Shown here piece by piece: positions 1-64,000 of a stretch of DNA of 64,000 nucleotides; the first letter of the stretch is position 1, and the number at the start of each line of letters is the position of its first letter. Source of the stretch: Pseudomonadota bacterium. Lineage in GTDB: Bacteria > Pseudomonadota > Gammaproteobacteria > Xanthomonadales > Ahniellaceae. The translations under genes and the position numbers were made by a program. Under the pieces are notes generated by a model. The model made no database searches. It saw only the letters and a list, made by a program, of their open reading frames with translations, and was not told the DNA's origin. Where the stretch lies: contig JALHNO010000003.1 in the NCBI GenBank assembly GCA_022843465.1, positions 246,955 through 310,954 on the forward strand, written 5' to 3'.

Positions 1-590
1 ATTGGCTTGAGCGTGTCGGTCTGCCCGAAGTCGGCAAGAAGAAGTGCGAGGAGCTCTCCAAGGGCATGCAGCAGAAGATCCAGTTCATCGCCGCCGTCAT
101 CCACGATCCCGAACTGCTGATCCTGGACGAGCCGTTCAGTGGCCTCGATCCGGTCAACATGCGTCTGCTGCGCGATCTGATCATGGCCCAGCATCAGCGC
201 GGTGCCACGGTGTTGTTTTCCACTCACGTGATGCATCAGGCCGAGCAGCTCTGTGATCACATCGTGATGCTGCATGACGGCCGCAAGGTGCTGGACGATC
301 CGTTGACCAAGATACGTGAACGCAATGCGCCGCGGGCGTTCCGACTGGAGGCGCTCGATCCTGCAGTGGATACGATGGCCGCGCTGAGTGGTTTGCCCTG
401 TGTCGGCCACCTGGCGCGCGAAGATGGCGTTTGTCGCATCGACCTTGTTGATGACGTGGCACTCGACGTTGCAGCTCAGGCGATCGCCGCGCGGGTGGCG
501 CCGAGTCGGCTGGAGCTGATCCGGCCTTCGTTGGAAGACGTATTTGTCGACATTGTGTCGCAGGAACCGATGCAGGAGCAGGCAGCATGA
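1..590 (+). CDS. ABC transporter ATP-binding protein, 5' end missing
   Basis: This is the C-terminal part of an ABC ATPase whose start lies before the window; the frame is open from base 3. The signature motif (ELSKGMQQK, near base 51), Walker B with catalytic Glu (LILDEP, near base 118), the D-loop (SGLDP) and the switch His (STHV) follow in the normal order. The remaining C-terminal stretch of about 90 residues is typical of NatA/YhaQ-like exporters. The stop overlaps the start of the permease by four bases (ATGA), so the two are translationally coupled and probably form one cytoplasmic-membrane exporter. The substrate cannot be told from sequence; sodium, antibiotic or peptide export are all known for this family. 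Confidence 0.93.
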   Translation, partial: WLERVGLPEVGKKKCEELSKGMQQKIQFIAAVIHDPELLILDEPFSGLDPVNMRLLRDLIMAQHQRGATVLFSTHVMHQAEQLCDHIVMLHDGRKVLDDPLTKIRERNAPRAFRLEALDPAVDTMAALSGLPCVGHLAREDGVCRIDLVDDVALDVAAQAIAARVAPSRLELIRPSLEDVFVDIVSQEPMQEQAA

Positions 591-1975
591 AAAAAATTCT
601 GCAGATCGCGCGCCGCGAATTTGCCGCCACTGTGATGACCAAGGGTTTCTTGATCGGCCTGCTGATCATGCCGTTGATGATTGGCGTGATGGCGGTGGCG
701 ATGCCGCTGTTGCTGAATTTCAAGTCGCCTCCGATCAAGGGCGAGATTGCCGTGATCGATCCTACCGGCGAGGTCGTCGAGCGCCTGCGCCTGCAGCTGG
801 CACCCGAGGCCTTTGCCAGCCGGCGACAGGCGATGGACGAACGGCTCAATGCTGCCATGCCGGGCGCCGCGCAGAAGCTCGCCCAGGGCTCGGCTGCCCA
901 GGCCCAGATCCAGGAGTCGCTGAGGCAGGTGCTCGGCGAAGTGCCCGATATCAGCCTCAGCCGGCTTTCGAGCGCGGATGGCCTGGATGCCGCCAAGGAG
1001 CGCTTGTTGCGGGCCAAGTCGGACCCGGGCGCACTGCTCGCCGTAATCGTTCTGGAGCCCGATGCCGTACGTGCGGGCGCATCCGGGGCCGAACTCGGCG
1101 GTTATGCACTCTACGTCCGCGAGAAGCTCGACGACCGACTGATCGGCGAAGTGCGCGATGCGATGAAGACGGCCGTCGTCGATGCCCGCCTCGCTGTGCG
1201 GCAACTGGACGCCGCCGAAATTCGCGCAGTCACGAAATTGGCCTACGTCCGGCCACAGGTCGTGACCCGCGATGGCGATCTCTCCAACGGCGACATCGCC
1301 GGAAAGCTGCTGCCGATGGCGTTCATGGTCCTGATCATGATCGCGGTGATGACCGCCGGCCAGCAGTTGATGACATCGACGATCGAAGAGAAGTCCAGCC
1401 GTGTCGTCGAGGTGCTGCTTGCTGCGGTATCACCGATTGAATTGATGGCGGGCAAGATTCTTGGCCAGATGGGCGTTGGCCTGCTGATGCTGCTGGTCTA
1501 TGGCGGCTTGCTGATACTCGCAATGTTCAGTTTCTCGGTCATGGGACTGATCGATCCGTGGATGCTGTTCTATCTGTTCATCTATTTCGTGATTGCCTTC
1601 ACCACGCTGGCGGCGCTGATGGCAGCGATCGGTGCGGCCGTCAACGAACTGCGTGAGGCCCAGGCCCTGCTGACGCCAGTGATCCTGGTGGCGGTCCTGC
1701 CCAGCATGCTGTGGATGCCGATCAGCAACGATCCGGATTCGCTGTTCGCCACCGTGCTCAGCCTGGTGCCGCCGATCAGTCCGTTCGTGATGATGCTGCG
1801 GCTTGCCTCGAGCACGCCGCCGCCGATGTGGCAGATCCTGTTGTCGATCGCGCTTGGCATCGCGGGCATGCTGGCCGCGGTCTGGTTTGCCGGCAAGGTG
1901 TTCCGGATCGGCCTGCTGATGCATGGCAAGCCGCCCAATCTCGCCACCCTGATCCGCTGGGTGCGGATGGCCTGA
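587..1975 (+). CDS. ABC-2 type transporter permease (NatB-like)
   Basis: A 462-residue membrane protein, partner of the preceding ATPase. It has one N-terminal membrane helix (about residues 20-42), a large periplasmic domain of some 190 residues, and a C-terminal cluster of about five helices (about 240-455). This is the ABC-2/NatB layout. The N-terminus has the conserved basic start (residues 1-15, KKILQIARREF) that precedes the first helix in this family. Length and topology fit sodium-efflux-type or drug-export permeases, but nothing fixes the substrate. The gene starts inside the stop codon of the ATPase gene. Confidence 0.88.
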   Translation: MKKILQIARREFAATVMTKGFLIGLLIMPLMIGVMAVAMPLLLNFKSPPIKGEIAVIDPTGEVVERLRLQLAPEAFASRRQAMDERLNAAMPGAAQKLAQGSAAQAQIQESLRQVLGEVPDISLSRLSSADGLDAAKERLLRAKSDPGALLAVIVLEPDAVRAGASGAELGGYALYVREKLDDRLIGEVRDAMKTAVVDARLAVRQLDAAEIRAVTKLAYVRPQVVTRDGDLSNGDIAGKLLPMAFMVLIMIAVMTAGQQLMTSTIEEKSSRVVEVLLAAVSPIELMAGKILGQMGVGLLMLLVYGGLLILAMFSFSVMGLIDPWMLFYLFIYFVIAFTTLAALMAAIGAAVNELREAQALLTPVILVAVLPSMLWMPISNDPDSLFATVLSLVPPISPFVMMLRLASSTPPPMWQILLSIALGIAGMLAAVWFAGKVFRIGLLMHGKPPNLATLIRWVRMA

Positions 1976-2016
1976 CCGGCGCGCGCCGCCGGCGCCGGCG
2001 ACTGCAAATACTTTGA

Positions 2017-3501
<1,485 letters not shown>

Positions 3502-3606
3502 CCCGGATGCCGTCACCGCAGACTGGCCTGGTCATCCCGAGCCAGCGGCGCCAAACCAGCTGAACCCGTCCGTCCGCGCACCGACCCGCAAGCACTCTGG
3601 AAACCT

Positions 3607-4956
3607 GTGAGCCAAGCAAGACCCCTGCCGGACACGCTCGACCTGCTCGCCCTGCACGCTGCCGATCCGCACCGCTATCCCTGTCTGCTGGAGAGTGTGG
3701 CGCGCGGCGGCGAGCAAGCGCGCTTCGATCTGCTGTTCGTCGCCAATGGCGAGTCCCTGGTGGGTTCAGCTGGCGGTCTGCTCAGGCACGGTGTGGCGGA
3801 GCAGGGCGGCTTCCTGGATGGCTTGCAACACTGGTATGCCGAATGTGCGCGGTCGGCAGCGCCGATGGAGGGCATCCCCTTCGTTGGTGGCTGGGTATTG
3901 CTGCTGGGCTATGAACTGGCGTCCGAGATCGAACCCAGCGTACCGATGCCGCAGCATCCGCTGGCCCTGCCGCAGGCACTGGCCCTGCGCACGCCGATGG
4001 CGATCATGCGCGATCACCGTTCGGGTCGTGTGCAGGCGGTGATCGAATCAGGATTCGAGTCCTGGGCCGAGCCTCTGCTCGAAGTGCTTGCCCGCGCGCC
4101 GGCGCCGATGCCGATCCAGCCACCCAAGCTCAGTGTCGTCGAGGAACCTGCGCAGCGCTATCAGCAGGGCATCGAACGGATCATCGAATACATCGCCGCT
4201 GGCGATGTGTTCCAGGTCAATCTTTCGCGCGCCTGGCGCGGCGAATGGGACCGCGGCCTGCCGCCGGCCGCGCTGTACTCGGCGCTGCGCCATGCCAATC
4301 CGGCACCGTTCGCCGGCATCCTGCAATGGCGCGATCTCTGCGTCGCCAGCAGTTCACCGGAACGTCTGGTCCAGGTCTCGGGCAATCGCGTACAGACGCG
4401 CCCGATCGCCGGAACCCGACCACGTTTCGCTGGCGATGACGATGTCGCCCGTGTCCGCGAGTTGATCGGCAATGCCAAGGAGCGCGCCGAACACATTATG
4501 CTGATCGATCTGGAGCGCAATGATCTGGGTCGGGTCTGTGTGCCCGGCAGTGTGCGGGTCGATGAGCTGATGAGCGTGGAGAGCTACGCCCACGTGCATC
4601 ACATCGTCTCCAATGTCTGTGGCCAACTACGCCCGCAGACAACACCGGTCGATGTCATCCGGGCGGTGTTCCCCGGCGGCACCATCACCGGCTGTCCCAA
4701 GGTGCGCTGCATGCAGATCATCGCCGAACTCGAAGGCGAGGGGCGTGGCTTCTATACCGGTGCGCTCGGCTATCTCGGCGTCGATGGCAGCATGGACCTG
4801 AATATCCTGATTCGCAGCATCACGATTGCCGGATCAATGCTGGAGTTCCGCGCTGGCGGCGGCATCGTGGCTGACTCGGAACCCGGTCGCGAACTCGAAG
4901 AGTCGCGTGCCAAGGCGCGCGGTCTGCTGCGCGCGCTCGATCCGGAGGCGGGCTGA
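3607..4956 (+). CDS. pabB: Aminodeoxychorismate synthase component I
   Basis: A 449-residue chorismate-binding enzyme that aminates chorismate to 4-amino-4-deoxychorismate for p-aminobenzoate and folate synthesis. The C-terminal catalytic domain has GDVFQVNLSRAW, the ERLV strand, the metal-binding DLERNDLGR and GGTITGCPKVRCMQ motifs, and FYTGALGY. The motif that is usually PIKGT in PabB reads PIAGT here, as in TrpE (see findings). It starts at GTG and its stop overlaps pabC (TGATG), which supports a PabB rather than a TrpE role. The amidotransferase subunit PabA is not in the window. Confidence 0.92.
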   Translation: MSQARPLPDTLDLLALHAADPHRYPCLLESVARGGEQARFDLLFVANGESLVGSAGGLLRHGVAEQGGFLDGLQHWYAECARSAAPMEGIPFVGGWVLLLGYELASEIEPSVPMPQHPLALPQALALRTPMAIMRDHRSGRVQAVIESGFESWAEPLLEVLARAPAPMPIQPPKLSVVEEPAQRYQQGIERIIEYIAAGDVFQVNLSRAWRGEWDRGLPPAALYSALRHANPAPFAGILQWRDLCVASSSPERLVQVSGNRVQTRPIAGTRPRFAGDDDVARVRELIGNAKERAEHIMLIDLERNDLGRVCVPGSVRVDELMSVESYAHVHHIVSNVCGQLRPQTTPVDVIRAVFPGGTITGCPKVRCMQIIAELEGEGRGFYTGALGYLGVDGSMDLNILIRSITIAGSMLEFRAGGGIVADSEPGRELEESRAKARGLLRALDPEAG

Positions 4957-5774
4957 TGCTGGCTGCCTGGGTCGATGGCGTTGCCGGTTCTGACCTCCCG
5001 ATCTCCGATCGGGCGTTGCATTATGGCGATGCCATTTTCACTACGCTGCGCGTGCACGCGGCTCAGGCCTGCTGGCTGCAGGCGCATCTGCAACGACTGC
5101 AGCAGGCCGCAGACGCACTGCGGATGCCGATGTTCGACTGGTCGGCCGTGCATGCAGACATTGAGCGCGCCGCTGCACATCCGCAGGCCGGAGTCGTCAA
5201 GGTGATTCTCAGCCGCGGCGATGGCGCACGCGGCTATGCCATCGACGGCAGCATCGGTCGCCGACTTGTCGTCGTCTATGGCAGGCCCGCAACCGACCCT
5301 GCCATCCATGCGCGTGGCGTGGCGCTACGCATTGCCGATCTGGTTCTGTCGGATCAGCCTGCGCTCGCCGGTCTCAAGCACGGCAACCGGCTCGAGCAGA
5401 TTCTGGCGCGTTCGGAGTGCGTCGATCCAGGCATCTACGATGTGCTGCTGGCCGATGCCCGCGGTCATGTGATATCGGCGACATCGGCCAATCTGTTTGC
5501 GCGTTTTGGCGATGAGGTCCGCACGCCGCTGCTGAGCCGAGCCGGGGTCGCCGGTGTCGCCCGATCCCGGATCCTGCAGCAACTCGCCGGCACGGCCGTG
5601 GTCACGGAAATTGCGCTGGATTCGTTGTACCTTGCCGATGAACTGTTTCTGAGCAACTGCGTGCGTGGCATTGTGCCGGTGCGCTCGCTTGGCGATCATC
5701 GCTATACCGGGATGGCGACGGCGCAGGCCTTGATGCGTAGCCTGCACACATCACTCGGTCTGCCGATTCCTTGA
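4956..5774 (+). CDS. pabC: Aminodeoxychorismate lyase
   Basis: A 272-residue fold-type IV PLP enzyme that splits aminodeoxychorismate into p-aminobenzoate and pyruvate. The N-terminal DRALHYGDAIFTTLR motif is characteristic. The PLP-binding Lys is in LKHGNRLEQILAR, and the cofactor phosphate is contacted by the later SATSANLF segment. Length agrees with other PabC proteins. It overlaps the pabB stop and is followed after ten bases by mltG, the standard gammaproteobacterial arrangement. A branched-chain or D-amino acid aminotransferase is the alternative for the fold, but the context argues against it. Confidence 0.93.
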   Translation: MLAAWVDGVAGSDLPISDRALHYGDAIFTTLRVHAAQACWLQAHLQRLQQAADALRMPMFDWSAVHADIERAAAHPQAGVVKVILSRGDGARGYAIDGSIGRRLVVVYGRPATDPAIHARGVALRIADLVLSDQPALAGLKHGNRLEQILARSECVDPGIYDVLLADARGHVISATSANLFARFGDEVRTPLLSRAGVAGVARSRILQQLAGTAVVTEIALDSLYLADELFLSNCVRGIVPVRSLGDHRYTGMATAQALMRSLHTSLGLPIP

Positions 5775-5784
5775 TAGGACAACA

Positions 5785-6801
5785 ATGGCTGCATTCCTGC
5801 GCAAACTGCTGGTGTTTGTCCTGATCGTCGGTGGCGTCGGCGGCTATCTGGTCTGGCAGGACTACAGAAAATTCAGTGATGGCCCGATGCGGTTGTCCGA
5901 GCATGAGCTGGTGCTTGATGTGAAACTGGGTACCTCGTTTGCGCAGATCGTGCGCAAGCTGGAGCGGGAGAAGGTGTCGGACGCGCCGGCGCTGTACTGG
6001 CGCGTGCTCGCGCACGAAATGCGCGTGCTCGATGGACTGCGCGCCGGCGAATACGAAGTGACAGCGGGGATGACGCCACGGACCCTGCTCGATCGCATGG
6101 CCAGGGGCAAGGTGATCCATCACCAGTTCACCATCATCGAAGGCTGGCGCTTCTCCGATCTGCGGCTGGCCTTGAGCAAGGCGCCACTGCTCGAGCAGAC
6201 CATCGGCGGTCTCAGTGACAGCGAGATCATGGCGCGGCTGGGTCGGGCTGATCAGCCCCCTGAAGGGCGATTTCTGCCAGAGACCTATTCGTTCGTGCGC
6301 GGCCAGAGCGATCTGGATGTATTGCGCCGCGCTCATGCATCGATGCAGCAGGCACTGGCACGCGCATGGGCCATGCGACCGGCGGATTCGCCGCTGAAAA
6401 GCGAGGACGAGATGCTGATTCTGGCCTCGATCGTCGAGAAGGAAACCGGACAACCGGGCGATCGCGCGGATATCGCGGGCGTCTTCATGCGCAGGCTCAA
6501 GCTCGGCATGAAACTGCAGACCGACCCGACCGTCATCTACGGTATCGGCGCTTCCTACAACGGCAACATCACCCGCGTCCATCTGCAGACCGATACGCCA
6601 TTCAATACCTATACGCGTTTTGGTCTTCCGCCGACGCCGATTGCCCTGCCCGGTGTCGCGGCGCTGACGGCGGTGGCCCAGCCTGCGGACGGCGATGCGC
6701 TGTATTTTGTCTCGCGCGGCGATGGCAGCAGCCAGTTCTCGGCGACGCTGGATGAGCACAATGCGGCCGTCAGGAAATACCAGCTGCGAGGTGGTCGATG
6801 A
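5785..6801 (+). CDS. mltG: Endolytic murein transglycosylase
   Basis: A 338-residue inner-membrane enzyme of the YceG/MltG family that cuts nascent glycan strands and ends peptidoglycan chain growth. An N-terminal membrane anchor spans about residues 7-24. The catalytic domain has FLPETYSF, the active-site Glu in ASIVEKETG, LQTDPTVIYGIG and the closing GLPPTPIALPG motif. These are the hallmark motifs of the family, and length is normal. It lies between pabC and tmk, and its stop overlaps the tmk start (ATGA). Confidence 0.95.
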   Translation: MAAFLRKLLVFVLIVGGVGGYLVWQDYRKFSDGPMRLSEHELVLDVKLGTSFAQIVRKLEREKVSDAPALYWRVLAHEMRVLDGLRAGEYEVTAGMTPRTLLDRMARGKVIHHQFTIIEGWRFSDLRLALSKAPLLEQTIGGLSDSEIMARLGRADQPPEGRFLPETYSFVRGQSDLDVLRRAHASMQQALARAWAMRPADSPLKSEDEMLILASIVEKETGQPGDRADIAGVFMRRLKLGMKLQTDPTVIYGIGASYNGNITRVHLQTDTPFNTYTRFGLPPTPIALPGVAALTAVAQPADGDALYFVSRGDGSSQFSATLDEHNAAVRKYQLRGGR

Positions 6802-7445
6802 GCACAACGCGCGGCCGCCTGATCAGTTTCGAAGGCGGCGAGGGGGCTGGCAAGAGCACGGTCATCCAGGCGGTGCAGGCGCGCCTGCGCGAACGCGCGA
6901 TCGGCTTCGAGAGTACCCGTGAGCCAGGTGGCACGCCGCTGGCCGAGGCCATCCGCGCCTTGGCCCTGAGCGCGGAATGGCAGGGCCGCATGTGTGCCGA
7001 GACCGAACTGCTGCTGGTGTTCGCCGCGCGTGCCCAGCATGTGCGCGAGCGCATACTGCCCCTGCTGGAAGCCGGTACCTGGGTGATTGCCGACCGCTTC
7101 ACCGACGCCAGTTTTGCCTATCAGGGTGGTGGCCGTGGTCAGCCGGAGGAACGTATTCGCGCGCTCGAGAGCTGGGCGGCCTGTGATCTGCAGCCCGACC
7201 TGACATTTCTGCTCGACCTCCCTGTGCAGACGGGACTGGCGCGCGCCGATGCACGCGGACCGCGCGACCGTATGGAGTTGGAGCAGGAATCGTTTTTCGA
7301 GCGGGTCCGAGTGGCGTATCTGCGGCGGGCAGCTCAGTCGCCGGAGCGGTTCCGCATCATCGATGCCAGCCGTCCCCGTGAGGAAGTGGCCGACAGCGTG
7401 CTGCAGGCCCTCGATGCCTGGTTGGCGACGGTGGTGCCGGCATGA
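6798..7445 (+). CDS. tmk: Thymidylate kinase
   Basis: A 215-residue dTMP kinase that makes dTDP for DNA synthesis. The P-loop FEGGEGAGKST is at about residues 11-21, the substrate-binding DRF motif is in VIADRFTDASFAYQG, and the DLP segment (LLDLPVQTGLARA) leads into the lid. The gene overlaps both its neighbours by four bases (ATGA with mltG upstream, ATGA with holB downstream), so the three are one translationally coupled unit. Confidence 0.96.
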   Translation: MSTTRGRLISFEGGEGAGKSTVIQAVQARLRERAIGFESTREPGGTPLAEAIRALALSAEWQGRMCAETELLLVFAARAQHVRERILPLLEAGTWVIADRFTDASFAYQGGGRGQPEERIRALESWAACDLQPDLTFLLDLPVQTGLARADARGPRDRMELEQESFFERVRVAYLRRAAQSPERFRIIDASRPREEVADSVLQALDAWLATVVPA

Positions 7446-8413
7446 GCCTGCAACCCTGGCTCCAGGAGCCCTGGCAGAAACTGCAGGCGCGGCGCGCCAG
7501 CGGCCAGCTCGCGCATGCCCTGCTGCTGGCCGCGCCCGCGGGCCTCGGCAAGCGCAGCCTCGCCGAGGCACTGCAGGCCAGTCTGCTGTGCGAGACAGTA
7601 CAACCCGATGGAATGGCCTGTGGACGCTGCCGCAGCTGCCAGTTGCGGTTGGCCGGCAGTCATGCCGATTGTCTGCGGATTGGCCTCGAGTTGCGAGACG
7701 ATGGCAAGCTCCGCAGTGAAATCACCGTCGACCAGATTCGTGGTCTGTGCGCGCGCTTTGCCCAGACCAGTGCCCGTGGCGGCTGGCGCATCGCCATCAT
7801 CGATCCCGCCGATGCGCTCAATCACAGCGCCGCCAACGCCCTGCTGAAAACACTGGAGGAACCGGAGCCGGGCGCGATGATGGTGCTGGTCGCCGACGAT
7901 CCGGGAAAGTTGCCCGCCACCATCCGCAGTCGCTGCCAGCGCGTGCTGATCACGCCACCGGGCAGTACCGAGGCCCTGCAATGGATGGTCGCCCAGGGTG
8001 TCGATCCGGCCGATGCCGAATTCGCATTGTGCCTCGCCGATGGCAATCCTGGTGAGGCGATGGAACTGGCCAGCGCCGAGTCGCAGCGCCTGATCAAGGC
8101 GGTGATCGACGATGTCGTGGCGGTGCTCGAAGGTCGCGATCTGGTTGGCGTCGCGGCGCGCTGGAACGACGAACACGCAGCGCTGCGCCTGCGTACGCTG
8201 GCGCGCCTGATCACCAGTGGATTGCGCGCGGGTGTCGGTGCGGCGCGCAGCGACCTGGCGCGTCTGAACGGCCTGCTCGGAAAACTTGATTTCGACAAGC
8301 TCAGCCGCAGCTGGGATCAGCTGAACTGGGCGCGCAGCCAGCTGGATACGCCGGTGCGCAGCGATTTGCTGATTCTTGACGCGCTTGGCCGGGTGCGGGC
8401 CGCCCTGGTCTGA
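7442..8413 (+). CDS. holB: DNA polymerase III delta' subunit
   Basis: A 323-residue clamp-loader subunit of the replicative polymerase. The zinc module is visible as CETVQPDGMACGRCRSC, matching the CxxCxxC arrangement of DnaX/HolB proteins. The RIAIIDPADALNHSAANALLKTLEEP stretch (split here as RIAIIDPADALN and LLKTLEEP) holds the SRC-like AAA+ core, with the SRC motif in TIRSRCQ. No working P-loop is seen, as expected for delta'. It starts within the tmk stop and closes the tightly linked part of the operon; pilZ follows after 182 bases. Confidence 0.94.
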   Translation: MSLQPWLQEPWQKLQARRASGQLAHALLLAAPAGLGKRSLAEALQASLLCETVQPDGMACGRCRSCQLRLAGSHADCLRIGLELRDDGKLRSEITVDQIRGLCARFAQTSARGGWRIAIIDPADALNHSAANALLKTLEEPEPGAMMVLVADDPGKLPATIRSRCQRVLITPPGSTEALQWMVAQGVDPADAEFALCLADGNPGEAMELASAESQRLIKAVIDDVVAVLEGRDLVGVAARWNDEHAALRLRTLARLITSGLRAGVGAARSDLARLNGLLGKLDFDKLSRSWDQLNWARSQLDTPVRSDLLILDALGRVRAALV

Positions 8414-8595
8414 GTCTGAGCTGACCTCCCGAATCGGGCGCGGTTGAGCATCAAGACCGCTGCCCAGCAAGCCGCCGATACAGGTCAGCCTCGGCGCGGT
8501 CGCTTGCGCAGCTGTAGCCCGCGCCCGCATACTCGCGTTCAGGGGTCCGACCGGATTCCGCAGGGCGATTCCGCCAATAGCGTGGGGAGAGTGCA

Positions 8596-8961
8596 ATGGC
8601 CGCAGGTCCGATGGGTGGAGTACCAAGACAGGGCATTCTGTCGCTGGCCATCAAGGACAAGGGCGCGCTCTACAACGCCTATATGAGCTTTGTAAAAGGT
8701 GGCGGCTTGTTCGTGCCGACCACCAAGCGCTACAACCTGGGCGATGAGGTCTTCATCCTGCTCTCCCTGATGGATGAGAAGGACCGCCTGCCGGTTGCTG
8801 GCAAGGTTGTCTGGATCACGCCGCCGGGTGCCCAGGGCAATCGCACCGCCGGCATCGGCGTGCAGTTCAACGAGTCGGCCGACGGCGAGGCCGCGAAATC
8901 CAAGATCGAAGCGACGCTGGCAGGCTCGCTGTCCGCGGAACGCATGACCCACACCATGTAG
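8596..8961 (+). CDS. pilZ: Type IV pilus PilZ domain protein
   Basis: A 121-residue PilZ protein needed for type IV pilus assembly. It matches the short, c-di-GMP-independent class found next to holB in xanthomonads: the core KGGGLFVPT and the final GIGVQFNE strand are present, but the RxxxR nucleotide-binding motif is absent from the N-terminal part. The ATG has a GGGAGAG ribosome site seven bases before it. Position directly after holB is the usual one in Xanthomonadales and Pseudomonas. In that class PilZ acts through FimX and PilB, which are not in this window. Confidence 0.92.
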   Translation: MAAGPMGGVPRQGILSLAIKDKGALYNAYMSFVKGGGLFVPTTKRYNLGDEVFILLSLMDEKDRLPVAGKVVWITPPGAQGNRTAGIGVQFNESADGEAAKSKIEATLAGSLSAERMTHTM

Positions 8962-8972
8962 CTGGGTCGCAC

Positions 8973-9671
8973 ATGCAGCCAATCGGCACGTCAGGCATCC
9001 TGCCCTTGGCTGGCGCTCGCGTTGTCTGGCGGCTTGGTTTCGCCATCGTGCTGCTTGCCCTCGCGCTGATCAGCAGCGACTTCCTGCAGGCGGTTTACAA
9101 CAAGTATCACCGGCTGGACCCCGCGGCCTACACCATGTTCTGGACGCGACGCGGCTGGTTGTGGACCCATCTTGCCGGCGGCGCACTCACCATCATTTTG
9201 GGGCCGATCCAGTTTCTGACGCAGTGGCCGCGGTCCCTTCCGCAACTGCACCGATGGACAGGCCGGATCTACCTGACCGGCATGCTCGTCGCCTGCGTGG
9301 GTGCCACCGGGCTGATTGCCAACTCGCCGGCTCCGTTCGCCATCCGCGCGGCGTTCGCCGCCACTGCCCTGGTGTGGTTGACGACAGCCCTGTCCGGATT
9401 GACCGCGATCCGTGGCGGACGAGCGCGGTCGCATCGTCGCTGGATGCTGCGCAACTACATCGTGACGCTGTCACCCATTACGTTCCGGGCACTGCTGGAG
9501 GTTCCAGGCCTGATAGCACTCCCGCCCTCGCCGGCGATGATCGCGATCTTGCTGTGGTCGAGTTGGCTGCTGCCTCTGCTGATCAGTGAGGCGATCTATC
9601 GCATCATTGACCGCGCGGGCCTGCGGCCCAGCGGTTCATTCAAGCCGGCGCCGCTTAGCGGCGCGGCTTGA
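8973..9671 (+). CDS. DUF2306-type multi-pass membrane protein
   Basis: A 232-residue integral membrane protein with about six hydrophobic segments (near residues 20-37, 63-83, 100-120, 128-148, 163-180, 188-208). Polar His/Arg motifs follow the second and fourth helices (LHRWTGRIYL, RSHRRWMLRNY), a pattern of the DUF2306 family. The function of that family is not established. It starts 11 bases after the pilZ stop and may be cotranscribed. The assignment rests on topology and the His-containing motifs only. Confidence 0.68.
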   Translation: MQPIGTSGILPLAGARVVWRLGFAIVLLALALISSDFLQAVYNKYHRLDPAAYTMFWTRRGWLWTHLAGGALTIILGPIQFLTQWPRSLPQLHRWTGRIYLTGMLVACVGATGLIANSPAPFAIRAAFAATALVWLTTALSGLTAIRGGRARSHRRWMLRNYIVTLSPITFRALLEVPGLIALPPSPAMIAILLWSSWLLPLLISEAIYRIIDRAGLRPSGSFKPAPLSGAA

Positions 9672-9688
9672 TTCGTGTGTCAGACCGT

Positions 9689-10126
9689 ATGAGCATCGAC
9701 GCCTGGTTTCACAATGAGCGCTTGCATCGAGCTGCCGAAGCCGGCGACCTTGAGTCGGTGCAACGTCTGGTTGCTGAGGGCTGTGACGTAAACGCGTTCG
9801 ATGAGGCCCTGGCCAGGACACCCTTGCATTACGCGGCACAGGGAGAAAATTTTTCTGTTGCCAGCTATCTGCTGGCGGCGGGTGCGGATGTCAACGCGCA
9901 CGACGCAGAGCAGTGTGGAGACACGCCCTTGGGGCACGTCGCGGCGTCATGTTCCTTCGCGATGGCCGAACTGCTCCTGAAAGCCGGCGCCAATCCTGCT
10001 ATTCCGGGTTGGATGGCGTTGACTGCGCTGCACCGTGCAGCGGAGCGCAAGAAGCCGGAGGGGGTCAGGGTTCATGAACTCATGCTGGCCTACGCACGCA
10101 AGAAGTTTGGCTGGCGCGCCGCCTGA
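9689..10126 (+). CDS. Small ankyrin-repeat protein
   Basis: A 145-residue protein made almost wholly of ankyrin repeats. Repeat-like units begin at LHRAAEAGDLESVQRLV, TPLHYAAQGENFSVASYLL, TPLGHVAASCSFAMAELLL and TALHRAAERKKPEG. It lacks a signal peptide, so it is probably a cytoplasmic protein-binding module. An in-frame TTG at 9668 overlapping the previous stop is an alternative start; the ATG at 9689 is preferred by codon type, though no strong ribosome site is visible. Partner unknown. Confidence 0.75.
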   Translation: MSIDAWFHNERLHRAAEAGDLESVQRLVAEGCDVNAFDEALARTPLHYAAQGENFSVASYLLAAGADVNAHDAEQCGDTPLGHVAASCSFAMAELLLKAGANPAIPGWMALTALHRAAERKKPEGVRVHELMLAYARKKFGWRAA

Positions 10127-10376
10127 TCGAACGTTGGAGCAGACCTGTGTACCGCAACCGGCACGCAACCCAAATGCCGCGTGCGGGCTGCGTCATGCGG
10201 GCGGGTTGGCCGGGATGTCAGATAGTGCCTTGGCCAGGCGCGTCGCCGTTCTCATTGAGTCAGGACGTGTCCCGGTGTTCCAGAATATTCGGCACGGAGT
10301 ATGCTTGCTGATACCAGTTGCGAAGGATTGCCGCAGCCAAGTCCGTGCGTGCAGGGCGCCGATCAAGAAGCCGCGA

Positions 10377-10994
10377 ATGAAAGAACTCCGCGATCTGCTG
10401 ATGGATATCCGCATCGAATTGCGACAGCACGTGCGCGATTTCCACAAGACCGAATTGTGCCGCCGAATCGATGACGCGCGCGATGCCTTGTCACGCCAGC
10501 CCGCCGCCGGCGAAGCGGTCACCAGCGTTGAGGCGGCGGACCGGATTGCCCAGGCCTGGCAGGCAGCAGCCGAAGATCTGAAGACCATTGCACCGCCATT
10601 TTTTGAGCTGTTGTCAAAAAAAGTCACATTGCGACTTTCTGCGTTGCCACCGCTCCCCGAGCCCGTGGAAGCGGCGGCTGAGGACGCCGGCGCCGAATCA
10701 TCGGAATCAGTGGACGTTTCAGTCGATGGATCGCAACTGGACGCCGAGAAGGAAGTGGTGATCGCACCCTCGGCCATGGCATCGACCCTGGGTACGGTGG
10801 ACGCGCATATTCCCAGTCTGGATGCGCTGCAGGCGATCGCCGCCAACAAGCGCCGGTTCTCCGAGGTGCAGCGCGAGTGGTGTGTCGGTGAAGCGATGGT
10901 GCGCTCCGGATTCAGCATCGACCCGGAGGAATTCATTGGCCGCGGCGACAGCGAGATGGCGCGGTATCTGCTCGAGTCGACCGAGGAAGCCTGA
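10377..10994 (+). CDS. Hypothetical protein, helical, no known family
   Basis: A 205-residue soluble protein that I do not recognise. The first 80 residues look alpha-helical and charged (KELRDLLMDIRIELRQ), the middle (about residues 95-125) is acidic and Ala/Ser-rich and probably disordered, and the C-terminal 60 residues form a second helical block (LQAIAANKRRFSEVQREW). The frame stays open upstream to 10035, but that part is Arg/Cys-rich and shadow-like, so the ATG after an AAGAAG stretch is chosen. It ends 28 bases before the convergent glycosyltransferase gene. Confidence 0.5.
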   Translation: MKELRDLLMDIRIELRQHVRDFHKTELCRRIDDARDALSRQPAAGEAVTSVEAADRIAQAWQAAAEDLKTIAPPFFELLSKKVTLRLSALPPLPEPVEAAAEDAGAESSESVDVSVDGSQLDAEKEVVIAPSAMASTLGTVDAHIPSLDALQAIAANKRRFSEVQREWCVGEAMVRSGFSIDPEEFIGRGDSEMARYLLESTEEA

Positions 10995-11022
10995 TCGGCG
11001 CCGGCTATTGGCGTGCCAGCAT

Positions 11023-12204
11023 CTACAGGCGGGCCTCGATCAGGTCGGCGATCCGATTGGCCTGCTCGCTGATCGCTACGCTCTGGTACCGCGCGGCGAT
11101 CGTCTGCGCTGCTTCGGCAAACCCCGGTTCACCGAGCAGGCGGCGTATGGATCCGAGGTATTCCGGCTTGTCCAGTGGTGGCGTAACCGACAGGGCGGCC
11201 CCCAGCGCTACCGCCTTCTGCGCATTGAGAAACTGCTCGGCCTGCGTCGGCAACAGCAGCATCGGCTTTCCGGCCAGCAGACTCTGGGTGATCATGCCGC
11301 TGCCGGCGGCGCAGATCACCAGATCGCACCGCGCCAGCGCATCGCGGGTATCTACCGGCGCCTCATGCAGGAAGATCGCTGCGCCTGCGGGTAGCGCAGG
11401 GCGGGCGCCATCAATGAACAGGCTGGTCTGTGCCGGCGCGCGGGCGAGCGCACCGATCAGGCGATCGAGCCAGGCATAGCCCTGTTTCAGATAGCAGAAG
11501 ATTCTGGGTTGTCCGTTTTCGATCCAGCGCGCAGGCTGATCGACGCCGCTGGACTGACTGGGCAGACAGGCCAGGGTCTCGCGCGGCCCATAGACATCGA
11601 GCTCGCTGATGCTGTCGAGGATCAGCGGCGCCTGCGCGCAGGCGGCACTCAGCGAGGCCATCGGCGCCGCGCCGAACCGCGCAAGCGCGCGGTTGATGTG
11701 ATCGAGTGCGCTGGCTTCCCGCGCGGGCAGGTAAGCGGCATCGTGGCGCTCCCAGGTACGGAACACCGGGAACGGATCACGGGCCGGCGGATGCAGAAAG
11801 CTGATGCCGTGGCGCAGCACCGGAATGCCGAGGCTGTTGGCGGCGATGCTGGCCATCGGTGCGGCGTCGGCCACCAGCAGGTCGCAGCGGGTTTCCTGCA
11901 GCAGGCTGCGCCAACTGGCCAGCATGCCGCAACAAATGGCCGGGTCGTGCAGGCCGGCATCGTGCCACAGGACATCGGCGAAACTGAGCATGGCTCTTTG
12001 CGGCGGCAGGCTGGTTCCGGGCGGATAAGGCGCCGCAAACACCGGTGGGCCAGTATCCGGTCGCAGGCCAAACAGGGTGCGCAGATCGCGCATTGCCAGC
12101 GCAACGCGATGCCCGCGCTGCTGGAGCAGGTTCCGGACTTCGGTGCGGCCGGCGATATGGCCGAGTCCACCACCCAGTTCCCAGGCCATCATGATGTTCT
12201 TCAT
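11023..12204 (-). CDS. Glycosyltransferase, GT1/MGT-like (paralogue of the gene at 12937)
   Basis: A 393-residue two-domain GT-B glycosyltransferase. The N-terminal WELGGGLGH motif is the glycine-rich acceptor-side loop. The C-terminal domain has the nucleotide-sugar region CDLVICAAGSGMITQSLL followed by AGKPMLLLPTQAEQFLNA, typical of the UGT/MGT and MurG-like superfamily. It has no signal peptide. The start at 12204 is chosen because the upstream frame is shadow-like and the motif follows at once, as in the paralogue. The two proteins share the VWELG/AWELG start, the RDL segment and the C-terminal motif. They point away from and towards each other around a small secreted protein. Substrate unknown. 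Confidence 0.75.
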   Translation of the reverse strand: MKNIMMAWELGGGLGHIAGRTEVRNLLQQRGHRVALAMRDLRTLFGLRPDTGPPVFAAPYPPGTSLPPQRAMLSFADVLWHDAGLHDPAICCGMLASWRSLLQETRCDLLVADAAPMASIAANSLGIPVLRHGISFLHPPARDPFPVFRTWERHDAAYLPAREASALDHINRALARFGAAPMASLSAACAQAPLILDSISELDVYGPRETLACLPSQSSGVDQPARWIENGQPRIFCYLKQGYAWLDRLIGALARAPAQTSLFIDGARPALPAGAAIFLHEAPVDTRDALARCDLVICAAGSGMITQSLLAGKPMLLLPTQAEQFLNAQKAVALGAALSVTPPLDKPEYLGSIRRLLGEPGFAEAAQTIAARYQSVAISEQANRIADLIEARL

Positions 12205-12320
12205 CAGCCGAGTGTGCAGGCAGTTGCCGCGGCCCGCCAGCCTCCCGATAGGCGCAAGCATCCTGATAGACTCGCCCGCGGCTTGCTGCCCCCTGCAACC
12301 TCAAACCCCGGAGTCCAACC

Positions 12321-12845
12321 ATGAAGAAGAAAACGACGCGCCTGAGTCGCTGGAAAGCCGCGATGTGCCTGGCCGCGCTCACGGCTGGTACCGCAACGGT
12401 CGTGCAGGCCCAGTCCGGATATGCCGGACCCGTGGTCAGCCCGCCCTCACTGGATTTCGGAACTGTCACCAGCGGCACCACCAGCGCGTTCCAGACCTTG
12501 ACGGTCAGCCTCGCCTACGGCGGCACTACTACGGAAGGCAATACATTTTCGGTGGACTCGGTGGCGCTGCCGCCCGGTTTTATTCGCACTGGCGGCAGTT
12601 GCCCGGCAGGTACCGCACCAAGCCCATGCACCATCGACATTGCATTCCAGCCTGGCGGTCCCGGTGCCGCGGCCGGCGATGTCGCGATCACGGCGACGAG
12701 CAATGGCCTTCAAGGCGTGACCAACGTGCCGGTGACTGGCAATGGTGCCGCATTCCAGTCGGTGCCGGTGCTGAGCAATCTGGCGTTGCTGATCATGCTC
12801 GCCGGTCTCGGCGGCCTTGGTCTGATGTACGCGCGCCGGCATTGA
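12321..12845 (+). CDS. Small secreted protein with IPTL-CTERM-like sorting tail
   Basis: A 174-residue exported protein. A signal peptide covers residues 1-30 with cleavage expected after VQA. The mature part has an immunoglobulin-like strand pattern (PPSLDFGTVTSGTTSAFQTL) of the kind in ASH/HYDIN-type and choice-of-anchor domains, with a single Cys pair (CPAGTAPSPC). The C-terminus is a tripartite sorting signal: a VPVLSNLAL motif near residue 149, a hydrophobic helix (LLIMLAGLGGLGLMY) and a basic end (ARRH). This resembles IPTL-CTERM signals handled by exosortase H, but the motif is degenerate. GGAG lies seven bases before the ATG, and a strong terminator follows. Confidence 0.78.
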   Translation: MKKKTTRLSRWKAAMCLAALTAGTATVVQAQSGYAGPVVSPPSLDFGTVTSGTTSAFQTLTVSLAYGGTTTEGNTFSVDSVALPPGFIRTGGSCPAGTAPSPCTIDIAFQPGGPGAAAGDVAITATSNGLQGVTNVPVTGNGAAFQSVPVLSNLALLIMLAGLGGLGLMYARRH

Positions 12846-12867
12846 TCAGGGCGTTCGACTGCTTCAT

Positions 12868-12905
12868 CGAAAACGGGGTGCAATGCGCCCCGTTTTCGTT
12901 TTTCA
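12868..12905 (+). terminator. Intrinsic terminator after the IPTL-CTERM-like gene
   Basis: A near-perfect 14-bp stem (CGAAAACGGGGTGC pairing with GCGCCCCGTTTTCG, one G-T pair) with the loop AAT is followed by GTTTTT-type T-run at 12899-12903. It lies 22 bases after the stop and isolates the small secreted protein gene from the glycosyltransferase that starts 32 bases later. Confidence 0.9.
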
Positions 12906-12936
12906 TTCCCGATGACCGGGCCTGAGCGACTCGCCC

Positions 12937-14109
12937 ATGGCGAACATCGTCCTGGTTTGGGAACTCGGCAGCGGACTCGGTCACGCACTCCCACTGCGCC
13001 AGCTTGCCGATCAACTTGAATCCCGTGGTCATCGGGTAGCGGTCGTCGCCCGTGATCTGTTGAAGATGCGTGCCGCCTTTGCGGGCAGCGGGCACCGGGT
13101 GTTGCCGGCGCCGTTCTTCCCCGGCCTCTGCCTGCCGGCGCCGCAGTTGAGTTCGCTCGCCGATGTGCTGTGGTTTGACTCAGGTGGGCATTCCGCCGAA
13201 ACCATTGCAGCGCAGTTCGCCAACTGGCAGCAGATTCTGGAATTGCTGGCCGCCGATCTGCTGATCGCCGACGCTGCGCCGATGACCCTGGCGGCTTGCC
13301 AGGGCAGGGTTCCGACCCTGAACTATGATGGCTATTTCCACGCCACCGATGCATCCGCCTGGCGCCTGTTCCGCGATTGGGAACGCAGTGACCGCGTCGG
13401 GTCCGAGCAGCGCGCAGCACAGCTGCTGGCCCATCTGAACAGCGCCCGCAGGCAATCGGGCATGGCCGACGCTGCGCAGCTCCATGAGGGATTCGCAGCG
13501 ACGCGGCAACTGCTGCGCTGTCTGCCGGAGCTCGATCCGTTTGGCCCGCGTGAAGGCGTGGGCTACCTCGGCCACGCCACCATCGCCGGCGCTGCACCGG
13601 CCTGGCCAGCACACTCTGACCGCCGGGTATTCGTTTACCTGCGGCGCGACTATGCCCATGCCGACCGACTGCTGGGTGCGCTGGCGCGACTGCCGGACTG
13701 CGCGGTGATCTGTGTCCACGATGGCTTGGATCCGGCACGCATCGGCAAATGCCCCGGTGTGCATTTCACCGAGCAGACACTGGACCTTGCCCAGGTGCTG
13801 CCGCAGTGCGATCTGGTGATCTGTCACGGCGGCGCCTTGCATGGCCTGGCGACACAGGCTGGCAAGCCCAGCCTGCTCATGCCCCTGCATACCGAGCACT
13901 ACCTGACCGGACGCATGGCGGTGCAGCGGGGAACCAGTCTGCTGGTCATGCCGCCGCTGACCAGTGCCGACTTCCTGACGCCGCTCCGCCGTCTGCTGCT
14001 GGAAGATTCGTTCGCGCGGGCAAGTGCCGGGATCGCCGCTGCCCATCGGCAGCGCGTGCCCGACCGACAGGCCCGGCTGCATCAGGAAATCGAGACGCTG
14101 CTGGGTTGA
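12937..14109 (+). CDS. Glycosyltransferase, GT1/MGT-like (paralogue of the gene at 11023)
   Basis: A 390-residue GT-B protein similar over its whole length to the divergent neighbour. It opens with ANIVLVWELGSGLGHALPL, has the RDLLKMR and ADAAPMTLA segments, and ends with CDLVICHGGALHGLATQAGKPS then LLMPLHTEHYLTGRMA, the nucleotide-sugar binding region (shown in pieces). No signal peptide or membrane helix is seen, so it acts in the cytoplasm. It starts just after the terminator of the sorting-signal protein gene. A role in glycosylating a surface polymer or protein is only inferred from position. Confidence 0.75.
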   Translation: MANIVLVWELGSGLGHALPLRQLADQLESRGHRVAVVARDLLKMRAAFAGSGHRVLPAPFFPGLCLPAPQLSSLADVLWFDSGGHSAETIAAQFANWQQILELLAADLLIADAAPMTLAACQGRVPTLNYDGYFHATDASAWRLFRDWERSDRVGSEQRAAQLLAHLNSARRQSGMADAAQLHEGFAATRQLLRCLPELDPFGPREGVGYLGHATIAGAAPAWPAHSDRRVFVYLRRDYAHADRLLGALARLPDCAVICVHDGLDPARIGKCPGVHFTEQTLDLAQVLPQCDLVICHGGALHGLATQAGKPSLLMPLHTEHYLTGRMAVQRGTSLLVMPPLTSADFLTPLRRLLLEDSFARASAGIAAAHRQRVPDRQARLHQEIETLLG

Positions 14110-14176
14110 GCACGTGCTGTCCAGGCGGTCGACCAAGTTGCAGGAAGCTCCCACAGCCGCTGGGCGGCGATGTCGC

Positions 14177-14476
14177 TCAGTACGTTGCCATCGGGTCCAG
14201 CGCCGCGCTGGCGCACAGCTGACGTTTCTGCAGCGGGCCAAGTCGCTTGATGCGCAGTTCGGCACGCAGCGCCAGTGACTGCGAGTCATAGCGAAAGCTT
14301 GCCAACAGCCGTTGTGGTGGTCGAGCCCGCGTGTAGCGCGCGCCCTTGCCACGGCGGTGCTGCTCGAAACGACGTGCAACGTCGGTACTGACTCCGGTGT
14401 ACAGGCTGCCGTCGAGGCACTCCAGCACATAGACGAACCAGTCCTTGCGTAGCGACTCGGCAGCGGGCGCCGACAT
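14177..14476 (-). CDS. GIY-YIG nuclease-domain protein (UPF0213/YhbQ-like)
   Basis: A 99-residue single-domain protein. The WFVYVLECLDGSLYTGVS segment is the GIY-YIG core (YVL...YTG), followed by the conserved Arg in DVARRFEQH and the RAELRIKRL helix that carries the Glu region of the family. Such stand-alone domains are common in bacteria and may act in DNA repair, but most are uncharacterised. The start is the ATG at 14476, seven bases after the stop of the upstream secreted-protein gene, so the two are likely cotranscribed. The frame stays open further upstream without family similarity. Confidence 0.8.
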   Translation of the reverse strand: MSAPAAESLRKDWFVYVLECLDGSLYTGVSTDVARRFEQHRRGKGARYTRARPPQRLLASFRYDSQSLALRAELRIKRLGPLQKRQLCASAALDPMATY

Positions 14477-14483
14477 GGCCGGA

Positions 14484-15026
14484 TCAGCCCCCGGTCCTGC
14501 GCTGCAGGGTGAACTGCGCCTTGTGTTCGCCGGGCTTGCCATCCTGCCAGGTCTGCCACTCTGCATAGATTCGATCGCCATCGTCGAAACGGATCAGACC
14601 GTTGTGCATATGCATGTCCTTGCCGGGATTGGCGACGCCGCCGTCGAATGCAAAGACCAGGGTGTTGCCATTGCCGATCGGCGCGCGCATGCGTGGCTGA
14701 TTGCCCATCGCACAGTAGTGCGACATGACAATCGCGCCATCGGCAGCGGTGTACATCGACACCATCTCGTGGTCGCTGCCGGGGAACAGGGTTTCCTGGA
14801 CCACGCTGCCACCACTGGTCACCCGATATACCGCCGCGATTTCACCTTTGCCTGCGGACGTGCCGGTGACGTCGATCCACTCGCCGGCCAAGGACTTGAG
14901 GCGGGAGAAATCGGTCACGACGGTGCTTGCTTTCGTTGATGCTTCTGGGGCTGGCAGAGGTTCCAGCGCCGCGACGGCTGAACAAACCAGCAGGGTGGCC
15001 ACAGTAGCCACGATCAATGTGCGCAT
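14484..15026 (-). CDS. Secreted lipocalin/DUF1579-like protein
   Basis: A 180-residue exported protein. The signal peptide is MRTLIVATVATLLVCSAVAA, with a ribosome site GGGAGAG seven bases before the ATG. The mature part starts a small beta-barrel pattern at LKSLAGEWIDVTG, with a later His-rich stretch (GKDMHMHNGL) and alternating strands to the end. The LAGEW start recalls lipocalin-like, THAP4-like or DUF1579 proteins, which bind small ligands. No catalytic motif is seen. The frame extends 216 bases upstream without similarity and is excluded. Confidence 0.6.
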   Translation of the reverse strand: MRTLIVATVATLLVCSAVAALEPLPAPEASTKASTVVTDFSRLKSLAGEWIDVTGTSAGKGEIAAVYRVTSGGSVVQETLFPGSDHEMVSMYTAADGAIVMSHYCAMGNQPRMRAPIGNGNTLVFAFDGGVANPGKDMHMHNGLIRFDDGDRIYAEWQTWQDGKPGEHKAQFTLQRRTGG

Positions 15027-15185
15027 GACGCTCTCCCATCGCAAACGGACTCGCCGAGGTCCATTGTATACGTTGTCGACGGTCACGGAATTTTCTGGCC
15101 GTGCGGGTCCGGTACTGTCATCCGCATCGCAGTACCATGTCCGCATCCGCGCCAAGATGTCGCCTCGGCTACGCGAGGAGTTTGC

Positions 15186-16022
15186 ATGAAGCATGTCGTC
15201 GTCCTGCTGTTGCTGCTGTCGTTGGTGGCGCCCTCGGTGCATGCTGGCGCCTTCGAGTTTTCTGGCCAGGCGGTGGCGGGCGCACCTGGCACAACCACCG
15301 CTCCGGTGCTGGTGCTTGCCTTCCGTGGCGATGGCGAGACCACCGATACCCAGATCGATCTGCTGTTCGATACCAGCCGGTTTGGCGCCCAGGTGACGCC
15401 GCGAAACGGCGCCTTGTGCATTCCGATTGCGACCGGTCTGCGGGTGATTTCACCGGGCAGCGCGGTACCTCTGCCTGCCGGACCGGTGCGCTACTGCGAG
15501 ATGCGCTTTGCGATCGCGCCAGCGACCGCCCAGGGTAGCTATGACCTCGCTGCCGACCCGGCAACGACCGAGTGTTTCAGCCTCAAGGGCCAGGTGTTTC
15601 CGTGCACGGCTCCGAATGGCAGCGGGGTGATCCGGGTGGGCCCCAACACACCGGCAGCAGGATTCGATTACCTGCCCGATGTCGGCTCGACCCTGGTGCT
15701 GAATGGTGGCGTTGGCGAGATCATCGCGGACTATCTGCCGGGTGGATTCGGTGCCGCCATCGAACTGCATGATTGCCTGATCGCCGCCATGCCGGGCGGC
15801 GATTTCGCGTTGCCGCTATACGCCCCGCTGCCACTGGGATTTGCCAGCAATGTCAGCGGCAGCGGATTGCTGGCTCTGGCCTGCGTGCCGCAGATCCAGG
15901 AGACAACGGCAACACTGTCCTGCAGTGAGACACGCAACGGCACCCAAACCAGTCCCGTAAGTTGGAATCTGGTCTGTCCCGCCCTGCCGAGCGACTTCAT
16001 GTTTGCCGATGGTTTCGAATAA
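15186..16022 (+). CDS. Secreted protein of unknown function ending in ADGFE
   Basis: A 278-residue exported protein with signal peptide at residues 1-20 (cleavage after VHA). The mature part is beta-rich, with strands like PVLVLAFRGDGETTDTQID that resemble cohesin-like or choice-of-anchor domains, and six or more Cys that may pair in the periplasm or outside. The very C-terminus reads DFMFADGFE, a short ending also found in the large secreted protein at 50321 (FSSGFE). Function unknown. It diverges from the lipocalin-like gene, with about 160 bases between the two starts. Confidence 0.6.
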   Translation: MKHVVVLLLLLSLVAPSVHAGAFEFSGQAVAGAPGTTTAPVLVLAFRGDGETTDTQIDLLFDTSRFGAQVTPRNGALCIPIATGLRVISPGSAVPLPAGPVRYCEMRFAIAPATAQGSYDLAADPATTECFSLKGQVFPCTAPNGSGVIRVGPNTPAAGFDYLPDVGSTLVLNGGVGEIIADYLPGGFGAAIELHDCLIAAMPGGDFALPLYAPLPLGFASNVSGSGLLALACVPQIQETTATLSCSETRNGTQTSPVSWNLVCPALPSDFMFADGFE

Positions 16023-16138
16023 TCTTGGGCAGCGGTCGTCCCGAGCTCATGTCAACCCATCTCGCTGGCAGGCGTTGTTGGCGATTGCAGGGCGGCTGAC
16101 GGGCAAACCATCGCGTTTACCAATACAAGGAGCAAGGT

Positions 16139-16528
16139 ATGCAAGCAATCAAACTCATCGGCGCAGGCCTGCTGATCGCTGGCCTCTCGGTCTGCGGCAG
16201 TGTCCAGGCGGAGTCGCGTCTGCTCGGCAGCACGCGTCTGGCGCATCACGAAAACGATGTTGATGTGGTAAAGACTTCCTGCAAACCACGCATCAATGCG
16301 GTGAAGCTGCGCGCCAAGCGCGGACGCATCGAAGTCGAAAAGGTCTGGGTGCGCTACCGCAATGGCGAAACCGATCGGCTCGACGTGCGGGATCGAATTG
16401 TCGAAGGCGGCGAGACCCGCTGGATCGATCTGCGCGGGGGCAAGCGCTGTGTAGTTGCCGTCGGTGTCATCGGAGACACCGAGGGGTCATTCGACCAGGC
16501 GCGCGTGGATATCTACGGACGCTGGTAG
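16139..16528 (+). CDS. Small exported protein, DUF2541-like
   Basis: A 129-residue protein with a clear signal peptide (cleavage after VQA, about residue 24) and an AAGGAG ribosome site before the ATG. The mature domain of about 100 residues is basic and beta-rich, with two Cys (TSCKPRINAVKLRAKR and GKRCVVAVGVIGD) that probably pair, and ends in RVDIYGRW. This pattern resembles the DUF2541 family of small periplasmic proteins of unknown role. It ends 31 bases before the convergent mutS stop. Confidence 0.6.
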   Translation: MQAIKLIGAGLLIAGLSVCGSVQAESRLLGSTRLAHHENDVDVVKTSCKPRINAVKLRAKRGRIEVEKVWVRYRNGETDRLDVRDRIVEGGETRWIDLRGGKRCVVAVGVIGDTEGSFDQARVDIYGRW

Positions 16529-16559
16529 CGGGTTCCCGCGGAGGAATGCGTTTGCTCAC

Positions 16560-19136
16560 CTAGAGCAAGGCCCTGAGCCGGTACAGCGCGGCCAGGGCGT
16601 CGCGCGGCGACAGCGCGTCGGGATCGATATCACGCAGGGCCTGCAGCGCTGCCGGCAGGGTATCAAACAGGCCGATCTGCTGCGGCTTCTGTTCCGGCGC
16701 AGTGCGAGTGGATGTGCCTGCGGCCACCGGCGCGCGTCCGGCCTCAAGCGCCGCAAGATGCGCCCGGGCTGCCTGGATCACCGGGCGCGGCACGCCAGCA
16801 ATCGCGGCGACCTGAAGACCGAAGCTGCGATCGGCCGGACCGGGCTTGACGGCGTGCAGGAATACCAGCTCCTCGCCGTGTTCGACCGCGTCCAGATGCA
16901 CATTGTGGATGCCCTCGATCTCGCCGGCGAGTGCGGTGAGTTCGAAGTAATGAGTGGCGAACAAGGTGTACGCACGGTTGTGTCGCGCCAGCTGGATCGC
17001 GGCCGCCTGCGCCAGCGCGAGGCCGTCATAGGTCGAGGTGCCGCGACCGATCTCATCCATCAGCACCAGGCTCTGGCCGCTGGCGTTGTGCAGGATATTG
17101 GCGGTCTCGGTCATCTCGACCATGAAGGTCGATTGGCCCGCTGCCAGATCGTCGCCCGAGCCAATACGGGTAAAGATCCGGTCGATCGGACCGATCCTCG
17201 CGCTCTCGGCGGGTACAAAGCTGCCGATATGGGCGAGCAGCACGATCAGCGCGGTCTGCCGCATATAGGTCGACTTGCCGCCCATGTTCGGGCCGGTAAT
17301 GATCAGCATGCGCCGATCAGGATCGAGCAGGGTGTCGTTGGGTTCGAACGGGTCCTTGCGCACGGCTTCAACCACGGGATGGCGGCCGCGTCGGATCTCG
17401 ATTCCGGCTTGCTGGTCCAGTACCGGTTGCACCCAGTTCAATGCGAGCGCGCGGTCGGCCAGCGCAGCCAGTACGTCGAGTTCGGCAAGTGCCCCAGCCA
17501 GCGCCTTGAGTCCGTCGAGATCGGCCAGCAGGGCGTCGAGCAGGGATTCGTAGAGCGCCTTCTCGCGCATCAGCGAACGCTCGCGCGCCGAAAGTACCTT
17601 GTCCTCGAACTGCTTCAGTTCTTCGGTGATGTAGCGTTCGGCGCCCTTGATGGTCTGCCGCCGCGTGTAATGGGTGGGAGCCTTCGACGCCTGGGCATGG
17701 CTGATCTCGATGTAGTAGCCGTGTACCCGGTTGTAGCCGACCTTGAGTGTCGCGATGCCGCTTTGCTCGCGCTCACGCAGCTCCAGATCGACCAGGAACT
17801 GATCGGCATTGCTGGCGAGCATGCGCAGCTCGTCGAGCTCGGCATCGAAGCCTTCGCGGATGAAGCCGCCATCGCGTGCCAGTGCCGGCGGACTATCGAT
17901 CAGGCTGCGTGCCAGCAGATCGGTCAACGCGCCCTGTTCGCCGAGCGCCGCCAGCAACTCGGATATCCGCGGGCTGTCGACGTCGGCCAGCAGGGTGCGC
18001 AGTTGCGGCAGCAGCTGCAGCGCATTGCGGACCGTCGCCAGATCGCGCGGTCTGGCCGAGCGCAGTGCGATGCGCGCATTGATCCGTTCGCAGTCGCCGA
18101 CCCCGCGCAGCAGTTCGAGCAGATCCGGATGGCGACCGGCGTCGATCAGCGCGGCCAGCGCCTGATGACGCAGGCGCAGGGTCTGCTGGGCACGCAGGGG
18201 CCGATGCAGCCAGCGACGCAGCTGACGCGATCCCATCGGACTGACGCAGGCATCGAGGACGCCGAACAGGGTGTGCTCGATGCGTCCGCTGGCATGCGCG
18301 TCGAGCTCCAGGTTGCGCCGGGTCGCCGCGTCCATCGCCACCGTCTCGTCGGCTTCTTCAACGCTGATGCGATTGATGTGGGGCAGGGCCGACTTCTGAG
18401 TGTCCTTCAGGTACGCGAGCAGGGCACCCGCCGCTGACAGTGCCAAGGGCTTGTTGCTGCAGCCGAAGCCACTGAGATCGCGCGTGCCAAAAAAATTCGC
18501 GAGTTCGCGCTGCGCGGTCTCCGCATCGAAATGCCAGGGTGGCCGCCGGCGCTGGCCGGCAAGCTGGTGCGCGCAACGGGGCAGTGGCTGCGATTCATCG
18601 AACAGGGTTTCGGCCGGCTGCAGACGCGCCAGCTCTGCGGCAAGCGCGTCCTCGCCGTCGGCTTCCAGCAGAACAAATCGACCGGCGGCAAGATCGGCAT
18701 AGGCAATCCCGAAGCGTGTGCCCTGTGCCGCCAGCGCCAGCAGCAGATTGTCGCGGCGGTCTTCGAGCAGGGCTTCGTCGGTGAGGGTGCCCGGCGTGAT
18801 CACCCGCACCACGCGCCGCTCGACCAGGCCCTTGGCCAGCGCCGGATCGCCGATCTGCTCGCAGATTGCGGCGGATTCGCCCAGTCGCACCAGCTTGGCA
18901 AGATAGCCCTCGACCGCGTGATAGGGAACACCCGCCATCGGGATTGGTGCGCCCGCGGATTGGCCGCGTTGGGTCAGGGTGACATCCAGCAGACGTGCCG
19001 CCTTGCGGGCATCGTCATAGAACAGTTCATAGAAATCGCCCATCCGGAAAAACACCAGGGTGTCCGGATAATCCGCCTTGGCGCGGAAGAACTGCTTCAT
19101 CAGTGGGGTATGTTCGGCGACCGTCGCATTGCTCAT
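16560..19136 (-). CDS. mutS: DNA mismatch repair protein MutS
   Basis: A 858-residue mismatch-recognition ATPase of methyl-directed-type repair. The mismatch-contacting Phe and Glu are in [11 protein letters not shown] (residues 35 and 37). The ATPase domain has Walker [10 protein letters not shown] (about residue 615), Walker B and signature region [16 protein letters not shown], and the FATHYFELT switch. Length equals that of other MutS1 proteins. The start at 19136 ([11 protein letters not shown]) matches family N-termini; the 17 extra codons upstream do not. A single-gene unit here; mutL is not in the window. Confidence 0.97.
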
Positions 19137-19292
19137 CCGGGCATTGTCGCAGAGGCGCTGACTTGGTGCGAAGTCTGCATCGGGCACGGGTCAGGAATAC
19201 CCCGGAAGCGCCGGCCCGCCCAATCCACTTTGATCGCAATGGCCGCGCCCACTTCAGAATCGGCGCGTCTGGCATCCGCCGCGAGTTGGCAG

Positions 19293-20054
19293 TCAGCGCG
19301 CCAGCCAGCCGCCATCGACCGCGACTACGCTGCCATGCATGTAGTTGGATGCGGCGGATGCGAGAAATACCGCAGCGCCACCCAGCTCCTCGGGTTGTCC
19401 CCAATGACCGGCGGGAATGCGCGCAAGGATGTCACGGTTGCGTTGTTCGTCGGCGCGCAGGGCGGTGGTGTTGTTGGTGGCGAAGTAGCCCGGCGCGATC
19501 GCGTTGACATTGATGCGGTGCGCGGCCCATTCGTTGGCGAGCAATCGGGTCAGGCCGAGCAGGCCCGACTTGCTGGCGGTGTAGCTCGCCACCCGGATGC
19601 CGCCCTGGAAGCTGAGCATCGACGCGATATTGATGATCTTGCCGGGTCGATGGGTCGCCAGCAGATGACGGGCGAAGGCCTGCGAGAGGAAGAACGCGCT
19701 CTTGAGGTTGACGTCCATCACCGCGTCCCAATCCTCCTCGCTGAAATCGACGGCGGCGTTGCGGCGGATGGTGCCCGCATTGTTGACGAGGATATCGAGC
19801 TTGCCGAAGGCGGCCACGGCAGAATCCATCGCAGTCGAAAGTGCTGCGCCGGCGTCGAGACTGCCTTCGACCCAACGGCAGCTGCGCCCGCTCGCTTTCA
19901 CCACAGCAACGGTTTCATCCGGCGCGCTGCGCCCGAAGGCGACGATGTCGGCGCCTGCTTGCGCCAGGGCGATGGCGATCGCCTGCCCAAGCCCGGTATT
20001 GGCGCCGGTGACGAGGGCGACGCGGCCATCGAGCTTGAATTGTTCCAGAATCAT
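19293..20054 (-). CDS. kduD: 2-dehydro-3-deoxy-D-gluconate 5-dehydrogenase
   Basis: A 253-residue short-chain dehydrogenase that reduces 2,5-diketo-3-deoxygluconate to 2-keto-3-deoxygluconate in pectin breakdown. The cofactor motif TGANTGLGQ is at about residues 16-24, NNAG is present, and the catalytic Ser/Tyr/Lys are in ASMLSFQGG and SYTASKSG. Length and the NTGLGQ and TIRR segments agree with KduD. It follows kduI with nine bases between them, which fixes the role more firmly than the SDR motifs alone. A generic SDR is the alternative. Confidence 0.93.
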   Translation of the reverse strand: MILEQFKLDGRVALVTGANTGLGQAIAIALAQAGADIVAFGRSAPDETVAVVKASGRSCRWVEGSLDAGAALSTAMDSAVAAFGKLDILVNNAGTIRRNAAVDFSEEDWDAVMDVNLKSAFFLSQAFARHLLATHRPGKIINIASMLSFQGGIRVASYTASKSGLLGLTRLLANEWAAHRINVNAIAPGYFATNNTTALRADEQRNRDILARIPAGHWGQPEELGGAAVFLASAASNYMHGSVVAVDGGWLAR

Positions 20055-20063
20055 CGCTGGCCC

Positions 20064-20912
20064 CTACTTGAGCTGACAGATGTCGAGCACTTTCATATCG
20101 GTGTAGTCGAGATTCTCACCGCCCATTGCCCAGATGAATCCGTAGTTGCGCGTGCCCGAGCCCATATGGATGGACCAGGGCGGCGAGACCACGGCCTCCT
20201 CGTTGGCGACCACGATGTGACGGGCGGCATCGGGTTCGCCCATGAAATGGAAGATGCGCTCGTCGGCACCGAGCCCGAAATAGAAATAGACCTCGGAGCG
20301 TCGATCATGCAGATGCGGCGGCATCGTATTCCACACGCTGCCGGTCTTGAGCAGGGTCAGTCCGAGCAGCAGCTGGCAGGATTTGCAGGTCGCCGGCACG
20401 ATGTACTGGTAGATGGTGCGCTCGTTGGAAGTCTCCAGCGCGCCGCGCTCCAGCGGTACCGCCATGTCGATGGAGATATGCACGGTGTCGTAGCGCGCAT
20501 GAGCCGGTGTCGAAGCGAGATAGAAGCGCGCAGGAGCAGTAGCGTTGTCCGAGGCGAAGCTGACCTCGCTGCTCCCCATCGGAATGTACAGGCCGTCGCG
20601 CTGCTTCATTGCATATGCACTGCCATCAACCGTGACGGTACCGGGACCGTCGCCGACATTGACCACGCCGAGTTCCCGTCTCGAGAGAAAGGGCTGCCCG
20701 GCCGCGCTTGCCGGCTCGCTATGCTGCGGCAGGGAAACAGCGGCGCTCACTGGGGCCGCACCACCAATGACAAAGCGCTCGTTGTGGCTGTAGTTGAGCC
20801 GTACGCTGTCGGCGACGAAGAGTTCGGTGACCAGATAGCGCTCGCGCAACTGTTCGTTGCTGGCGCCCGCCATCATGTCGGGGTGGGTGGCGTGCAGGGT
20901 CTTCTGGAACAT
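20064..20912 (-). CDS. kduI: 5-dehydro-4-deoxy-D-glucuronate isomerase
   Basis: A 282-residue cupin isomerase that turns 5-keto-4-deoxyuronate (from unsaturated galacturonate) into 2,5-diketo-3-deoxygluconate. The zinc-binding region [13 protein letters not shown] supplies two His and the Glu, and the later [20 protein letters not shown] segment supplies the last His and the family signature. Length matches KduI of Escherichia (278). The start at 20912 has an AAGGAG site eight bases before it; the longer frame to 20984 would cover the promoter and operator. First gene of kduI-kduD. Confidence 0.96.
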
Positions 20913-20969
20913 TTTGCATACTCCTTGCGGCAATTCGATCGCGACGCGGTGCTTTGGTTTCGGGTCTAT

Positions 20970-20987
20970 GGTAACCGGTGTCAATTC
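20970..20987. promoter_or_regulatory. Predicted LacI-family operator before kduI
   Basis: The core ACCGGTGTCA lies at 20974-20983, with its nearer edge 62 bases before the kduI ATG. The same 10 bases, centred on CCGG as LacI-family sites are on CG, stand at the same distance before the TonB-dependent receptor and at 66 bases before the pectate lyase. The natural regulator is the LacI protein encoded immediately upstream. Binding is inferred, not shown. Confidence 0.65.
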
Positions 20988-21021
20988 AGCTGTGAAATGG
21001 CCCGGCTGCGAGGCGGTGGTG

Positions 21022-22134
21022 TCAGCCCTTTGGGGGTTGGCAGGAGTCGCGCACGCTCAGGTGCGGCGTGACCGCCATGTTCGGTGGCGATCGCGGTCCG
21101 CGCAATGCGGGCTCGCCGGCAAGCAGGATATTGGCCGCCTGACGACCGATATCGCGGATCGGCAGATGGATGGTCGAGAGCGCAGGCCAGAGTTGCGATG
21201 CCAGCGGGCTGTCGTCGTAGCCGACCACCGACAGATCGCCCGGAATCGACAGGCCCATACGCAGGGCTGCCTTGTAGACGCCGGCTGCCATCTCGTCATT
21301 GCAGGCGAAGATCGCCGTCGGGCGCGGTGTACGCTGCAGGAGCTTTTCGGCGCCGGCGACACCGGACTCGAAGGTATAGCCGCCCTCGTAGGCGCAGTCG
21401 GCCGGCAACTGGATGCCGCGCTTTGCCAGTCCGTCGATGAAGCCGCCACCACGTTCAATCGAGGAACGGTAGCGGCGCGGTCCGGTAATCAAGCCAAGGT
21501 TTCGATGCCCGAGCGATTCCAGATAATTGGCGACCTCAATGCCAGCGAGACGATCATGGGTCTGCAGCATCCGGGCCGGTTCGTCCAGTGCGATCGACGC
21601 GATACGCACGTAGCGGCAGCCCATTTCGCGCAGCGCATCGGCGAGGTCCTGATCCTCGGACACGCGCGGTATCAGAATGACGCCGAACAGCTTTTGCCGC
21701 TGCACGAAGGAGCGGATTCCCTGGATATAGTCCTCGCTCTTGCTGTCGCAGGGATGCACGACCAGTTCGAAGCCGGTATTGCGCAAGGCGTCGAGCGCAC
21801 CGTACTGCATGTTGACGATGTACTGCGCCGTCGGATTGTCGTAGATCAGGCCGATCAGAAACGAGCGCCGGAACGCCAGTCCGCGCGCCTGCGGATCCGG
21901 GGCGTAGCCGATCTGCTGCATCAGAGCCTGCACACGTTCGCGGGTGTCCGGTCGCACCAGGGGCGAGTCGTTGATCACGCGCGACACGGTCTTCTTGGAT
22001 ACGCCCGCCATCCGCGCGACGTCGTTTATGGTGCTCTTGCCGCCTTCCGTCATCGCCTTGGCAGTGCCCGGTTCTACCTGCGATGGCGGTGCCGATGCGG
22101 CTGTCTTCCTGCGGGCGGTGTTCTGCTTCTTCAT
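21022..22134 (-). CDS. LacI-family transcriptional regulator of the pectin locus
   Basis: A 370-residue repressor-type regulator. After a 33-residue low-complexity N-terminal tail, the LacI HTH starts at [19 protein letters not shown] with the hinge helix region near [23 protein letters not shown] (in pieces). The periplasmic-binding-protein-like ligand domain follows, with [11 protein letters not shown] and [13 protein letters not shown] as markers. A sugar acid such as 2-keto-3-deoxygluconate is the likely inducer by analogy with KdgR-type LacI proteins. It sits between the TRAP genes (50-bp gap, with a CCTGCGC/GCGCAGG inverted repeat at 22162-22179) and kduI. An internal ATG at 22053 is a possible shorter start. 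Confidence 0.93.
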
Positions 22135-22184
22135 GATCCAAGTGTAATCTCACCGAGGTCGCCTGCGCGCATGCGCAGGTCGAC

Positions 22185-23465
22185 TCAACGCAGGGCCGCG
22201 GGTAGCCATAGCGACAGCCCCGGAATGAACGACACCAGCATGAGTACTGCGAGCGCCGCCAGCCAGAACGGCCAGATGGTCTTCAGCGTTCTGGCGACAT
22301 CGATCTGGCCGATCGCCGCGCCAACGAACAGCACTGATCCGACCGGAGGGGTCACCAGCCCGATGCCACCGGCAAGGATCAGCACAACGCCAAAATGCAG
22401 GGGGTCGATGCCGAAGGCACGCGCCACCGGCAGAAAAATCGGCGTACAGATCAGGATCATCGGGGCGAGGTCCATGAAGGTCCCCAATGCCAGCAGGATG
22501 ACGACGATCAGCAGCAGCACGGTCACTGGCGAGTGGGCGATGCCCTGCAGGGCTTCGACGGTGGCTGCCGGCACCTGAAGATAGGCGAGCAACCAGCCGA
22601 ACACGCTCGCCGATGCGATCACGAACAGGATCATGCCGGTGGTTCGCGTGGCCGAGATCACGGCCTCGAAGCAGGCCGACCACGGCAGGGATCGATACGC
22701 CAGACCGGTCAGCAGCAGGGCATACGCCACGGCCACCGCAGCGCTCTCGATGGCCGTGAATATGCCAGCGCGGATACCGAGAAAGATCATCGCCACCAGC
22801 AGCAGTCCGGGAAGCGCCGAGACCAATCGGAGCACAACTACCCGCATGCCCGGAAAGACCTCCACCGCGTAGCCACGTCGGCGCGCGACCAGCCAGCCGG
22901 TGATCATCAGGGCCAGCGTCATCAGCAGTGCCGGTACAACGCCGGCTGCGAACAGATCGGCAATTGACAGGCCGCCGCCGGCACCAGCGGAGTACAGAAT
23001 CAGATTGTGCGAAGGCGGTACCAGCAGGGCAACCAGGGCGGCGGTCACGCTGACATTGACGGCAAAATCGCGATCGAAACCGCGCTTGACCATCTGCGGA
23101 ATCATTGCGCCGCCGACCGCCGAGACATCGGCAATCGCCGAGCCGGAGACGCCGCCGAAGAACAGCGATGAGAGTACGCTCACCTGGCCGAGGCCACCGC
23201 GCAGATGCCCGACCAGAGCCGAAGCGAGCGCGATGAGGCGCTCCGACAAGCCTCCCCGCAGCATGATCTCGCCGGCAAAGATGAAAAGTGGAATGGCGAT
23301 CAAAGTGGCGCTGCTGGAGCCCGCGGCGGTCTGTTGTGCAAGCACGATGCCGGGGATATCGAGATACAGCAGGGTGGCGAGACTGGCGGCGGCGAGTGCG
23401 AATGCCACCGGCAAGCCGATGGCGAGCAGGATGGCAAAGGCAAGGAACAGCAGGGCGATGGCCAT
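22185..23465 (-). CDS. dctM: TRAP transporter large permease (DctM-like)
   Basis: A 426-residue integral membrane protein with about 12 hydrophobic segments, the transport subunit of a TRAP (sodium-driven, binding-protein-dependent) uptake system. Family markers are IPLFIFAGEIMLRGG, FFGGVSGSAIADVSAVG, LVPPSHNLILYS and GLVTPPVGSVLFVG. It follows dctQ after two bases and dctP lies further upstream, giving the complete DctPQM set. Pectin-locus context suggests a uronate, unsaturated digalacturonate or ketodeoxyuronate as substrate. Confidence 0.94.
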   Translation of the reverse strand: MAIALLFLAFAILLAIGLPVAFALAAASLATLLYLDIPGIVLAQQTAAGSSSATLIAIPLFIFAGEIMLRGGLSERLIALASALVGHLRGGLGQVSVLSSLFFGGVSGSAIADVSAVGGAMIPQMVKRGFDRDFAVNVSVTAALVALLVPPSHNLILYSAGAGGGLSIADLFAAGVVPALLMTLALMITGWLVARRRGYAVEVFPGMRVVVLRLVSALPGLLLVAMIFLGIRAGIFTAIESAAVAVAYALLLTGLAYRSLPWSACFEAVISATRTTGMILFVIASASVFGWLLAYLQVPAATVEALQGIAHSPVTVLLLIVVILLALGTFMDLAPMILICTPIFLPVARAFGIDPLHFGVVLILAGGIGLVTPPVGSVLFVGAAIGQIDVARTLKTIWPFWLAALAVLMLVSFIPGLSLWLPAALR

Positions 23466-23467
23466 CC

Positions 23468-23980
23468 TCAGGCACTCCTCGCATCGGTGCGCCAGACTGC
23501 GTGCAGATGCGCGAGGGCGAATACGCTCATCAGCGCGCCGCCAATCATGAGGGGTGCATAAGCAGCACTCTGCGGCAGTGCGATGCCAGCCTGGTCGATC
23601 GCCCAGCCGTCGACCAGCAATTGCCAGGACCAGACCGCCAGACTGGTGCCGAGGGCCGCCACCAGAAGATGACGGATGGCCACGACTACGCGGCGCAAGC
23701 GCGTTGGCATCGCCTCAGCCAGCAGTTGGAAACTGAAATGACTCTGACTGTGGACGCCCGCGGCAGCGGCAAGACTCATGGTCGTGCAGAGCAGGAGCAG
23801 GGACACCGGTTCGCTCCAGGCGGGCGAGTCATTGAGCACATAGCGCGCGAACACCTGCCAGCCCTGCACGACTACCAGGCCGATCAGCGCGGCGCCCGCC
23901 AGCAACAGCGCAAGCTGCGCCAGCCGCTGCAGCAATGGGTTCTTGTGCGCCTGCTGGAATTTCTCCTCGGCTGTATTCAT
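23468..23980 (-). CDS. dctQ: TRAP transporter small permease (DctQ-like)
   Basis: A 170-residue membrane protein with four helices (about residues 20-40, 58-76, 99-118, 136-156), the small subunit that pairs with DctM. The FARYVLNDSPAWSEPVSLLL motif between the first two helices is the family signature. Its start overlaps the dctP stop by four bases and its stop is two bases before dctM, so the three proteins should be made in concert. Confidence 0.92.
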   Translation of the reverse strand: MNTAEEKFQQAHKNPLLQRLAQLALLLAGAALIGLVVVQGWQVFARYVLNDSPAWSEPVSLLLLCTTMSLAAAAGVHSQSHFSFQLLAEAMPTRLRRVVVAIRHLLVAALGTSLAVWSWQLLVDGWAIDQAGIALPQSAAYAPLMIGGALMSVFALAHLHAVWRTDARSA

Positions 23981-24969
23981 CCCGTTGCCTGCTCCCTGAT
24001 GACCCGGTAGATCCGATCAATATGGGGGTCGCGCCGGTAGCGCTCGAGCACGGGCGCAGCCGCTTTCCTGAAGGCGGCGATATCGACCTCCACCTGCTCG
24101 ACTCCGGCCTCGGTGATGGCGGCGCGCGCGGCCGACTCGCCCTCGTCCCAGAGCTTTCGCATGACAGCCACCGACTCACCGGCCAGCCGGCGCAGCAGTA
24201 CCTGGTCCTCGCTATCGAGCGACTGGAAACTCTGTCTGGAAATCACCAGCAAGTCTGGCGCGTGGCTGTGTTCGCTTTGCGACCAGTAGCGCGCGGCTTC
24301 GAAATGACGGCTGGCGTGAAAGCTGAGGAGATTGTTCTCGGCGCCATCGATCAAGCGGGTTTCCAGTGCCGAATAGACTGCGCCATAGGCGAGCGGGGTC
24401 GGGTTGGCGCCGAAGCCGCGCAGCAGATCGAGAAACATGTCGGATGCCGGGACCCGCAGTTTCATGCCGTGCAGGTCCTGCGGCTGCTGTACTGGACGGC
24501 GCGCGTTGTAGAAGCAGCGCGCGCCGCTGTCATAGATTGCCAGACCGATCAGATCGCGGCGCTCGAAATCGGCAAAGACCTCCGTGCCGACCGGCCCATC
24601 GAGCACATGCCGCAGATGCGCAATGGAATCGAACGCAAACGGCAGGCAGAGCGCCGAAGTCAGCGGAAACGCGTTGTTGAGCGCACCCGCGTAGACCCGA
24701 GTCAGATCGAGCACGCCAAGACGCACCATATCGATCGCATCCGACTCACGACCGAGTTGGCCCGAGTGGTACTGGCGCAGGGCGAGGCGGCCCTGGGTGT
24801 GGAGTTCCAACTGCTCACCGATCCAGCGTACTGCGAGTACGGTTGGGTACTGTGCCGGATGCACATCGCTGGCGGTCAGCATGCGTGTGGTGCCGGCATC
24901 GATCGTGCGGCTGCATCCGATCTGTGCGCACAGCGCCGCTGCGCCGAGCACCAGTTGCCGACGCTTCAT
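23977..24969 (-). CDS. dctP: TRAP transporter substrate-binding protein (DctP-like)
   Basis: A 330-residue extracytoplasmic solute receptor. The short signal peptide ends at a possible lipobox (AQIGC, Cys 19), which is not ideal, so it may be a lipoprotein or freely periplasmic. The conserved ligand-binding Arg is expected in GMKLRVPASDMF, and the GAVYSALETRLIDGAENN motif is typical of DctP proteins that bind sugar acids. The start overlaps the stop of the hydratase-like gene (ATGA). The ligand is inferred from the locus to be a pectin-derived acid. Confidence 0.93.
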   Translation of the reverse strand: MKRRQLVLGAAALCAQIGCSRTIDAGTTRMLTASDVHPAQYPTVLAVRWIGEQLELHTQGRLALRQYHSGQLGRESDAIDMVRLGVLDLTRVYAGALNNAFPLTSALCLPFAFDSIAHLRHVLDGPVGTEVFADFERRDLIGLAIYDSGARCFYNARRPVQQPQDLHGMKLRVPASDMFLDLLRGFGANPTPLAYGAVYSALETRLIDGAENNLLSFHASRHFEAARYWSQSEHSHAPDLLVISRQSFQSLDSEDQVLLRRLAGESVAVMRKLWDEGESAARAAITEAGVEQVEVDIAAFRKAAAPVLERYRRDPHIDRIYRVIREQATG

Positions 24970-25826
24970 GGCGTGGCCTGCCGGGATGAATCGACGACCA
25001 TGGCAACGGCGGCGACAGCACGGCAGTCGATGTCACCCCAGGGGCCAAAACTGATCCGGGCGGACTCGCCCGGCAGGATGTCGTGGATGCCTGTAGCGGC
25101 GCCGGTAGTGATCAGCATGCCCTTGCGCATGGACAGACCGCGGCGCGCGCAGCGTCCCAGTGCAAACGCGAGTGCCGAGCGCAGTCCGCCGGGAATGCTG
25201 GCAGCACCGCCGAGCGCCGGCTCGCGTCCTTCAATACTGCAGGAACAGCGCATCTCGAACTCGGATCTGTTGATCCAATCGGGTATCTCGCGACCGAGGA
25301 TCAGGCCGGCATTGTTGCCAAAATCCGCGGCAACGGCGCAGGGGCCGAGCTCATTGATCATCGCCATCGGACTGCCTGCGGTCTCCACGCCTATATGCAG
25401 CGAGGCGACCAGCGCGACTGCTTCGTCCGCAGTCCAATGCAACTTTCCAGCTGGCGCATCGTCGCCGAGCCGGAACACGTACTCGGCTTCGACTGCGCAG
25501 AAGCCACCGACGAAGGCGGGGAAATCGAGACGATGTCCCGGCTGGTCGTGCCAGACCGAGCGACTGAAGATCGGGCCGGTCACCCGATCATCGCCATCGG
25601 CATCACGTCGCGCTGCACTGATGTAGCCAACCTTCCACCCGGCGATCACATCGGGCCAAAGCGCAATCGCCGCATCCTGGCAGGCATAGGCCTCGCGCAG
25701 GCTGGTAGGCAGCATGCCGGGAAAGCCGGGCAGGGCCCGGGCTTCGAGTCGGGCGCGCACCAGCCGCGACGCTGCCTCGGCGCCCGGACTGGTTTCGGTG
25801 CTGCTGGTTGGCACACTGGCACTCAC
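24966..25826 (-). CDS. 2-keto-4-pentenoate hydratase / FAH-fold protein
   Basis: A 286-residue protein of the fumarylacetoacetate hydrolase fold, closest in motif to MhpD-like hydratases: GWKVGY near residue 60, the metal-binding VEAEYVF, and GNNAGLILG. It starts at GTG 25826 with AAGGGAG six bases before it; the extra codons upstream would run into the divergent promoter. It is the first gene of the unit with the TRAP genes, so it is likely induced by pectin. No step of the standard KduI/KduD/KdgK route needs it. It may act on a side product or an alternative keto-acid intermediate; this is open. Confidence 0.8.
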   Translation of the reverse strand: MSASVPTSSTETSPGAEAASRLVRARLEARALPGFPGMLPTSLREAYACQDAAIALWPDVIAGWKVGYISAARRDADGDDRVTGPIFSRSVWHDQPGHRLDFPAFVGGFCAVEAEYVFRLGDDAPAGKLHWTADEAVALVASLHIGVETAGSPMAMINELGPCAVAADFGNNAGLILGREIPDWINRSEFEMRCSCSIEGREPALGGAASIPGGLRSALAFALGRCARRGLSMRKGMLITTGAATGIHDILPGESARISFGPWGDIDCRAVAAVAMVVDSSRQATP

Positions 25827-25898
25827 GCATTGCTCCCTTTGCAGGCCGTGCTGCAATCAGTTCGGCCTACCGGATCCGGCCGCGACATGGTATCAAGG

Positions 25899-25912
25899 AA
25901 ACCGGTGTCATT
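25899..25912. promoter_or_regulatory. Predicted LacI-family operator between hydratase/TRAP genes and pectate lyase
   Basis: The core ACCGGTGTCA occupies 25901-25910 in the 149-bp divergent region. It is 66 bases before the pectate lyase ATG and 75 bases before the GTG of the hydratase-TRAP unit, so one site could control both directions. It is identical over ten bases to the sites before kduI and the TonB-dependent receptor. Confidence 0.62.
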
Positions 25913-25975
25913 TACATCGGGTACGGCCATGCTGCAAGCTTGGTTCCTGCAACGAAAGGCAAACTGGAGGGTGCG

Positions 25976-27382
25976 ATGGGCAAGCTGATCAGGGGTTCGG
26001 GAGCGGAGATTCGTCTGGATGGCGGCCGTGATGTCGATCTCAGATTTCCGCGGCGCCACTTCACTCCTGGCCGTGTGGTCGGCCTGCTGCTGATGCTGCT
26101 CTGGCTGTCGGCAAGTGCGCATACCGTACTGGCTGCAGATGCGACGGCGTTTCCCGGTGCCCAGGGCTGGGCTGCACATACGCCCGGAGGCCGGGGTGGA
26201 AAGATCATTCGTGTCAGCACGCTCACTGCCGATGGCCCCGGTTCGCTGCTCGAAGCACTGCGCACCCAGGGTCCACGCATTGTGGTGTTTGAAGTGGCGG
26301 GGGTCATCGATCTTGATCGACGCGAGGTGCGTATCGAACAACCATTCCTGACCATCGCTGGACAGACCGCGCCGATGCCGGGTATCACCTTGATACGCGG
26401 CGGACTGATCATCGCCACCCATGACGTGGTCGTGCGGCATATCCGGGTACGTCCGGGTGAGGCCGGTGCCGGCAAGATGAGCGGGGTGGACTACGATGCG
26501 ATCACCACGGTGCGCGGAGCACGCGATGTGATCATCGATCACTGCTCGCTGACCTGGGCCACCGATGAGAACCTCTCGGCTTCGAGTACGCGATTTGTCG
26601 GTCAAGACGAGGCCAGCTGGATGGCCGAAGCATCGCGCCGCATCACCTTCAGCAACAATCTCATCGCCGAAGGACTGGCGCACTCCAGCCACGGCAAGGG
26701 AGAGCACTCGAAGGGCTCGCTGATCCATGATCATGTCAGCGATATCCTGATCGTCGGCAACCTCTACGCGCACAACTACGAGCGCAATCCGCTGTTCAAG
26801 GGCGGTGCGCGTGGCCAGGTGATCAATAACCTGATCTACAACCCGGGCCAGCGTGGCATGCATTACAACCTGATCGCCGAGGAATGGCAGGGTCGCGAAT
26901 ACAGTCTTGGCGAGATGGTCGTGCGCGGCAATGTGCTGCGTGCGGGACCATCTACTGAACCGCTGGCGATGATGATGGTCGGCGGCTCGGGCCCGCTGCG
27001 CTATTTCGCGGACGACAATATTGCCGTCGACCGGATTGGCGAACGGCTTCCTGATTTCGGCCGCTATTCGACGGCGCCTGTAGCCCTTAGCACATTCAAC
27101 GTGGCTCCGGCTCTGCCGTTCGGCGTCCAGTTGTTGCCCGCACAGTCGGTGCAGGATGCGGTGATCGCCAAAGCCGGAGCGCGGCCCTGGGATCGCGATG
27201 ACATCGACCGTCGCATCGTCGCTGACACCATCGAGGGCCGCGGCAGCATCATCGACAGCGAGCAGCAGGTTGGCGGATATCCGAAGCACCCGCGGAGTTC
27301 GCAGGTATTCATTGCAGCTGACTGGGATCTCGACACCATGGAACCGCTCAAGCCGCTGCCGCGTCGTGAGCCGCTGCGCTGA
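25976..27382 (+). CDS. Pectate lyase, polysaccharide lyase family 1
   Basis: A 468-residue exported lyase that cleaves polygalacturonate by beta-elimination. The N-terminus is unusual: about 36 charged residues precede the hydrophobic segment GRVVGLLLMLLWLSASAHTV, with cleavage probably after VLA. The mature protein starts AFPGAQGWAAHTPGGRGG and runs through the parallel beta-helix with VFEVAGVIDL, FLTIAGQTAP, VVRHIRVRPGE, DVIIDHCSLTW and GNLYAHNYERNPLFKGG, the PL1 calcium and catalytic regions. GGAGGG lies just before the chosen ATG. The 3' end converges on the pectinesterase gene with 14 bases between. Confidence 0.93.
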   Translation: MGKLIRGSGAEIRLDGGRDVDLRFPRRHFTPGRVVGLLLMLLWLSASAHTVLAADATAFPGAQGWAAHTPGGRGGKIIRVSTLTADGPGSLLEALRTQGPRIVVFEVAGVIDLDRREVRIEQPFLTIAGQTAPMPGITLIRGGLIIATHDVVVRHIRVRPGEAGAGKMSGVDYDAITTVRGARDVIIDHCSLTWATDENLSASSTRFVGQDEASWMAEASRRITFSNNLIAEGLAHSSHGKGEHSKGSLIHDHVSDILIVGNLYAHNYERNPLFKGGARGQVINNLIYNPGQRGMHYNLIAEEWQGREYSLGEMVVRGNVLRAGPSTEPLAMMMVGGSGPLRYFADDNIAVDRIGERLPDFGRYSTAPVALSTFNVAPALPFGVQLLPAQSVQDAVIAKAGARPWDRDDIDRRIVADTIEGRGSIIDSEQQVGGYPKHPRSSQVFIAADWDLDTMEPLKPLPRREPLR

Positions 27383-27396
27383 TGTCTTGCCCAGCC

Positions 27397-28500
27397 TCAT
27401 GATGCCGGCTGCCAGTCGCCAAGGAGCGTTGCAGTGTCATGGAAAGCCGCGTCGCTGCGCTTCAACTGGCGACGCTGCGGGGCATCCAGCGCGCCGGGTC
27501 CGTGATTGCGATATTCGTACAGTCTGGCATCAGCTGGATCGAGCAGCGGCCGACTGCCGTCACGCGCACTGTAGGCCATCGCATCCCAGCCCTCGCCCGC
27601 GATATGCGCGTCCATCCAGCAGCGGCTGAAGAGGGCGCTGCCTACGGCATCCGGGTCCCCGTAGCTGCCGTCGGCGAAAGCGCGCGTCGGTCGCCAGGCG
27701 CGTCCGAGCAGCACACTGTCATCGGGCACCTCGGCTTCGCGCTCGAGCCGACAGCGGCCAAACAGCAGGCCGCCGACCTCGTTGCGCGGCGTGCTCGGTG
27801 CCGCGATGTAACCCAGGCGCGGCTTGCCGGGGCGGAATCTCGATGTCAGCGTACAGCGTGAAAACACCGCGCGACCGGCACCAAAGACAAAGTCCACACT
27901 CCCGGATATCCGGCAGTTGCTGAAGACAGTCCTGCCCTGATCGACAAAGACGGTGTCCTGATGGCCGATCAGATCGACGTCGGACAGCAGGCAGCGGTCG
28001 GCACCGCGATCCAGCATCAGGGCCACCGCTTGCAGGCCATTGCTTCCGATTGGCTGAAAATTCGGGTCATACAGGTGACCGAGATAGTCGAAGGCGTTTT
28101 CAATCGTCAGATTGCGCGCACAGAAATCCTCAGCGCACACGGTCAGGCTGGCGCAACCGCTGGTACCCCAGGGCATACCATAGGGTCCCTTCATGCCAGC
28201 GGCAGCATCGAAACTCAGGATGCTCTCGCGGCGATCCATGCCGATCAGATGGATATTCGGTTTGCTGATCACCAGCTTCTCGTGCCAGCGTCCAGACTCG
28301 ACTGCGATCCGGTAGGGCCGCCGAGGTCGCAACGGAGCCGCGTCGATGGCTGCGCCGACACTCGCGTAGTGGTTGGAGGCAGTCGGCCGGGAAGTGACGC
28401 GCGCATCCCAGGCAGCCGCCGGGAAAGCGGGCATCGCGCTCCCGCTGAGCCATAGTGCACCCATTGATCCGACGCAATGCAGAATCTGGCGGCGCCGCAT
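27397..28500 (-). CDS. Pectin methylesterase, carbohydrate esterase family 8
   Basis: A 367-residue exported esterase that removes methyl groups from pectin so that pectate lyase can act. The N-terminus (MRRRQILHCVGSMGALWLSG) is a signal peptide with a twin-Arg-like start. Active-site markers are all present: the first catalytic Asp in GHQDTVFVDQG, the second in SGSVDFVFGAG, and the conserved LGRAWRP Arg/Trp. GGGAG lies eight bases before the ATG. Length fits bacterial CE8 enzymes. Confidence 0.95.
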   Translation of the reverse strand: MRRRQILHCVGSMGALWLSGSAMPAFPAAAWDARVTSRPTASNHYASVGAAIDAAPLRPRRPYRIAVESGRWHEKLVISKPNIHLIGMDRRESILSFDAAAGMKGPYGMPWGTSGCASLTVCAEDFCARNLTIENAFDYLGHLYDPNFQPIGSNGLQAVALMLDRGADRCLLSDVDLIGHQDTVFVDQGRTVFSNCRISGSVDFVFGAGRAVFSRCTLTSRFRPGKPRLGYIAAPSTPRNEVGGLLFGRCRLEREAEVPDDSVLLGRAWRPTRAFADGSYGDPDAVGSALFSRCWMDAHIAGEGWDAMAYSARDGSRPLLDPADARLYEYRNHGPGALDAPQRRQLKRSDAAFHDTATLLGDWQPAS

Positions 28501-28773
28501 TCAGCGCTCCCGCCATATTGAAGTTGGAATCGCGCTGGCCAGCCATATGGCCGGCACATCACGATATCGGGCGTTGACGAGGGTGTGCATGCGACCGAGG
28601 TGATCCTGCATGCACGTTACGACGCGGCTGTCGTGACTCATCAGGCTTCTCCAGGCCATGGGCAGACGCGGGCGCAACTTGATGCGCCCGACCAGATCAT
28701 GTGGGTAAGAGCAACGCACCGCGGTGATCGGGGTCGGAGGAGATCGACACCGGTCACCGTGGCGCGTGCCACG

Positions 28774-31575
28774 CTAGAACTTGTAGCGAAACCCCGCCAG
28801 GTACTGGCGACCGGTAAAGTGGTACACCGATGCGCGGTCCCCGACCGAATCCACGTACTGGTCGTTGGGCTCGTCGGTCAAATTGATGCCCTCGAAAGTG
28901 ATGTCCATATTGTCTGTCAGCCTCCAGGTCGCGGAGACGTCGAGATTGCGGGTACCAATGGTGCCTTCCATATCGTTGTTGTTGCGACCCGGCACCGTCG
29001 TGAGGTAATCGTCGCGGTAGGTCGAGGAGGCGCGTATGCTGAAGCGTTCACGCTCGTAGTACAAAGTCACGCTGTAGGCATTGTTGGACAGGCCCACCAG
29101 GTCGGTGCGCAGCGACGGCGTTCCCGTCGATGTCACGTACTGGATCTTCGAATCGACATAGGTGTAGTTGAAGATCGCGCCGAAGCCATCGAAGGGTTGT
29201 GGCAGGAAGGTGAACGGCTGTTGCCAGCTGAGTTCCATGCCTTCAAGCTTTCCGCCAGGCGTATTGACCGGAACGTTGAACTGAAAGTCATCGTTGACGG
29301 TGGCGCCAGTACCCTCAAGCAGGCTCGCGGGCAGTCCGGACGTGCTGTACGGCCTGGTTTCGCGCGAGGTCTGCACGAAGCTGTCGATGTCCTTGTAGAA
29401 GAGCGCCAGACCGAGCAGAGATTGCTCGGCGAAATACCATTCGAAGCTCATGTCCACTGTTGTGGCGCGGAATGGATCGAGCAGCGGGTCACCACCAGTG
29501 ACTGTGCGCGCACCACCGCTGACCGATATAGAGACACCTGGTGTCAGATTGCCAAGCCCAGGTCTTGCCACGACCTTGGCGGCGCCAAGGCGGATCAGGA
29601 AATCCTCGCCCGCCTCCCAGACCAGGTTCATCGAGGGCAGGGTATCGCTGTAGTCACGATCTACGGTGAGGCCGACCTGTTGACCGCCGACGAGGGCAAA
29701 GCCGGTCGACGACTGGTCGGTGCGCACATAGCGCACGCCGAAATCTCCGCGCAATGGCCGGCCGAACATCTCGGTGTCGAATTCGCCCTGCAGCCACACT
29801 CCGTTGTCCTTCTCGGTGACCGAGCGATTGTTGCCACGCACGCTCGCAACCGAATCGGAAAGCGCAAAGGTTCCGGTGTCGCTGTAGATGCCAAAGACTT
29901 CGTTGAACGCATCGATATCGGGAATCAGCCAGCGGCTGATGCCGCCGCCGAGCGAACTGGTGTTGAATACCTGAGTCAGCATGGCGAGCGTGGTGCCGGC
30001 TGGCAGAGAGGGCACCGCCGTCTCCGATGCGCGTCGGCGCTCGGTGGTCGCGAATTCATACTGCTTCCAGTCAACACCGCCGCGAACTCGGAAGAAGTCG
30101 TTGACCTGCCAGCTCAGGTCGAACTCGACCGTCGTGAAGTCGTTGTCGGTGGTTTGCGGGCGCAGTCGGATTTCGGACAGGCCAGGGGCAAAGGTCCAAT
30201 TGTTGGGATCGGTGACGTCGAAGCCGTAGTCGATGATGGGCTGCCGGCTATTGCCGCGGTAGTCCCAGCTATAGCCATCGGCATCGGCGCGGTCCAAGGT
30301 GATTGTCGTCTGGATCGGGTTGTCGAACGAGGAGCGTGCGCTGCCGACCAGGGCATTCAGATTCACGCTGTCGCCGATTTCCTGGGCGAAGTCGAGGCTG
30401 ACCTGGGTGAACGTGGTCTCAAGCACATCGAAGCGGGTTTCGGAGCGTACGTCGACATTGTCGAACAGTCCGTACTCGAGATTGCCCGTGGGCGAGACCG
30501 AGCCATCGAGCACAATGGTCTGCGGCTTGCCTGCGCCGGTGCGGCTGAATGAGACCGCTTCAAGAAAATTCTCGGTGCGTTCGGCATCGAACTTGGCGTA
30601 CAGCCCATCGAGGGTGAACAGGGTGCCGGGATTTGGTTCGAACTGCAGCGCCGTGGTGACGCCGAGTCGTTGCTGATCGTGCTCCAGTACGCCGTAGCGC
30701 GGGATGCGCGGATGAAACGTATCGGCGCTGAGCGCGGGCGTATAAGGCGATGCAGCCGAGAAACCGCCGCTGCTGTTGCCGCGATCCCAGCGCACTGTGC
30801 TATGCCCCTGCTCGATCAACGAACGATCAGTGTAGGCAATCGACACCAGTGCGCCGATGCTGCCATCGGCGAACGTATTGCTGAGCAGCATCGCCCCGCG
30901 CGGATCGGAGTCATTCGAGAGATCGTTGTAGCCGACCTGTCCCGCAGTCACGAAGGTAAATCCATCGTAATCGAAAGGACGCGCAGTCTGCAGATCGACG
31001 GTGGCGCCAAGCGAGCCTTCGTCGACGTCGGCGGACGCGGTCTTGCGGACGGTGACGCTATTGAACAGATCGGACGCGAAGACATTGAAATCAAAGCCAC
31101 GGCCGCGATTGGCGCCGCCAGAACTGTCGGTTCCACCGGTGGTGGTCAGTGCTTCCATTCCATTGATGCGCACGCGTGCGAAATCCGGGCCCAGCCCGCG
31201 CACCGAGATGTTGCGACCTTCGCCGGCGTCGCGGGTGATCGATACGCCCGGGATGCGCTGCAGTGATTCGGCTAGATTGAGATCTGGGAACTTGCCGATG
31301 TCCTCGGCCACGATGGCGTCGATCTGGCCGCGCTCTTCGCGCTTGTTGTCCAGCGCTACCTGCAGACTGGCCTTGTAGGTGACGACGACTGTCGACAATT
31401 CGGTGGCATCCTTGTCATCGTCTGCCGCCTGGTCGGATGTCTCGGGATCGGTCTGGTCTGCCGCAGTCGTGGACTGTGCCCACAGCGCTGGGGTAAACCC
31501 GTATAGCGCGATCAGGATGGCGGCTGACAGAGCGGCGCGTGTCGGCGCTTTTGCTGTGGTTGCTGAGTGACTCAC
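28774..31575 (-). CDS. TonB-dependent outer-membrane receptor for pectin oligomers
   Basis: A 933-residue receptor of the Caulobacter/Xanthomonas type. It starts at GTG 31575 with AGGAGGG six bases before; the longer frame to 31758 covers both operators. A signal peptide ends near ALWAQS, then a short acidic linker leads to a TonB-box-like ELSTVVVT and the plug (DLNLAESLQRIPGVSITRD, RNISVRGLGPDFARVRINGM). The C-terminal barrel closes with GRQYLAGFRYKF, ending in Phe as outer-membrane proteins do. Context implies uptake of oligogalacturonides. The stop is followed by 273 bases without a gene before the pectinesterase start. Confidence 0.95.
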   Translation of the reverse strand: MSHSATTAKAPTRAALSAAILIALYGFTPALWAQSTTAADQTDPETSDQAADDDKDATELSTVVVTYKASLQVALDNKREERGQIDAIVAEDIGKFPDLNLAESLQRIPGVSITRDAGEGRNISVRGLGPDFARVRINGMEALTTTGGTDSSGGANRGRGFDFNVFASDLFNSVTVRKTASADVDEGSLGATVDLQTARPFDYDGFTFVTAGQVGYNDLSNDSDPRGAMLLSNTFADGSIGALVSIAYTDRSLIEQGHSTVRWDRGNSSGGFSAASPYTPALSADTFHPRIPRYGVLEHDQQRLGVTTALQFEPNPGTLFTLDGLYAKFDAERTENFLEAVSFSRTGAGKPQTIVLDGSVSPTGNLEYGLFDNVDVRSETRFDVLETTFTQVSLDFAQEIGDSVNLNALVGSARSSFDNPIQTTITLDRADADGYSWDYRGNSRQPIIDYGFDVTDPNNWTFAPGLSEIRLRPQTTDNDFTTVEFDLSWQVNDFFRVRGGVDWKQYEFATTERRRASETAVPSLPAGTTLAMLTQVFNTSSLGGGISRWLIPDIDAFNEVFGIYSDTGTFALSDSVASVRGNNRSVTEKDNGVWLQGEFDTEMFGRPLRGDFGVRYVRTDQSSTGFALVGGQQVGLTVDRDYSDTLPSMNLVWEAGEDFLIRLGAAKVVARPGLGNLTPGVSISVSGGARTVTGGDPLLDPFRATTVDMSFEWYFAEQSLLGLALFYKDIDSFVQTSRETRPYSTSGLPASLLEGTGATVNDDFQFNVPVNTPGGKLEGMELSWQQPFTFLPQPFDGFGAIFNYTYVDSKIQYVTSTGTPSLRTDLVGLSNNAYSVTLYYERERFSIRASSTYRDDYLTTVPGRNNNDMEGTIGTRNLDVSATWRLTDNMDITFEGINLTDEPNDQYVDSVGDRASVYHFTGRQYLAGFRYKF

Positions 31576-31945
31576 GAGGAACCCTCCTGTTGTCCGTGGT
31601 CGGGACGTGCGATGCGAGTTGGTGTGCGGGCAATTTTGACACCGGTAGCAAAAGACGCAAAACTGCATGGATGACACCGGTGGACAAAAGGCTAACAAAC
31701 AACGCAGCGCAGCAGCAAGGGGCAATTCTGCGACCGCTTCTTGGCGCCAACGGGACATTCAATTCTTGTCATGACAGGGTTGCCGTGGAGATGGGACACC
31801 AACGTTGGCCGAAATCTACGCATGCTGCACAGCAGCATGAACGGGTTCCGGTCTAAAAAGTCCTCTGATCCTTCCGGCAGTCGGCATCATGGACGCGCGC
31901 GGAAGTCGGCTTTCCGGTTGATGCAAGCCACATGGAGGAGTACGC
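31576..31945. promoter_or_regulatory. Divergent control region with two predicted LacI operators
   Basis: This 370-bp region separates the receptor gene and kdgK. Two copies of TGACACCGGT (the complement of ACCGGTGTCA) lie at 31637-31646 and 31672-31681, their left edges 35 bp apart. The first is 62 bases before the receptor GTG, the same distance as at kduI. Extended similarity includes GnACAAA-like bases to the right of each core. The rest, up to the kdgK ribosome site GGAGGAG at 31934-31940, shows no further repeat, ORF or clear promoter to me. Confidence 0.65.
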
Positions 31946-32965
31946 ATGAGCAAGTCGATCATCTGTTTTGGCGAACTGCTGCTGCGCCTGAGTGCGCCGG
32001 GCCGGCAGTTCCTGCTGCAGTCTCCCTCGCTCGAGGTGCATATCGGCGGAGCTGAAGCGAATGTTGCGGTTTCGCTGGCACGCCTTGGCCATCGCGTGTG
32101 CATGCTAAGTGCGGTGCCCGACAATCCGCTCGGCGCCGCGGCAGTGGGCGAGCTGCGTCGCCATGGTGTCGATACCTCCGGGGTGATAACGGCGAGCGGA
32201 CGCATGGGTCTGTACTTTCTGGTGCCAGGCGCCATCCATCGACCCAGCGAGGTGTTGTACGACCGCGCGGATTCGGCATTTTCGCGCCTGCATGTCAGCC
32301 AGCTGGCCACGACATCAGCATTTGCAGGCGCGGGCTGGCTGCACCTTTCAGGCGTGACACCCGCGCTCGGCAAGGGCGCCGCAGAAACTGCTGTGGAGCT
32401 GGCGCGCGCTGCTCGGGCGGCCGGGCTGTCGATCTCGTTCGATGGCAACTTCCGCGCCAAACTCTGGCAGTCCTGGGATGGTGATGCGGCGTTCTGGCTG
32501 CGGCAATTGATTGAGCAGGCCGACATCATCTTCGCTGATCATCGCGACATGGAAGTGGTGCTGGGAACCGATACCGAGGAGGCGCCCGCCCAGGAGCGCT
32601 TTGCGCTTGCGGCATGTGCGGCGTTCGCTGCGTTCCCGCGGCTCCGTCGTTTCTGTGCAACCGCGCGCGTACAACACAACGTCGATCATCACGCGCTCTC
32701 GGCGCTGATGGCCACCCGCGAAGGCAGTCTGCACAGCACGGCTTCGTACGAGATCACGCCGATCGTCGATCGGATCGGCGCCGGCGATGCCTTCGCAGCC
32801 GGCGTTCTGCACGGCCTGATCCATGGCATGAATGATCCCGACACCCTGCACTTCGGCTTGGGGGCAGCCTGTCTCAAGCATTCGGTGCCGGGCGATTTCA
32901 ACCTGGTTTCGGAATCCGATGTTGCCGCCTTTGTCGGCCGCGGCATGTACGATGTACGTCGCTGA
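31946..32965 (+). CDS. kdgK: 2-dehydro-3-deoxygluconokinase
   Basis: A 339-residue PfkB-family sugar kinase that phosphorylates 2-keto-3-deoxygluconate to KDPG, the step after KduD. The N-terminal FGELLLRLSAPG and GGAEANVAVSLARLG motifs match KdgK, and the catalytic Asp lies in DRIGAGDAFAAGVLHGL. GGAGGAG lies five bases before the ATG. It diverges from the receptor gene, so both may respond to the same regulator. The KDPG aldolase needed next is not in the window. Confidence 0.93.
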   Translation: MSKSIICFGELLLRLSAPGRQFLLQSPSLEVHIGGAEANVAVSLARLGHRVCMLSAVPDNPLGAAAVGELRRHGVDTSGVITASGRMGLYFLVPGAIHRPSEVLYDRADSAFSRLHVSQLATTSAFAGAGWLHLSGVTPALGKGAAETAVELARAARAAGLSISFDGNFRAKLWQSWDGDAAFWLRQLIEQADIIFADHRDMEVVLGTDTEEAPAQERFALAACAAFAAFPRLRRFCATARVQHNVDHHALSALMATREGSLHSTASYEITPIVDRIGAGDAFAAGVLHGLIHGMNDPDTLHFGLGAACLKHSVPGDFNLVSESDVAAFVGRGMYDVRR

Positions 32966-33004
32966 TTACTTGCCCGGCGGCCGAATTGCTGCGCCCTGGA
33001 TGGC

Positions 33005-34000
33005 TCAGTGATTCAACTGCGGGTTGCCGTGTTTCACCGTGCGCGCCGCCGACCAGAGATACTGGTCGCCGTAGCTCCCCGGGGGAATCTCGCACTCGAC
33101 TGCCCGATCGGGCTGATCGGGCGGACTGGTCTGGCCGATCTGGAACGGTCCGCTGGCAATCGGACAATCGCATTGCACGATCGTGCCATCGTCAGGCGCA
33201 TCGACACCATTCGCAAATCGGCAGGGTGCCGTCATGCAGCCGAGGTAGTCGCCATGGCAGGGCGTCAGCGCGCTCATATCGTAGTCCTTGGCCATGGCCA
33301 GGCTGAAGGTCGAGATCACGTCGTAGCCAGGCACCAGCGACTGCGCCGGCTGCTGGGCATTCTGATTGCGCACGTATTGGCAGACTTTGGCCTCGGGCAG
33401 CCCGCACCCGGCAATGGATGCGCCCGGGCCGCTGCCGCAGGCGGCCATGTTGGCGCAGCCGGCGCCATCATGTCCGCACTGCTGGATGGCCTCGTACCAG
33501 GCGTTCTGATTGATGATGCCATTGATGTCGACGTAGGAGATGCCCGAGCCGTAGTACTGGCATGAGCAGTTTGCGGTCTTGCCCGATGCATCCACCACGC
33601 AGGGCAGGGCCTGATTGTCGGCCATGGTTCCTGTCGGCATCGGTGGGCCGGAGTAGAAGCACAGCGCATAGGGTCCGGAGTCGCACATCAGCATGTTGCT
33701 GGATTTCTGCGGGTCGCCGCTGGCGCTGATCACGATATTGGCCGCGGCCGCACCATGTGCTGTGGTCCAGCAGTCGTTTTCGACATAGGGCTGATTCGAG
33801 CACTCGTCAGCGCAGGGTGCGCTGGTCGGGCAGAGCTGTGCGGCGTCCACTGCAACCCGCGGAGCGGGTGCCGTCGCCGCGCCATCGGCAACGGACGGTG
33901 GGGCGGACTGGGACGCCGGCTCGGGTGCCTTCGAGCATGCGACCATGAACACGGCGAGCAGAACGCCGAGCAGGCAGATTGGCCTGTACTTGCTATGCAT
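33005..34000 (-). CDS. Cysteine-rich lipoprotein of unknown function
   Basis: A 331-residue predicted lipoprotein. The signal peptide ends at MVAC (Cys 22), with AAGGAG before the ATG. A Pro/Ala-rich linker (about residues 23-50) leads to a compact domain with 20 further Cys, many in short pairs (NCSC, QLC...APC, VQCDC). Repeated sequence types (CSCQYYGSGISYVD, CDCPIASGPFQIGQ) suggest two similar disulphide-rich units. I recognise no family. It converges on kdgK with 39 bases between stops, and is probably its own transcript. Confidence 0.6.
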   Translation of the reverse strand: MHSKYRPICLLGVLLAVFMVACSKAPEPASQSAPPSVADGAATAPAPRVAVDAAQLCPTSAPCADECSNQPYVENDCWTTAHGAAAANIVISASGDPQKSSNMLMCDSGPYALCFYSGPPMPTGTMADNQALPCVVDASGKTANCSCQYYGSGISYVDINGIINQNAWYEAIQQCGHDGAGCANMAACGSGPGASIAGCGLPEAKVCQYVRNQNAQQPAQSLVPGYDVISTFSLAMAKDYDMSALTPCHGDYLGCMTAPCRFANGVDAPDDGTIVQCDCPIASGPFQIGQTSPPDQPDRAVECEIPPGSYGDQYLWSAARTVKHGNPQLNH

Positions 34001-34170
34001 GTGAATCTCCTTTCGAGGCGCAGCGGTGTGCAGCGACGGTCGAAGCGTGCGCGGTCTGCGGTTCGGCCCCTGCAACAGGCTTCAGTATTGGACCAGACCG
34101 GGCAATTGCCACCTGCGCATTCTTACAGTTGCAGCCGCCGCTCCGGCTATGTTGTGCGCGCGGCGAGCGC

Positions 34171-34818
34171 TCAGCGGCGGCGCAGCAGGGCGTAGATGAA
34201 GGCCTGGGTGCTGCCGGCAGGTGTGGTGTGGCGTTCGCAGCGCTGCTCGATCAGCTCGAATTCGTCGCCGAGAATCTGCGCGATGTCGTCGGCACTTCGG
34301 CGCACTACCGCAAGCCCGCTGCAGCGCTCCGGTCCCTGCGGCCCGAAGCCGGCGATCAACGCATGACCACCTGCACGCAGAGCCGCGCGCGCCTGCGCGG
34401 CGTAGTGGGCAAGATCTTCACTGTCGCTGAGAAAATGAAGCACAGCGCGGTCGTGCCAGAAATCGTAATGACTGCGTTCGAGTTCGGCAGTCCGGATATC
34501 GGCAAGCTGCCAGCGTACGCCAGGATGGTCGCCGATCCGCGCGCGACCGAGTGCCAGCGCATGTTCCGAGATATCGAGCACGACGATCTGATCGAGCCCG
34601 GCCAGCAGCAGGTCGTCGACCAGGGTCGAGGCACCTCCACCGACATCGATCAGTGTGCTGGCCGCGTTCAGGCCTGCCGATCGCAGCAGTTCGAGCGACG
34701 TGCCCAGATGGGGCGCGAACCAGCTGACGTTCTCCGCGCCGCTGCGTTGATAGGCGCGGTCCCAGTGCAGACTGAGGTCCGGCTGCACGATGCTGTCTGG
34801 CGGTTCTGGGGATGGCAT
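34171..34818 (-). CDS. Class I SAM-dependent methyltransferase
   Basis: A 215-residue cytoplasmic methyltransferase. The SAM-binding motif I is in TLIDVGGGASTLVDDLL, motif II in VVLDISEHALALGRAR, and the post-motif region WHDRAVLHFL follows. The N-terminal LHWDRAYQRSGAENVSWF resembles small thiopurine/tellurite-type or general methyltransferases. The substrate is unknown. The start is uncertain: ATGs at 34854, 34830 and 34818 are all in frame without a clear ribosome site; the last is chosen as nearest the conserved part. Confidence 0.75.
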   Translation of the reverse strand: MPSPEPPDSIVQPDLSLHWDRAYQRSGAENVSWFAPHLGTSLELLRSAGLNAASTLIDVGGGASTLVDDLLLAGLDQIVVLDISEHALALGRARIGDHPGVRWQLADIRTAELERSHYDFWHDRAVLHFLSDSEDLAHYAAQARAALRAGGHALIAGFGPQGPERCSGLAVVRRSADDIAQILGDEFELIEQRCERHTTPAGSTQAFIYALLRRR

Positions 34819-34946
34819 GCGCACCAGCATATCCGCCGCGGACGCCGTCGTCATCGCCGCTGTGCGCGGTCGAGGCGCGCGATGCAGCACGGCGGCGAGT
34901 CGCTCTTGAGCCACGCTGCGGCCGGCAGCTGAAGTTCCGCACCCGC

Positions 34947-36266
34947 TCAGTAGCGCACGGGTTGGTGCGTGAACATCGCCACGGTCGCCAGGCCACTGGC
35001 GTTGACCGTGATCAGCAGGCCCTCGCCACTGCGGCTGGCACCGCCGTACCAGGTACCGTTCATGAAATCGCTGCCATTGACCTGGTCGAACGGCTGCAAT
35101 TTGCACTGGTCGGTGAACGCGGTGCCGACCAGGGATTGCAGCGCATAGCCGCCGCTGCCGAATCCTGCCGAATCGGGGCCGGTGGAGTTCCAGCTGAAGT
35201 CCGCGCTTTCGCAGCTGGTGAATGCGATGCGGATGCTGCCCCAGCGCTTGCGCACGACATCGGTGGGGCGAAAGGCGTCACCAAACCGGGTGCCGGTGGC
35301 GGACACCAGATCGAATTCAATCTGGCGACCATGCACCTGTCCGGCACCGATCAGCCAGTACTGGCTGCCGACCTGGGCCAAATCGACTTTGGCTGGCATG
35401 GTGACGACATAGGTCGCACCCTGCAGGCCGCCGCCGGCGGTGATTGGAAACAAGGTTCCCTGGGTGGCGCCGGTGCTGGCGTTGAGCACCTGCACGATGC
35501 TGCTGTTGGTCGCCACCAGCAAGCGACCATCGCTGCTGTAGTTCATTCCGGCGGGAGAGGGCAGGGACGCAAAGGTACCGACCAGGGCGCCACTGCCGGC
35601 ATTGAAACGCAGGATCTGGCTGCTGCCTTCGCTGCTCACCAGTACATGGGCATTTCCTGGCTCGAAAAGGATGGCGCGGGTGCGACGCAGACCCCCGCTG
35701 CCGGCGGTCACGAAGGTGCTGAGCTGATTCGTGACCGGGTCGTAGCGCAGCACATTGTTGCTGTAATAGCCGGGAATATAGAGCTTGCCGTCGGGACCGA
35801 AGGTCATGCCATTGTCAGGACCATCGAGGCCACCGGCGCGCGCTGGCACCGGCGTCGACTTCAGCGTTCCGGTCTGGCCGTCGTAGCGGCGCACCTCATC
35901 GGCATCAAAGCCAGCGACATAGAGATCGCCATCGGGTGCAAACGCAATCCCGGTCGGCTTGAACGCCGCACCGGTGTCGATGAAGGTATCGATGTAGGCC
36001 AGGCTATCGGATTGGTAGCGCAGGATCCGGCCATTGTTCTCGCTGACGACGTAGACGCGGCCATCGGGTCGCGGCCACACCGCCTGCGCCCCGCTGATCC
36101 GGTTGTCGCTGTCGAGCACGCGTTCGAAGTCGCCGCTGCAGGCGTCGTAGACGTGGACATTGCTGTAATAGCCACTGACCAGGGCACGACCGGCATTGCA
36201 GCTGGATTGTGCCGCGGTCTCCAGGCTGGCGATCAGGATCAGGCAGAGCGGGAGCAGTTTGCGCAT
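34947..36266 (-). CDS. Secreted NHL/Vgb-like beta-propeller protein with a Xanthomonadales-type C-terminal module
   Basis: A 439-residue exported protein. The signal peptide is residues 1-19 (cleavage after TAA), and GAGGAG precedes the ATG. Residues of about 25-290 contain repeated strands of propeller type (GIAFAPDGDLYVAGFD, GMTFGPDGKLYIPGYY, GMNYSSDGRLLVATN). The last 140 residues differ: GSQYWLIGAGQVHGRQIEFD, WGSIRIAFTSC and the ending NGTWYGGASRSGEGLLI match a module I associate with secreted proteins of this order. A periplasmic or surface role is inferred; the ligand is unknown. Confidence 0.65.
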   Translation of the reverse strand: MRKLLPLCLILIASLETAAQSSCNAGRALVSGYYSNVHVYDACSGDFERVLDSDNRISGAQAVWPRPDGRVYVVSENNGRILRYQSDSLAYIDTFIDTGAAFKPTGIAFAPDGDLYVAGFDADEVRRYDGQTGTLKSTPVPARAGGLDGPDNGMTFGPDGKLYIPGYYSNNVLRYDPVTNQLSTFVTAGSGGLRRTRAILFEPGNAHVLVSSEGSSQILRFNAGSGALVGTFASLPSPAGMNYSSDGRLLVATNSSIVQVLNASTGATQGTLFPITAGGGLQGATYVVTMPAKVDLAQVGSQYWLIGAGQVHGRQIEFDLVSATGTRFGDAFRPTDVVRKRWGSIRIAFTSCESADFSWNSTGPDSAGFGSGGYALQSLVGTAFTDQCKLQPFDQVNGSDFMNGTWYGGASRSGEGLLITVNASGLATVAMFTHQPVRY

Positions 36267-36451
36267 TGCGGGTCTCCTCGGGGGACGCCAGAGTGCCGGC
36301 TTGGCAGGCTCCGCTGCGCGGGTGAAAACATCCATTCTTTCTCCGTTCCACCGTCGTGGGGCCCTGCAGCGGGGGCCGCAGCGGTGCGCTTCATGGAGGC
36401 GTTTGGCCCAAGGCGTTACGATGCAAGGGAATTACTGTCACGTGAGTACCG

Positions 36452-38581
36452 ATGCCGGCAAGTACCGAGCTTTCTCCGCTGCTGATTGGCGACTTCCGCT
36501 TCGATCCGCGCAGCCACGAGCTCTGGCGGGAAGGCGACTGCCAACGGCTGCCACGGCGCCTGTCGCAGTTGCTGTTGCGGCTGGCCCAGGCGGCGCCAGA
36601 CGTGCTGAGTCGCCAGCAGCTGATTGACGAGGTCTGGCAGCGGCGCATGGTCGAAGACGATGTGCTCTCGCGTGCGATCGCCGAACTCCGCCGCGCGCTC
36701 GGTGATGATCCGAAGTCACCGCGATTCATCGAAACCATACCGAAGGCGGGTTATCGGTTGTGCGCTGCCGTCAGGCCGGCACCGGATCAGGTTGCAGCGA
36801 GCTTGCCATCCGGACTGGCGCTGCCGGTGGCAGCAGATCGCAGGCCGCGCCCTCGCTGGTGGATGGCGGGCGCGGCCCTGCTACTGGCGGGCCTGGCCAT
36901 CACGGTGCTGATTTCGCTGCAGCACGACAGCGGGCCGCAGTCCCTGACCGCTGCCGACATGACCCGTACCCGCCCGCTCACCAGTGGCGCCGGCTGGGAG
37001 TTCCGCCCTGACATCAGTCCTGACGGTCGCTGGGTGGCGTATTCGGAACACGCTCAGGGCAGTGAAGTCACTGCGCTGGTGCTGCAGGATGTCCGCGGTG
37101 AACACCATGAAGTGCTCGAGGCTGGCGACCAGGCCAATATCCGGCCGGCATTCTCGCCCGATGGCAGGCAGCTGGTGTTTCTGCGCGTGCGTGATGGTCG
37201 CTGCGAGCTGGCATTGCGTGCCCTTCCGGGTACGACATCGCGCACTCTGGCCCCCTGCTCGGCCGACCCGGCCAGTTCGCCGGCATGGTCAGCCGATCAG
37301 CGCCATGTGGCGTATTCAATGGTCGAGGCCGGCGCTGAAATGGCCGGGATCGCGGTGGTCGAGGTAGCTACGGGTCAGGTGCGCGTGCTGACCCGCCCGA
37401 GCGCCGTGCAGGGCCCCGATCGCGATCCCGAATTTGTTCCCGGCGGCGGCCTGATCAGTTTTGCGCGCGGACACGATGGTGAGCAGTTTCTGATGACGCT
37501 GCAGTGGCAGGCGCCGACGGCGCAGCCGCAGCCGCTGTGGAATGCGGGTCGCCTGCAGGGTCATGCCTGGCGTGCCGATGGTGCCCAGTTGATTGCGGCC
37601 AGCGACCAGGCGGGTTATCGCGCCCTGGTATTGCTGGACGCCAACGGCGCGCTGATCGAGGTGCTCGGTGCCCGCGGCGGACGCTTTCCGGCCTGGTCGG
37701 CCAGCGGTGCCCTGGTGTTCGAGTCGGCGCAGTACGACGCGAATATCTGGCAACTCGATCTGGCCACGCCGGATGCTGCGCCCAAGCTGGTTGTTGCCTC
37801 CACCCGCTATGACGCCTCGCCGACGCTGAGTGGCGATGGCCGGCACCTCGCCTTTGTCTCGAATCGCAATGATTTCGAACAGATCTTCGTCGCCAATCCG
37901 GACGGTAGCGCGCCCACGCGACTGTCCATGCCCGATGGCCAGCGCTGGTCGCGGCCGGCATTCGGTCCGGACGGGCAGCAGCTTCTGGTCACCGGCTACG
38001 ACGAGGACAATCAGCACTGGATCTATCGGCACGATCTGGCCAGCGGCCGCAACCTGCAGTTGCGCCATCTCGGTGCCGACTCCGGTGCCGGCCAGTACTG
38101 CACGCAGGGCGATCACATCCTGTACCTGCGCCGCGGCAGCGATGGCGGACGCAGTCTCTGGATGGCGGGGCTGGGCAGCGAAGACCCGGCGGTCGAACTG
38201 GAGCACAGCGCGGCTGCTGAGCAGTTCGTGATCACCGCAGAGACCGTGGTGCTCAGTCGCATCGGTGCTGCCGGGTTCCGCCTGCTCTCCCTGCATGCGA
38301 AGTCAGCGCCGGTGGATGTGCTCGAACAGGTGGTACCGCTGACACCATTCGCGTGGACTGCGCGTGGCCGCCATCTCTACGCGGTGGTGCGTGTGGCCGA
38401 CCAGCCGGTGCTCAAGCGTTGGCATCTGGACAGCGGCGATGAGGAACTGCTTGCCCGCGACATTTCCGCCGATGCAGTTGGTCCGGCTCTGGCGGTGAGT
38501 CCGGACCAGCGGACGCTGTGGTTTGCGCGTACCGATAACCTCAGCCTGGATCTGATGTGGGTTCCACCGCGGACCGATTGA
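36452..38581 (+). CDS. Membrane-bound winged-helix regulator with TolB-like propeller
   Basis: A 709-residue one-component signal protein. Residues about 10-105 are an OmpR/ToxR-type winged helix (LIGDFRFDPRSHELWREG, SRAIAELRRALGDD, IETIPKAGYRL). A membrane helix spans about 136-156. The rest, outside the membrane, is a TolB/WD40-like propeller with repeated D-G motifs (RPDISPDGRWVAYSEH, RPAFSPDGRQLVFLR, SPTLSGDGRHLAFVSN). This is the CadC/ToxR layout common in Xanthomonadales. The ligand and target genes are unknown. It converges on the kinase gene and overlaps its 3' end by 41 bases. Confidence 0.85.
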   Translation: MPASTELSPLLIGDFRFDPRSHELWREGDCQRLPRRLSQLLLRLAQAAPDVLSRQQLIDEVWQRRMVEDDVLSRAIAELRRALGDDPKSPRFIETIPKAGYRLCAAVRPAPDQVAASLPSGLALPVAADRRPRPRWWMAGAALLLAGLAITVLISLQHDSGPQSLTAADMTRTRPLTSGAGWEFRPDISPDGRWVAYSEHAQGSEVTALVLQDVRGEHHEVLEAGDQANIRPAFSPDGRQLVFLRVRDGRCELALRALPGTTSRTLAPCSADPASSPAWSADQRHVAYSMVEAGAEMAGIAVVEVATGQVRVLTRPSAVQGPDRDPEFVPGGGLISFARGHDGEQFLMTLQWQAPTAQPQPLWNAGRLQGHAWRADGAQLIAASDQAGYRALVLLDANGALIEVLGARGGRFPAWSASGALVFESAQYDANIWQLDLATPDAAPKLVVASTRYDASPTLSGDGRHLAFVSNRNDFEQIFVANPDGSAPTRLSMPDGQRWSRPAFGPDGQQLLVTGYDEDNQHWIYRHDLASGRNLQLRHLGADSGAGQYCTQGDHILYLRRGSDGGRSLWMAGLGSEDPAVELEHSAAAEQFVITAETVVLSRIGAAGFRLLSLHAKSAPVDVLEQVVPLTPFAWTARGRHLYAVVRVADQPVLKRWHLDSGDEELLARDISADAVGPALAVSPDQRTLWFARTDNLSLDLMWVPPRTD

Positions 38582-41048
38582 GCGGGGTGACCCAGGCCGA
38601 AACCCAGTTGCTCCAAGGGGCGAACCACAGGGTCCGCGCTGGTGGTCTGAACTCGGAAGCCGGTTCGAGCACGGCGGCAAACCAGCGTGCCACCTCGGCC
38701 ATGCGGGTGTCGTCGATACCATCGAGCCGGGCACGTCGCAGCTGCACACGCGCATCAGCGTAGTTGCCGGAATCGATCGCGGCGGCCGCGCTCAGCAGTG
38801 CCGCCAGGCCAGCCAGCGACTGCGCTTCGTCGGGCAAGCCTGCAATCAGTGCTGGCATGTCACCGGGTGAGGCCCCCAGCGCCACCGCGACCAGAGCTAC
38901 GTCGGCGCGGTAGAGCGGATCATCGCTGATCGCGCGCGCCGCCTCCAGAAAATAGCGCAGTCGCTCGCCGTCGGCCTGCTGATAGGACGCGATCGCGCCG
39001 AGCAGGGCGCTACGGATGCCCGTCGAAGTGTCGCCACGCTCGCGCGCACTGCGCATTTCGCGGCCGGCAAGTTCGCCCAGTTCGGGCCAGCGTTGCATCT
39101 GTCCCAGGCAGATCGCGCGGCCCATGCGACCCCAGGCTGCAATGGTCGGCTCGTCGAGTTCGGCCTCCGCAGCCGAGACCCGGTCGAAGCGGACCAATGC
39201 GGCCTCATACTGGCCATCGCCGAACTCGATCGCGGCCATCACCCATTCGCGCCACGAAGGATGTTCGGCCGGCAGGCCAGGCAGGGCAGCACGTGCGCCC
39301 TCGGTGTCGCCGAGCAGGGCACGGTCGACCAGGATCTGGGCGGCGCGGCGATCCTTCAAATTGCGAATGTCGATGCGCTGCAGTTGCTGCAGGGCCGCAT
39401 CGAGCCTGCCATTGCTGATCTCGCCATGGGCCAGCGCGTAACGGAGGCGCCAGGCGTTGGGACGCAGATCCAGCGCGCTCTGCAACATCCGGCGGCGCGC
39501 GGCGGCACCGGTATTGCTGCGTGCTTCGGCGGTCAGCAGTGCCTGCAGGTAGGCATTCGGCCGGCGCGCCAACTCGGCGCCGGCGGCCAGCAGATGCGGC
39601 TCGGCCGCAGCTCCGAGGGTGCCGCTCCATGTCAGATCGAGGAAGGTCAGCAGGGGATGCGCGCTTGCGGCCTTGCGCGCGTTCTGCACGAGACCATGGG
39701 CGGTGTCGCGCGCACCCTCGGCATCGACTTGCAGTGCACGGCGCACCTGGGCCTTGCCCTCTGTGCTCAAGCCAGCCAGATCGCGTTCGATGAAGCCGTA
39801 GCCGGGGTCGATCACTTGCCGCAGACGATACTCATGCAGGCCGGCAGCTGCGCCGAGCAGGATCAGCGCAGCGACCAGACCGATCAGGACACGGCGGCGC
39901 AGGTGCGCGCTCCGCCAATACTGTCCGATGCGATTGCGCCAGCGTGCCGCCTGCGGCGAATCGCCCTGCAGCCAGCGCGCGAGATCATCGGCCAGGGCGG
40001 TGGCGTCGGGATAGCGTTGCTCCGGCTCGGGCTGCAGCGCGCGGATCGCGACCTGACGCAGTCCAGCCTCTGCAGGCAACGGCAGCCGCGAGCCCGGTGC
40101 GCCTACGCGCCCGCTCAACGGCGAAGTCTGGTTGTTGCCGGTGTTATTGCCGGTGCGAGTGCCGGTGCGATGGGAACCGGGGGTGTCGACATTGGCCCTG
40201 CTTTGGTCCATGCAGAGTTCGCAGAGCATGACGCCGAGCGAAAACACATCAGTGGCTGAGCTGATTTCTCCGCCGAGCAACTGTTCTGGCGCGGCGTAGC
40301 GGGGTGTCAGCAGACGTTCGCCGGTGGCCGTCATCGTCGCCAGCGATTCCTCCTCGATGGTCTTGGCGATCCCGAAGTCGAGCAACTTGGCCTGGCCATC
40401 GGCGGTGATCAGGACATTGCCGGGCTTGAGGTCGCGATGCACCACGCCACGCTGATGCGCGTGCCCAACGATGCCCGCGACCGCCATCAGCAGGCTGATC
40501 CGCGCCTGCAGATCGTGCTTTGCCAGAAATGCATTGAGTGCCACCCCATCGACCTTCTCCATTTCGATGAAGGGCGCGCCATCGCGGTCCAGGTGGAGGC
40601 CGTGCAGACGAGCGATTCCAGGGTGATCGAGGCGCGCGAGTGCATCATGTTCCCGCTGCAGACGACGGACCAGGGTTGCCGAGATCAGATCCGGGCGCAC
40701 CAGTTTCAGGGCGACCTCGGCGTTGTCGCTATCGCGCCGTGCCGATACCACGACCCCCATGCCACCCTGACCGAGCAAGTCCAGCACGGTAAAGGCACCG
40801 ATCCGGCGGCCGCGCCAGTCATCTGCGTTGCGCGCGTCGCGCTGACGCGCCCAGAGCTCGACGCGCTCGGAGAGTTCCTCAACGCCGCCTTCGCTGGTCG
40901 CCGTCAGCAGCATACGCCGAAGGGTCTCGGCGCGCTCGGCATTGCTGCCTGCGGCAACTTCCAGCGCCTGCGCGCGTTCCGACTCCGGCAACCGTCTCAG
41001 CCCGGCCATGATCTCTGCGGTTGACGGATCGGCGGATCGCTGGCTCAA
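38541..41048 (-). CDS. Membrane-associated serine/threonine protein kinase with TPR-like C-terminal region
   Basis: An 835-residue Hanks-type kinase. After about 85 residues, the kinase domain has the Gly loop LGQGGMGVVV (about residue 92), ALKLV, catalytic VVHRDLKPGN, DFGIAK and the APE-type AAPEQLL. A membrane helix (VLIGLVAALILLGAAAGL) separates it from about 400 Ala-rich helical residues, probably TPR-like. The kinase domain carries an odd low-complexity insert, TGTRTGNNTGNN. The proposed start is TTG 41048 with AGGAAGGGA before it; ATG 41009 and TTG 41093 are alternatives. It diverges from pncC. Similar kinases of this order act in signalling with unknown targets. Confidence 0.85.
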   Translation of the reverse strand: MSQRSADPSTAEIMAGLRRLPESERAQALEVAAGSNAERAETLRRMLLTATSEGGVEELSERVELWARQRDARNADDWRGRRIGAFTVLDLLGQGGMGVVVSARRDSDNAEVALKLVRPDLISATLVRRLQREHDALARLDHPGIARLHGLHLDRDGAPFIEMEKVDGVALNAFLAKHDLQARISLLMAVAGIVGHAHQRGVVHRDLKPGNVLITADGQAKLLDFGIAKTIEEESLATMTATGERLLTPRYAAPEQLLGGEISSATDVFSLGVMLCELCMDQSRANVDTPGSHRTGTRTGNNTGNNQTSPLSGRVGAPGSRLPLPAEAGLRQVAIRALQPEPEQRYPDATALADDLARWLQGDSPQAARWRNRIGQYWRSAHLRRRVLIGLVAALILLGAAAGLHEYRLRQVIDPGYGFIERDLAGLSTEGKAQVRRALQVDAEGARDTAHGLVQNARKAASAHPLLTFLDLTWSGTLGAAAEPHLLAAGAELARRPNAYLQALLTAEARSNTGAAARRRMLQSALDLRPNAWRLRYALAHGEISNGRLDAALQQLQRIDIRNLKDRRAAQILVDRALLGDTEGARAALPGLPAEHPSWREWVMAAIEFGDGQYEAALVRFDRVSAAEAELDEPTIAAWGRMGRAICLGQMQRWPELGELAGREMRSARERGDTSTGIRSALLGAIASYQQADGERLRYFLEAARAISDDPLYRADVALVAVALGASPGDMPALIAGLPDEAQSLAGLAALLSAAAAIDSGNYADARVQLRRARLDGIDDTRMAEVARWFAAVLEPASEFRPPARTLWFAPWSNWVSAWVTPLNRSAVEPTSDPG
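40131..40166 (+). repeat. Three 12-bp tandem repeats inside the kinase gene
   Basis: The units are GTTGTTGCCGGT, GTTATTGCCGGT and GCGAGTGCCGGT. Read on the coding (minus) strand they give Thr-Gly-x-x repeated three times in the C-lobe of the kinase, between the activation segment and the last helices. The repeat is in frame, so slippage would change length without breaking the gene. Confidence 0.8.
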
Positions 41049-41167
41049 GGGGCAGTCCCTTCCTGTCGGCGCAGTTTGCGCGGCGCACCGCAACTTTGAC
41101 GCCTATCGGGCCTCGACGACAAGGCCGTGGCACGCTACAACACGACAACCCAAGTGGAATCTCAAGA

Positions 41168-41674
41168 ATGAGCCTGCCGTCCGACCAGCAATTGCACGAT
41201 CACGCCGCCGCCTTTGGACGCCGACTCCTCGAGAGTCGCATGAAACTGGCCTCGGCAGAGTCCTGCACCGGCGGCTGGCTGGCCAAGGTGGTGACCGAGG
41301 TGCCGGGCAGTTCCGACTGGTTTGACTGTTCCTTCGTGGCCTACAGCTACGATGCCAAGGAGTCGATGCTGGGTGTGCAACGGGTGACTCTGGAGAAATT
41401 CGGTGCGGTCAGTGCCGAAACCGTGATCGAAATGGTGCGCGGGGCCCTGTCGCGCTCCCGCGCCGATGTCGCGGTGGCGATCACCGGCATTGCCGGTCCC
41501 GGAGGTGGCACCCGCGACAAGCCGGTGGGGACGGTCTGGATGGCCTGGGCCAAGGGCCACCATCCGCCGACCGCGGTAATGCACCACTTTCCGGGCGACC
41601 GCGACGCGGTCCGGCGTGCCACGGTCGAAGTGGCGATTGCGGGGCTTGAGAAACTTCTCAGTGAATCACGCTGA
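41168..41674 (+). CDS. pncC: Nicotinamide-nucleotide amidohydrolase (CinA C-terminal domain)
   Basis: A 168-residue stand-alone CinA C-terminal domain that deamidates nicotinamide mononucleotide to nicotinate mononucleotide in NAD recycling. The active-site Ser lies in LASAESCTGGWLA, and GIAGPGGGT and KPVGTVWMAW are the other family motifs. The ATG at 41168 begins the conserved part; the frame upstream has no similarity. Position directly before recA is conserved in many proteobacteria, and 140 bases with a LexA-like palindrome separate the two genes. Confidence 0.92.
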   Translation: MSLPSDQQLHDHAAAFGRRLLESRMKLASAESCTGGWLAKVVTEVPGSSDWFDCSFVAYSYDAKESMLGVQRVTLEKFGAVSAETVIEMVRGALSRSRADVAVAITGIAGPGGGTRDKPVGTVWMAWAKGHHPPTAVMHHFPGDRDAVRRATVEVAIAGLEKLLSESR

Positions 41675-41704
41675 GGTTTCGCATGGCGGCGACGCCAGCT
41701 GTGG

Positions 41705-41742
41705 GATAATTTGAACTTGCCTAGTGTGCAATACCACACTAG
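41705..41742 (+). promoter_or_regulatory. recA promoter region with LexA-like inverted repeat
   Basis: A perfect inverted repeat CTAGTGTG-CAATAC-CACACTAG fills 41721-41742, 73 bases before the recA ATG. Its spacing and central AATAC recall the xanthomonad LexA box (TTAGTAGTAATACTACTAA). A GATAAT hexamer at 41705-41710, preceded by TGG, is a possible -10 just upstream, so a bound repressor would sit at the transcription start. No convincing -35 is seen. Confidence 0.65.
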
Positions 41743-41814
41743 CTCCAGCCTGCGTTCGCAGGTTCTGAGACCTGGGCCCTGCACGCTCGCTGCCCCCGAC
41801 ATTGAGGATTGAAC

Positions 41815-42858
<1,044 letters not shown>

Positions 42859-42943
42859 TCGACGCTCCCTGCACGGATGGCGTCCTGCCTGGAATCAACG
42901 GGCAGGATGCTGCGTGCAGCTACCGCTTGCCGAGGTCCTAGTC

Positions 42944-43414
42944 ATGGCGCGGCCACCGGCAAAAACTCTTACGCCGCGCGAACGCGCACTGAACCTGCTG
43001 TCGCGCCGCGAACAATCGGAACGCGAACTCCGGCGCAAACTGGTCCAGAAGGGCGTTGGCCGCGATGAGGCTGCCGAAGCGGTCGGTGCGCTGAGCGATT
43101 CCAGTCTGCAGTCGAACGCGCGATTCGCCGGCATGATGGTGCGTCGGCGCATTGCCGATGGCTATGGACCCCAGCGCATTACTGCCGAGTTGAGCGCCCA
43201 TGGCGTTGACCGCGCCCTGATCCAGCAGGCCATCGATGAAGAAGAACCCGATTGGGATGCCCAGGCCGATCGCATCTACCGGCGCAAGTTCGGTGCTGGC
43301 CCGGCTGCCGATGCCAAGGAGCGCGCCAAGCGCGCCGCTTATCTGACCCAGCGCGGCTTCAGTTACGACATTGCCCGCCGGATTGCGGCAGCTGCAGAAT
43401 CCGATAGCGACTAG
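42944..43414 (+). CDS. recX: RecA regulator RecX
   Basis: A 156-residue RecX protein that binds RecA filaments and limits their growth. Family motifs are RALNLLSRREQSERELRRKL, FAGMMVRRRIADGYGPQRI and YLTQRGFSYDIARRI, making three helical repeats. The ATG at 42944 has GAGG eight bases before it. It follows recA as in most bacteria and probably shares its transcript. Confidence 0.95.
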   Translation: MARPPAKTLTPRERALNLLSRREQSERELRRKLVQKGVGRDEAAEAVGALSDSSLQSNARFAGMMVRRRIADGYGPQRITAELSAHGVDRALIQQAIDEEEPDWDAQADRIYRRKFGAGPAADAKERAKRAAYLTQRGFSYDIARRIAAAAESDSD

Positions 43415-43453
43415 GCAATCGCCTGATTGTGCCGTGACCTCTGATTCGGACGC

Positions 43454-43819
43454 TTACTGCGCCAGCGCCAGAATGGCCGCCAGTCCACCGAAGAAAAGAA
43501 TGAAGCCAAGGATCGTGATGATGAGCAGGCCGATCTGCAGATAGCCCAGAATCAGGCCGGCGACGGCCATGCCATCGCCATCGAGGGCGCCATTGGAACG
43601 ACGGATTTCGCTGCGGCCCATGTGCCCGGTGATGATCGCCACAATGGCCGCGAGCAGGGGAAGCAGAACCCAACTGACCAAGCCGGAGACCAGGCTGACC
43701 ACCGCCATGGTCGAAGTCGGTCGTGCCGGCGCCATCGGTGCGGCGGCCGGATAGGGCGCGGCCGGCTGCCCCGGCGGCGCTGCGGATTCAGGTGGCAGCG
43801 GCGGAATAGGCGTGGTCAT
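43454..43819 (-). CDS. DUF4190 small membrane protein
   Basis: A 121-residue protein with a Pro/Ala-rich N-terminal tail (about residues 1-33) and two membrane helices (about 38-63 and 80-115). The segment between them, IITGHMGRSEIRRSNGALDGDGMAVAG (in pieces: GHMGRSEIRRS, GDGMAVAGLILGY), is the DUF4190 signature. Function unknown. It converges on recX with 39 bases between stops. A second ATG nine bases upstream is possible. Confidence 0.78.
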   Translation of the reverse strand: MTTPIPPLPPESAAPPGQPAAPYPAAAPMAPARPTSTMAVVSLVSGLVSWVLLPLLAAIVAIITGHMGRSEIRRSNGALDGDGMAVAGLILGYLQIGLLIITILGFILFFGGLAAILALAQ

Positions 43820-43855
43820 CGCAGGCATCCTCTTGTCGTGGGGCAATTGAAGCAT

Positions 43856-43880
43856 CGACGCTGGCTCAGTGCCAGCGTCG
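43856..43880 (-). terminator. Hairpin after the ALDH7 gene, possible terminator
   Basis: A perfect 10-bp stem CGACGCTGGC/GCCAGCGTCG with loop TCAGT lies between the aldehyde dehydrogenase stop and the DUF4190 start. No T-run follows, so termination is plausible but not certain. Confidence 0.45.
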
Positions 43881-43906
43881 CATACATCCCTCAGCGGCCA
43901 GGCGCC

Positions 43907-45439
43907 TCAGAAATCGAAGCGGATGCCCTGGGCCAGGGGCAGTGCATCGGAATAATTGATCGTATTGGTCTGGCGGCGCATGTACACCTTCCAGGCATCC
44001 GAGCCGGACTCGCGTCCGCCACCGGTTTCCTTCTCGCCGCCGAAGGCGCCACCGATTTCAGCGCCACTGGTGCCGATATTGACGTTGGCAATGCCGCAGT
44101 CGGAGCCCGCCGCACTGAGGAATTTTTCTGCCGAGCGCATGTCGGTAGTGAAGATCGACGACGACAGCCCCTGTGGGACGCCGTTCTGCAGGCTGATCGC
44201 TTCGTCCAGGGTCTTGAACGGCATCACATAGAGAATCGGCGCGAAGGTTTCTGTCTGCACGCATTCATCGCTGTTGCGGACACCGCGGATGATCGTCGGC
44301 TTGACGAAATTTCCGGCCCCGTTGATCGCAACGCCGCCGGTCAGAACCTTGCCGCCCGCCGCCTTGGCCGATTCGATGGCCGCGAGGAATCGGCTGACCG
44401 AGCCCTTGTCGATCAGCGGTCCCATCAGGGTGCCGGGCTTCAGCGGGTCGCCGATATGCGACTCGATCTGCTGGTACGCGCCTACCAGGGTGTTGCATAC
44501 CTCATCGATGATCGACTCATGGACGAAGACACGCCGCGTGGTCGTGCAACGCTGTCCTGCGGTACCCACGGCGCCGAACACGATGGCGGGGATGGCGAGT
44601 TTCAGGTCGGCAGTCTGATCGACGATGATCGCGTTGTTGCCGCCGAGTTCCAGCAGGGAGCGACCCATGCGCTGAGCCACGCGCTCGCCGACCATGCGGC
44701 CGACATGGGTGGACCCGGTGAAGGAGATCAACGGAACGCGGCGGTCGTCGACGAAGCCCTGGGCCAGTTCGCTGCCGGCGTCGTTGAACAGGAAGAAGAT
44801 GTCCGGAAAGCCGTGCTCGCGCAGCACTTCATTGCAGACGCGCATCGACGCGACCGCGCTCAGCGAGGTCTTCGGTGATGGCTTCCAGATGGTGATATCG
44901 CCGCAGATTGCCGCCAGGAAACTGTTCCAGGCCCAGACCGCAACCGGAAAATTGAAGGCGCTGATCACGCCGACCAGGCCGATCGGATGGTACTGGTCGT
45001 ACATGCGGTGACCGGGCCGTTCCGAGTGCATGGTGTAGCCGTACAGCATGCGGCTCTGACCGACCGCAAAATCGGCGATGTCGATCATTTCCTGCACTTC
45101 ACCATCGCCTTCGGCCTTGATCTTGCCCATCTCGAGCGAGACCAGGGAGCCCAGTGCGTCCTTGTGCTTGCGCAGGGCCTCGCCGCACAGACGAATGGCT
45201 TCGCCACGCTTCGGTGCCGGGGTGGTGCGCCAGATGGCAAACGCCTGCTGCGCGCGCGCGATGATCGTCTCGTAATCGGCCTGGCTGGAGGCGTGTACCT
45301 GGGCGATGGCTTCGCCAGTGGTCGGATTGACCGACTCCAGCACGCCGGCGTCGCGGGTCGTCGACCATTCGCCCTGGCCAAGGTAGGTGCCGGAGTTCTC
45401 TGCGCTCAGGCCGAGCGCGTTCAGGATAGCGTGTGACAT
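43907..45439 (-). CDS. amaB: ALDH7-family aldehyde dehydrogenase (alpha-aminoadipic semialdehyde type)
   Basis: A 510-residue NAD-dependent dehydrogenase of the antiquitin group, which oxidises L-aminoadipate semialdehyde/piperideine-6-carboxylate in lysine breakdown. Markers: cofactor segment [26 protein letters not shown], active-site Glu in [11 protein letters not shown], catalytic Cys in [12 protein letters not shown], and the ending [14 protein letters not shown] shared with antiquitins. The start at 45439 fits the family length; further upstream the frame runs into the complement of the tRNA. No other lysine catabolic gene is near, so the substrate is inferred from family. Confidence 0.9.
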
Positions 45440-45616
45440 GGGGACCTCGGGGATGCGGGAGGAAGGGAAAACGGGCACTTGGCGCCAACGCGAGGCCCAC
45501 CATTCTAGCTGATGCGTCCACCTGCGTATGCCGTAGTGCTGCCGGCCAGCGGGCAGGTGACGGGCAATGAGTGCCGGTCCCGGCGTTCTGCGGTCCCCCC
45601 GTTCAGTCGCCTGGGT

Positions 45617-45622
45617 TAGAAT
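45617..45622 (+). promoter_or_regulatory. -10 element of tRNA-Arg
   Basis: TAGAAT stands 10 bases before the 5' end of the tRNA, with a GC-rich discriminator (GCGCGGCCC) after it as in stringently controlled stable-RNA promoters. No good -35 is seen. Confidence 0.5.
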
Positions 45623-45631
45623 GCGCGGCCC

Positions 45632-45708
45632 GTCCTCGTAGCTCAGCTGGATAGAGCGTTCGCCTCCTAAGCGGAAGGTCGCCGGTTCGAATCCGGCCGA
45701 GGACGCCA
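45632..45708 (+). tRNA. tRNA-Arg (anticodon CCU)
   Basis: A 77-nt tRNA with encoded CCA. The acceptor stem GTCCTCG pairs with CGAGGAC, the D-arm is GCTCAGCTGGATAGAGC, the anticodon stem TTCGC/GCGGA encloses loop CTCCTAA with anticodon CCT at 45666-45668, and the T-arm has GGTTCGAATCC. It reads AGG codons. The gene lies between the ALDH7 gene and trhO; no integrase or duplicated 3' end is seen nearby. Confidence 0.97.
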
Positions 45709-45734
45709 CTGTCGCTCCGCACTCAGCGCTCTGC

Positions 45735-46472
45735 ATGATCCGCAATCTCGCCGCCTATCACTTTGTTCCGATCGATTCTCCCGCTGAACTGGTTACGGAA
45801 ATCCGCGCCTATTGCAGCGAAACGGGGATGCTCGGCACCGTGCTCGTCGCGCCCGAGGGGATCAACTGCTTCCTGGCGGCGTCGGCCGAGGCCATCGACG
45901 GATTCGTGCACTGGATACGCAGCGATCCGCGCTTTGCGGCGATGCCGGTCAAGCTTAGCGACAGCGCATCGGCGCCGTTCCGACGCCTGCGCGTCAAACT
46001 CAAGCGCGAGATCATCACGTTTCGCCAGCACGGTATCGAGCCGGCATCGGCGCGCGCGCCGGCCGTCAGTCCGGCGACGCTGGCGCGCTGGCTGGCCCGG
46101 GGGTACGACGACTCGGGACGTGCGGTGCAGTTGCTCGATACGCGCAATGCCCAGGAAGTCGCACACGGCACCTTCGAAGGCGCGCTGACGCTGCCGATCC
46201 AGTGCTTTACCGAGTTGCCCGAAGCGCTGGAGCCGCATCGGCAATCGCTGCAGGACAAGACCATCGTCAGCTTCTGCACCGGCGGTGTCCGTTGCGAGAA
46301 ATCGGCGTTGTGGATGCGCGACGCCGGTTACGGCGATGTGCTGCAACTGGATGGCGGCATTCTGGGTTATTTCGAGCAGGTCGGCGGTTACGGCTATCGC
46401 GATCGCTGCTTTGTATTCGACGAGCGCATCGCGCTCGATCCGCAGCTGCGGCCTTTGTCCCCGAGCGAATGA
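45735..46472 (+). CDS. trhO: tRNA uridine-34 hydroxylase, rhodanese-type (YceA)
   Basis: A 245-residue protein of the TrhO/YceA family that hydroxylates U34 of some tRNAs, oxygen-dependent, on the way to 5-(carboxy)methoxyuridine. The N-terminal domain has [17 protein letters not shown], and the rhodanese domain has [10 protein letters not shown] and the active-site loop [12 protein letters not shown]. It ends soon after [13 protein letters not shown], so it is the short form without the Cys-rich C-terminal extension of the 350-residue E. coli protein. It starts 26 bases after the tRNA. Confidence 0.92.
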
Positions 46473-46501
46473 CCCAGAGCAGAGTCAACCGCGCTGCCGG
46501 T

Positions 46502-46520
46502 GATCTTGATCTTGATCTTG
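46502..46520 (+). repeat. Three GATCTT hexamer repeats
   Basis: The sequence is GATCTT three times followed by G, just after the trhO stop and next to the larger repeat cluster. The hexamer is partly echoed at 46540-46546 (GATCTTG). Confidence 0.75.
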
Positions 46521-46843
46521 TAGCGTGGCTTGCCGCGCTGATCTTGATTTTTTCGGAAAAGGACGAGTGCAGCGCAGCAAGCTACGCTCTTGTACGGCAA
46601 CGTCAACATCAAGCGAGTAGGTCGGGTCCCGCGAAGCGGTACCCGACGTCGGAGTGTCCGCAGCATCAAGCTCCGCAACCACAACCGGAGCAACCGTCGC
46701 CACGCCGTTCGATGCTCGCAGAAGAAATCGGCGAGACGGCGCGGCGGATACCGCTGCGCGGGATCCGCCCTACGTGCTGGTTCCGGCCATGGCGTCGAAA
46801 CCAAAGCAAATTCAACGTCAAGAGCAGCGCGGCAAGCCACGCT
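46520..46843. repeat. Three inverted/direct copies of a 22-26 bp repeat around the REP doublet
   Basis: Copy 1 (46522-46547) begins AGCGTGGCTTGCCGCGCTG. Copy 3 (46818-46843) is its inverted partner with one mismatch over 26 bases. Copy 2 (46569-46590) is in the orientation of copy 3 with two differences from it, and can pair with copy 1 as a 19-bp stem. A weaker fourth match lies near 46902. The set fills most of the 436-bp space between the convergent genes trhO and metX and encloses the GTAG-type REP pair. No transposase gene is in the window. Confidence 0.75.
46617..46773. repeat. REP doublet (BIME-like) of GTAG type
   Basis: The first element is GTAG (46617-46620) followed by a 12-bp stem GTCGGGTCCCGC/GCGGTACCCGAC with loop GAA and one internal mismatch. 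The second, inverted, is stem GGCGGATACCGC/GCGGGATCCGCC (46743-46769) with loop TGC, closed by CTAC (46770-46773). Read on the other strand it is again GTAG plus hairpin with the mismatch at the same position. Two head-to-head GTAG-hairpins are the form mobilised by RAYT transposases. Confidence 0.8.
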
Positions 46844-46908
46844 CTATGGATCTCTACAGCGGAGCTGGTCAATCCCCTTGGCAACAGAAGCTTGGGGCGA
46901 GAGCAGCG

Positions 46909-47997
46909 CTACAAGCTGCCCAGAAAATTGCCGACCAGCGGCGAGAAGCGCTCGAAGTCGACCAGAAAGGCGTCATGGCCCTGGATGCTGGGCAGGGGGA
47001 AATAATCGACTACGGTGCCGCCATTGCGCAGGCCTTCTGCGATCTCGCGTTGCTGCTCGATCGGGAACAGGATATCGGTGCTGACGCCGATCACCAGTGC
47101 CCGCCTTGCCTGCATGCGCGCCAGTGCAATCTCGACGGCACCGCCATGATCCGACAGGTCGAACCAGTCCATGGCGCGTGACAGATACAGATAACTGTTC
47201 GGATCGAAGCTGCCGACAAAGCGATCGGCCTGAGCTTCCAGGTAAGCCTCGATCTCGAATTCGCGTTCGAACGGCTGCTCGGGTCGGGTATTCAGGCGCT
47301 TGCGACCGAACCGGTCGCGCCATTCGGCAGCCGATCGATAGGAGATCATGCCGAGCTTGCGTGCCGTCCGGAAGCCCTGCTCGGGCCAGTGGCTATCGGC
47401 ATAGTTGCCGCCGTTCCAGTTCGGGTCGCGGCGGATCGATTCACGTTGCAGGGAGCGGATGGCGGTCGCAAAGGGCAGCGAGTACGGCGCCGTCGAAATC
47501 AGTACCAGATTCTGCGCGACACCGGGAAACATCACCGCGAACGCGAGCGCGCTCATGCCACCCATCGAGGGTCCGATCAGGCCGGCGAGGCGCTTGATGC
47601 CCAGGTGTTCCAGCACATGCCGTGCCGATTCGGCCACGTCTTCGAGCGTCAGTTCCGGAAAATCCAGGCGATAAACCCTGCCGGACTCGGGGTTGATCGA
47701 GGCGGGTCCCGTCGAGCCCTTGCAACTGCCCAGCGAATTGACGCAGATCACGAACCAGCGCTCGCTGTCGATCGCCTTGCCCTTCCCGAGCATGGCCTCC
47801 CACCAGCCCTGCTGCGGGTCGGCTGTGCTCGAAGCGGCGTGTGCGCTCGGTGACAATCCCGTCAGGATCAGGATGGCATTGCTGGCGCTGGCATTGAGCG
47901 TGCCCCAGGTCTCATAGGCGAGGCGCGCGCCGTGCAGGCTGCCGCCGCGGCGCAGGGTATAGGGCGAAGGCAGGTCCAGAAACTGGCTGGCAGTCAT
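46909..47997 (-). CDS. metX: MetX-family homoserine/serine O-acyltransferase
   Basis: A 362-residue alpha/beta-hydrolase acyltransferase. The nucleophilic Ser is in LIGPSMGGMSALAF, the Asp in VSTDILFPIEQQ and the His in QGHDAFLVDF. It would activate homoserine with acetyl- or succinyl-CoA for methionine synthesis. In this order of bacteria some MetX homologues are reported to succinylate serine for cysteine synthesis, and I cannot decide between these from sequence alone. The ATG at 47997 gives the family length; the longer frame upstream is not conserved. metK lies 0.9 kb away on the same strand, with trmB between. Confidence 0.88.
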   Translation of the reverse strand: MTASQFLDLPSPYTLRRGGSLHGARLAYETWGTLNASASNAILILTGLSPSAHAASSTADPQQGWWEAMLGKGKAIDSERWFVICVNSLGSCKGSTGPASINPESGRVYRLDFPELTLEDVAESARHVLEHLGIKRLAGLIGPSMGGMSALAFAVMFPGVAQNLVLISTAPYSLPFATAIRSLQRESIRRDPNWNGGNYADSHWPEQGFRTARKLGMISYRSAAEWRDRFGRKRLNTRPEQPFEREFEIEAYLEAQADRFVGSFDPNSYLYLSRAMDWFDLSDHGGAVEIALARMQARRALVIGVSTDILFPIEQQREIAEGLRNGGTVVDYFPLPSIQGHDAFLVDFERFSPLVGNFLGSL

Positions 47998-48181
47998 CGA
48001 GGTAATCCGGGAGCAGGTTCCGCCGGCGCGCGAGCCGCACCGTCGAGCGGGGAATGATGACGCATGCGCGCCGCGATCGCGATAGCGATGTGTATTATCC
48101 ACATCACCCGAGGTGCGCTCGAAGGTGTTGGCGGATTGCCTGTGCCTTGCTGATCTGCACGCCAGAATACTAGGCTGGCGG

Positions 48182-48856
48182 ATGTCTGCCGATTCCCGCC
48201 GCGTTGATACTGCCCAGATCGAACCGCACCCGCGCCTGCACGAACTGCTGCGCAGGCACCAGCGCGAAACCTGGCGGGCGCCCTTGCATGCGCCCACGGC
48301 ACTGGCATTCGATCGTGTGCACGCCGTGCTTGCGGCACAGCGGCGCGACTTGATTCTGGATTCCGGCTGCGGCACCGGCGACAGCACCCTGGCGCTGGCT
48401 GCACATTTTCCGCAGCACTGGGTCATCGGCATTGACCAGAGCGCGGTGCGGCTGCGGCGGCACGCTGCGCAAGGATGTGCAGTGATCGGCAATGCCGTAC
48501 TGGTGCGTGCCGAGCTTGCGAGTTTCTGGCGTCTGTTCAATGCCGCCGGTCTGCATGCCGAGCAGCACTATCTTCTGTACCCCAATCCCTGGCCGAAGGC
48601 CGCGCAACTGGCGCGACGCTGGCACGGACACCCGGTTTTCTTTGATCTGCTGCGTACCAGCGCGCATTTCGAACTGCGCAGCAACTGGCAGGTTTACGTT
48701 GCTGAGTTTGCCGAAGCCCTGCGATTTTCAGGTCGCGCCGATGCAGTGGCAGAGCCCTATGTTGCCGACCTTCCGTTGACCCCGTTCGAGCGCAAGTACC
48801 GCGACTCCGGCCATGCACTCTGGCGCGTGTGCAGCAAGCAGAACGCCAGCGGCTGA
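48182..48856 (+). CDS. trmB: tRNA (guanine-N7)-methyltransferase family protein
   Basis: A 224-residue SAM-dependent methyltransferase. Motif I is LILDSGCGTGDSTLALA, the TrmB catalytic signature appears as YPNPWPKAAQLARRWH, and the C-terminal tRNA-contacting TPFERKYRDSGHALWRV corresponds to the TxFE...GH motif. The second Pro position reads PNPWPK instead of the usual PDPWPK, and the Lys/His cluster that follows is changed, so it could be a divergent paralogue. The ATG at 48182 fits family length; 69 bases of open frame precede it. Confidence 0.78.
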   Translation: MSADSRRVDTAQIEPHPRLHELLRRHQRETWRAPLHAPTALAFDRVHAVLAAQRRDLILDSGCGTGDSTLALAAHFPQHWVIGIDQSAVRLRRHAAQGCAVIGNAVLVRAELASFWRLFNAAGLHAEQHYLLYPNPWPKAAQLARRWHGHPVFFDLLRTSAHFELRSNWQVYVAEFAEALRFSGRADAVAEPYVADLPLTPFERKYRDSGHALWRVCSKQNASG

Positions 48857-48868
48857 GCGCTGGCGTTC
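48841..48868. terminator. Hairpin overlapping the trmB stop codon
   Basis: A perfect 11-bp stem GAACGCCAGCG/CGCTGGCGTTC encloses the loop GCTGAG, which includes the trmB TGA. It lies between the convergent genes trmB and metK and may end transcripts from either side, although no T-run follows. Confidence 0.55.
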
Positions 48869-48917
48869 GGTGCACCGCTTTGGCAGAACCTGGGGCGGCG
48901 ATGCGCCCCGTCGGCGA

Positions 48918-50123
48918 TTACTTGCGCTTGATGCCTGCCGCCTTGGCGAGTTCCTCGGCCTTGTCGGTCTTCTCCCACGAGAACGCTGTGTAGCGACTGC
49001 CATCGAGTCCCTTCACTTCGTAGGGCGTGCGGCCGAAATGCCCGTAAGCCGCCGTGGCCTGGTACATCGGATGGATCAGATCCAGCATCTTGACGATGCC
49101 ATACGGACGCAGATCGAAGTTGGCGCGGATCAGTCGTTCGATCTTGTCGTCGCTGATGCGGCCGGTGCCGAAGGTGGTAACCGAAATCGAGGTCGGTTCG
49201 GCCACGCCGATTGCGTAGCTGACCTGCACTTCGCATTTCTGTGCGAGACCCGCGGCCACGACATTCTTGGCGACATAACGCGCTGCATAGGCGGCCGAAC
49301 GATCGACCTTGGACGGATCCTTGCCGGAGAACGCGCCGCCACCGTGACGGGCCATGCCGCCGTAGGTGTCGACAATGATCTTGCGGCCGGTCAGACCACA
49401 GTCGCCCACCGGTCCGCCGATCACGAACTTGCCGGTCGGATTGATGTGGAACTTGGTCTTGCGGTCGATCAGCTTGGAAGGCAGCACCGGCTTGATGATG
49501 GTCTCCATCACCGCCTCGACGAGGTCCTTCTGCTTGATGCCGGGGTCGTGCTGGGTCGACAGCACCACGGCGTCGATACCGGCGACCTTGTTGCCTTCAT
49601 AGCGCAGGGTCACCTGCGACTTGGCATCCGGACGCAACCAGGGCAGCTTGCTCTTCTTGCCCTTGCGCACGCGTGCCTGCTGCTCGACCAGGCGATGCGA
49701 GTAATAGATCGGTGCCGGCATGAATTCCGGTGCTTCGTCGCAGGCGTAGCCGAACATCAGGCCCTGATCGCCAGCACCCTGTTCTTCCGGCTTCTTGCGA
49801 TCCACACCCTGGGCGATATCCGGCGACTGCTTGCCGATCAGATTGAGGATGCCACAGGTATGGCCATCGAAGCCCACCTCCGAATTGGTGTAACCGATGT
49901 CATTGATGACCTTGCGCGCGATCGACTCGATATCGACCCACGCCGCCGTGGTCACTTCGCCGGCGACGATGGCGACGCCGGTCTTGACCATGGTTTCGCA
50001 GGCGACACGTGCACGCTTGTCCTGCGACAGGATCGCGTCCAGCACCGCATCGGAGATCTGGTCGGCGAGCTTGTCCGGATGACCTTCGGACACGGATTCA
50101 GAAGTAAACAGATAGCTGCTCAT
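48918..50123 (-). CDS. metK: S-adenosylmethionine synthetase
   Basis: A 401-residue enzyme that makes SAM from methionine and ATP. Signature segments are [34 protein letters not shown] and [19 protein letters not shown]. It is about 17 residues longer than the E. coli enzyme, with basic insertions such as [10 protein letters not shown]. The start at 50123 is the conserved [10 protein letters not shown]; a GAGGA lies 12 bases before it. The leader contains the palindrome GGGGAAAATCCCC (50181-50193), but no known SAM-sensing RNA is recognised. Antisense open frames across the gene are shadows. Confidence 0.97.
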
Positions 50124-50320
50124 TGCGTTTTTATATCCTCGTATCCGGATGGAAGGATGGAAAGGGCGCGCATGATAGGGGAAAATCCCCGGAAGCGCAG
50201 CAGGCACTTTAGCAGCCCGGTCCGGTGGTGATGTGGCGTTCAGCCAGCAGCCGGCCCGTGTGCCATGGTCGCTGGCCTTGCTGTATTGCGAAACCGGCGT
50301 GCATGTCCGAGGCTAGGCGG

Positions 50321-52738
50321 ATGAATTCCCTGCGCACCCTCGTGCTGTTTCTGCTGCTTTCGCCCCTGGCCACCGCACTGGCCCAGATCCTGCCGGTACG
50401 CGAGATCGAGGCGCCGGCTTGGGGGCGTGGCGGCGAAGACGATCTGTTTGGCTACGCCCTGGCGATGGACAACCAGGCGCTGATCGTCGGCATTCCCGGG
50501 GCGCCGACCACCAGCGCGCCCGGTAGCGGCATGGTCGAGATCTACACGCCGACGATGTCGGGCTGGCAGCTATTCCAGCGCCTGCAGCCTACCCAGAATG
50601 ATCCCGATGAGAAGTTTGGCATCGCGCTGGCGCACTCCGCGGACGATCTGGCGGTTGGTTCCTGGGATGCCGGCTTTGGCAATGGCGAGGTAGCGGGTTC
50701 GGTACACCTCTACCAGCGTCTGTTCGGATTCTGGGTGCCTTCGATCCGGCTGGCGCCAGCCGAAACCGATGCCGGCGACGGCTTTGGTTCGGCGGTAGCG
50801 TTGGCGGGTGACTGGCTGGCGGTCACTGCGCCGGGCTACGACGACGACAGCGGGGTGCGCGGAGCCGTGTTTCTTTTCCATCGATCCGGAACCGACTGGA
50901 CCCTGGCGCAGCGCATCGAGGGCGATGACAGTTCGCGCCCCGGGGGCTTCGGCTGCGCGCTCGCGATGGCGGCGGATCGGCTGTATATCGGCGACTGCCT
51001 GGGTGATGGCGCTGAGGGCAATACCGGCTCGGTGCATTGGTACACCTTGAGCGCTGGATCGGCTACGCGCGGCGGCCGGTTGCAGGCCCCCGATCTCGCC
51101 GGCGGCGATGGCTTCGGGGCGGTAATCGCGGCGTCCGCTACCGATGTGGTGGTGGCGGCCGGTGTTGGCAATCCGAATTCAGGTGCTACCGATCGACTCT
51201 ATTTTTTTCAGCGCGATGGCCTCGGCCACAGTCTGGTCGGCCAGCAGCCGCTGGCTTCAATCGCCGTCAGCCTGCATCTGCAAGGCGACCATGCCCGGGT
51301 CGCAGGACCGGTCTGTGCTTCAGTCACGACACCGGGTCGGAGTATTTCCTGTGTCCGCAGCTATCAGAAGTCCGGGCCGCAATGGTTTGAACAGACACCC
51401 TACCTGCAGCAGCCCGAAGTCGGCTTCAACGGATTCGGTTGGGCAATCGCAGCCGATGCAGACGCCCTGCATGTCGGCAATCCGTTCCGCGATGTGGCGG
51501 CCGGGCCGTCCAGTGGTGCCGTCAGTCATTTCCTGATCAGCGTGCCCGAGCTGCCGCCGGATCGGCTGGAGCTGCCGCCGTCGTATTGGCGGTTTGCGTT
51601 CAATAGCGTAGTCGACGGCGATCTGATGCTGGCCTCGGATGCGCGCCTGGCCGCGCCGGATGATGCCAATGAGGGCGTCGCCTGGTTGCTGGACATCTCG
51701 CAGCCCGGCGCCCAGTTGCTGCAGCGGATCGAAGCGCCGGAACCCTACAGCTATGAGCGCTTTGCCAGCGACGTCGGCATCGCCGGCAATCACATCGTGG
51801 TCTCGGCGCTGCGCCGTGTGCCCGGTGGCTCCACCCTGGTGTTGCGCAGTTATCAGCGCAATGGCGCGGCGCTCGATTTTGTCGACGAATTCGATGTCTT
51901 CAGCGTGGCCGAGTTCAGCGGTATGAATATCAGCAGTCTGTTCCGGATGTCGGCGGACCGGCTTGCCGTGAGTGGCTCCGTGCGGACGCCGCGCGGTCGC
52001 CTGCCGCGCATTGGCGTGCTGCGTCGGGTCGCCAATTCCTGGGTGCTTGAAGCCCTGCTGCAGCCGCCGGCACAGGAAGAACAGCAGGTCATCAACAACA
52101 GCCGCCTGGTCATGCACGGCGATCGGATTGCGCTGGTGCAGGGCGAGATCCGGACTCCGCCCGCCGAGGCCCGGGCCTGGGTGATTTTCGTCTACCGCCG
52201 CAACGGTACCGATTGGACGCTCGAACAGGAAGTGCGTCCGGCACTCGACGATCCGCCGGCGACCATTCTGCTCAGTCTGGCCATGCAGGGTGACGAGCTT
52301 GCTGTCGCAACCGGCGATGTGCTGCAAAACGCCTTGCGCACACGCGTGCATACTTTCCGGTTCGATGGTGGCGCCTGGCTGGCAAGCGGACGCATCGAGC
52401 CGCCCGTGGGTGTTTCGGAGTTTGGCCGGCAGCTCGATATCGAGCAGGGCAACCTGATCGTGGAATCCTTTCCCGTCGGCATCATCAACGAGAATTTCGT
52501 GACGCCCCTGCGCCTGTACCGGGCGGATGGCGACAGCTGGTACGCCGCTGGCTCCTTCCTGCCGCAGACGGCTCCGCTCGGGGAGGGCCGCCTGTTTGAC
52601 TTTGGTCTTCCGCGTCTGGTCGACGGTCGCCTCTTCGCTGGCGGGCGCCGCGAAGGACCCGGGGTCACCACCCATACCCATGGTGTGATGTTCCAGTTCG
52701 ATGTCCGCGTTCCGTTGTTTTCCAGCGGGTTCGAGTAA
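50321..52738 (+). CDS. Large secreted FG-GAP-like repeat protein ending in SSGFE
   Basis: An 805-residue exported protein. The signal peptide MNSLRTLVLFLLLSP continues to cleavage after ALA. The mature protein consists of repeats of about 55 residues with a DxFG/GDxFG-A-V/L-A-xxGDxLAVG pattern (DLFGYALAMDNQALIVG, DGFGSAVALAGDWLAVT, DGFGAVIAASATDVVVA, NGFGWAIAADADALHVG), typical of integrin-like FG-GAP propellers. It ends FSSGFE. A surface or secreted adhesive role is possible but unproven. The start at 50321 is preferred over ATG 50303 because the signal peptide follows directly. Confidence 0.72.
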   Translation: MNSLRTLVLFLLLSPLATALAQILPVREIEAPAWGRGGEDDLFGYALAMDNQALIVGIPGAPTTSAPGSGMVEIYTPTMSGWQLFQRLQPTQNDPDEKFGIALAHSADDLAVGSWDAGFGNGEVAGSVHLYQRLFGFWVPSIRLAPAETDAGDGFGSAVALAGDWLAVTAPGYDDDSGVRGAVFLFHRSGTDWTLAQRIEGDDSSRPGGFGCALAMAADRLYIGDCLGDGAEGNTGSVHWYTLSAGSATRGGRLQAPDLAGGDGFGAVIAASATDVVVAAGVGNPNSGATDRLYFFQRDGLGHSLVGQQPLASIAVSLHLQGDHARVAGPVCASVTTPGRSISCVRSYQKSGPQWFEQTPYLQQPEVGFNGFGWAIAADADALHVGNPFRDVAAGPSSGAVSHFLISVPELPPDRLELPPSYWRFAFNSVVDGDLMLASDARLAAPDDANEGVAWLLDISQPGAQLLQRIEAPEPYSYERFASDVGIAGNHIVVSALRRVPGGSTLVLRSYQRNGAALDFVDEFDVFSVAEFSGMNISSLFRMSADRLAVSGSVRTPRGRLPRIGVLRRVANSWVLEALLQPPAQEEQQVINNSRLVMHGDRIALVQGEIRTPPAEARAWVIFVYRRNGTDWTLEQEVRPALDDPPATILLSLAMQGDELAVATGDVLQNALRTRVHTFRFDGGAWLASGRIEPPVGVSEFGRQLDIEQGNLIVESFPVGIINENFVTPLRLYRADGDSWYAAGSFLPQTAPLGEGRLFDFGLPRLVDGRLFAGGRREGPGVTTHTHGVMFQFDVRVPLFSSGFE

Positions 52739-52758
52739 CCGCCAATGCGTCGCCGCGA

Positions 52759-53742
52759 TCAGGCGGCGCGGGCGACGGGTTCCGGCCCGCAGAAATGCGC
52801 CGCGGTGATCCGTAGCTGATCCTGGGTGTTCCCGGCCTGGTTGACCAGGGCACGAAAGGCTGCGGCATCCGGATCGGCCTTGGCGTACCAGCCCAGATGC
52901 TTGCGGGCGATGCGCACGCCCTGCTGTTCGCCGTAGAACGCGTACAGATTGTGCAGGTGGCCGCTCAGCACATCGAACATCGTCGCGCGCGACGGCGGTG
53001 GCAGGCGTTCTCCGGTGGCCAGAAAGTGCGCGACTTCGCGGAAGATCCACGGACGGCCCTGGGCGGCGCGACCGATCATCACCGCGTCGGCACCGGTCAG
53101 CTGCAACACCTGCGCGGCTTTTTCTGGGCTGTCGATATCGCCATTGGCGAGCACCGGAATCGATACCGCCTGCTTGATCGCGCGGATGGTCTCGTACTCG
53201 GCCTCGCCGAGATAGAGATCGGCACGGGTGCGGCCATGCACGGCGAGTGCGGCGATGCCGGCGTCCTCGGCAATGCGCGCGATCGTCACGCCATTGCGGT
53301 TGTCGCGATTCCAGCCGGTGCGGATCTTCAGCGTGACCGGCACCTCCACCGCACGCACCACCGCCGCGACAATCCGTGCGACCAGCGCCTCGTTCTGCAA
53401 CAAGGCCGACCCGGCCGCCACATTGCAGACCTTCTTGGCTGGGCAGCCCATATTGATATCGATGATCTGCGCGCCATGATCGACATTGAAACGCGCGGCA
53501 TCGGCCAGCATCGCCGGATCGTAACCGGCGATCTGCACGCTGATCGGATCGGGCTCGCCGCAATGATCCATGCGCTGCTGTGACTTGCGCGTGTGCCAGA
53601 GCCGGGGATCGGCGGTGGTCATCTCACTGACGGCCAGACCCGCGCCCAGCTGCTTGCACAGCTGGCGAAACGGTTTGTCGGTGATGCCCGCCATCGGCGC
53701 GAGCACAACATGGGGCTGGATCAGGTAGGGACCGATACGCAT
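52759..53742 (-). CDS. dusB: tRNA-dihydrouridine synthase B
   Basis: A 327-residue FMN enzyme that reduces uridine 17 (DusB-type) of tRNA. The barrel starts with VLAPMAGITDKPFRQLC, the catalytic Cys is in DINMGCPAKKVCN, then LKIRTGW, AVHGRTR and MIGRAAQGRPW for FMN phosphate binding. The KKVCN motif favours DusB over DusA or DusC. The ATG at 53742 fits the family N-terminus (MRIGPY); one nine bases upstream is also possible. No fis gene follows, unlike in enterics. The start lies only about 26 bases from a 117-bp repeat array. Confidence 0.93.
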   Translation of the reverse strand: MRIGPYLIQPHVVLAPMAGITDKPFRQLCKQLGAGLAVSEMTTADPRLWHTRKSQQRMDHCGEPDPISVQIAGYDPAMLADAARFNVDHGAQIIDINMGCPAKKVCNVAAGSALLQNEALVARIVAAVVRAVEVPVTLKIRTGWNRDNRNGVTIARIAEDAGIAALAVHGRTRADLYLGEAEYETIRAIKQAVSIPVLANGDIDSPEKAAQVLQLTGADAVMIGRAAQGRPWIFREVAHFLATGERLPPPSRATMFDVLSGHLHNLYAFYGEQQGVRIARKHLGWYAKADPDAAAFRALVNQAGNTQDQLRITAAHFCGPEPVARAA

Positions 53743-53767
53743 GGCGGGCATTGTGACGGCAAATCCA

Positions 53768-54515
53768 CCGAGTCGGTAATCGAGACATTGTGGCAGCGCC
53801 CATGGGGCGCGACAGGTGAAGGATTGGAGCGAGCAATTCGGCTATGCGCAATCCCGGACCCCACGGTCGGCCCGCCTCGGGCCTCCGAGTCGGTAATCGA
53901 GACATTGTGGGAGCGCCCAGGGGGCGCGACAGGTGAAGGATTGGAGCGAGCAATTCGGCTCTGCGCCATCCCAGACCCCACGGTCGGCCCGCCTCGGGCC
54001 TCCCACAAATCTGCTGAGACTGGGTGGCAGCGCCCATGGGGCGCGACAGGTGAAGGATTGGAGCGAGCAATTCGGCTCTGCGCCATCCCAGACCCCACGG
54101 TCGGCCCGCCTCGGGCCTCCCACAAATCTGCTGAGACTGGGTGGCAGCGCCCATGGGGCGCGACAGGTGAAGGATTGGAGCGAGCAATTCGGCTCTGGGC
54201 AATCCCAGACCCCACGGTCGGCCCGCCTCGGGCCTCCCACAAATCTGCTGAGACCGGGTGGCAGCGCCCAGGGGGCGCGACAGGTGAAGGATCGGAGCGA
54301 GCAATTCGGCTCTGGGCAATCCCGGACCCCACGGTCGACCCGCCTCGGGCCTCCCACAAATCTGCTGAGACCGGGTGGCAGCGCCCAGGGGGCGCGACAG
54401 GTGAAGGATTGGAGCGAGCAATTCGGCTCTGCGCAATCCCGGACCCCACGGTCGGCCCGCCTCGGGCCTCCCACAAATATGCTGAGACCGGGTGGCAGCG
54501 CCCAGGGGGCGCGAC
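53768..54515. repeat. 117-bp tandem BIME-like array, six full copies plus a part
   Basis: Units begin at TGG[C/G]AGCGCCC and start at 53791, 53908, 54025, 54142, 54259 and 54376, each exactly 117 bases apart; a 23-base remnant starts at 54493. Each unit holds two hairpins facing each other: GCGCCC-loop-GGGCGC and, on the other strand, GGCCCG-loop-CGGGCC, both flanked by TGTGGGAG-like sequence before and CGAC after. The end of unit 1 and the sequence before it (53768-53790) carry one spacer variant (GTCGGTAATCGAGACATT); later units have another (ACAAATCTGCTGAGAC). The array fills the 791-bp gap between rbsK and dusB and holds no credible gene. Confidence 0.93.
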
Positions 54516-54533
54516 CTGTACTTTGCAGCCAGC

Positions 54534-55502
54534 TCAGCCGCCAAACCGTTGCCGCAATTCTTCCCGGCTCGGCATCGACTCGGCGGCGCCGGGTTTCTCG
54601 ACCGAGAGTGCGGCGACGCGGCCGGCCCGGCGGACGCTGTGCTCGAAGGGCTGTTCGTTTGCTGCATTGGCCAGGGCGGCGACCAGGCCGCCATTGAAGG
54701 CGTCACCGGCGCCGGTGGTATCGACGGCATTGGCTTTTTCGGCCGCGACGCGATAGCAGTCCTTGCGATCGCCGCGCGTTTTTCCTGCGGGATGCGAGAC
54801 GAAGCAGCCGGCTGCGCCCAGGGTCAGCACGATGGTTCCGCCGTGCAGCTTGCGGCAGAGCGCATGCAGGCTGGCATCGTCGAGCTTGCCGAGCGAATCG
54901 ACCATCGCGGTGATGCCGCGCGTGGCAAGCAGCAGGGCAGAAAACTCCGACTCATTCGGCGTCAGTACGTCCGCGAGATCGAGCAGTTCGCTGATCAGTT
55001 CGGGATGCACCGGCGCCGGATTGAATACGGTGAGTACCCCGGCCGAACGCGCCAGCGCGAGCGCACGCACCGAAGCGGCCGCCTGCACCTCACACTGCAC
55101 CAGCACCGCGCGCGCGGATTCGATCAGGCGGCCGTGTTCGACGATGAAATCCGGCGCCAGCTGTGCGTTGGCACCGGGCGCCACCGCGATCTGGTTCTGC
55201 GAACGCTTGTCGACCAGGACGGCGGCGGTACCCGTTGCCGCATGACCGCTGATCTGCCAGCGTGCATCGAGGCCGAAGCGTTCGGCGGTACGCACGGCTT
55301 CTTCACCTGCCGCATCGGAACCACGGGCGCCGATGAAGACCACGCCCGCGCTCATCCGGTGTGCCGCCACCGCCTGATTGAATCCCTTGCCACCAGGTCC
55401 GGTGGAAAAGATCCCGAGTTGGGTTTCGCCTGGCGCGGGCAGTTTGCCCACGCGCCAGACGAAGTCCTGGTTGTACGAACCGACGACGATGATGGAAGTC
55501 AT
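54534..55502 (-). CDS. rbsK: Ribokinase
   Basis: A 322-residue PfkB-family kinase that phosphorylates ribose released from nucleosides. The N-terminal VGSYNQDFVWRVGKLPAPGET and FSTGPGGKGFNQAVAAHR segments (in pieces) match ribokinases, and the catalytic Asp is in DTTGAGDAFNGGLVAAL. GGAGAGG lies about eight bases before the ATG at 55502. It follows nupC by 52 bases on the same strand, so nucleoside uptake and ribose use are probably one operon, although no nucleoside hydrolase is in the window. Confidence 0.92.
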   Translation of the reverse strand: MTSIIVVGSYNQDFVWRVGKLPAPGETQLGIFSTGPGGKGFNQAVAAHRMSAGVVFIGARGSDAAGEEAVRTAERFGLDARWQISGHAATGTAAVLVDKRSQNQIAVAPGANAQLAPDFIVEHGRLIESARAVLVQCEVQAAASVRALALARSAGVLTVFNPAPVHPELISELLDLADVLTPNESEFSALLLATRGITAMVDSLGKLDDASLHALCRKLHGGTIVLTLGAAGCFVSHPAGKTRGDRKDCYRVAAEKANAVDTTGAGDAFNGGLVAALANAANEQPFEHSVRRAGRVAALSVEKPGAAESMPSREELRQRFGG

Positions 55503-55554
55503 CTGCTGCCTCTCCATGTGCTGAGGTCGGCGCCCGTGCTGGCCTCGTTCGGGA

Positions 55555-56916
55555 TTATTGGTATTGCGTGAGTACACCCGCGATGGTGGCGGTCATGAAG
55601 GTTGCCAGGGTGCCACCGAGCACGGCCAGCAGGCCCAGGCGCGCCAGATCGGCACGGCGTTCCGGTGCCAGTCCGCCGATGCCGCCGATCTGGATCGCGA
55701 TCGAGCTGAAGTTGGCAAAGCCACAGAGTGCATAGGTCAGGATCAACTTGGTATGTGCGCTGATCTGGCCGACGCCATCACCGACGGCGACACCGGAGAG
55801 CTGCAGGTAGGCGACGAATTCGTTGACCACGATCTTCTGTCCGATCAGTCCGCCGGCGATCACGCAATCGTCCCAGGGAATGCCGATCAGCCAGGCGATC
55901 GGCGACAGCAGGGTGCCGAGGATGCTGCCGAGATTGATCGCGATCTGTGCATCGGCAGCGCGGTCGGTATTGATCCACGCGGTCAGGCCGGTGACATCCG
56001 CGCCCCAGCCGATGATCGCGTTGAGCAGGGCGATCAGGGCGATGAAGGCAAGCAGCATGGCGCCAATATTCAGCGCGAGCTTGAGGCCGTCGGCAGCGCC
56101 ACCGGCGGCGGCGTCGATGACATTGGCGGTAGTGCGCTCGACTTCGACTTTCACCGTGCCGCGGGTCAGCGGCTCGCCGATTTCCGGACGCAGGATCTTC
56201 GCAATCAGCAGGGTAGCCGGTGCCGCCATGATCGATGCCGCCAGGAAGTGCTTGGCGAACTCCTTCTGAGATTCCAGGTCCGGTCCGCCCAGCATCAGGA
56301 TGTACGTTGCCATCACGCCACCGGCAATATGCGCCATGCCGCCGATCATCATGGTCAGCAGTTCGGACTCGGTCATCCGCGCGATGTAGGGGCGCACGGT
56401 CAGCGGTGCCTCGGTCTGGCCGATGAAGACGCTGGCGCAGACGCTGGTGGTTTCGGCACCGGATACGCGCATCACCTTGGTGATCGCCCAGGCCATCCAT
56501 TTGACGATCCACTGCATCACGCCGAGGTGATACAGCACGCCCATGAAGGCTGCGAAGAAAATTACCGTGGGCAGCACCTGGAACGCGAAGATGAAACTGT
56601 AGCGCTGCCAGGCATTGGGGTCGGTCTCACCGGCGCCGAGCGCCATTGCACCACCGAACGCGCGCTGGTCGATCAAGGCGCCGAAGATCATCCGCGAGCC
56701 TTCATTGGTGAAACTGGCCAGCTTGACGAAGCCTTCGGCCAAGGTCTCGAACACCATGGCGCCGAAGGGCGTCAGCAGGACCAGGGCGGCAAACCCGATC
56801 TGCAACAGGACGCCGGTCCCCACCAGCTTCCAGTCGACCAGACGACGATTGTTCGAAAACGCCAGCGCGATTGCCAACAGGCAGCTGAGACCAAACAGGC
56901 CAAACAGAACAGACAT
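55555..56916 (-). CDS. nupC: Concentrative nucleoside transporter (CNT/NupC family)
   Basis: A 453-residue inner-membrane symporter with about ten helices. Family motifs are [15 protein letters not shown] in the middle and [11 protein letters not shown] plus [18 protein letters not shown] near the end, which line the nucleoside and cation sites. The ATG at 56916 is taken, but a TTG two codons upstream has a better spaced GGGGAGAG and may be the true start. It precedes rbsK, which supports import of ribonucleosides. Confidence 0.93.
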
Positions 56917-56977
56917 GATCAAGCGAACTCTCCCCGGTATCGATGAGCCATCACTGCCAACGTGGTATCAGGGCAGG

Positions 56978-58120
56978 CTAGCCGGAAGCAGCGGTCGCGG
57001 CAACGGGGGCGAAGGCTTCGGAGTCGCAGCGGTCGCGCTGATCGTCGTCCAGAAAGTGCCTGCGCTGACCGTCTTCGACCGGAGGCACGATGCGCGCTGG
57101 CAGTTGCGCACCCCGTTCGGCTGCCAGCCGCTCCGCCTTCAGTACCTGTGTCGCGTCGGCTCGCGTTCGTGCCTCCGCGATCAGCTCCTCCATCGTGGCC
57201 GGTTTGCCGCGCCAGCCATCCCGTGGTCCGCTGCGCGGAGCCAGTCCGCGACTGTGTGCAAGCAGCAGGTTGGCAAGCTCCTCCACCACATTGGGACCGG
57301 TCGCTTGCGCGATGAGGTCCACAAACATCTCCTCCTCTGCTGGCGCATAGGCGCGAGTCAGGGCCAATAAGGCCTCCGCGTCTCCCGCCAGGGCAGCACG
57401 CTGGGCCATCCCCTCTGCCTCGTGACGATAAATTTCAAGCTCCGGCAACATGGCGAGCGAGTTGCGGATCCGAAAGACGTCGCCCGATGCATACATCGAC
57501 ATTGAACGGAGATGACCGGCGAGTGCGGCTTGACGCCAGTAGCGGATCTGCTCATTGGGGTCGGACGCGGTCACACCAGCGCAGTGCGTGCTGGCGTCAA
57601 GCGCACTTTGATTGAACCGGTCCATCCGTTTGAAATAGTCCCGGGTGTTGGGATCGGTCTGGTCGCCCATGGCCTTCTGCACCTGAGGTCGCTGTGCCTC
57701 CATGCGCTGCGCTACCGATAGCTGTACGCCGACCAATTCGCATCGGCGCAGCTCCGCCGCGATCCGGCACGCCGCACGCGCATCACCGGCATCGGCGCGG
57801 CGACGGAGCTCATCCAGGATTTCGGACAGCGGCACATCGTGCGCGGGCAGGGGCACGCTGGCCGCGGCTGCGATGATGCCGGGCTGTGCACGGGCGGTCC
57901 GGGAAGCCGGGGTCACAGTGGCCGGCGATCCATCCTCAGCCGGCATTTTCTCTTCCGCAGTTCCCGCGGTCACCGAGTCCTCTGCTTCGGTCGGCTGCTG
58001 AAGGTTGCCCGCAGCTTTTGCTTCGGGCATAGCCGGGGCGGAGGGCCAGAGCACGCGCACGGACAAGGCGAGGGCGCTGATCGCGAGCAGGCCAAGAAGT
58101 ACGGTTCGGGTTCGGCTCAT
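56978..58120 (-). CDS. Anchored or exported protein of unknown function
   Basis: A 380-residue protein with an N-terminal hydrophobic segment (residues about 6-25) that may be an uncleaved anchor or a signal peptide. A Pro/Ala/Glu-rich linker (about 28-100) leads to an alpha-helical domain that begins LSEILDELRRRADAGDARAACRIAAELRRC, shown here as DELRRRADAGDARAAC and IAAELRRC, and resembles Sel1/TPR-like repeats (AALAGHLRSMSMYASGD, RAALAGDAEALLALTRAYA). Four Cys could pair in the periplasm. No family recognised with confidence. Confidence 0.6.
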   Translation of the reverse strand: MSRTRTVLLGLLAISALALSVRVLWPSAPAMPEAKAAGNLQQPTEAEDSVTAGTAEEKMPAEDGSPATVTPASRTARAQPGIIAAAASVPLPAHDVPLSEILDELRRRADAGDARAACRIAAELRRCELVGVQLSVAQRMEAQRPQVQKAMGDQTDPNTRDYFKRMDRFNQSALDASTHCAGVTASDPNEQIRYWRQAALAGHLRSMSMYASGDVFRIRNSLAMLPELEIYRHEAEGMAQRAALAGDAEALLALTRAYAPAEEEMFVDLIAQATGPNVVEELANLLLAHSRGLAPRSGPRDGWRGKPATMEELIAEARTRADATQVLKAERLAAERGAQLPARIVPPVEDGQRRHFLDDDQRDRCDSEAFAPVAATAASG

Positions 58121-58302
58121 TCTGGATTCCGGATGGCGGTGGTCATGGCCTGGTCAGCGGACTGATAGCGCGCATTGTCTCGCTGCAACATTCTTCAGGT
58201 ACCGCTCGGCGGGCAGGCCGGATATTGTAGTCGAGGCGTGGCGACTCGATGAACGCGCCGCCCGCATCCAGGCCCTCCGCGGCCCAAGTCAGGAGCAATG
58301 TG

Positions 58303-59283
58303 ATGGAACATGAGATGCAGTATCGCCGGCTGGGTGCCTCCGGGCTGAAGATATCGGCGCTTTCATTCGGCAGCTGGGCCACCTTTGGCGCGGCCGCAGG
58401 GCGCAAGGAGGCGCGCGAACTGTGCGCGCTCGCCCATGATCGCGGCATCAATTTTTTCGACAACGCCGAGACCTATTCCAATGGCGAGTCCGAGCGCATC
58501 ATGGGCGATGTGCTGGGCGATCTGCGCCTGAGTCGCGACAGCTACTGCGTGTCGAGCAAGGTGTTCTTCGGTTCGGTGGAGGCGCCGCGGCCGACCCAGC
58601 ATGGACTTTCGCGCAAGCACATCCACGATGCCTGCGAGCAGGCGCTGCAGCGTCTGCGGGTGGATTATCTCGATCTATTCTTCTGCCATCGGCCCGATCC
58701 GGAGGTGCCGATGCAGGAAATCGTCAGCACGATGGATCGGCTGATACGCCAGGGCAAGGTGCTCTACTGGGGAACCAGCGAGTGGAGTGCCAAGGAAATT
58801 GCCGAGGCGGTGGAGGTCGCCCGCGCGATGCATTTCGAATTGCCGACGATGGAACAGCCGCAGTACAGCCTGCTGCATCGCGCCCGCGTCGAGGTTGAAT
58901 ACGCACCGCTGTATGCCGACATCGGCCTCGGCACCACGATCTGGTCGCCGCTGGCCTCGGGCCTGCTGACCGGCAAATACAACCAGGGCGTGCCGGCCGA
59001 TTCGCGGCTGGCTACCGAGGGCTATCAGTGGCTGCAGAAACTCGTGCTCAGCGACGATAAGAATCGGATCGAAGGCGTGGTCAGGTTGCAGGCGATTGCC
59101 GAGGAACTCGGCTGCACATCGGCGCAGCTGGCGATCGCCTGGTGTCTGCTCAACCCACGCGTATCCAGCGTGATCCTGGGTGCCACCCGGACCAGCCAGT
59201 TGGTAGAAAATCTGGGCGCACTAGGCGTAGTAGAGCGCATCGACGACACCATCAAGGCACGCATCGAAGCCTGCTTCGGATAA
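58303..59283 (+). CDS. Aldo/keto reductase, potassium-channel beta-subunit-like group
   Basis: A 326-residue NADPH-dependent reductase with a TIM-barrel fold. The catalytic Asp and Tyr lie in FFDNAETYSNGESE, the Lys in VSSKVFFG and the His in YLDLFFCHRPDP; VSSVILGATRTSQL near the C-terminus binds the cofactor. The MQYRRLGASGLKIS start and overall length are those of the YghZ/Kv-beta group, which detoxifies aldehydes. AGGAG lies seven bases before the ATG at 58303. No operon partner; it converges on dnaE. Confidence 0.92.
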   Translation: MEHEMQYRRLGASGLKISALSFGSWATFGAAAGRKEARELCALAHDRGINFFDNAETYSNGESERIMGDVLGDLRLSRDSYCVSSKVFFGSVEAPRPTQHGLSRKHIHDACEQALQRLRVDYLDLFFCHRPDPEVPMQEIVSTMDRLIRQGKVLYWGTSEWSAKEIAEAVEVARAMHFELPTMEQPQYSLLHRARVEVEYAPLYADIGLGTTIWSPLASGLLTGKYNQGVPADSRLATEGYQWLQKLVLSDDKNRIEGVVRLQAIAEELGCTSAQLAIAWCLLNPRVSSVILGATRTSQLVENLGALGVVERIDDTIKARIEACFG

Positions 59284-59311
59284 TCGGTGGCGCGACAGAG
59301 TGAGTCGAAGT

Positions 59312-62300
59312 TCAGCTGCTGGTCGCGCGCATCAGGGAAACCTCGACTGCCTCGACACCCGGCAACTGGCCCAGTGACTCGATCAGTTCCGGCACTACCC
59401 GCACCCGCCAGTCGTCGCCGAGCTGCAACTCGGCTTCGACATCGGCGGTGCGCACCAGCATGCGCACCGGCGACATGCCGAAGCGCAGCAACTTCAGATT
59501 ACGGGCGATGTCATCGACCAGCGTTGGCGCCGGCTGATTCAGGCGTAGCCGGATACCGCGACTGAAGCGCTCGAGTGCCTGCGCGATCGACCATACATTG
59601 CGCACGCGAATCTGGAATCCGCCGCTGAATTCGTCCGGGCTGAGCGCGCCGTCGATCACCACGACCTGATCCTTGACCAGCTGCGCGGCGAACTCGGTGA
59701 GTGCCTCACGATAAAGCGCGATCTCGACGCGACCGCTGGCGTCTTCGATCTGGGCGAACGCCATGCTCTCGCCGCGTCGGCGCAGTGCGCTCGGGATCAC
59801 GCCGCCAAGAATGATGGGCAGTTCCTGCCTGCCTCGATTGCGCTCAAGCTGCGACTGACCGTTGCGCCAGGCGTTCTCGATGTCGCCGATGGGGCAGGTC
59901 ACCAACTGGCGCAACCAGTTCTGGTAGGCATCGGCGGGATGACCACTGAGATAGTGGCCCAGGGTATCGCGTTCGCCATTGAGGATCTGGATCAGCGGCC
60001 ACTCGGGCAATCGGGTGATGCGCACCGGCGCCGCTTCGGATCGCGCACCGCCAAAGATGTCGACCTGGCCGGCAGCGCTGTTGCGCATTTGTTGTTCGGC
60101 CGCCTTCATTGCTTCCGGTGCATGGTTCATCAGGGTGGCGCGGGTCTCGCCAAAGCCATCACAGGCGCCGGCCTGGATCAGGGCCTCCAGCACGCGCTTG
60201 TTGAGCTTGCCGGGATCGACACGGGCGCAGACGTCGGCAAGATCACGAAACGCACCGCCGCGATTGCGCTCGTCGACGATCGCCTCGCAGGCGGCCTGGC
60301 CGGCACCCTTGATGGCGCCGAGGCCGTAGAGCACCCGGCCATCGTCGCAGGCTTCGAACTTGTAGCCACTGGAATTGATGTCCGGCCGCAACACCTCGAG
60401 CTTGTGGGCGCGGGCATCGTCGAGAAATCCGACCAGCTTGTCGGTGTTGTCCATGTCCGAGGACAGCACCGCCGCCATGAATTCGGCGGGGTAGTGCGCC
60501 TTCAGCCACGCGGTCTGGTAGGTGAGCAGGGCATAGGCGGCCGAGTGGGATTTGTTGAATCCGTACTCGGCGAATTTCTCCATCAGGTCAAAGATGCCGC
60601 GTGCCTGGCCGGCATCGACACCCTGCGCGGCAGCGCCCTTCTCGAAGATGCTGCGCTGTTCGGCCATTTCCTCGGCCTTCTTCTTGCCCATCGCGCGTCG
60701 CAGCAGATCGGCACCGCCGAGCGTGAATCCGGCCAGTACCTGGGCGATCTGCATCACCTGTTCCTGATAGACGATCACGCCATAGGTCGGCTTGAGGATC
60801 GGTTCCAGCAGGGGGTGCGGATAGCTGACGGCGCTGCGCCCGTGCTTGCGCGCGATGAAGTCATCGACCATGCCCGACTGCAGCGGTCCGGGCCGGAACA
60901 GCGCGACCAGGGCGATGATGTCCTCGAAGGTGTCCGGCTGCAGCTTGCGCACCAGGTCCTTCATGCCGCGCGACTCGAGCTGAAACACCGCCGTTGTCAT
61001 ATGCGTCTTCAGCAGCGCAAAGGTCGGTTCGTCGAACATCGACAGGGTGGTGATGTCGATTGGCGCCTCACCCTTGCCGGCGCGACGTGCATTGATCGCC
61101 TTGACCGCCCAGTCGATGATGGTGAGCGTGCGCAGGCCGAGAAAATCGAACTTCACCAGACCAGCGGCTTCGACATCGTCCTTGTCGAACTGGGTGACGA
61201 CGCCTTCGCCTTCGTCGATGCAATAGAGCGGCGAGAAGTCGGTCAGATCCGAAGGCGAGATCACCACGCCGCCGGCGTGCTTGCCAGCATTGCGGGTCAG
61301 GTCTTCGAGCTTCTGCGCCAACTCCATCAAGGTGGCGACCTCTTCTTCCGCCTCGATCCGCTGTTGCAGTTCCGGGGTTTCCGCGATCGCCTTTTCGAGC
61401 GTGATGCCCAGCGTCATCGGAATCAGCTTGGCGATGCTGTCGACATGGCCGTAGCTCATGCCGAGTACGCGGCCGGTATCGCGCACCACCGCCTTGGCCG
61501 CCATCGTGCCGTAGGTGATGATCTGGCTGACCCGGTCACGGCCGTACTTGTCGGCCACGTAGTCGATCACGCGGTCGCGACCTTCCATGCAGAAGTCGAT
61601 ATCGAAGTCCGGCATCGATACGCGCTCGGGATTCAGGAAGCGCTCGAACAGCAGGTCATAGGGCAGGGGATCGAGATCGGTGATGCCGAGCGCATAGGCC
61701 ACCAGCGAACCGGCACCCGAGCCGCGGCCCGGCCCGACCGGAATGCCATTGCGCTTGGCCCAGTTGATGAAGTCGGCAACGATCAGGAAGTAGCCGGGGA
61801 ATCCCATCTTGTTGATCACGTCCAGCTCGCTGCCGAGCCGTTCGTGATAATCGGCCTCGGTGTAACCGGGTCCGGGACCATGGTGCTGCAGTCGATCCAC
61901 AAGCCCGCGCTCGGCATCGCTGCGGATGAAACTCTCCAGCGTATGTTCGCTGGGAACCGGAAACGCCGGCAGATAATATTTGCCGAAGCTCAGTTCGACA
62001 TTGCAGCGCTTCGCCAGTTCGGTGGCATTTTCCAGCGTGCCCGGCAGGTCGGTGAACAACTCGGCCATTTCGGCCGACGATTTCAGATACTGCTCGGGTG
62101 TGTATTCGCGCGGACGCTTGGGGTCGTTGAGCACGCGACCGGTGGAGATGCAGACCCTTGCCTCGTGTGCCTCGAAGTCCTCGCGGCCGAGAAAGCGCAC
62201 GTTGTTGCTGGCGACCACCGGCAGTTGCAGGCGATCGGCGAGATGCAGACTGCGCTGCAGTACGGACTCCTCGTCGGCCTGGCCCAGGCGCAGCACTTCC

Positions 62301-62782
62301 AGATAGACGCGATCATCGAAGGCCAGCTGCCACTCGCGCAGACAGCGTTCGGCCTTGCCATCCTCGGGACAGCGCGCCACATCGGAGTGCGGGCCGAGCA
62401 GGACGAACAGATCGGCATTCTGTCGCAGCAGTTCCGCCCGCGGCACACTGACCCGCGCGGTTCGACTGCGTCTGCGGTAGGCATCCGACAGCAGGCGGGA
62501 GAGGCGCAGATAGCCGTCGCGATTGCGGCAGAGCACGGTTGCGCGGAATTCCTCCTCGTTGCCGCTGCTGATCCAGAGATCGCAGCCGACGATCGGCTTG
62601 ATGCCCGATTTCTCCGCCTCACGGTAGAACTTGACCAGGGCAAACAGGTTGTTGTCGTCGGTCATCGCGACGGCCGGCAGTCCCTGCTTGCGGCAGGCGG
62701 CCATCAGCTCGGCAATGCGGATCGTCGAGTCACTCAGCGAGTACTCGGTATGCAGATGCAGGTGGCTGAACTGCTGGCTCAT
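59312..62782 (-). CDS. dnaE: DNA polymerase III alpha subunit
   Basis: A 1156-residue replicative polymerase, the usual DnaE1 length. The PHP domain starts HLHLHTEYSLSD. The catalytic palm has GPGRGSGAGSLVAYALGI and MPDFDIDFCMEGRDRVIDY with the metal-binding Asp pair. The fingers, the FNKSHSAAYALLTYQTAWLK region, the OB fold (LGGVIPSALRRRGESMAF) and the tau-binding C-terminus follow. The ATG at 62782 gives the conserved N-terminus, although its ribosome site is weak. A 1036-codon open frame on the other strand is a shadow. Confidence 0.97.
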   Translation of the reverse strand: MSQQFSHLHLHTEYSLSDSTIRIAELMAACRKQGLPAVAMTDDNNLFALVKFYREAEKSGIKPIVGCDLWISSGNEEEFRATVLCRNRDGYLRLSRLLSDAYRRRSRTARVSVPRAELLRQNADLFVLLGPHSDVARCPEDGKAERCLREWQLAFDDRVYLEVLRLGQADEESVLQRSLHLADRLQLPVVASNNVRFLGREDFEAHEARVCISTGRVLNDPKRPREYTPEQYLKSSAEMAELFTDLPGTLENATELAKRCNVELSFGKYYLPAFPVPSEHTLESFIRSDAERGLVDRLQHHGPGPGYTEADYHERLGSELDVINKMGFPGYFLIVADFINWAKRNGIPVGPGRGSGAGSLVAYALGITDLDPLPYDLLFERFLNPERVSMPDFDIDFCMEGRDRVIDYVADKYGRDRVSQIITYGTMAAKAVVRDTGRVLGMSYGHVDSIAKLIPMTLGITLEKAIAETPELQQRIEAEEEVATLMELAQKLEDLTRNAGKHAGGVVISPSDLTDFSPLYCIDEGEGVVTQFDKDDVEAAGLVKFDFLGLRTLTIIDWAVKAINARRAGKGEAPIDITTLSMFDEPTFALLKTHMTTAVFQLESRGMKDLVRKLQPDTFEDIIALVALFRPGPLQSGMVDDFIARKHGRSAVSYPHPLLEPILKPTYGVIVYQEQVMQIAQVLAGFTLGGADLLRRAMGKKKAEEMAEQRSIFEKGAAAQGVDAGQARGIFDLMEKFAEYGFNKSHSAAYALLTYQTAWLKAHYPAEFMAAVLSSDMDNTDKLVGFLDDARAHKLEVLRPDINSSGYKFEACDDGRVLYGLGAIKGAGQAACEAIVDERNRGGAFRDLADVCARVDPGKLNKRVLEALIQAGACDGFGETRATLMNHAPEAMKAAEQQMRNSAAGQVDIFGGARSEAAPVRITRLPEWPLIQILNGERDTLGHYLSGHPADAYQNWLRQLVTCPIGDIENAWRNGQSQLERNRGRQELPIILGGVIPSALRRRGESMAFAQIEDASGRVEIALYREALTEFAAQLVKDQVVVIDGALSPDEFSGGFQIRVRNVWSIAQALERFSRGIRLRLNQPAPTLVDDIARNLKLLRFGMSPVRMLVRTADVEAELQLGDDWRVRVVPELIESLGQLPGVEAVEVSLMRATSS

Positions 62783-62839
62783 GAATTGGACAATCTGCGT
62801 GGTGATGCGGCGCGCGGGAAGATCGGTTCTGGCGAGCGA

Positions 62840-62866
62840 GGCGCCAGCGCACTGCGCGCTGGCGCC
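62840..62866 (-). terminator. Hairpin after the prolyl oligopeptidase gene, possible terminator
   Basis: A perfect 11-bp GC-rich stem GGCGCCAGCGC/GCGCTGGCGCC with loop ACTGC lies 20 bases after the peptidase stop and before dnaE. No T-run follows on the minus strand, so its strength is uncertain. Confidence 0.5.
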
Positions 62867-62885
62867 CGATGGGCAGGCCCTTGCC

Positions 62886-64000
62886 TCAGTTCATCTTCAG
62901 CGATTTTTTCAGGAAGGCATAGACGTCGGCGACTTCTTCGATCTGCTTGTCGGTGGGCTTGCCGGCACCATGTCCGGCGCGTGTCTCGACCCGGATCAGG
63001 ATCGGATTGCCGTCCGGATAAGCGGCCTGCAGGGCCGCCGCGAATTTGAAACTGTGGGCCGGATAGACGCGATCATCGCGATCGGCGGTGGTGATCAGGG
63101 TTGCTGGGTAGCTGACGCCGGATTTGATGTTGTGCAGCGGCGAGTAGGCATGCAGGGCCTTGAATTCATCGGCATCCAGCACGCTGCCATAGTCCGATTC
63201 CCAGGCCCAGCCGATGGTGAAGTCGCGGAAGCGCAGCATGTCGAGCACGCCCACTGCAGGCAGCGCGGCGCCAAACAGTTCCGGCCGCTGCAGCATGGTG
63301 GCGGCGACCAGCAAGCCGCCATTGGACCGGCCGGAGATCGCGAGCCGGGCGGGCTGCGTGTACTTCTCGGCAATCAGATACTCGGCGGCCGCAGCAAAAT
63401 CGTCGAATACGTTCTGCTTGTTCTGCTTCATGCCGCCCTCGTGCCAGGGGCTGCCATATTCGCTGCCGCCCCGCAGATTCGCCACCGCGTAGATGCCGCC
63501 CAGTTCCATCCAGGCAATCGTCGCCGGGCTGAAGCGTGGCGTGACCGCAATATTGAATCCGCCATAGCCATAGAGGATCGTGGGATTGCTGCCGTCGCGG
63601 GCCAGTCCCTTGCGCGCACTGATCATCATCGGCACCCGGGTGCCGTCCTTGCTGTTGTAGAAGACCTGGCTGGTCTCGAACTGGCTGCTGTCGAACTTCA
63701 CATCAGGCGCGCGGAACACGCTCGTACTGCCGGTGCTGGCGTCATAGTGGTAGACGGTTTCCGGCAGGGTGTAACTGGAAAAGCTGAAGAAGGTTTCCTT
63801 GTCATCTGCACTTCCGCCGAAACCGTCGGCCGCGCCCAGTCCCGGCAGGGCGATTTCGCGCACAAGGCTGCCGTCGAGCCCGAAGACCTTTACTTCGGAT
63901 CGGGCATCGCGCAGGTAATGGGCGATCAGCTGATGATTGACCAGGCTCACCCGCGACAGCATCGCGTCCGCTGCGGGCAGCACTGTTTTCCAGTTCGAGC
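62886..64000 (-). CDS. Prolyl oligopeptidase family S9A, 5' end beyond the window
   Basis: The C-terminal 371 residues or so of a serine peptidase; the frame stays open to the window edge, where the WKTVLP-like propeller segment is read. The visible part includes the end of the propeller, the S9 linker (YNSKDGTRVPMMISARKG, ILYGYGGFNIAVTPRFSP) and the catalytic alpha/beta-hydrolase domain: Ser in ISGRSNGGLLVA, Asp in TADRDDRVYPAHSFK and His in RAGHGAGKPTDKQIEE. It cleaves after proline in short peptides. Cell location cannot be judged without the N-terminus. Confidence 0.93.
   Translation of the reverse strand, partial: SNWKTVLPAADAMLSRVSLVNHQLIAHYLRDARSEVKVFGLDGSLVREIALPGLGAADGFGGSADDKETFFSFSSYTLPETVYHYDASTGSTSVFRAPDVKFDSSQFETSQVFYNSKDGTRVPMMISARKGLARDGSNPTILYGYGGFNIAVTPRFSPATIAWMELGGIYAVANLRGGSEYGSPWHEGGMKQNKQNVFDDFAAAAEYLIAEKYTQPARLAISGRSNGGLLVAATMLQRPELFGAALPAVGVLDMLRFRDFTIGWAWESDYGSVLDADEFKALHAYSPLHNIKSGVSYPATLITTADRDDRVYPAHSFKFAAALQAAYPDGNPILIRVETRAGHGAGKPTDKQIEEVADVYAFLKKSLKMN

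Follow-up and report, generated by a model that had tools for sequence, protein, structure and literature searches.

KdgR-type regulators of pectin use target the lyase, kduI, kduD, kdgK and uptake genes, and the enterobacterial KdgR belongs to the IclR family. For LacI-family sites, Ravcheev et al. (2014, PMC4052901, in the part consulted) report palindromes whose inverted repeats are highly conserved, tandem spacings that peak at 13, 22, and 32 bp and less than 1% of the sites in coding regions; the KdgR placed in their text is from Bacteroides. In the E. coli gal system, which is regulated by GalR, OI is located approximately 27 bp into galE, counted from the ATG, and a distance of 113 bp separates it from OE (PMC4693257). 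In X. campestris, the pectin CUT locus XCC0120 contains a TonB-dependent receptor that is induced by polygalacturonate (PMC1790865). Pectate lyase activity in this species requires the TonB system by a mechanism that was unclear to the authors, who proposed that galacturonides, once imported, could be sensed by a transcriptional regulator inside the cell (PMC3551730).

In this study, we analyzed a pectin locus and its LacI-family regulator. The features of the locus in the window, the whole 64,000-nucleotide stretch of DNA analyzed, are listed in Table 1. The LacI protein has an N-terminal HTH and a periplasmic-binding-type sensor domain, which places it in the family, and it scored below the cut-off of every named NCBIfam model. 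Its recognition helix is SKKTVSR, that is, TVSR with Arg20, as expected; this helix was present in 59 of 61 readable LacI copies (81 in total) and in 16/16 further regions. Neither Pfam nor NCBIfam gave a match to the hydratase-like protein at 1e-3, and it matched 4-oxalocrotonate decarboxylase 8ih6 distantly (E 3.6e-8).

Table 1. Genes, operator sites and candidate promoter of the pectin locus (window coordinates).
Feature	Position	Strand	Evidence or remark
kduD, 2-dehydro-3-deoxygluconate 5-dehydrogenase	19293-20054	-	TIGR01832 above cut-off
kduI, 5-dehydro-4-deoxyglucuronate isomerase	20064-20912	-	NF002091 above cut-off
Candidate kduI promoter, TTCACA-17-TACCAT	20968-20996	-	consensus scan; second hexamer overlaps operator left arm
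Operator, GGTAACC + GGTGTCA	20970-20983	+	62 bp upstream of kduI
LacI-family regulator	21022-22134	-	PF00356 66.5 bits, PF13377 124.4 bits
TRAP transporter DctM	22185-23465	-	PF06808
TRAP transporter DctQ	23468-23980	-	PF04290
TRAP solute-binding protein DctP	23977-24969	-	PF03480, NF037995
Hydratase/decarboxylase-like protein	24966-25826	-	leads TRAP-lacI group; start codon approximate
Operator, GGAAACC + GGTGTCA	25897-25910	+	between divergent hydratase/TRAP/lacI genes and pectate lyase
Pectate lyase (PelZ-like)	25976-27382	+	PF00544; NF041900 below cut-off
Pectinesterase (PemA-like)	27397-28500	-	PF01095; NF041896 below cut-off
Proposed fifth site, ACCGGTGTCG	28745-28754	-	rejected, unconserved
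TonB-dependent receptor, Xanthomonas/Caulobacter type	28774-31575	-	TIGR01782 above cut-off
Near operator, TGCTACC + GGTGTCA	31637-31650	-	62 bp upstream of TonB-dependent receptor
Far operator, TGTCCACC + GGTGTCA	31672-31686	-	97 bp upstream of receptor
KDG-kinase-like PfkB kinase (kdgK)	31946-32965	+	PF00294; NCBIfam KDG-kinase models below cut-offs; divergent from receptor

The original prediction had placed a 10-mer, ACCGGTGTCA, at four positions in pectin promoters. We found four exact matches in the window, at precisely these positions (20974-20983 and 25901-25910 on the plus strand, 31637-31646 and 31672-31681 on the minus strand), every one in a pectin promoter. In 100 dinucleotide shuffles of the window, the mean was 0.09 matches and none reached four. 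The predicted spacings were also correct: the core lies 62 bp from the kduI start (ATG, 20912), 66 bp from that of the pectate lyase (ATG, 25976) and, for the near site, 62 bp from that of the receptor (GTG, 31575), with the far site at 97 bp. As shown in Table 1, CC of the left arm meets GG of the right arm, giving the central CG expected for a LacI-family site. Both receptor operators fall in the divergent intergenic region common to the receptor and kdgK. The far one has a left arm one base longer, a class that recurs in relatives (e.g. L021, L022, and L035-L037).

In the whole genome (5,183,495 bp), ACCGGTGTCA occurs exactly 20 times, 16 of them off the locus, which means that the 10-mer without its flanks is not confined to it. 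By our own reading of the ORFs, 10 of these 16 copies lie in long open frames (L001-L003, L011, L013-L015, and L017-L019), three fall within dispersed repeat copies (L004, L009, and L012) and three are located at the start of a gene or close to it (L010, L016, and L020). The prediction was to be given up if the motif proved equally common in coding DNA; we found four sites in the pectin non-coding DNA (approximately 0.9 kb) against 16 in the remaining genome (Poisson P ~2e-12), a result that does not refute the prediction. The genome scan with a flanked motif, which had been proposed as a check, found the exact extended motifs only at the pectin locus. The 14-mer GGWAACCGGTGTCA has two exact copies in the 5.18-Mb genome and the 14-mer TGNYACCGGTGTCA has one, and the far receptor site matches neither. 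One-mismatch matches numbered 9 for GGWAACCGGTGTCA and 19 for TGNYACCGGTGTCA, most of them in open frames, and no pectin gene was recognized among them on visual inspection based on ORF starts; on this basis, we take the regulon in the source genome to be limited to the pectin locus.

A fifth operator had also been proposed before the pectinesterase, at a sequence that is ACCGGTGTCA with one mismatch. The window holds 9 such one-mismatch matches compared to 3.2 expected, and 2 of 100 shuffles reached 9. Twelve other loci with a pectinesterase were available, and the 11 with at least 150 bp upstream were used. None of the 11 upstream regions (300 bp) held the 10-mer within one mismatch. As the site has no counterpart in relatives, it was rejected.

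Footprinting was performed in loci selected solely on the LacI protein, with the motif playing no part in the choice (n = 78). These loci span three proteobacterial classes, and the 10-mer was present in 75 of them. With the window included, ACCGGTGTCA was the top-ranked 10-mer in the 300 bp upstream of kduI, the hydratase/TRAP operon, the pectate lyase, the receptor, and kdgK. With the window excluded, and with upstream regions in relatives counted from the tblastn match, it was found before kduI in 40/48, the hydratase in 57/69, the pectate lyase in 46/46, the receptor in 21/39, kdgK in 10/37, and LacI in 22/78. Among the control upstream regions it was absent from those of kduD (0/67), dctM (0/50), dctQ (0/50), and the pectinesterase (0/11), and it occurred once before dctP (1/49). 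Even the 8-mer CGGTGTCA was missing upstream of kduI in 8/48, the hydratase in 12/69, the receptor in 12/39, and kdgK in 25/37. Among 205 operator matches in relatives, 30 were not assigned to kduI, the hydratase, the lyase, the receptor, kdgK or LacI; for 29 of the 30, no gene was mapped in the 500 bp downstream, and one lay before dctP. A further 3/205 matches were inside mapped genes.

We also examined the co-occurrence of the site and the regulator in 299 genomes. GGWAACCGGTGTCA was carried by 47 of 79 LacI-positive genomes compared to 14 of 220 LacI-negative genomes, and 63 of 69 sites lay within 12 kb of LacI. The 14-mer was absent from 32 LacI-positive genomes, of which 14 were inspected: 10 hold the exact 10-mer at pectin promoters with a different left arm, and four lack it. 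Two of these four have an orphan LacI, one has LacI with kdgK and a weak kduD-like match, and one ends at a contig end. In L081 and L096, SKKTVSR is present and the exact site is absent. Six sites in LacI-positive genomes were unlinked, and five of them were inspected (G035:C98 was left out). For two of them, the nearby start of the longest frame belongs to a PF09492 pectic-lyase gene, for two to a carboxylesterase gene, and one was unassigned. A search for pectate lyase across five genomes gave no match. The 14 LacI-negative genomes with the motif were all covered by 15 regions, which include two of the three sites of G118 and one of the two of G017. Two regions were pectin-linked, G059 through kduI and G070 through a diverged LacI. 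In the remaining 13, seven sites lie in an open frame and six neither in nor before one by our own filter, and no mapped pectin gene was found near the site. These results establish that the sites exist, that they are conserved and that they are linked to this LacI. Since the same site was obtained in the same promoters by footprinting, and the co-occurrence agrees, the core prediction that the LacI at 21022-22134 binds these sites appears well supported.

We therefore propose a reading to which we give a probability of about 0.9, in which the four sites would be operators of this LacI and the protein a local repressor of pectin breakdown that works like KdgR. Without inducer, the LacI dimer would occupy the CG-centered site and block three or four predicted transcription units. 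One would be kduI-kduD. The divergent pair of hydratase-dctPQM-lacI and pectate lyase would be blocked through a single operator (25897-25910), and the receptor, perhaps together with the divergent kdgK, through two. As lacI is last in the hydratase group, it would be self-regulated via the 25901 site. A breakdown product of the pathway, most likely 2-keto-3-deoxygluconate (KDG) or a neighbor, would release the repressor. At kduI, the consensus scan gave one candidate promoter compared to a shuffle mean of 0.1, and TTG was found at the same 17-bp spacing in 31/91 sites versus 0-1 at each of eight other spacings. The left arm of kduI-type sites (TACCNN on the gene strand) may thus occupy the expected position of the -10 box. 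When 25800-26000 and 31560-31950 were scanned for sigma-70 promoters, none was found in either.

Several other explanations were considered. The off-locus copies of the 10-mer, most of which are in long open frames, could point to chance or to the composition of a GC-rich genome, and CGGTGTCA is weakly enriched in the window (6 versus 2.6 expected, with 5/100 shuffles reaching 6). However, the four exact promoter sites, the locus-only extended motifs and the conservation in relatives leave chance a negligible probability, and footprinting refutes it. It is also conceivable that a LacI paralogue or a global factor binds the sites and that the local LacI controls something else. Such paralogues exist, as a second copy with the helix STKTVSR adjoins the same operator in L042 and L049, and the operator core fits a general LacI-type pattern. 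We consider this very unlikely because loci chosen by this LacI alone hold the motif across three proteobacterial classes. Moreover, the regions fetched around the two orphan LacI orthologues (L138 and L139) have neither pectin genes nor the exact site, and the diverged LacI of G070 (42-45% identity, same helix) adjoins the 10-mer, with four matches at three places.

If this LacI is the regulator, it may be an activator, or both activator and repressor, at some promoters. The far operator of the window is at 97 bp, and those of relatives are up to about 257 bp upstream of the receptor start; such positions are not obviously blocking. The kduI site, however, spans the predicted spacer and -10 box, a usual position for repression, and we regard activation as unlikely. 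For the inducer, galacturonate, an unsaturated oligogalacturonide or a 5-keto intermediate instead of KDG has somewhat less than an even chance: with a candidate regulon that extends from uptake and the lyase to kduI/kduD and kdgK, any intermediate would be suitable, and nothing decisive speaks against them.

Returning to the LacI operator, the left half-site had been called relaxed. This was right and can be stated more precisely: judged from sequence, the operator is lopsided, with the center and right arm CGGTGTCA kept constant and a left arm that depends on the promoter. Among 202 matches, whose selection required ACC and the exact right arm and therefore partly accounts for the fixed arm (the 10-mer rank test is unaffected), the left arms included GGTTACC (83), GGTTTCC (44), and GGTTTAC (18). 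Two of the 202 were perfect palindromes, both of which come from a single site in L063 read on either strand; outside this set, perfect palindromes also occur in L136 and L220. The palindromic inverted repeat of a LacI-family operator was therefore not found as the general form. According to the Camas code, Arg20 pairs with C at +6 (PMC2978694). C is at +6 in the right arm and also in 166/202 left arms.

In 25 related genomes with 26 orthologous receptor genes, an operator core was found within the signal-peptide codons ACA-CCG-GTT-ACC, centered at +33 in 26/26. The ACA codon is used at this core in 26/26 compared to 9/971 elsewhere. All 26 genes also have an upstream CGGTGTCA site within 300 bp, with the core AGCGGT or ATCGGT, at a spacing of 91-102 bp in 21 and 126-138 bp in five. 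By sequence, all 26 have the gal-type arrangement of one upstream and one coding operator. An additional ACCGGT core lies further upstream in L189. Helical phasing of the two receptor operators was not significant (Rayleigh p ~0.2 on distinct spacings). We lean slightly towards the view that the constant arm would serve as the address and the other arm would double as the -10 box at kduI, that the receptor signal peptide and the off-switch would share bases in the sister clade, and that the upstream operator, about 95 bp off, would permit a gal-like repression loop. If true, an operator kept in signal-peptide codons would clearly exemplify how a regulatory site can constrain coding sequence.

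The candidate target set of this LacI would resemble that of KdgR, with well conserved kduI and lyase sites and with the receptor and kdgK sites in the proportions given above; unlike the enterobacterial KdgR, an IclR-family protein, the regulator here is of the LacI family. The central CG, the tandem sites and the predicted local sugar regulon beside the regulator gene are shared with the LacI regulons of PMC4052901, whose sites lie 30-140 bp before the start, as do all four window sites. Unlike the palindromes of that report, one arm is promoter-dependent here, and the sister clade has a coding-region operator. Among 19 same-strand receptor pairs, listed by hand with L063 and wider pairs excluded, 9 are spaced at 22 bp and 10 at 29-35 bp, compared to its peaks at 13/22/32. 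The lac O1 operator likewise has non-identical half-sites, one with an intervening base (PMC2978694), but in our case the arm that is kept is found again at several promoters and across three bacterial classes. The upstream and early-codon operators of the relatives' receptor genes resemble gal OE/OI in position and, in 21/26, in spacing; this layout was found, by sequence, in related genomes and not in the window.

At XCC0120, the receptor likewise adjoins pectin methylesterase and pectate lyase genes, and the description of the locus in the consulted part of PMC1790865 gives neither an operator nor a regulator. The uronate regulators named in the corresponding part of PMC5507952 are others. 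In a literature search on the operator string, the regulator and the asymmetry, with RegPrecise outside its scope, the operator was undescribed among the matches listed. This LacI is a candidate for an intracellular, galacturonide-sensing regulator of the kind proposed in PMC3551730, and for pectin use in Lysobacterales, sphingomonads, and some beta-proteobacteria it would supply an operator and a regulator that can be tested.

The original prediction had placed one 10-mer, ACCGGTGTCA, at four promoter positions of the pectin locus. All four copies were confirmed there in the 64-kb window (shuffle mean, 0.09), and their distances to the start codons were as claimed. The host genome (5.18 Mb in 45 contigs) holds 20 copies; by our own ORF reading, the 16 outside the locus fall in long open frames (10), in copies of a dispersed repeat (3), and at or near gene starts (3). 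When the genome was scanned with flanks, GGWAACCGGTGTCA gave two exact matches and TGNYACCGGTGTCA one, every one at the pectin locus; the sites are therefore unique once flanks are added. The fourth site, TGTCCACCGGTGTCA, has a left arm one base longer. The dispersed repeat holds CACCGGTGTCAGGTTTGAT in three places, with one such copy 2.9 kb ahead of the window.

Coordinates of the features discussed (L-numbers, retrieved loci; G000, the window's own genome)
Feature	Region	Position	Strand
Window	G000	G000:C3:246955-310954	
Operator site, kduI	Window	20974	
LacI-family gene	Window	21022-22134	-
Hydratase gene	Window	24966-25826	-
Operator site, hydratase/pectate lyase	Window	25901	
Fifth site (weaker match)	Window	28745-28754	
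TonB-dependent receptor gene	Window	28774-31575	-
Operator sites, receptor	Window	31637; 31672	
kdgK (PfkB kinase)	Window	31946-32965	+
Dispersed repeat with CACCGGTGTCAGGTTTGAT	L004; L009; L012	about 1501 each	
Second LacI copy (STKTVSR)	L042	13361-14386	
Second LacI copy (STKTVSR)	L049	13560-14603	
BD-FAE-type esterase	L145	389-1441	
Similar esterase	L152	around 1305-2834	
Carboxylesterase gene	L230	near 4822	
Carboxylesterase gene	L231	near 5302	
PF09492 pectic lyase genes	L233; L234	near 5040-5230	

The locus genes were checked against family models (Pfam, NCBIfam) and comprise kduI, kduD, a LacI-family regulator, a TRAP transporter (DctP, DctQ, and DctM), pectate lyase, pectinesterase, the TonB-dependent receptor, and a KDG-kinase-like PfkB kinase. 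The regulator scored below every named NCBIfam cut-off and so belongs to the LacI family with no curated name of its own. The hydratase gene, the first of the TRAP-lacI group, had no match at 1e-3 in Pfam or NCBIfam; its nearest solved relative is the distant 4-oxalocrotonate decarboxylase (8ih6, E 3.6e-8), and it is retained in many related loci.

We then compared the best 78 of 114 relatives, with at most 10 kb of flank on each side, using the LacI protein alone as the query. They came from Lysobacterales, Rhodocyclaceae, another beta-proteobacterium, Niveispirillum and relatives, a Hyphomonadaceae bacterium, sphingomonads, and erythrobacters. The exact 10-mer was present in 75 of these 78 loci (missing in L062, L081, and L096). 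With the window counted, it ranked first among all 10-mers in the 300 bp upstream of kduI, hydratase, pectate lyase, receptor, and kdgK, and was not top-ranked upstream of LacI. With the window excluded, it lay upstream of kduI in 40/48, hydratase in 57/69, pectate lyase in 46/46, receptor in 21/39, kdgK in 10/37, and LacI in 22/78 regions, counted from the tblastn hit with regions under 150 bp dropped; no P-value is given, as the relatives do not form independent samples. Among control regions it was found at kduD in 0/67, dctM in 0/50, dctQ in 0/50, dctP in 1/49, and pectinesterase in 0/11. These results support the predicted LacI operator shared by the pectin promoters, with the exception of the fifth site before pectinesterase. 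The loci held 205 operator matches, of which 3 lay within mapped genes and 30 could not be assigned to kduI, hydratase, lyase, receptor, kdgK, or LacI. The kduI site was reversed in L026, L032, and L061. A BD-FAE-type esterase (family search) replaces pectate lyase opposite hydratase in L145, as does a similar esterase, judged by eye, in L152; each shares the operator with hydratase.

Among 299 genomes of the order, GGWAACCGGTGTCA was present in 47 of the 79 that encode a close LacI (E ≤ 1e-90) compared with 14 of the 220 without, and no more than 12 kb separated 63 of the 69 sites in those 47 genomes from the LacI gene. From the 32 LacI-positive genomes lacking this 14-mer, 14 were fetched, with 2 others for comparison. 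In ten of the 14, pectin promoters carried the exact 10-mer joined to a different left arm, often GGTAAACC, which is longer by one base. The exact 10-mer was absent from L134, L137, L138, and L139. Apart from LacI and kdgK, L134 has only a weak kduD-like hit, and the contig of L137 stops short of the hydratase promoter. The LacI orthologues of L138 and L139 are orphans: they share the recognition helix, but the fetched sequence around them contains neither an exact operator nor any mapped pectin gene. GGWAACCGGTGTCA was also seen near the start of the longest frame of unlinked PF09492 pectic lyase genes (L233, L234) and of carboxylesterase genes in two other genomes (L230, L231).

The operator is lopsided. 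Read outwards, the left arms of the 202 matches outside mapped genes were GGTTACC (83), GGTTTCC (44), GGTTTAC (18), and other forms; because ACC together with the right arm served to select the matches, the constancy of that arm is partly a selection effect. Only 2 of the 202 were perfect palindromes, both strands of a single L063 site. Further perfect palindromes occur in L136 and L220; relatives of the LacI protein therefore do encounter symmetric sites. The 10-mer ranking suggests that the constant part is CGGTGTCA, as do the variants AGCGGTGTCA and ATCGGTGTCA found in receptor promoters of relatives. The form of the left arm tracks promoter class. At the window kduI, the left arm coincides with the -10 hexamer of a predicted sigma-70-like promoter (TTCACA-17-TACCAT). 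Across the window and the 78 loci, 31 of 91 GACACCGGTTACC occurrences had a TTG preceding TACC by exactly 17 bp and 60 did not; each other spacing from 13 to 21 gave 0 or 1. Because of this overlap and spacing, the variable arm plausibly doubles as a promoter at kduI-type sites, which does not account for the hydratase/lyase arm.

The recognition helix SKKTVSR was found in 59 of 61 readable LacI copies (81 in total, 20 unread by the pattern) and in all 16 follow-up regions; the other two are STKTVSR paralogues. These second copies adjoin the pectin locus in L042 and L049 with the same operator about 100-120 bp ahead. In the available text of the recognition code of Camas et al. (PMC2978694), Arg20 pairs with G at -6, equivalent to C at +6 of the other arm, and no entry was found for the Lys-Lys pair (15/16). 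The right arm has this C, as do 166 of 202 left arms.

Starting from receptor promoters without the 10-mer, we found that the codons for the signal peptide of the receptor orthologue (M......RKTPVT-LLA) contain GACACCGGTTACC. A search of the 299 genomes for any coding of R-K-T-P-V-T-x-L-A gave 26 matches in 25 genomes and 5 genera (L182-L207). By list comparison, all 25 belong to the 79 LacI-positive genomes (Fisher p about 1e-16, relatedness ignored). Identity to the window receptor was 54-61% in 24 of 26, 50% over 296 residues in L207, and 77% over 155 in L198. The motif is written ACA-CCG-GTT-ACC, with ACA in 26/26 and GTT in 25/26; elsewhere in the same partial reading frames, ACA made up 9 of 971 threonine codons and GTT 17 of 861 valine codons. 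Flanking AAG (25/26) and TTG (23/26) were nearly fixed, and the following leucine and alanine codons were variable. The internal core also occurs in L026, L031, L032, L041 (weaker form, AAA-ACA-CCG-GTA-ACC), L044, L046, L056, and L061 (start codon uncertain, contig edge). At least one upstream CGGTGTCA site lay within 300 bp in 26/26 genes, and two in 20/26; where enough upstream sequence was available, L182-L207 and the eight named loci carried a variant operator such as TTTGACCAGCGGTGTCAT. The nearer upstream and internal sites were 91-102 bp apart, centre to centre, in 21/26 and 126-138 bp in 5/26. These results strongly support a DNA-level constraint on the signal-peptide codons, among genomes that share ancestry. 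LacI may bind the internal site, and a loop between operators could form.

From sequence, the regulator is best read as a local LacI-type repressor, KdgR-like in function, with putative binding and inducer. Our literature search, partly of excerpts, found no published description of this operator; RegPrecise, outside that search, may list it. In the excerpts available, a polygalacturonate-induced receptor is reported to lie beside pectin esterase and lyase genes (Blanvillain et al. 2007, PMC1790865), and the way in which pectate lyase is induced via the TonB system is left open (Vorholter et al. 2012, PMC3551730). According to the excerpt of Ravcheev et al. 2014 (PMC4052901), LacI sites are palindromic with a CG centre, their tandem spacings peak at 13, 22, and 32 bp, and less than 1% of them fall in coding regions. 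In our hand list of 19 same-strand receptor pairs including the window, which omits the closer L063 sites and pairs spaced by over 100 bp in several loci of sphingomonads and beta-proteobacteria, 9 were spaced at 22 bp and 10 at 29-35 bp. In place of an upstream and internal pair, the window receptor has two sites upstream, spaced by 35 bp. The paired sites at the receptor genes of relatives resemble the upstream and intragenic operators OE and OI of the E. coli gal operon, where OI lies about 27 bp downstream of the galE start codon (ATG) and at a distance of 113 bp from OE, as given in the excerpt of PMC4693257.
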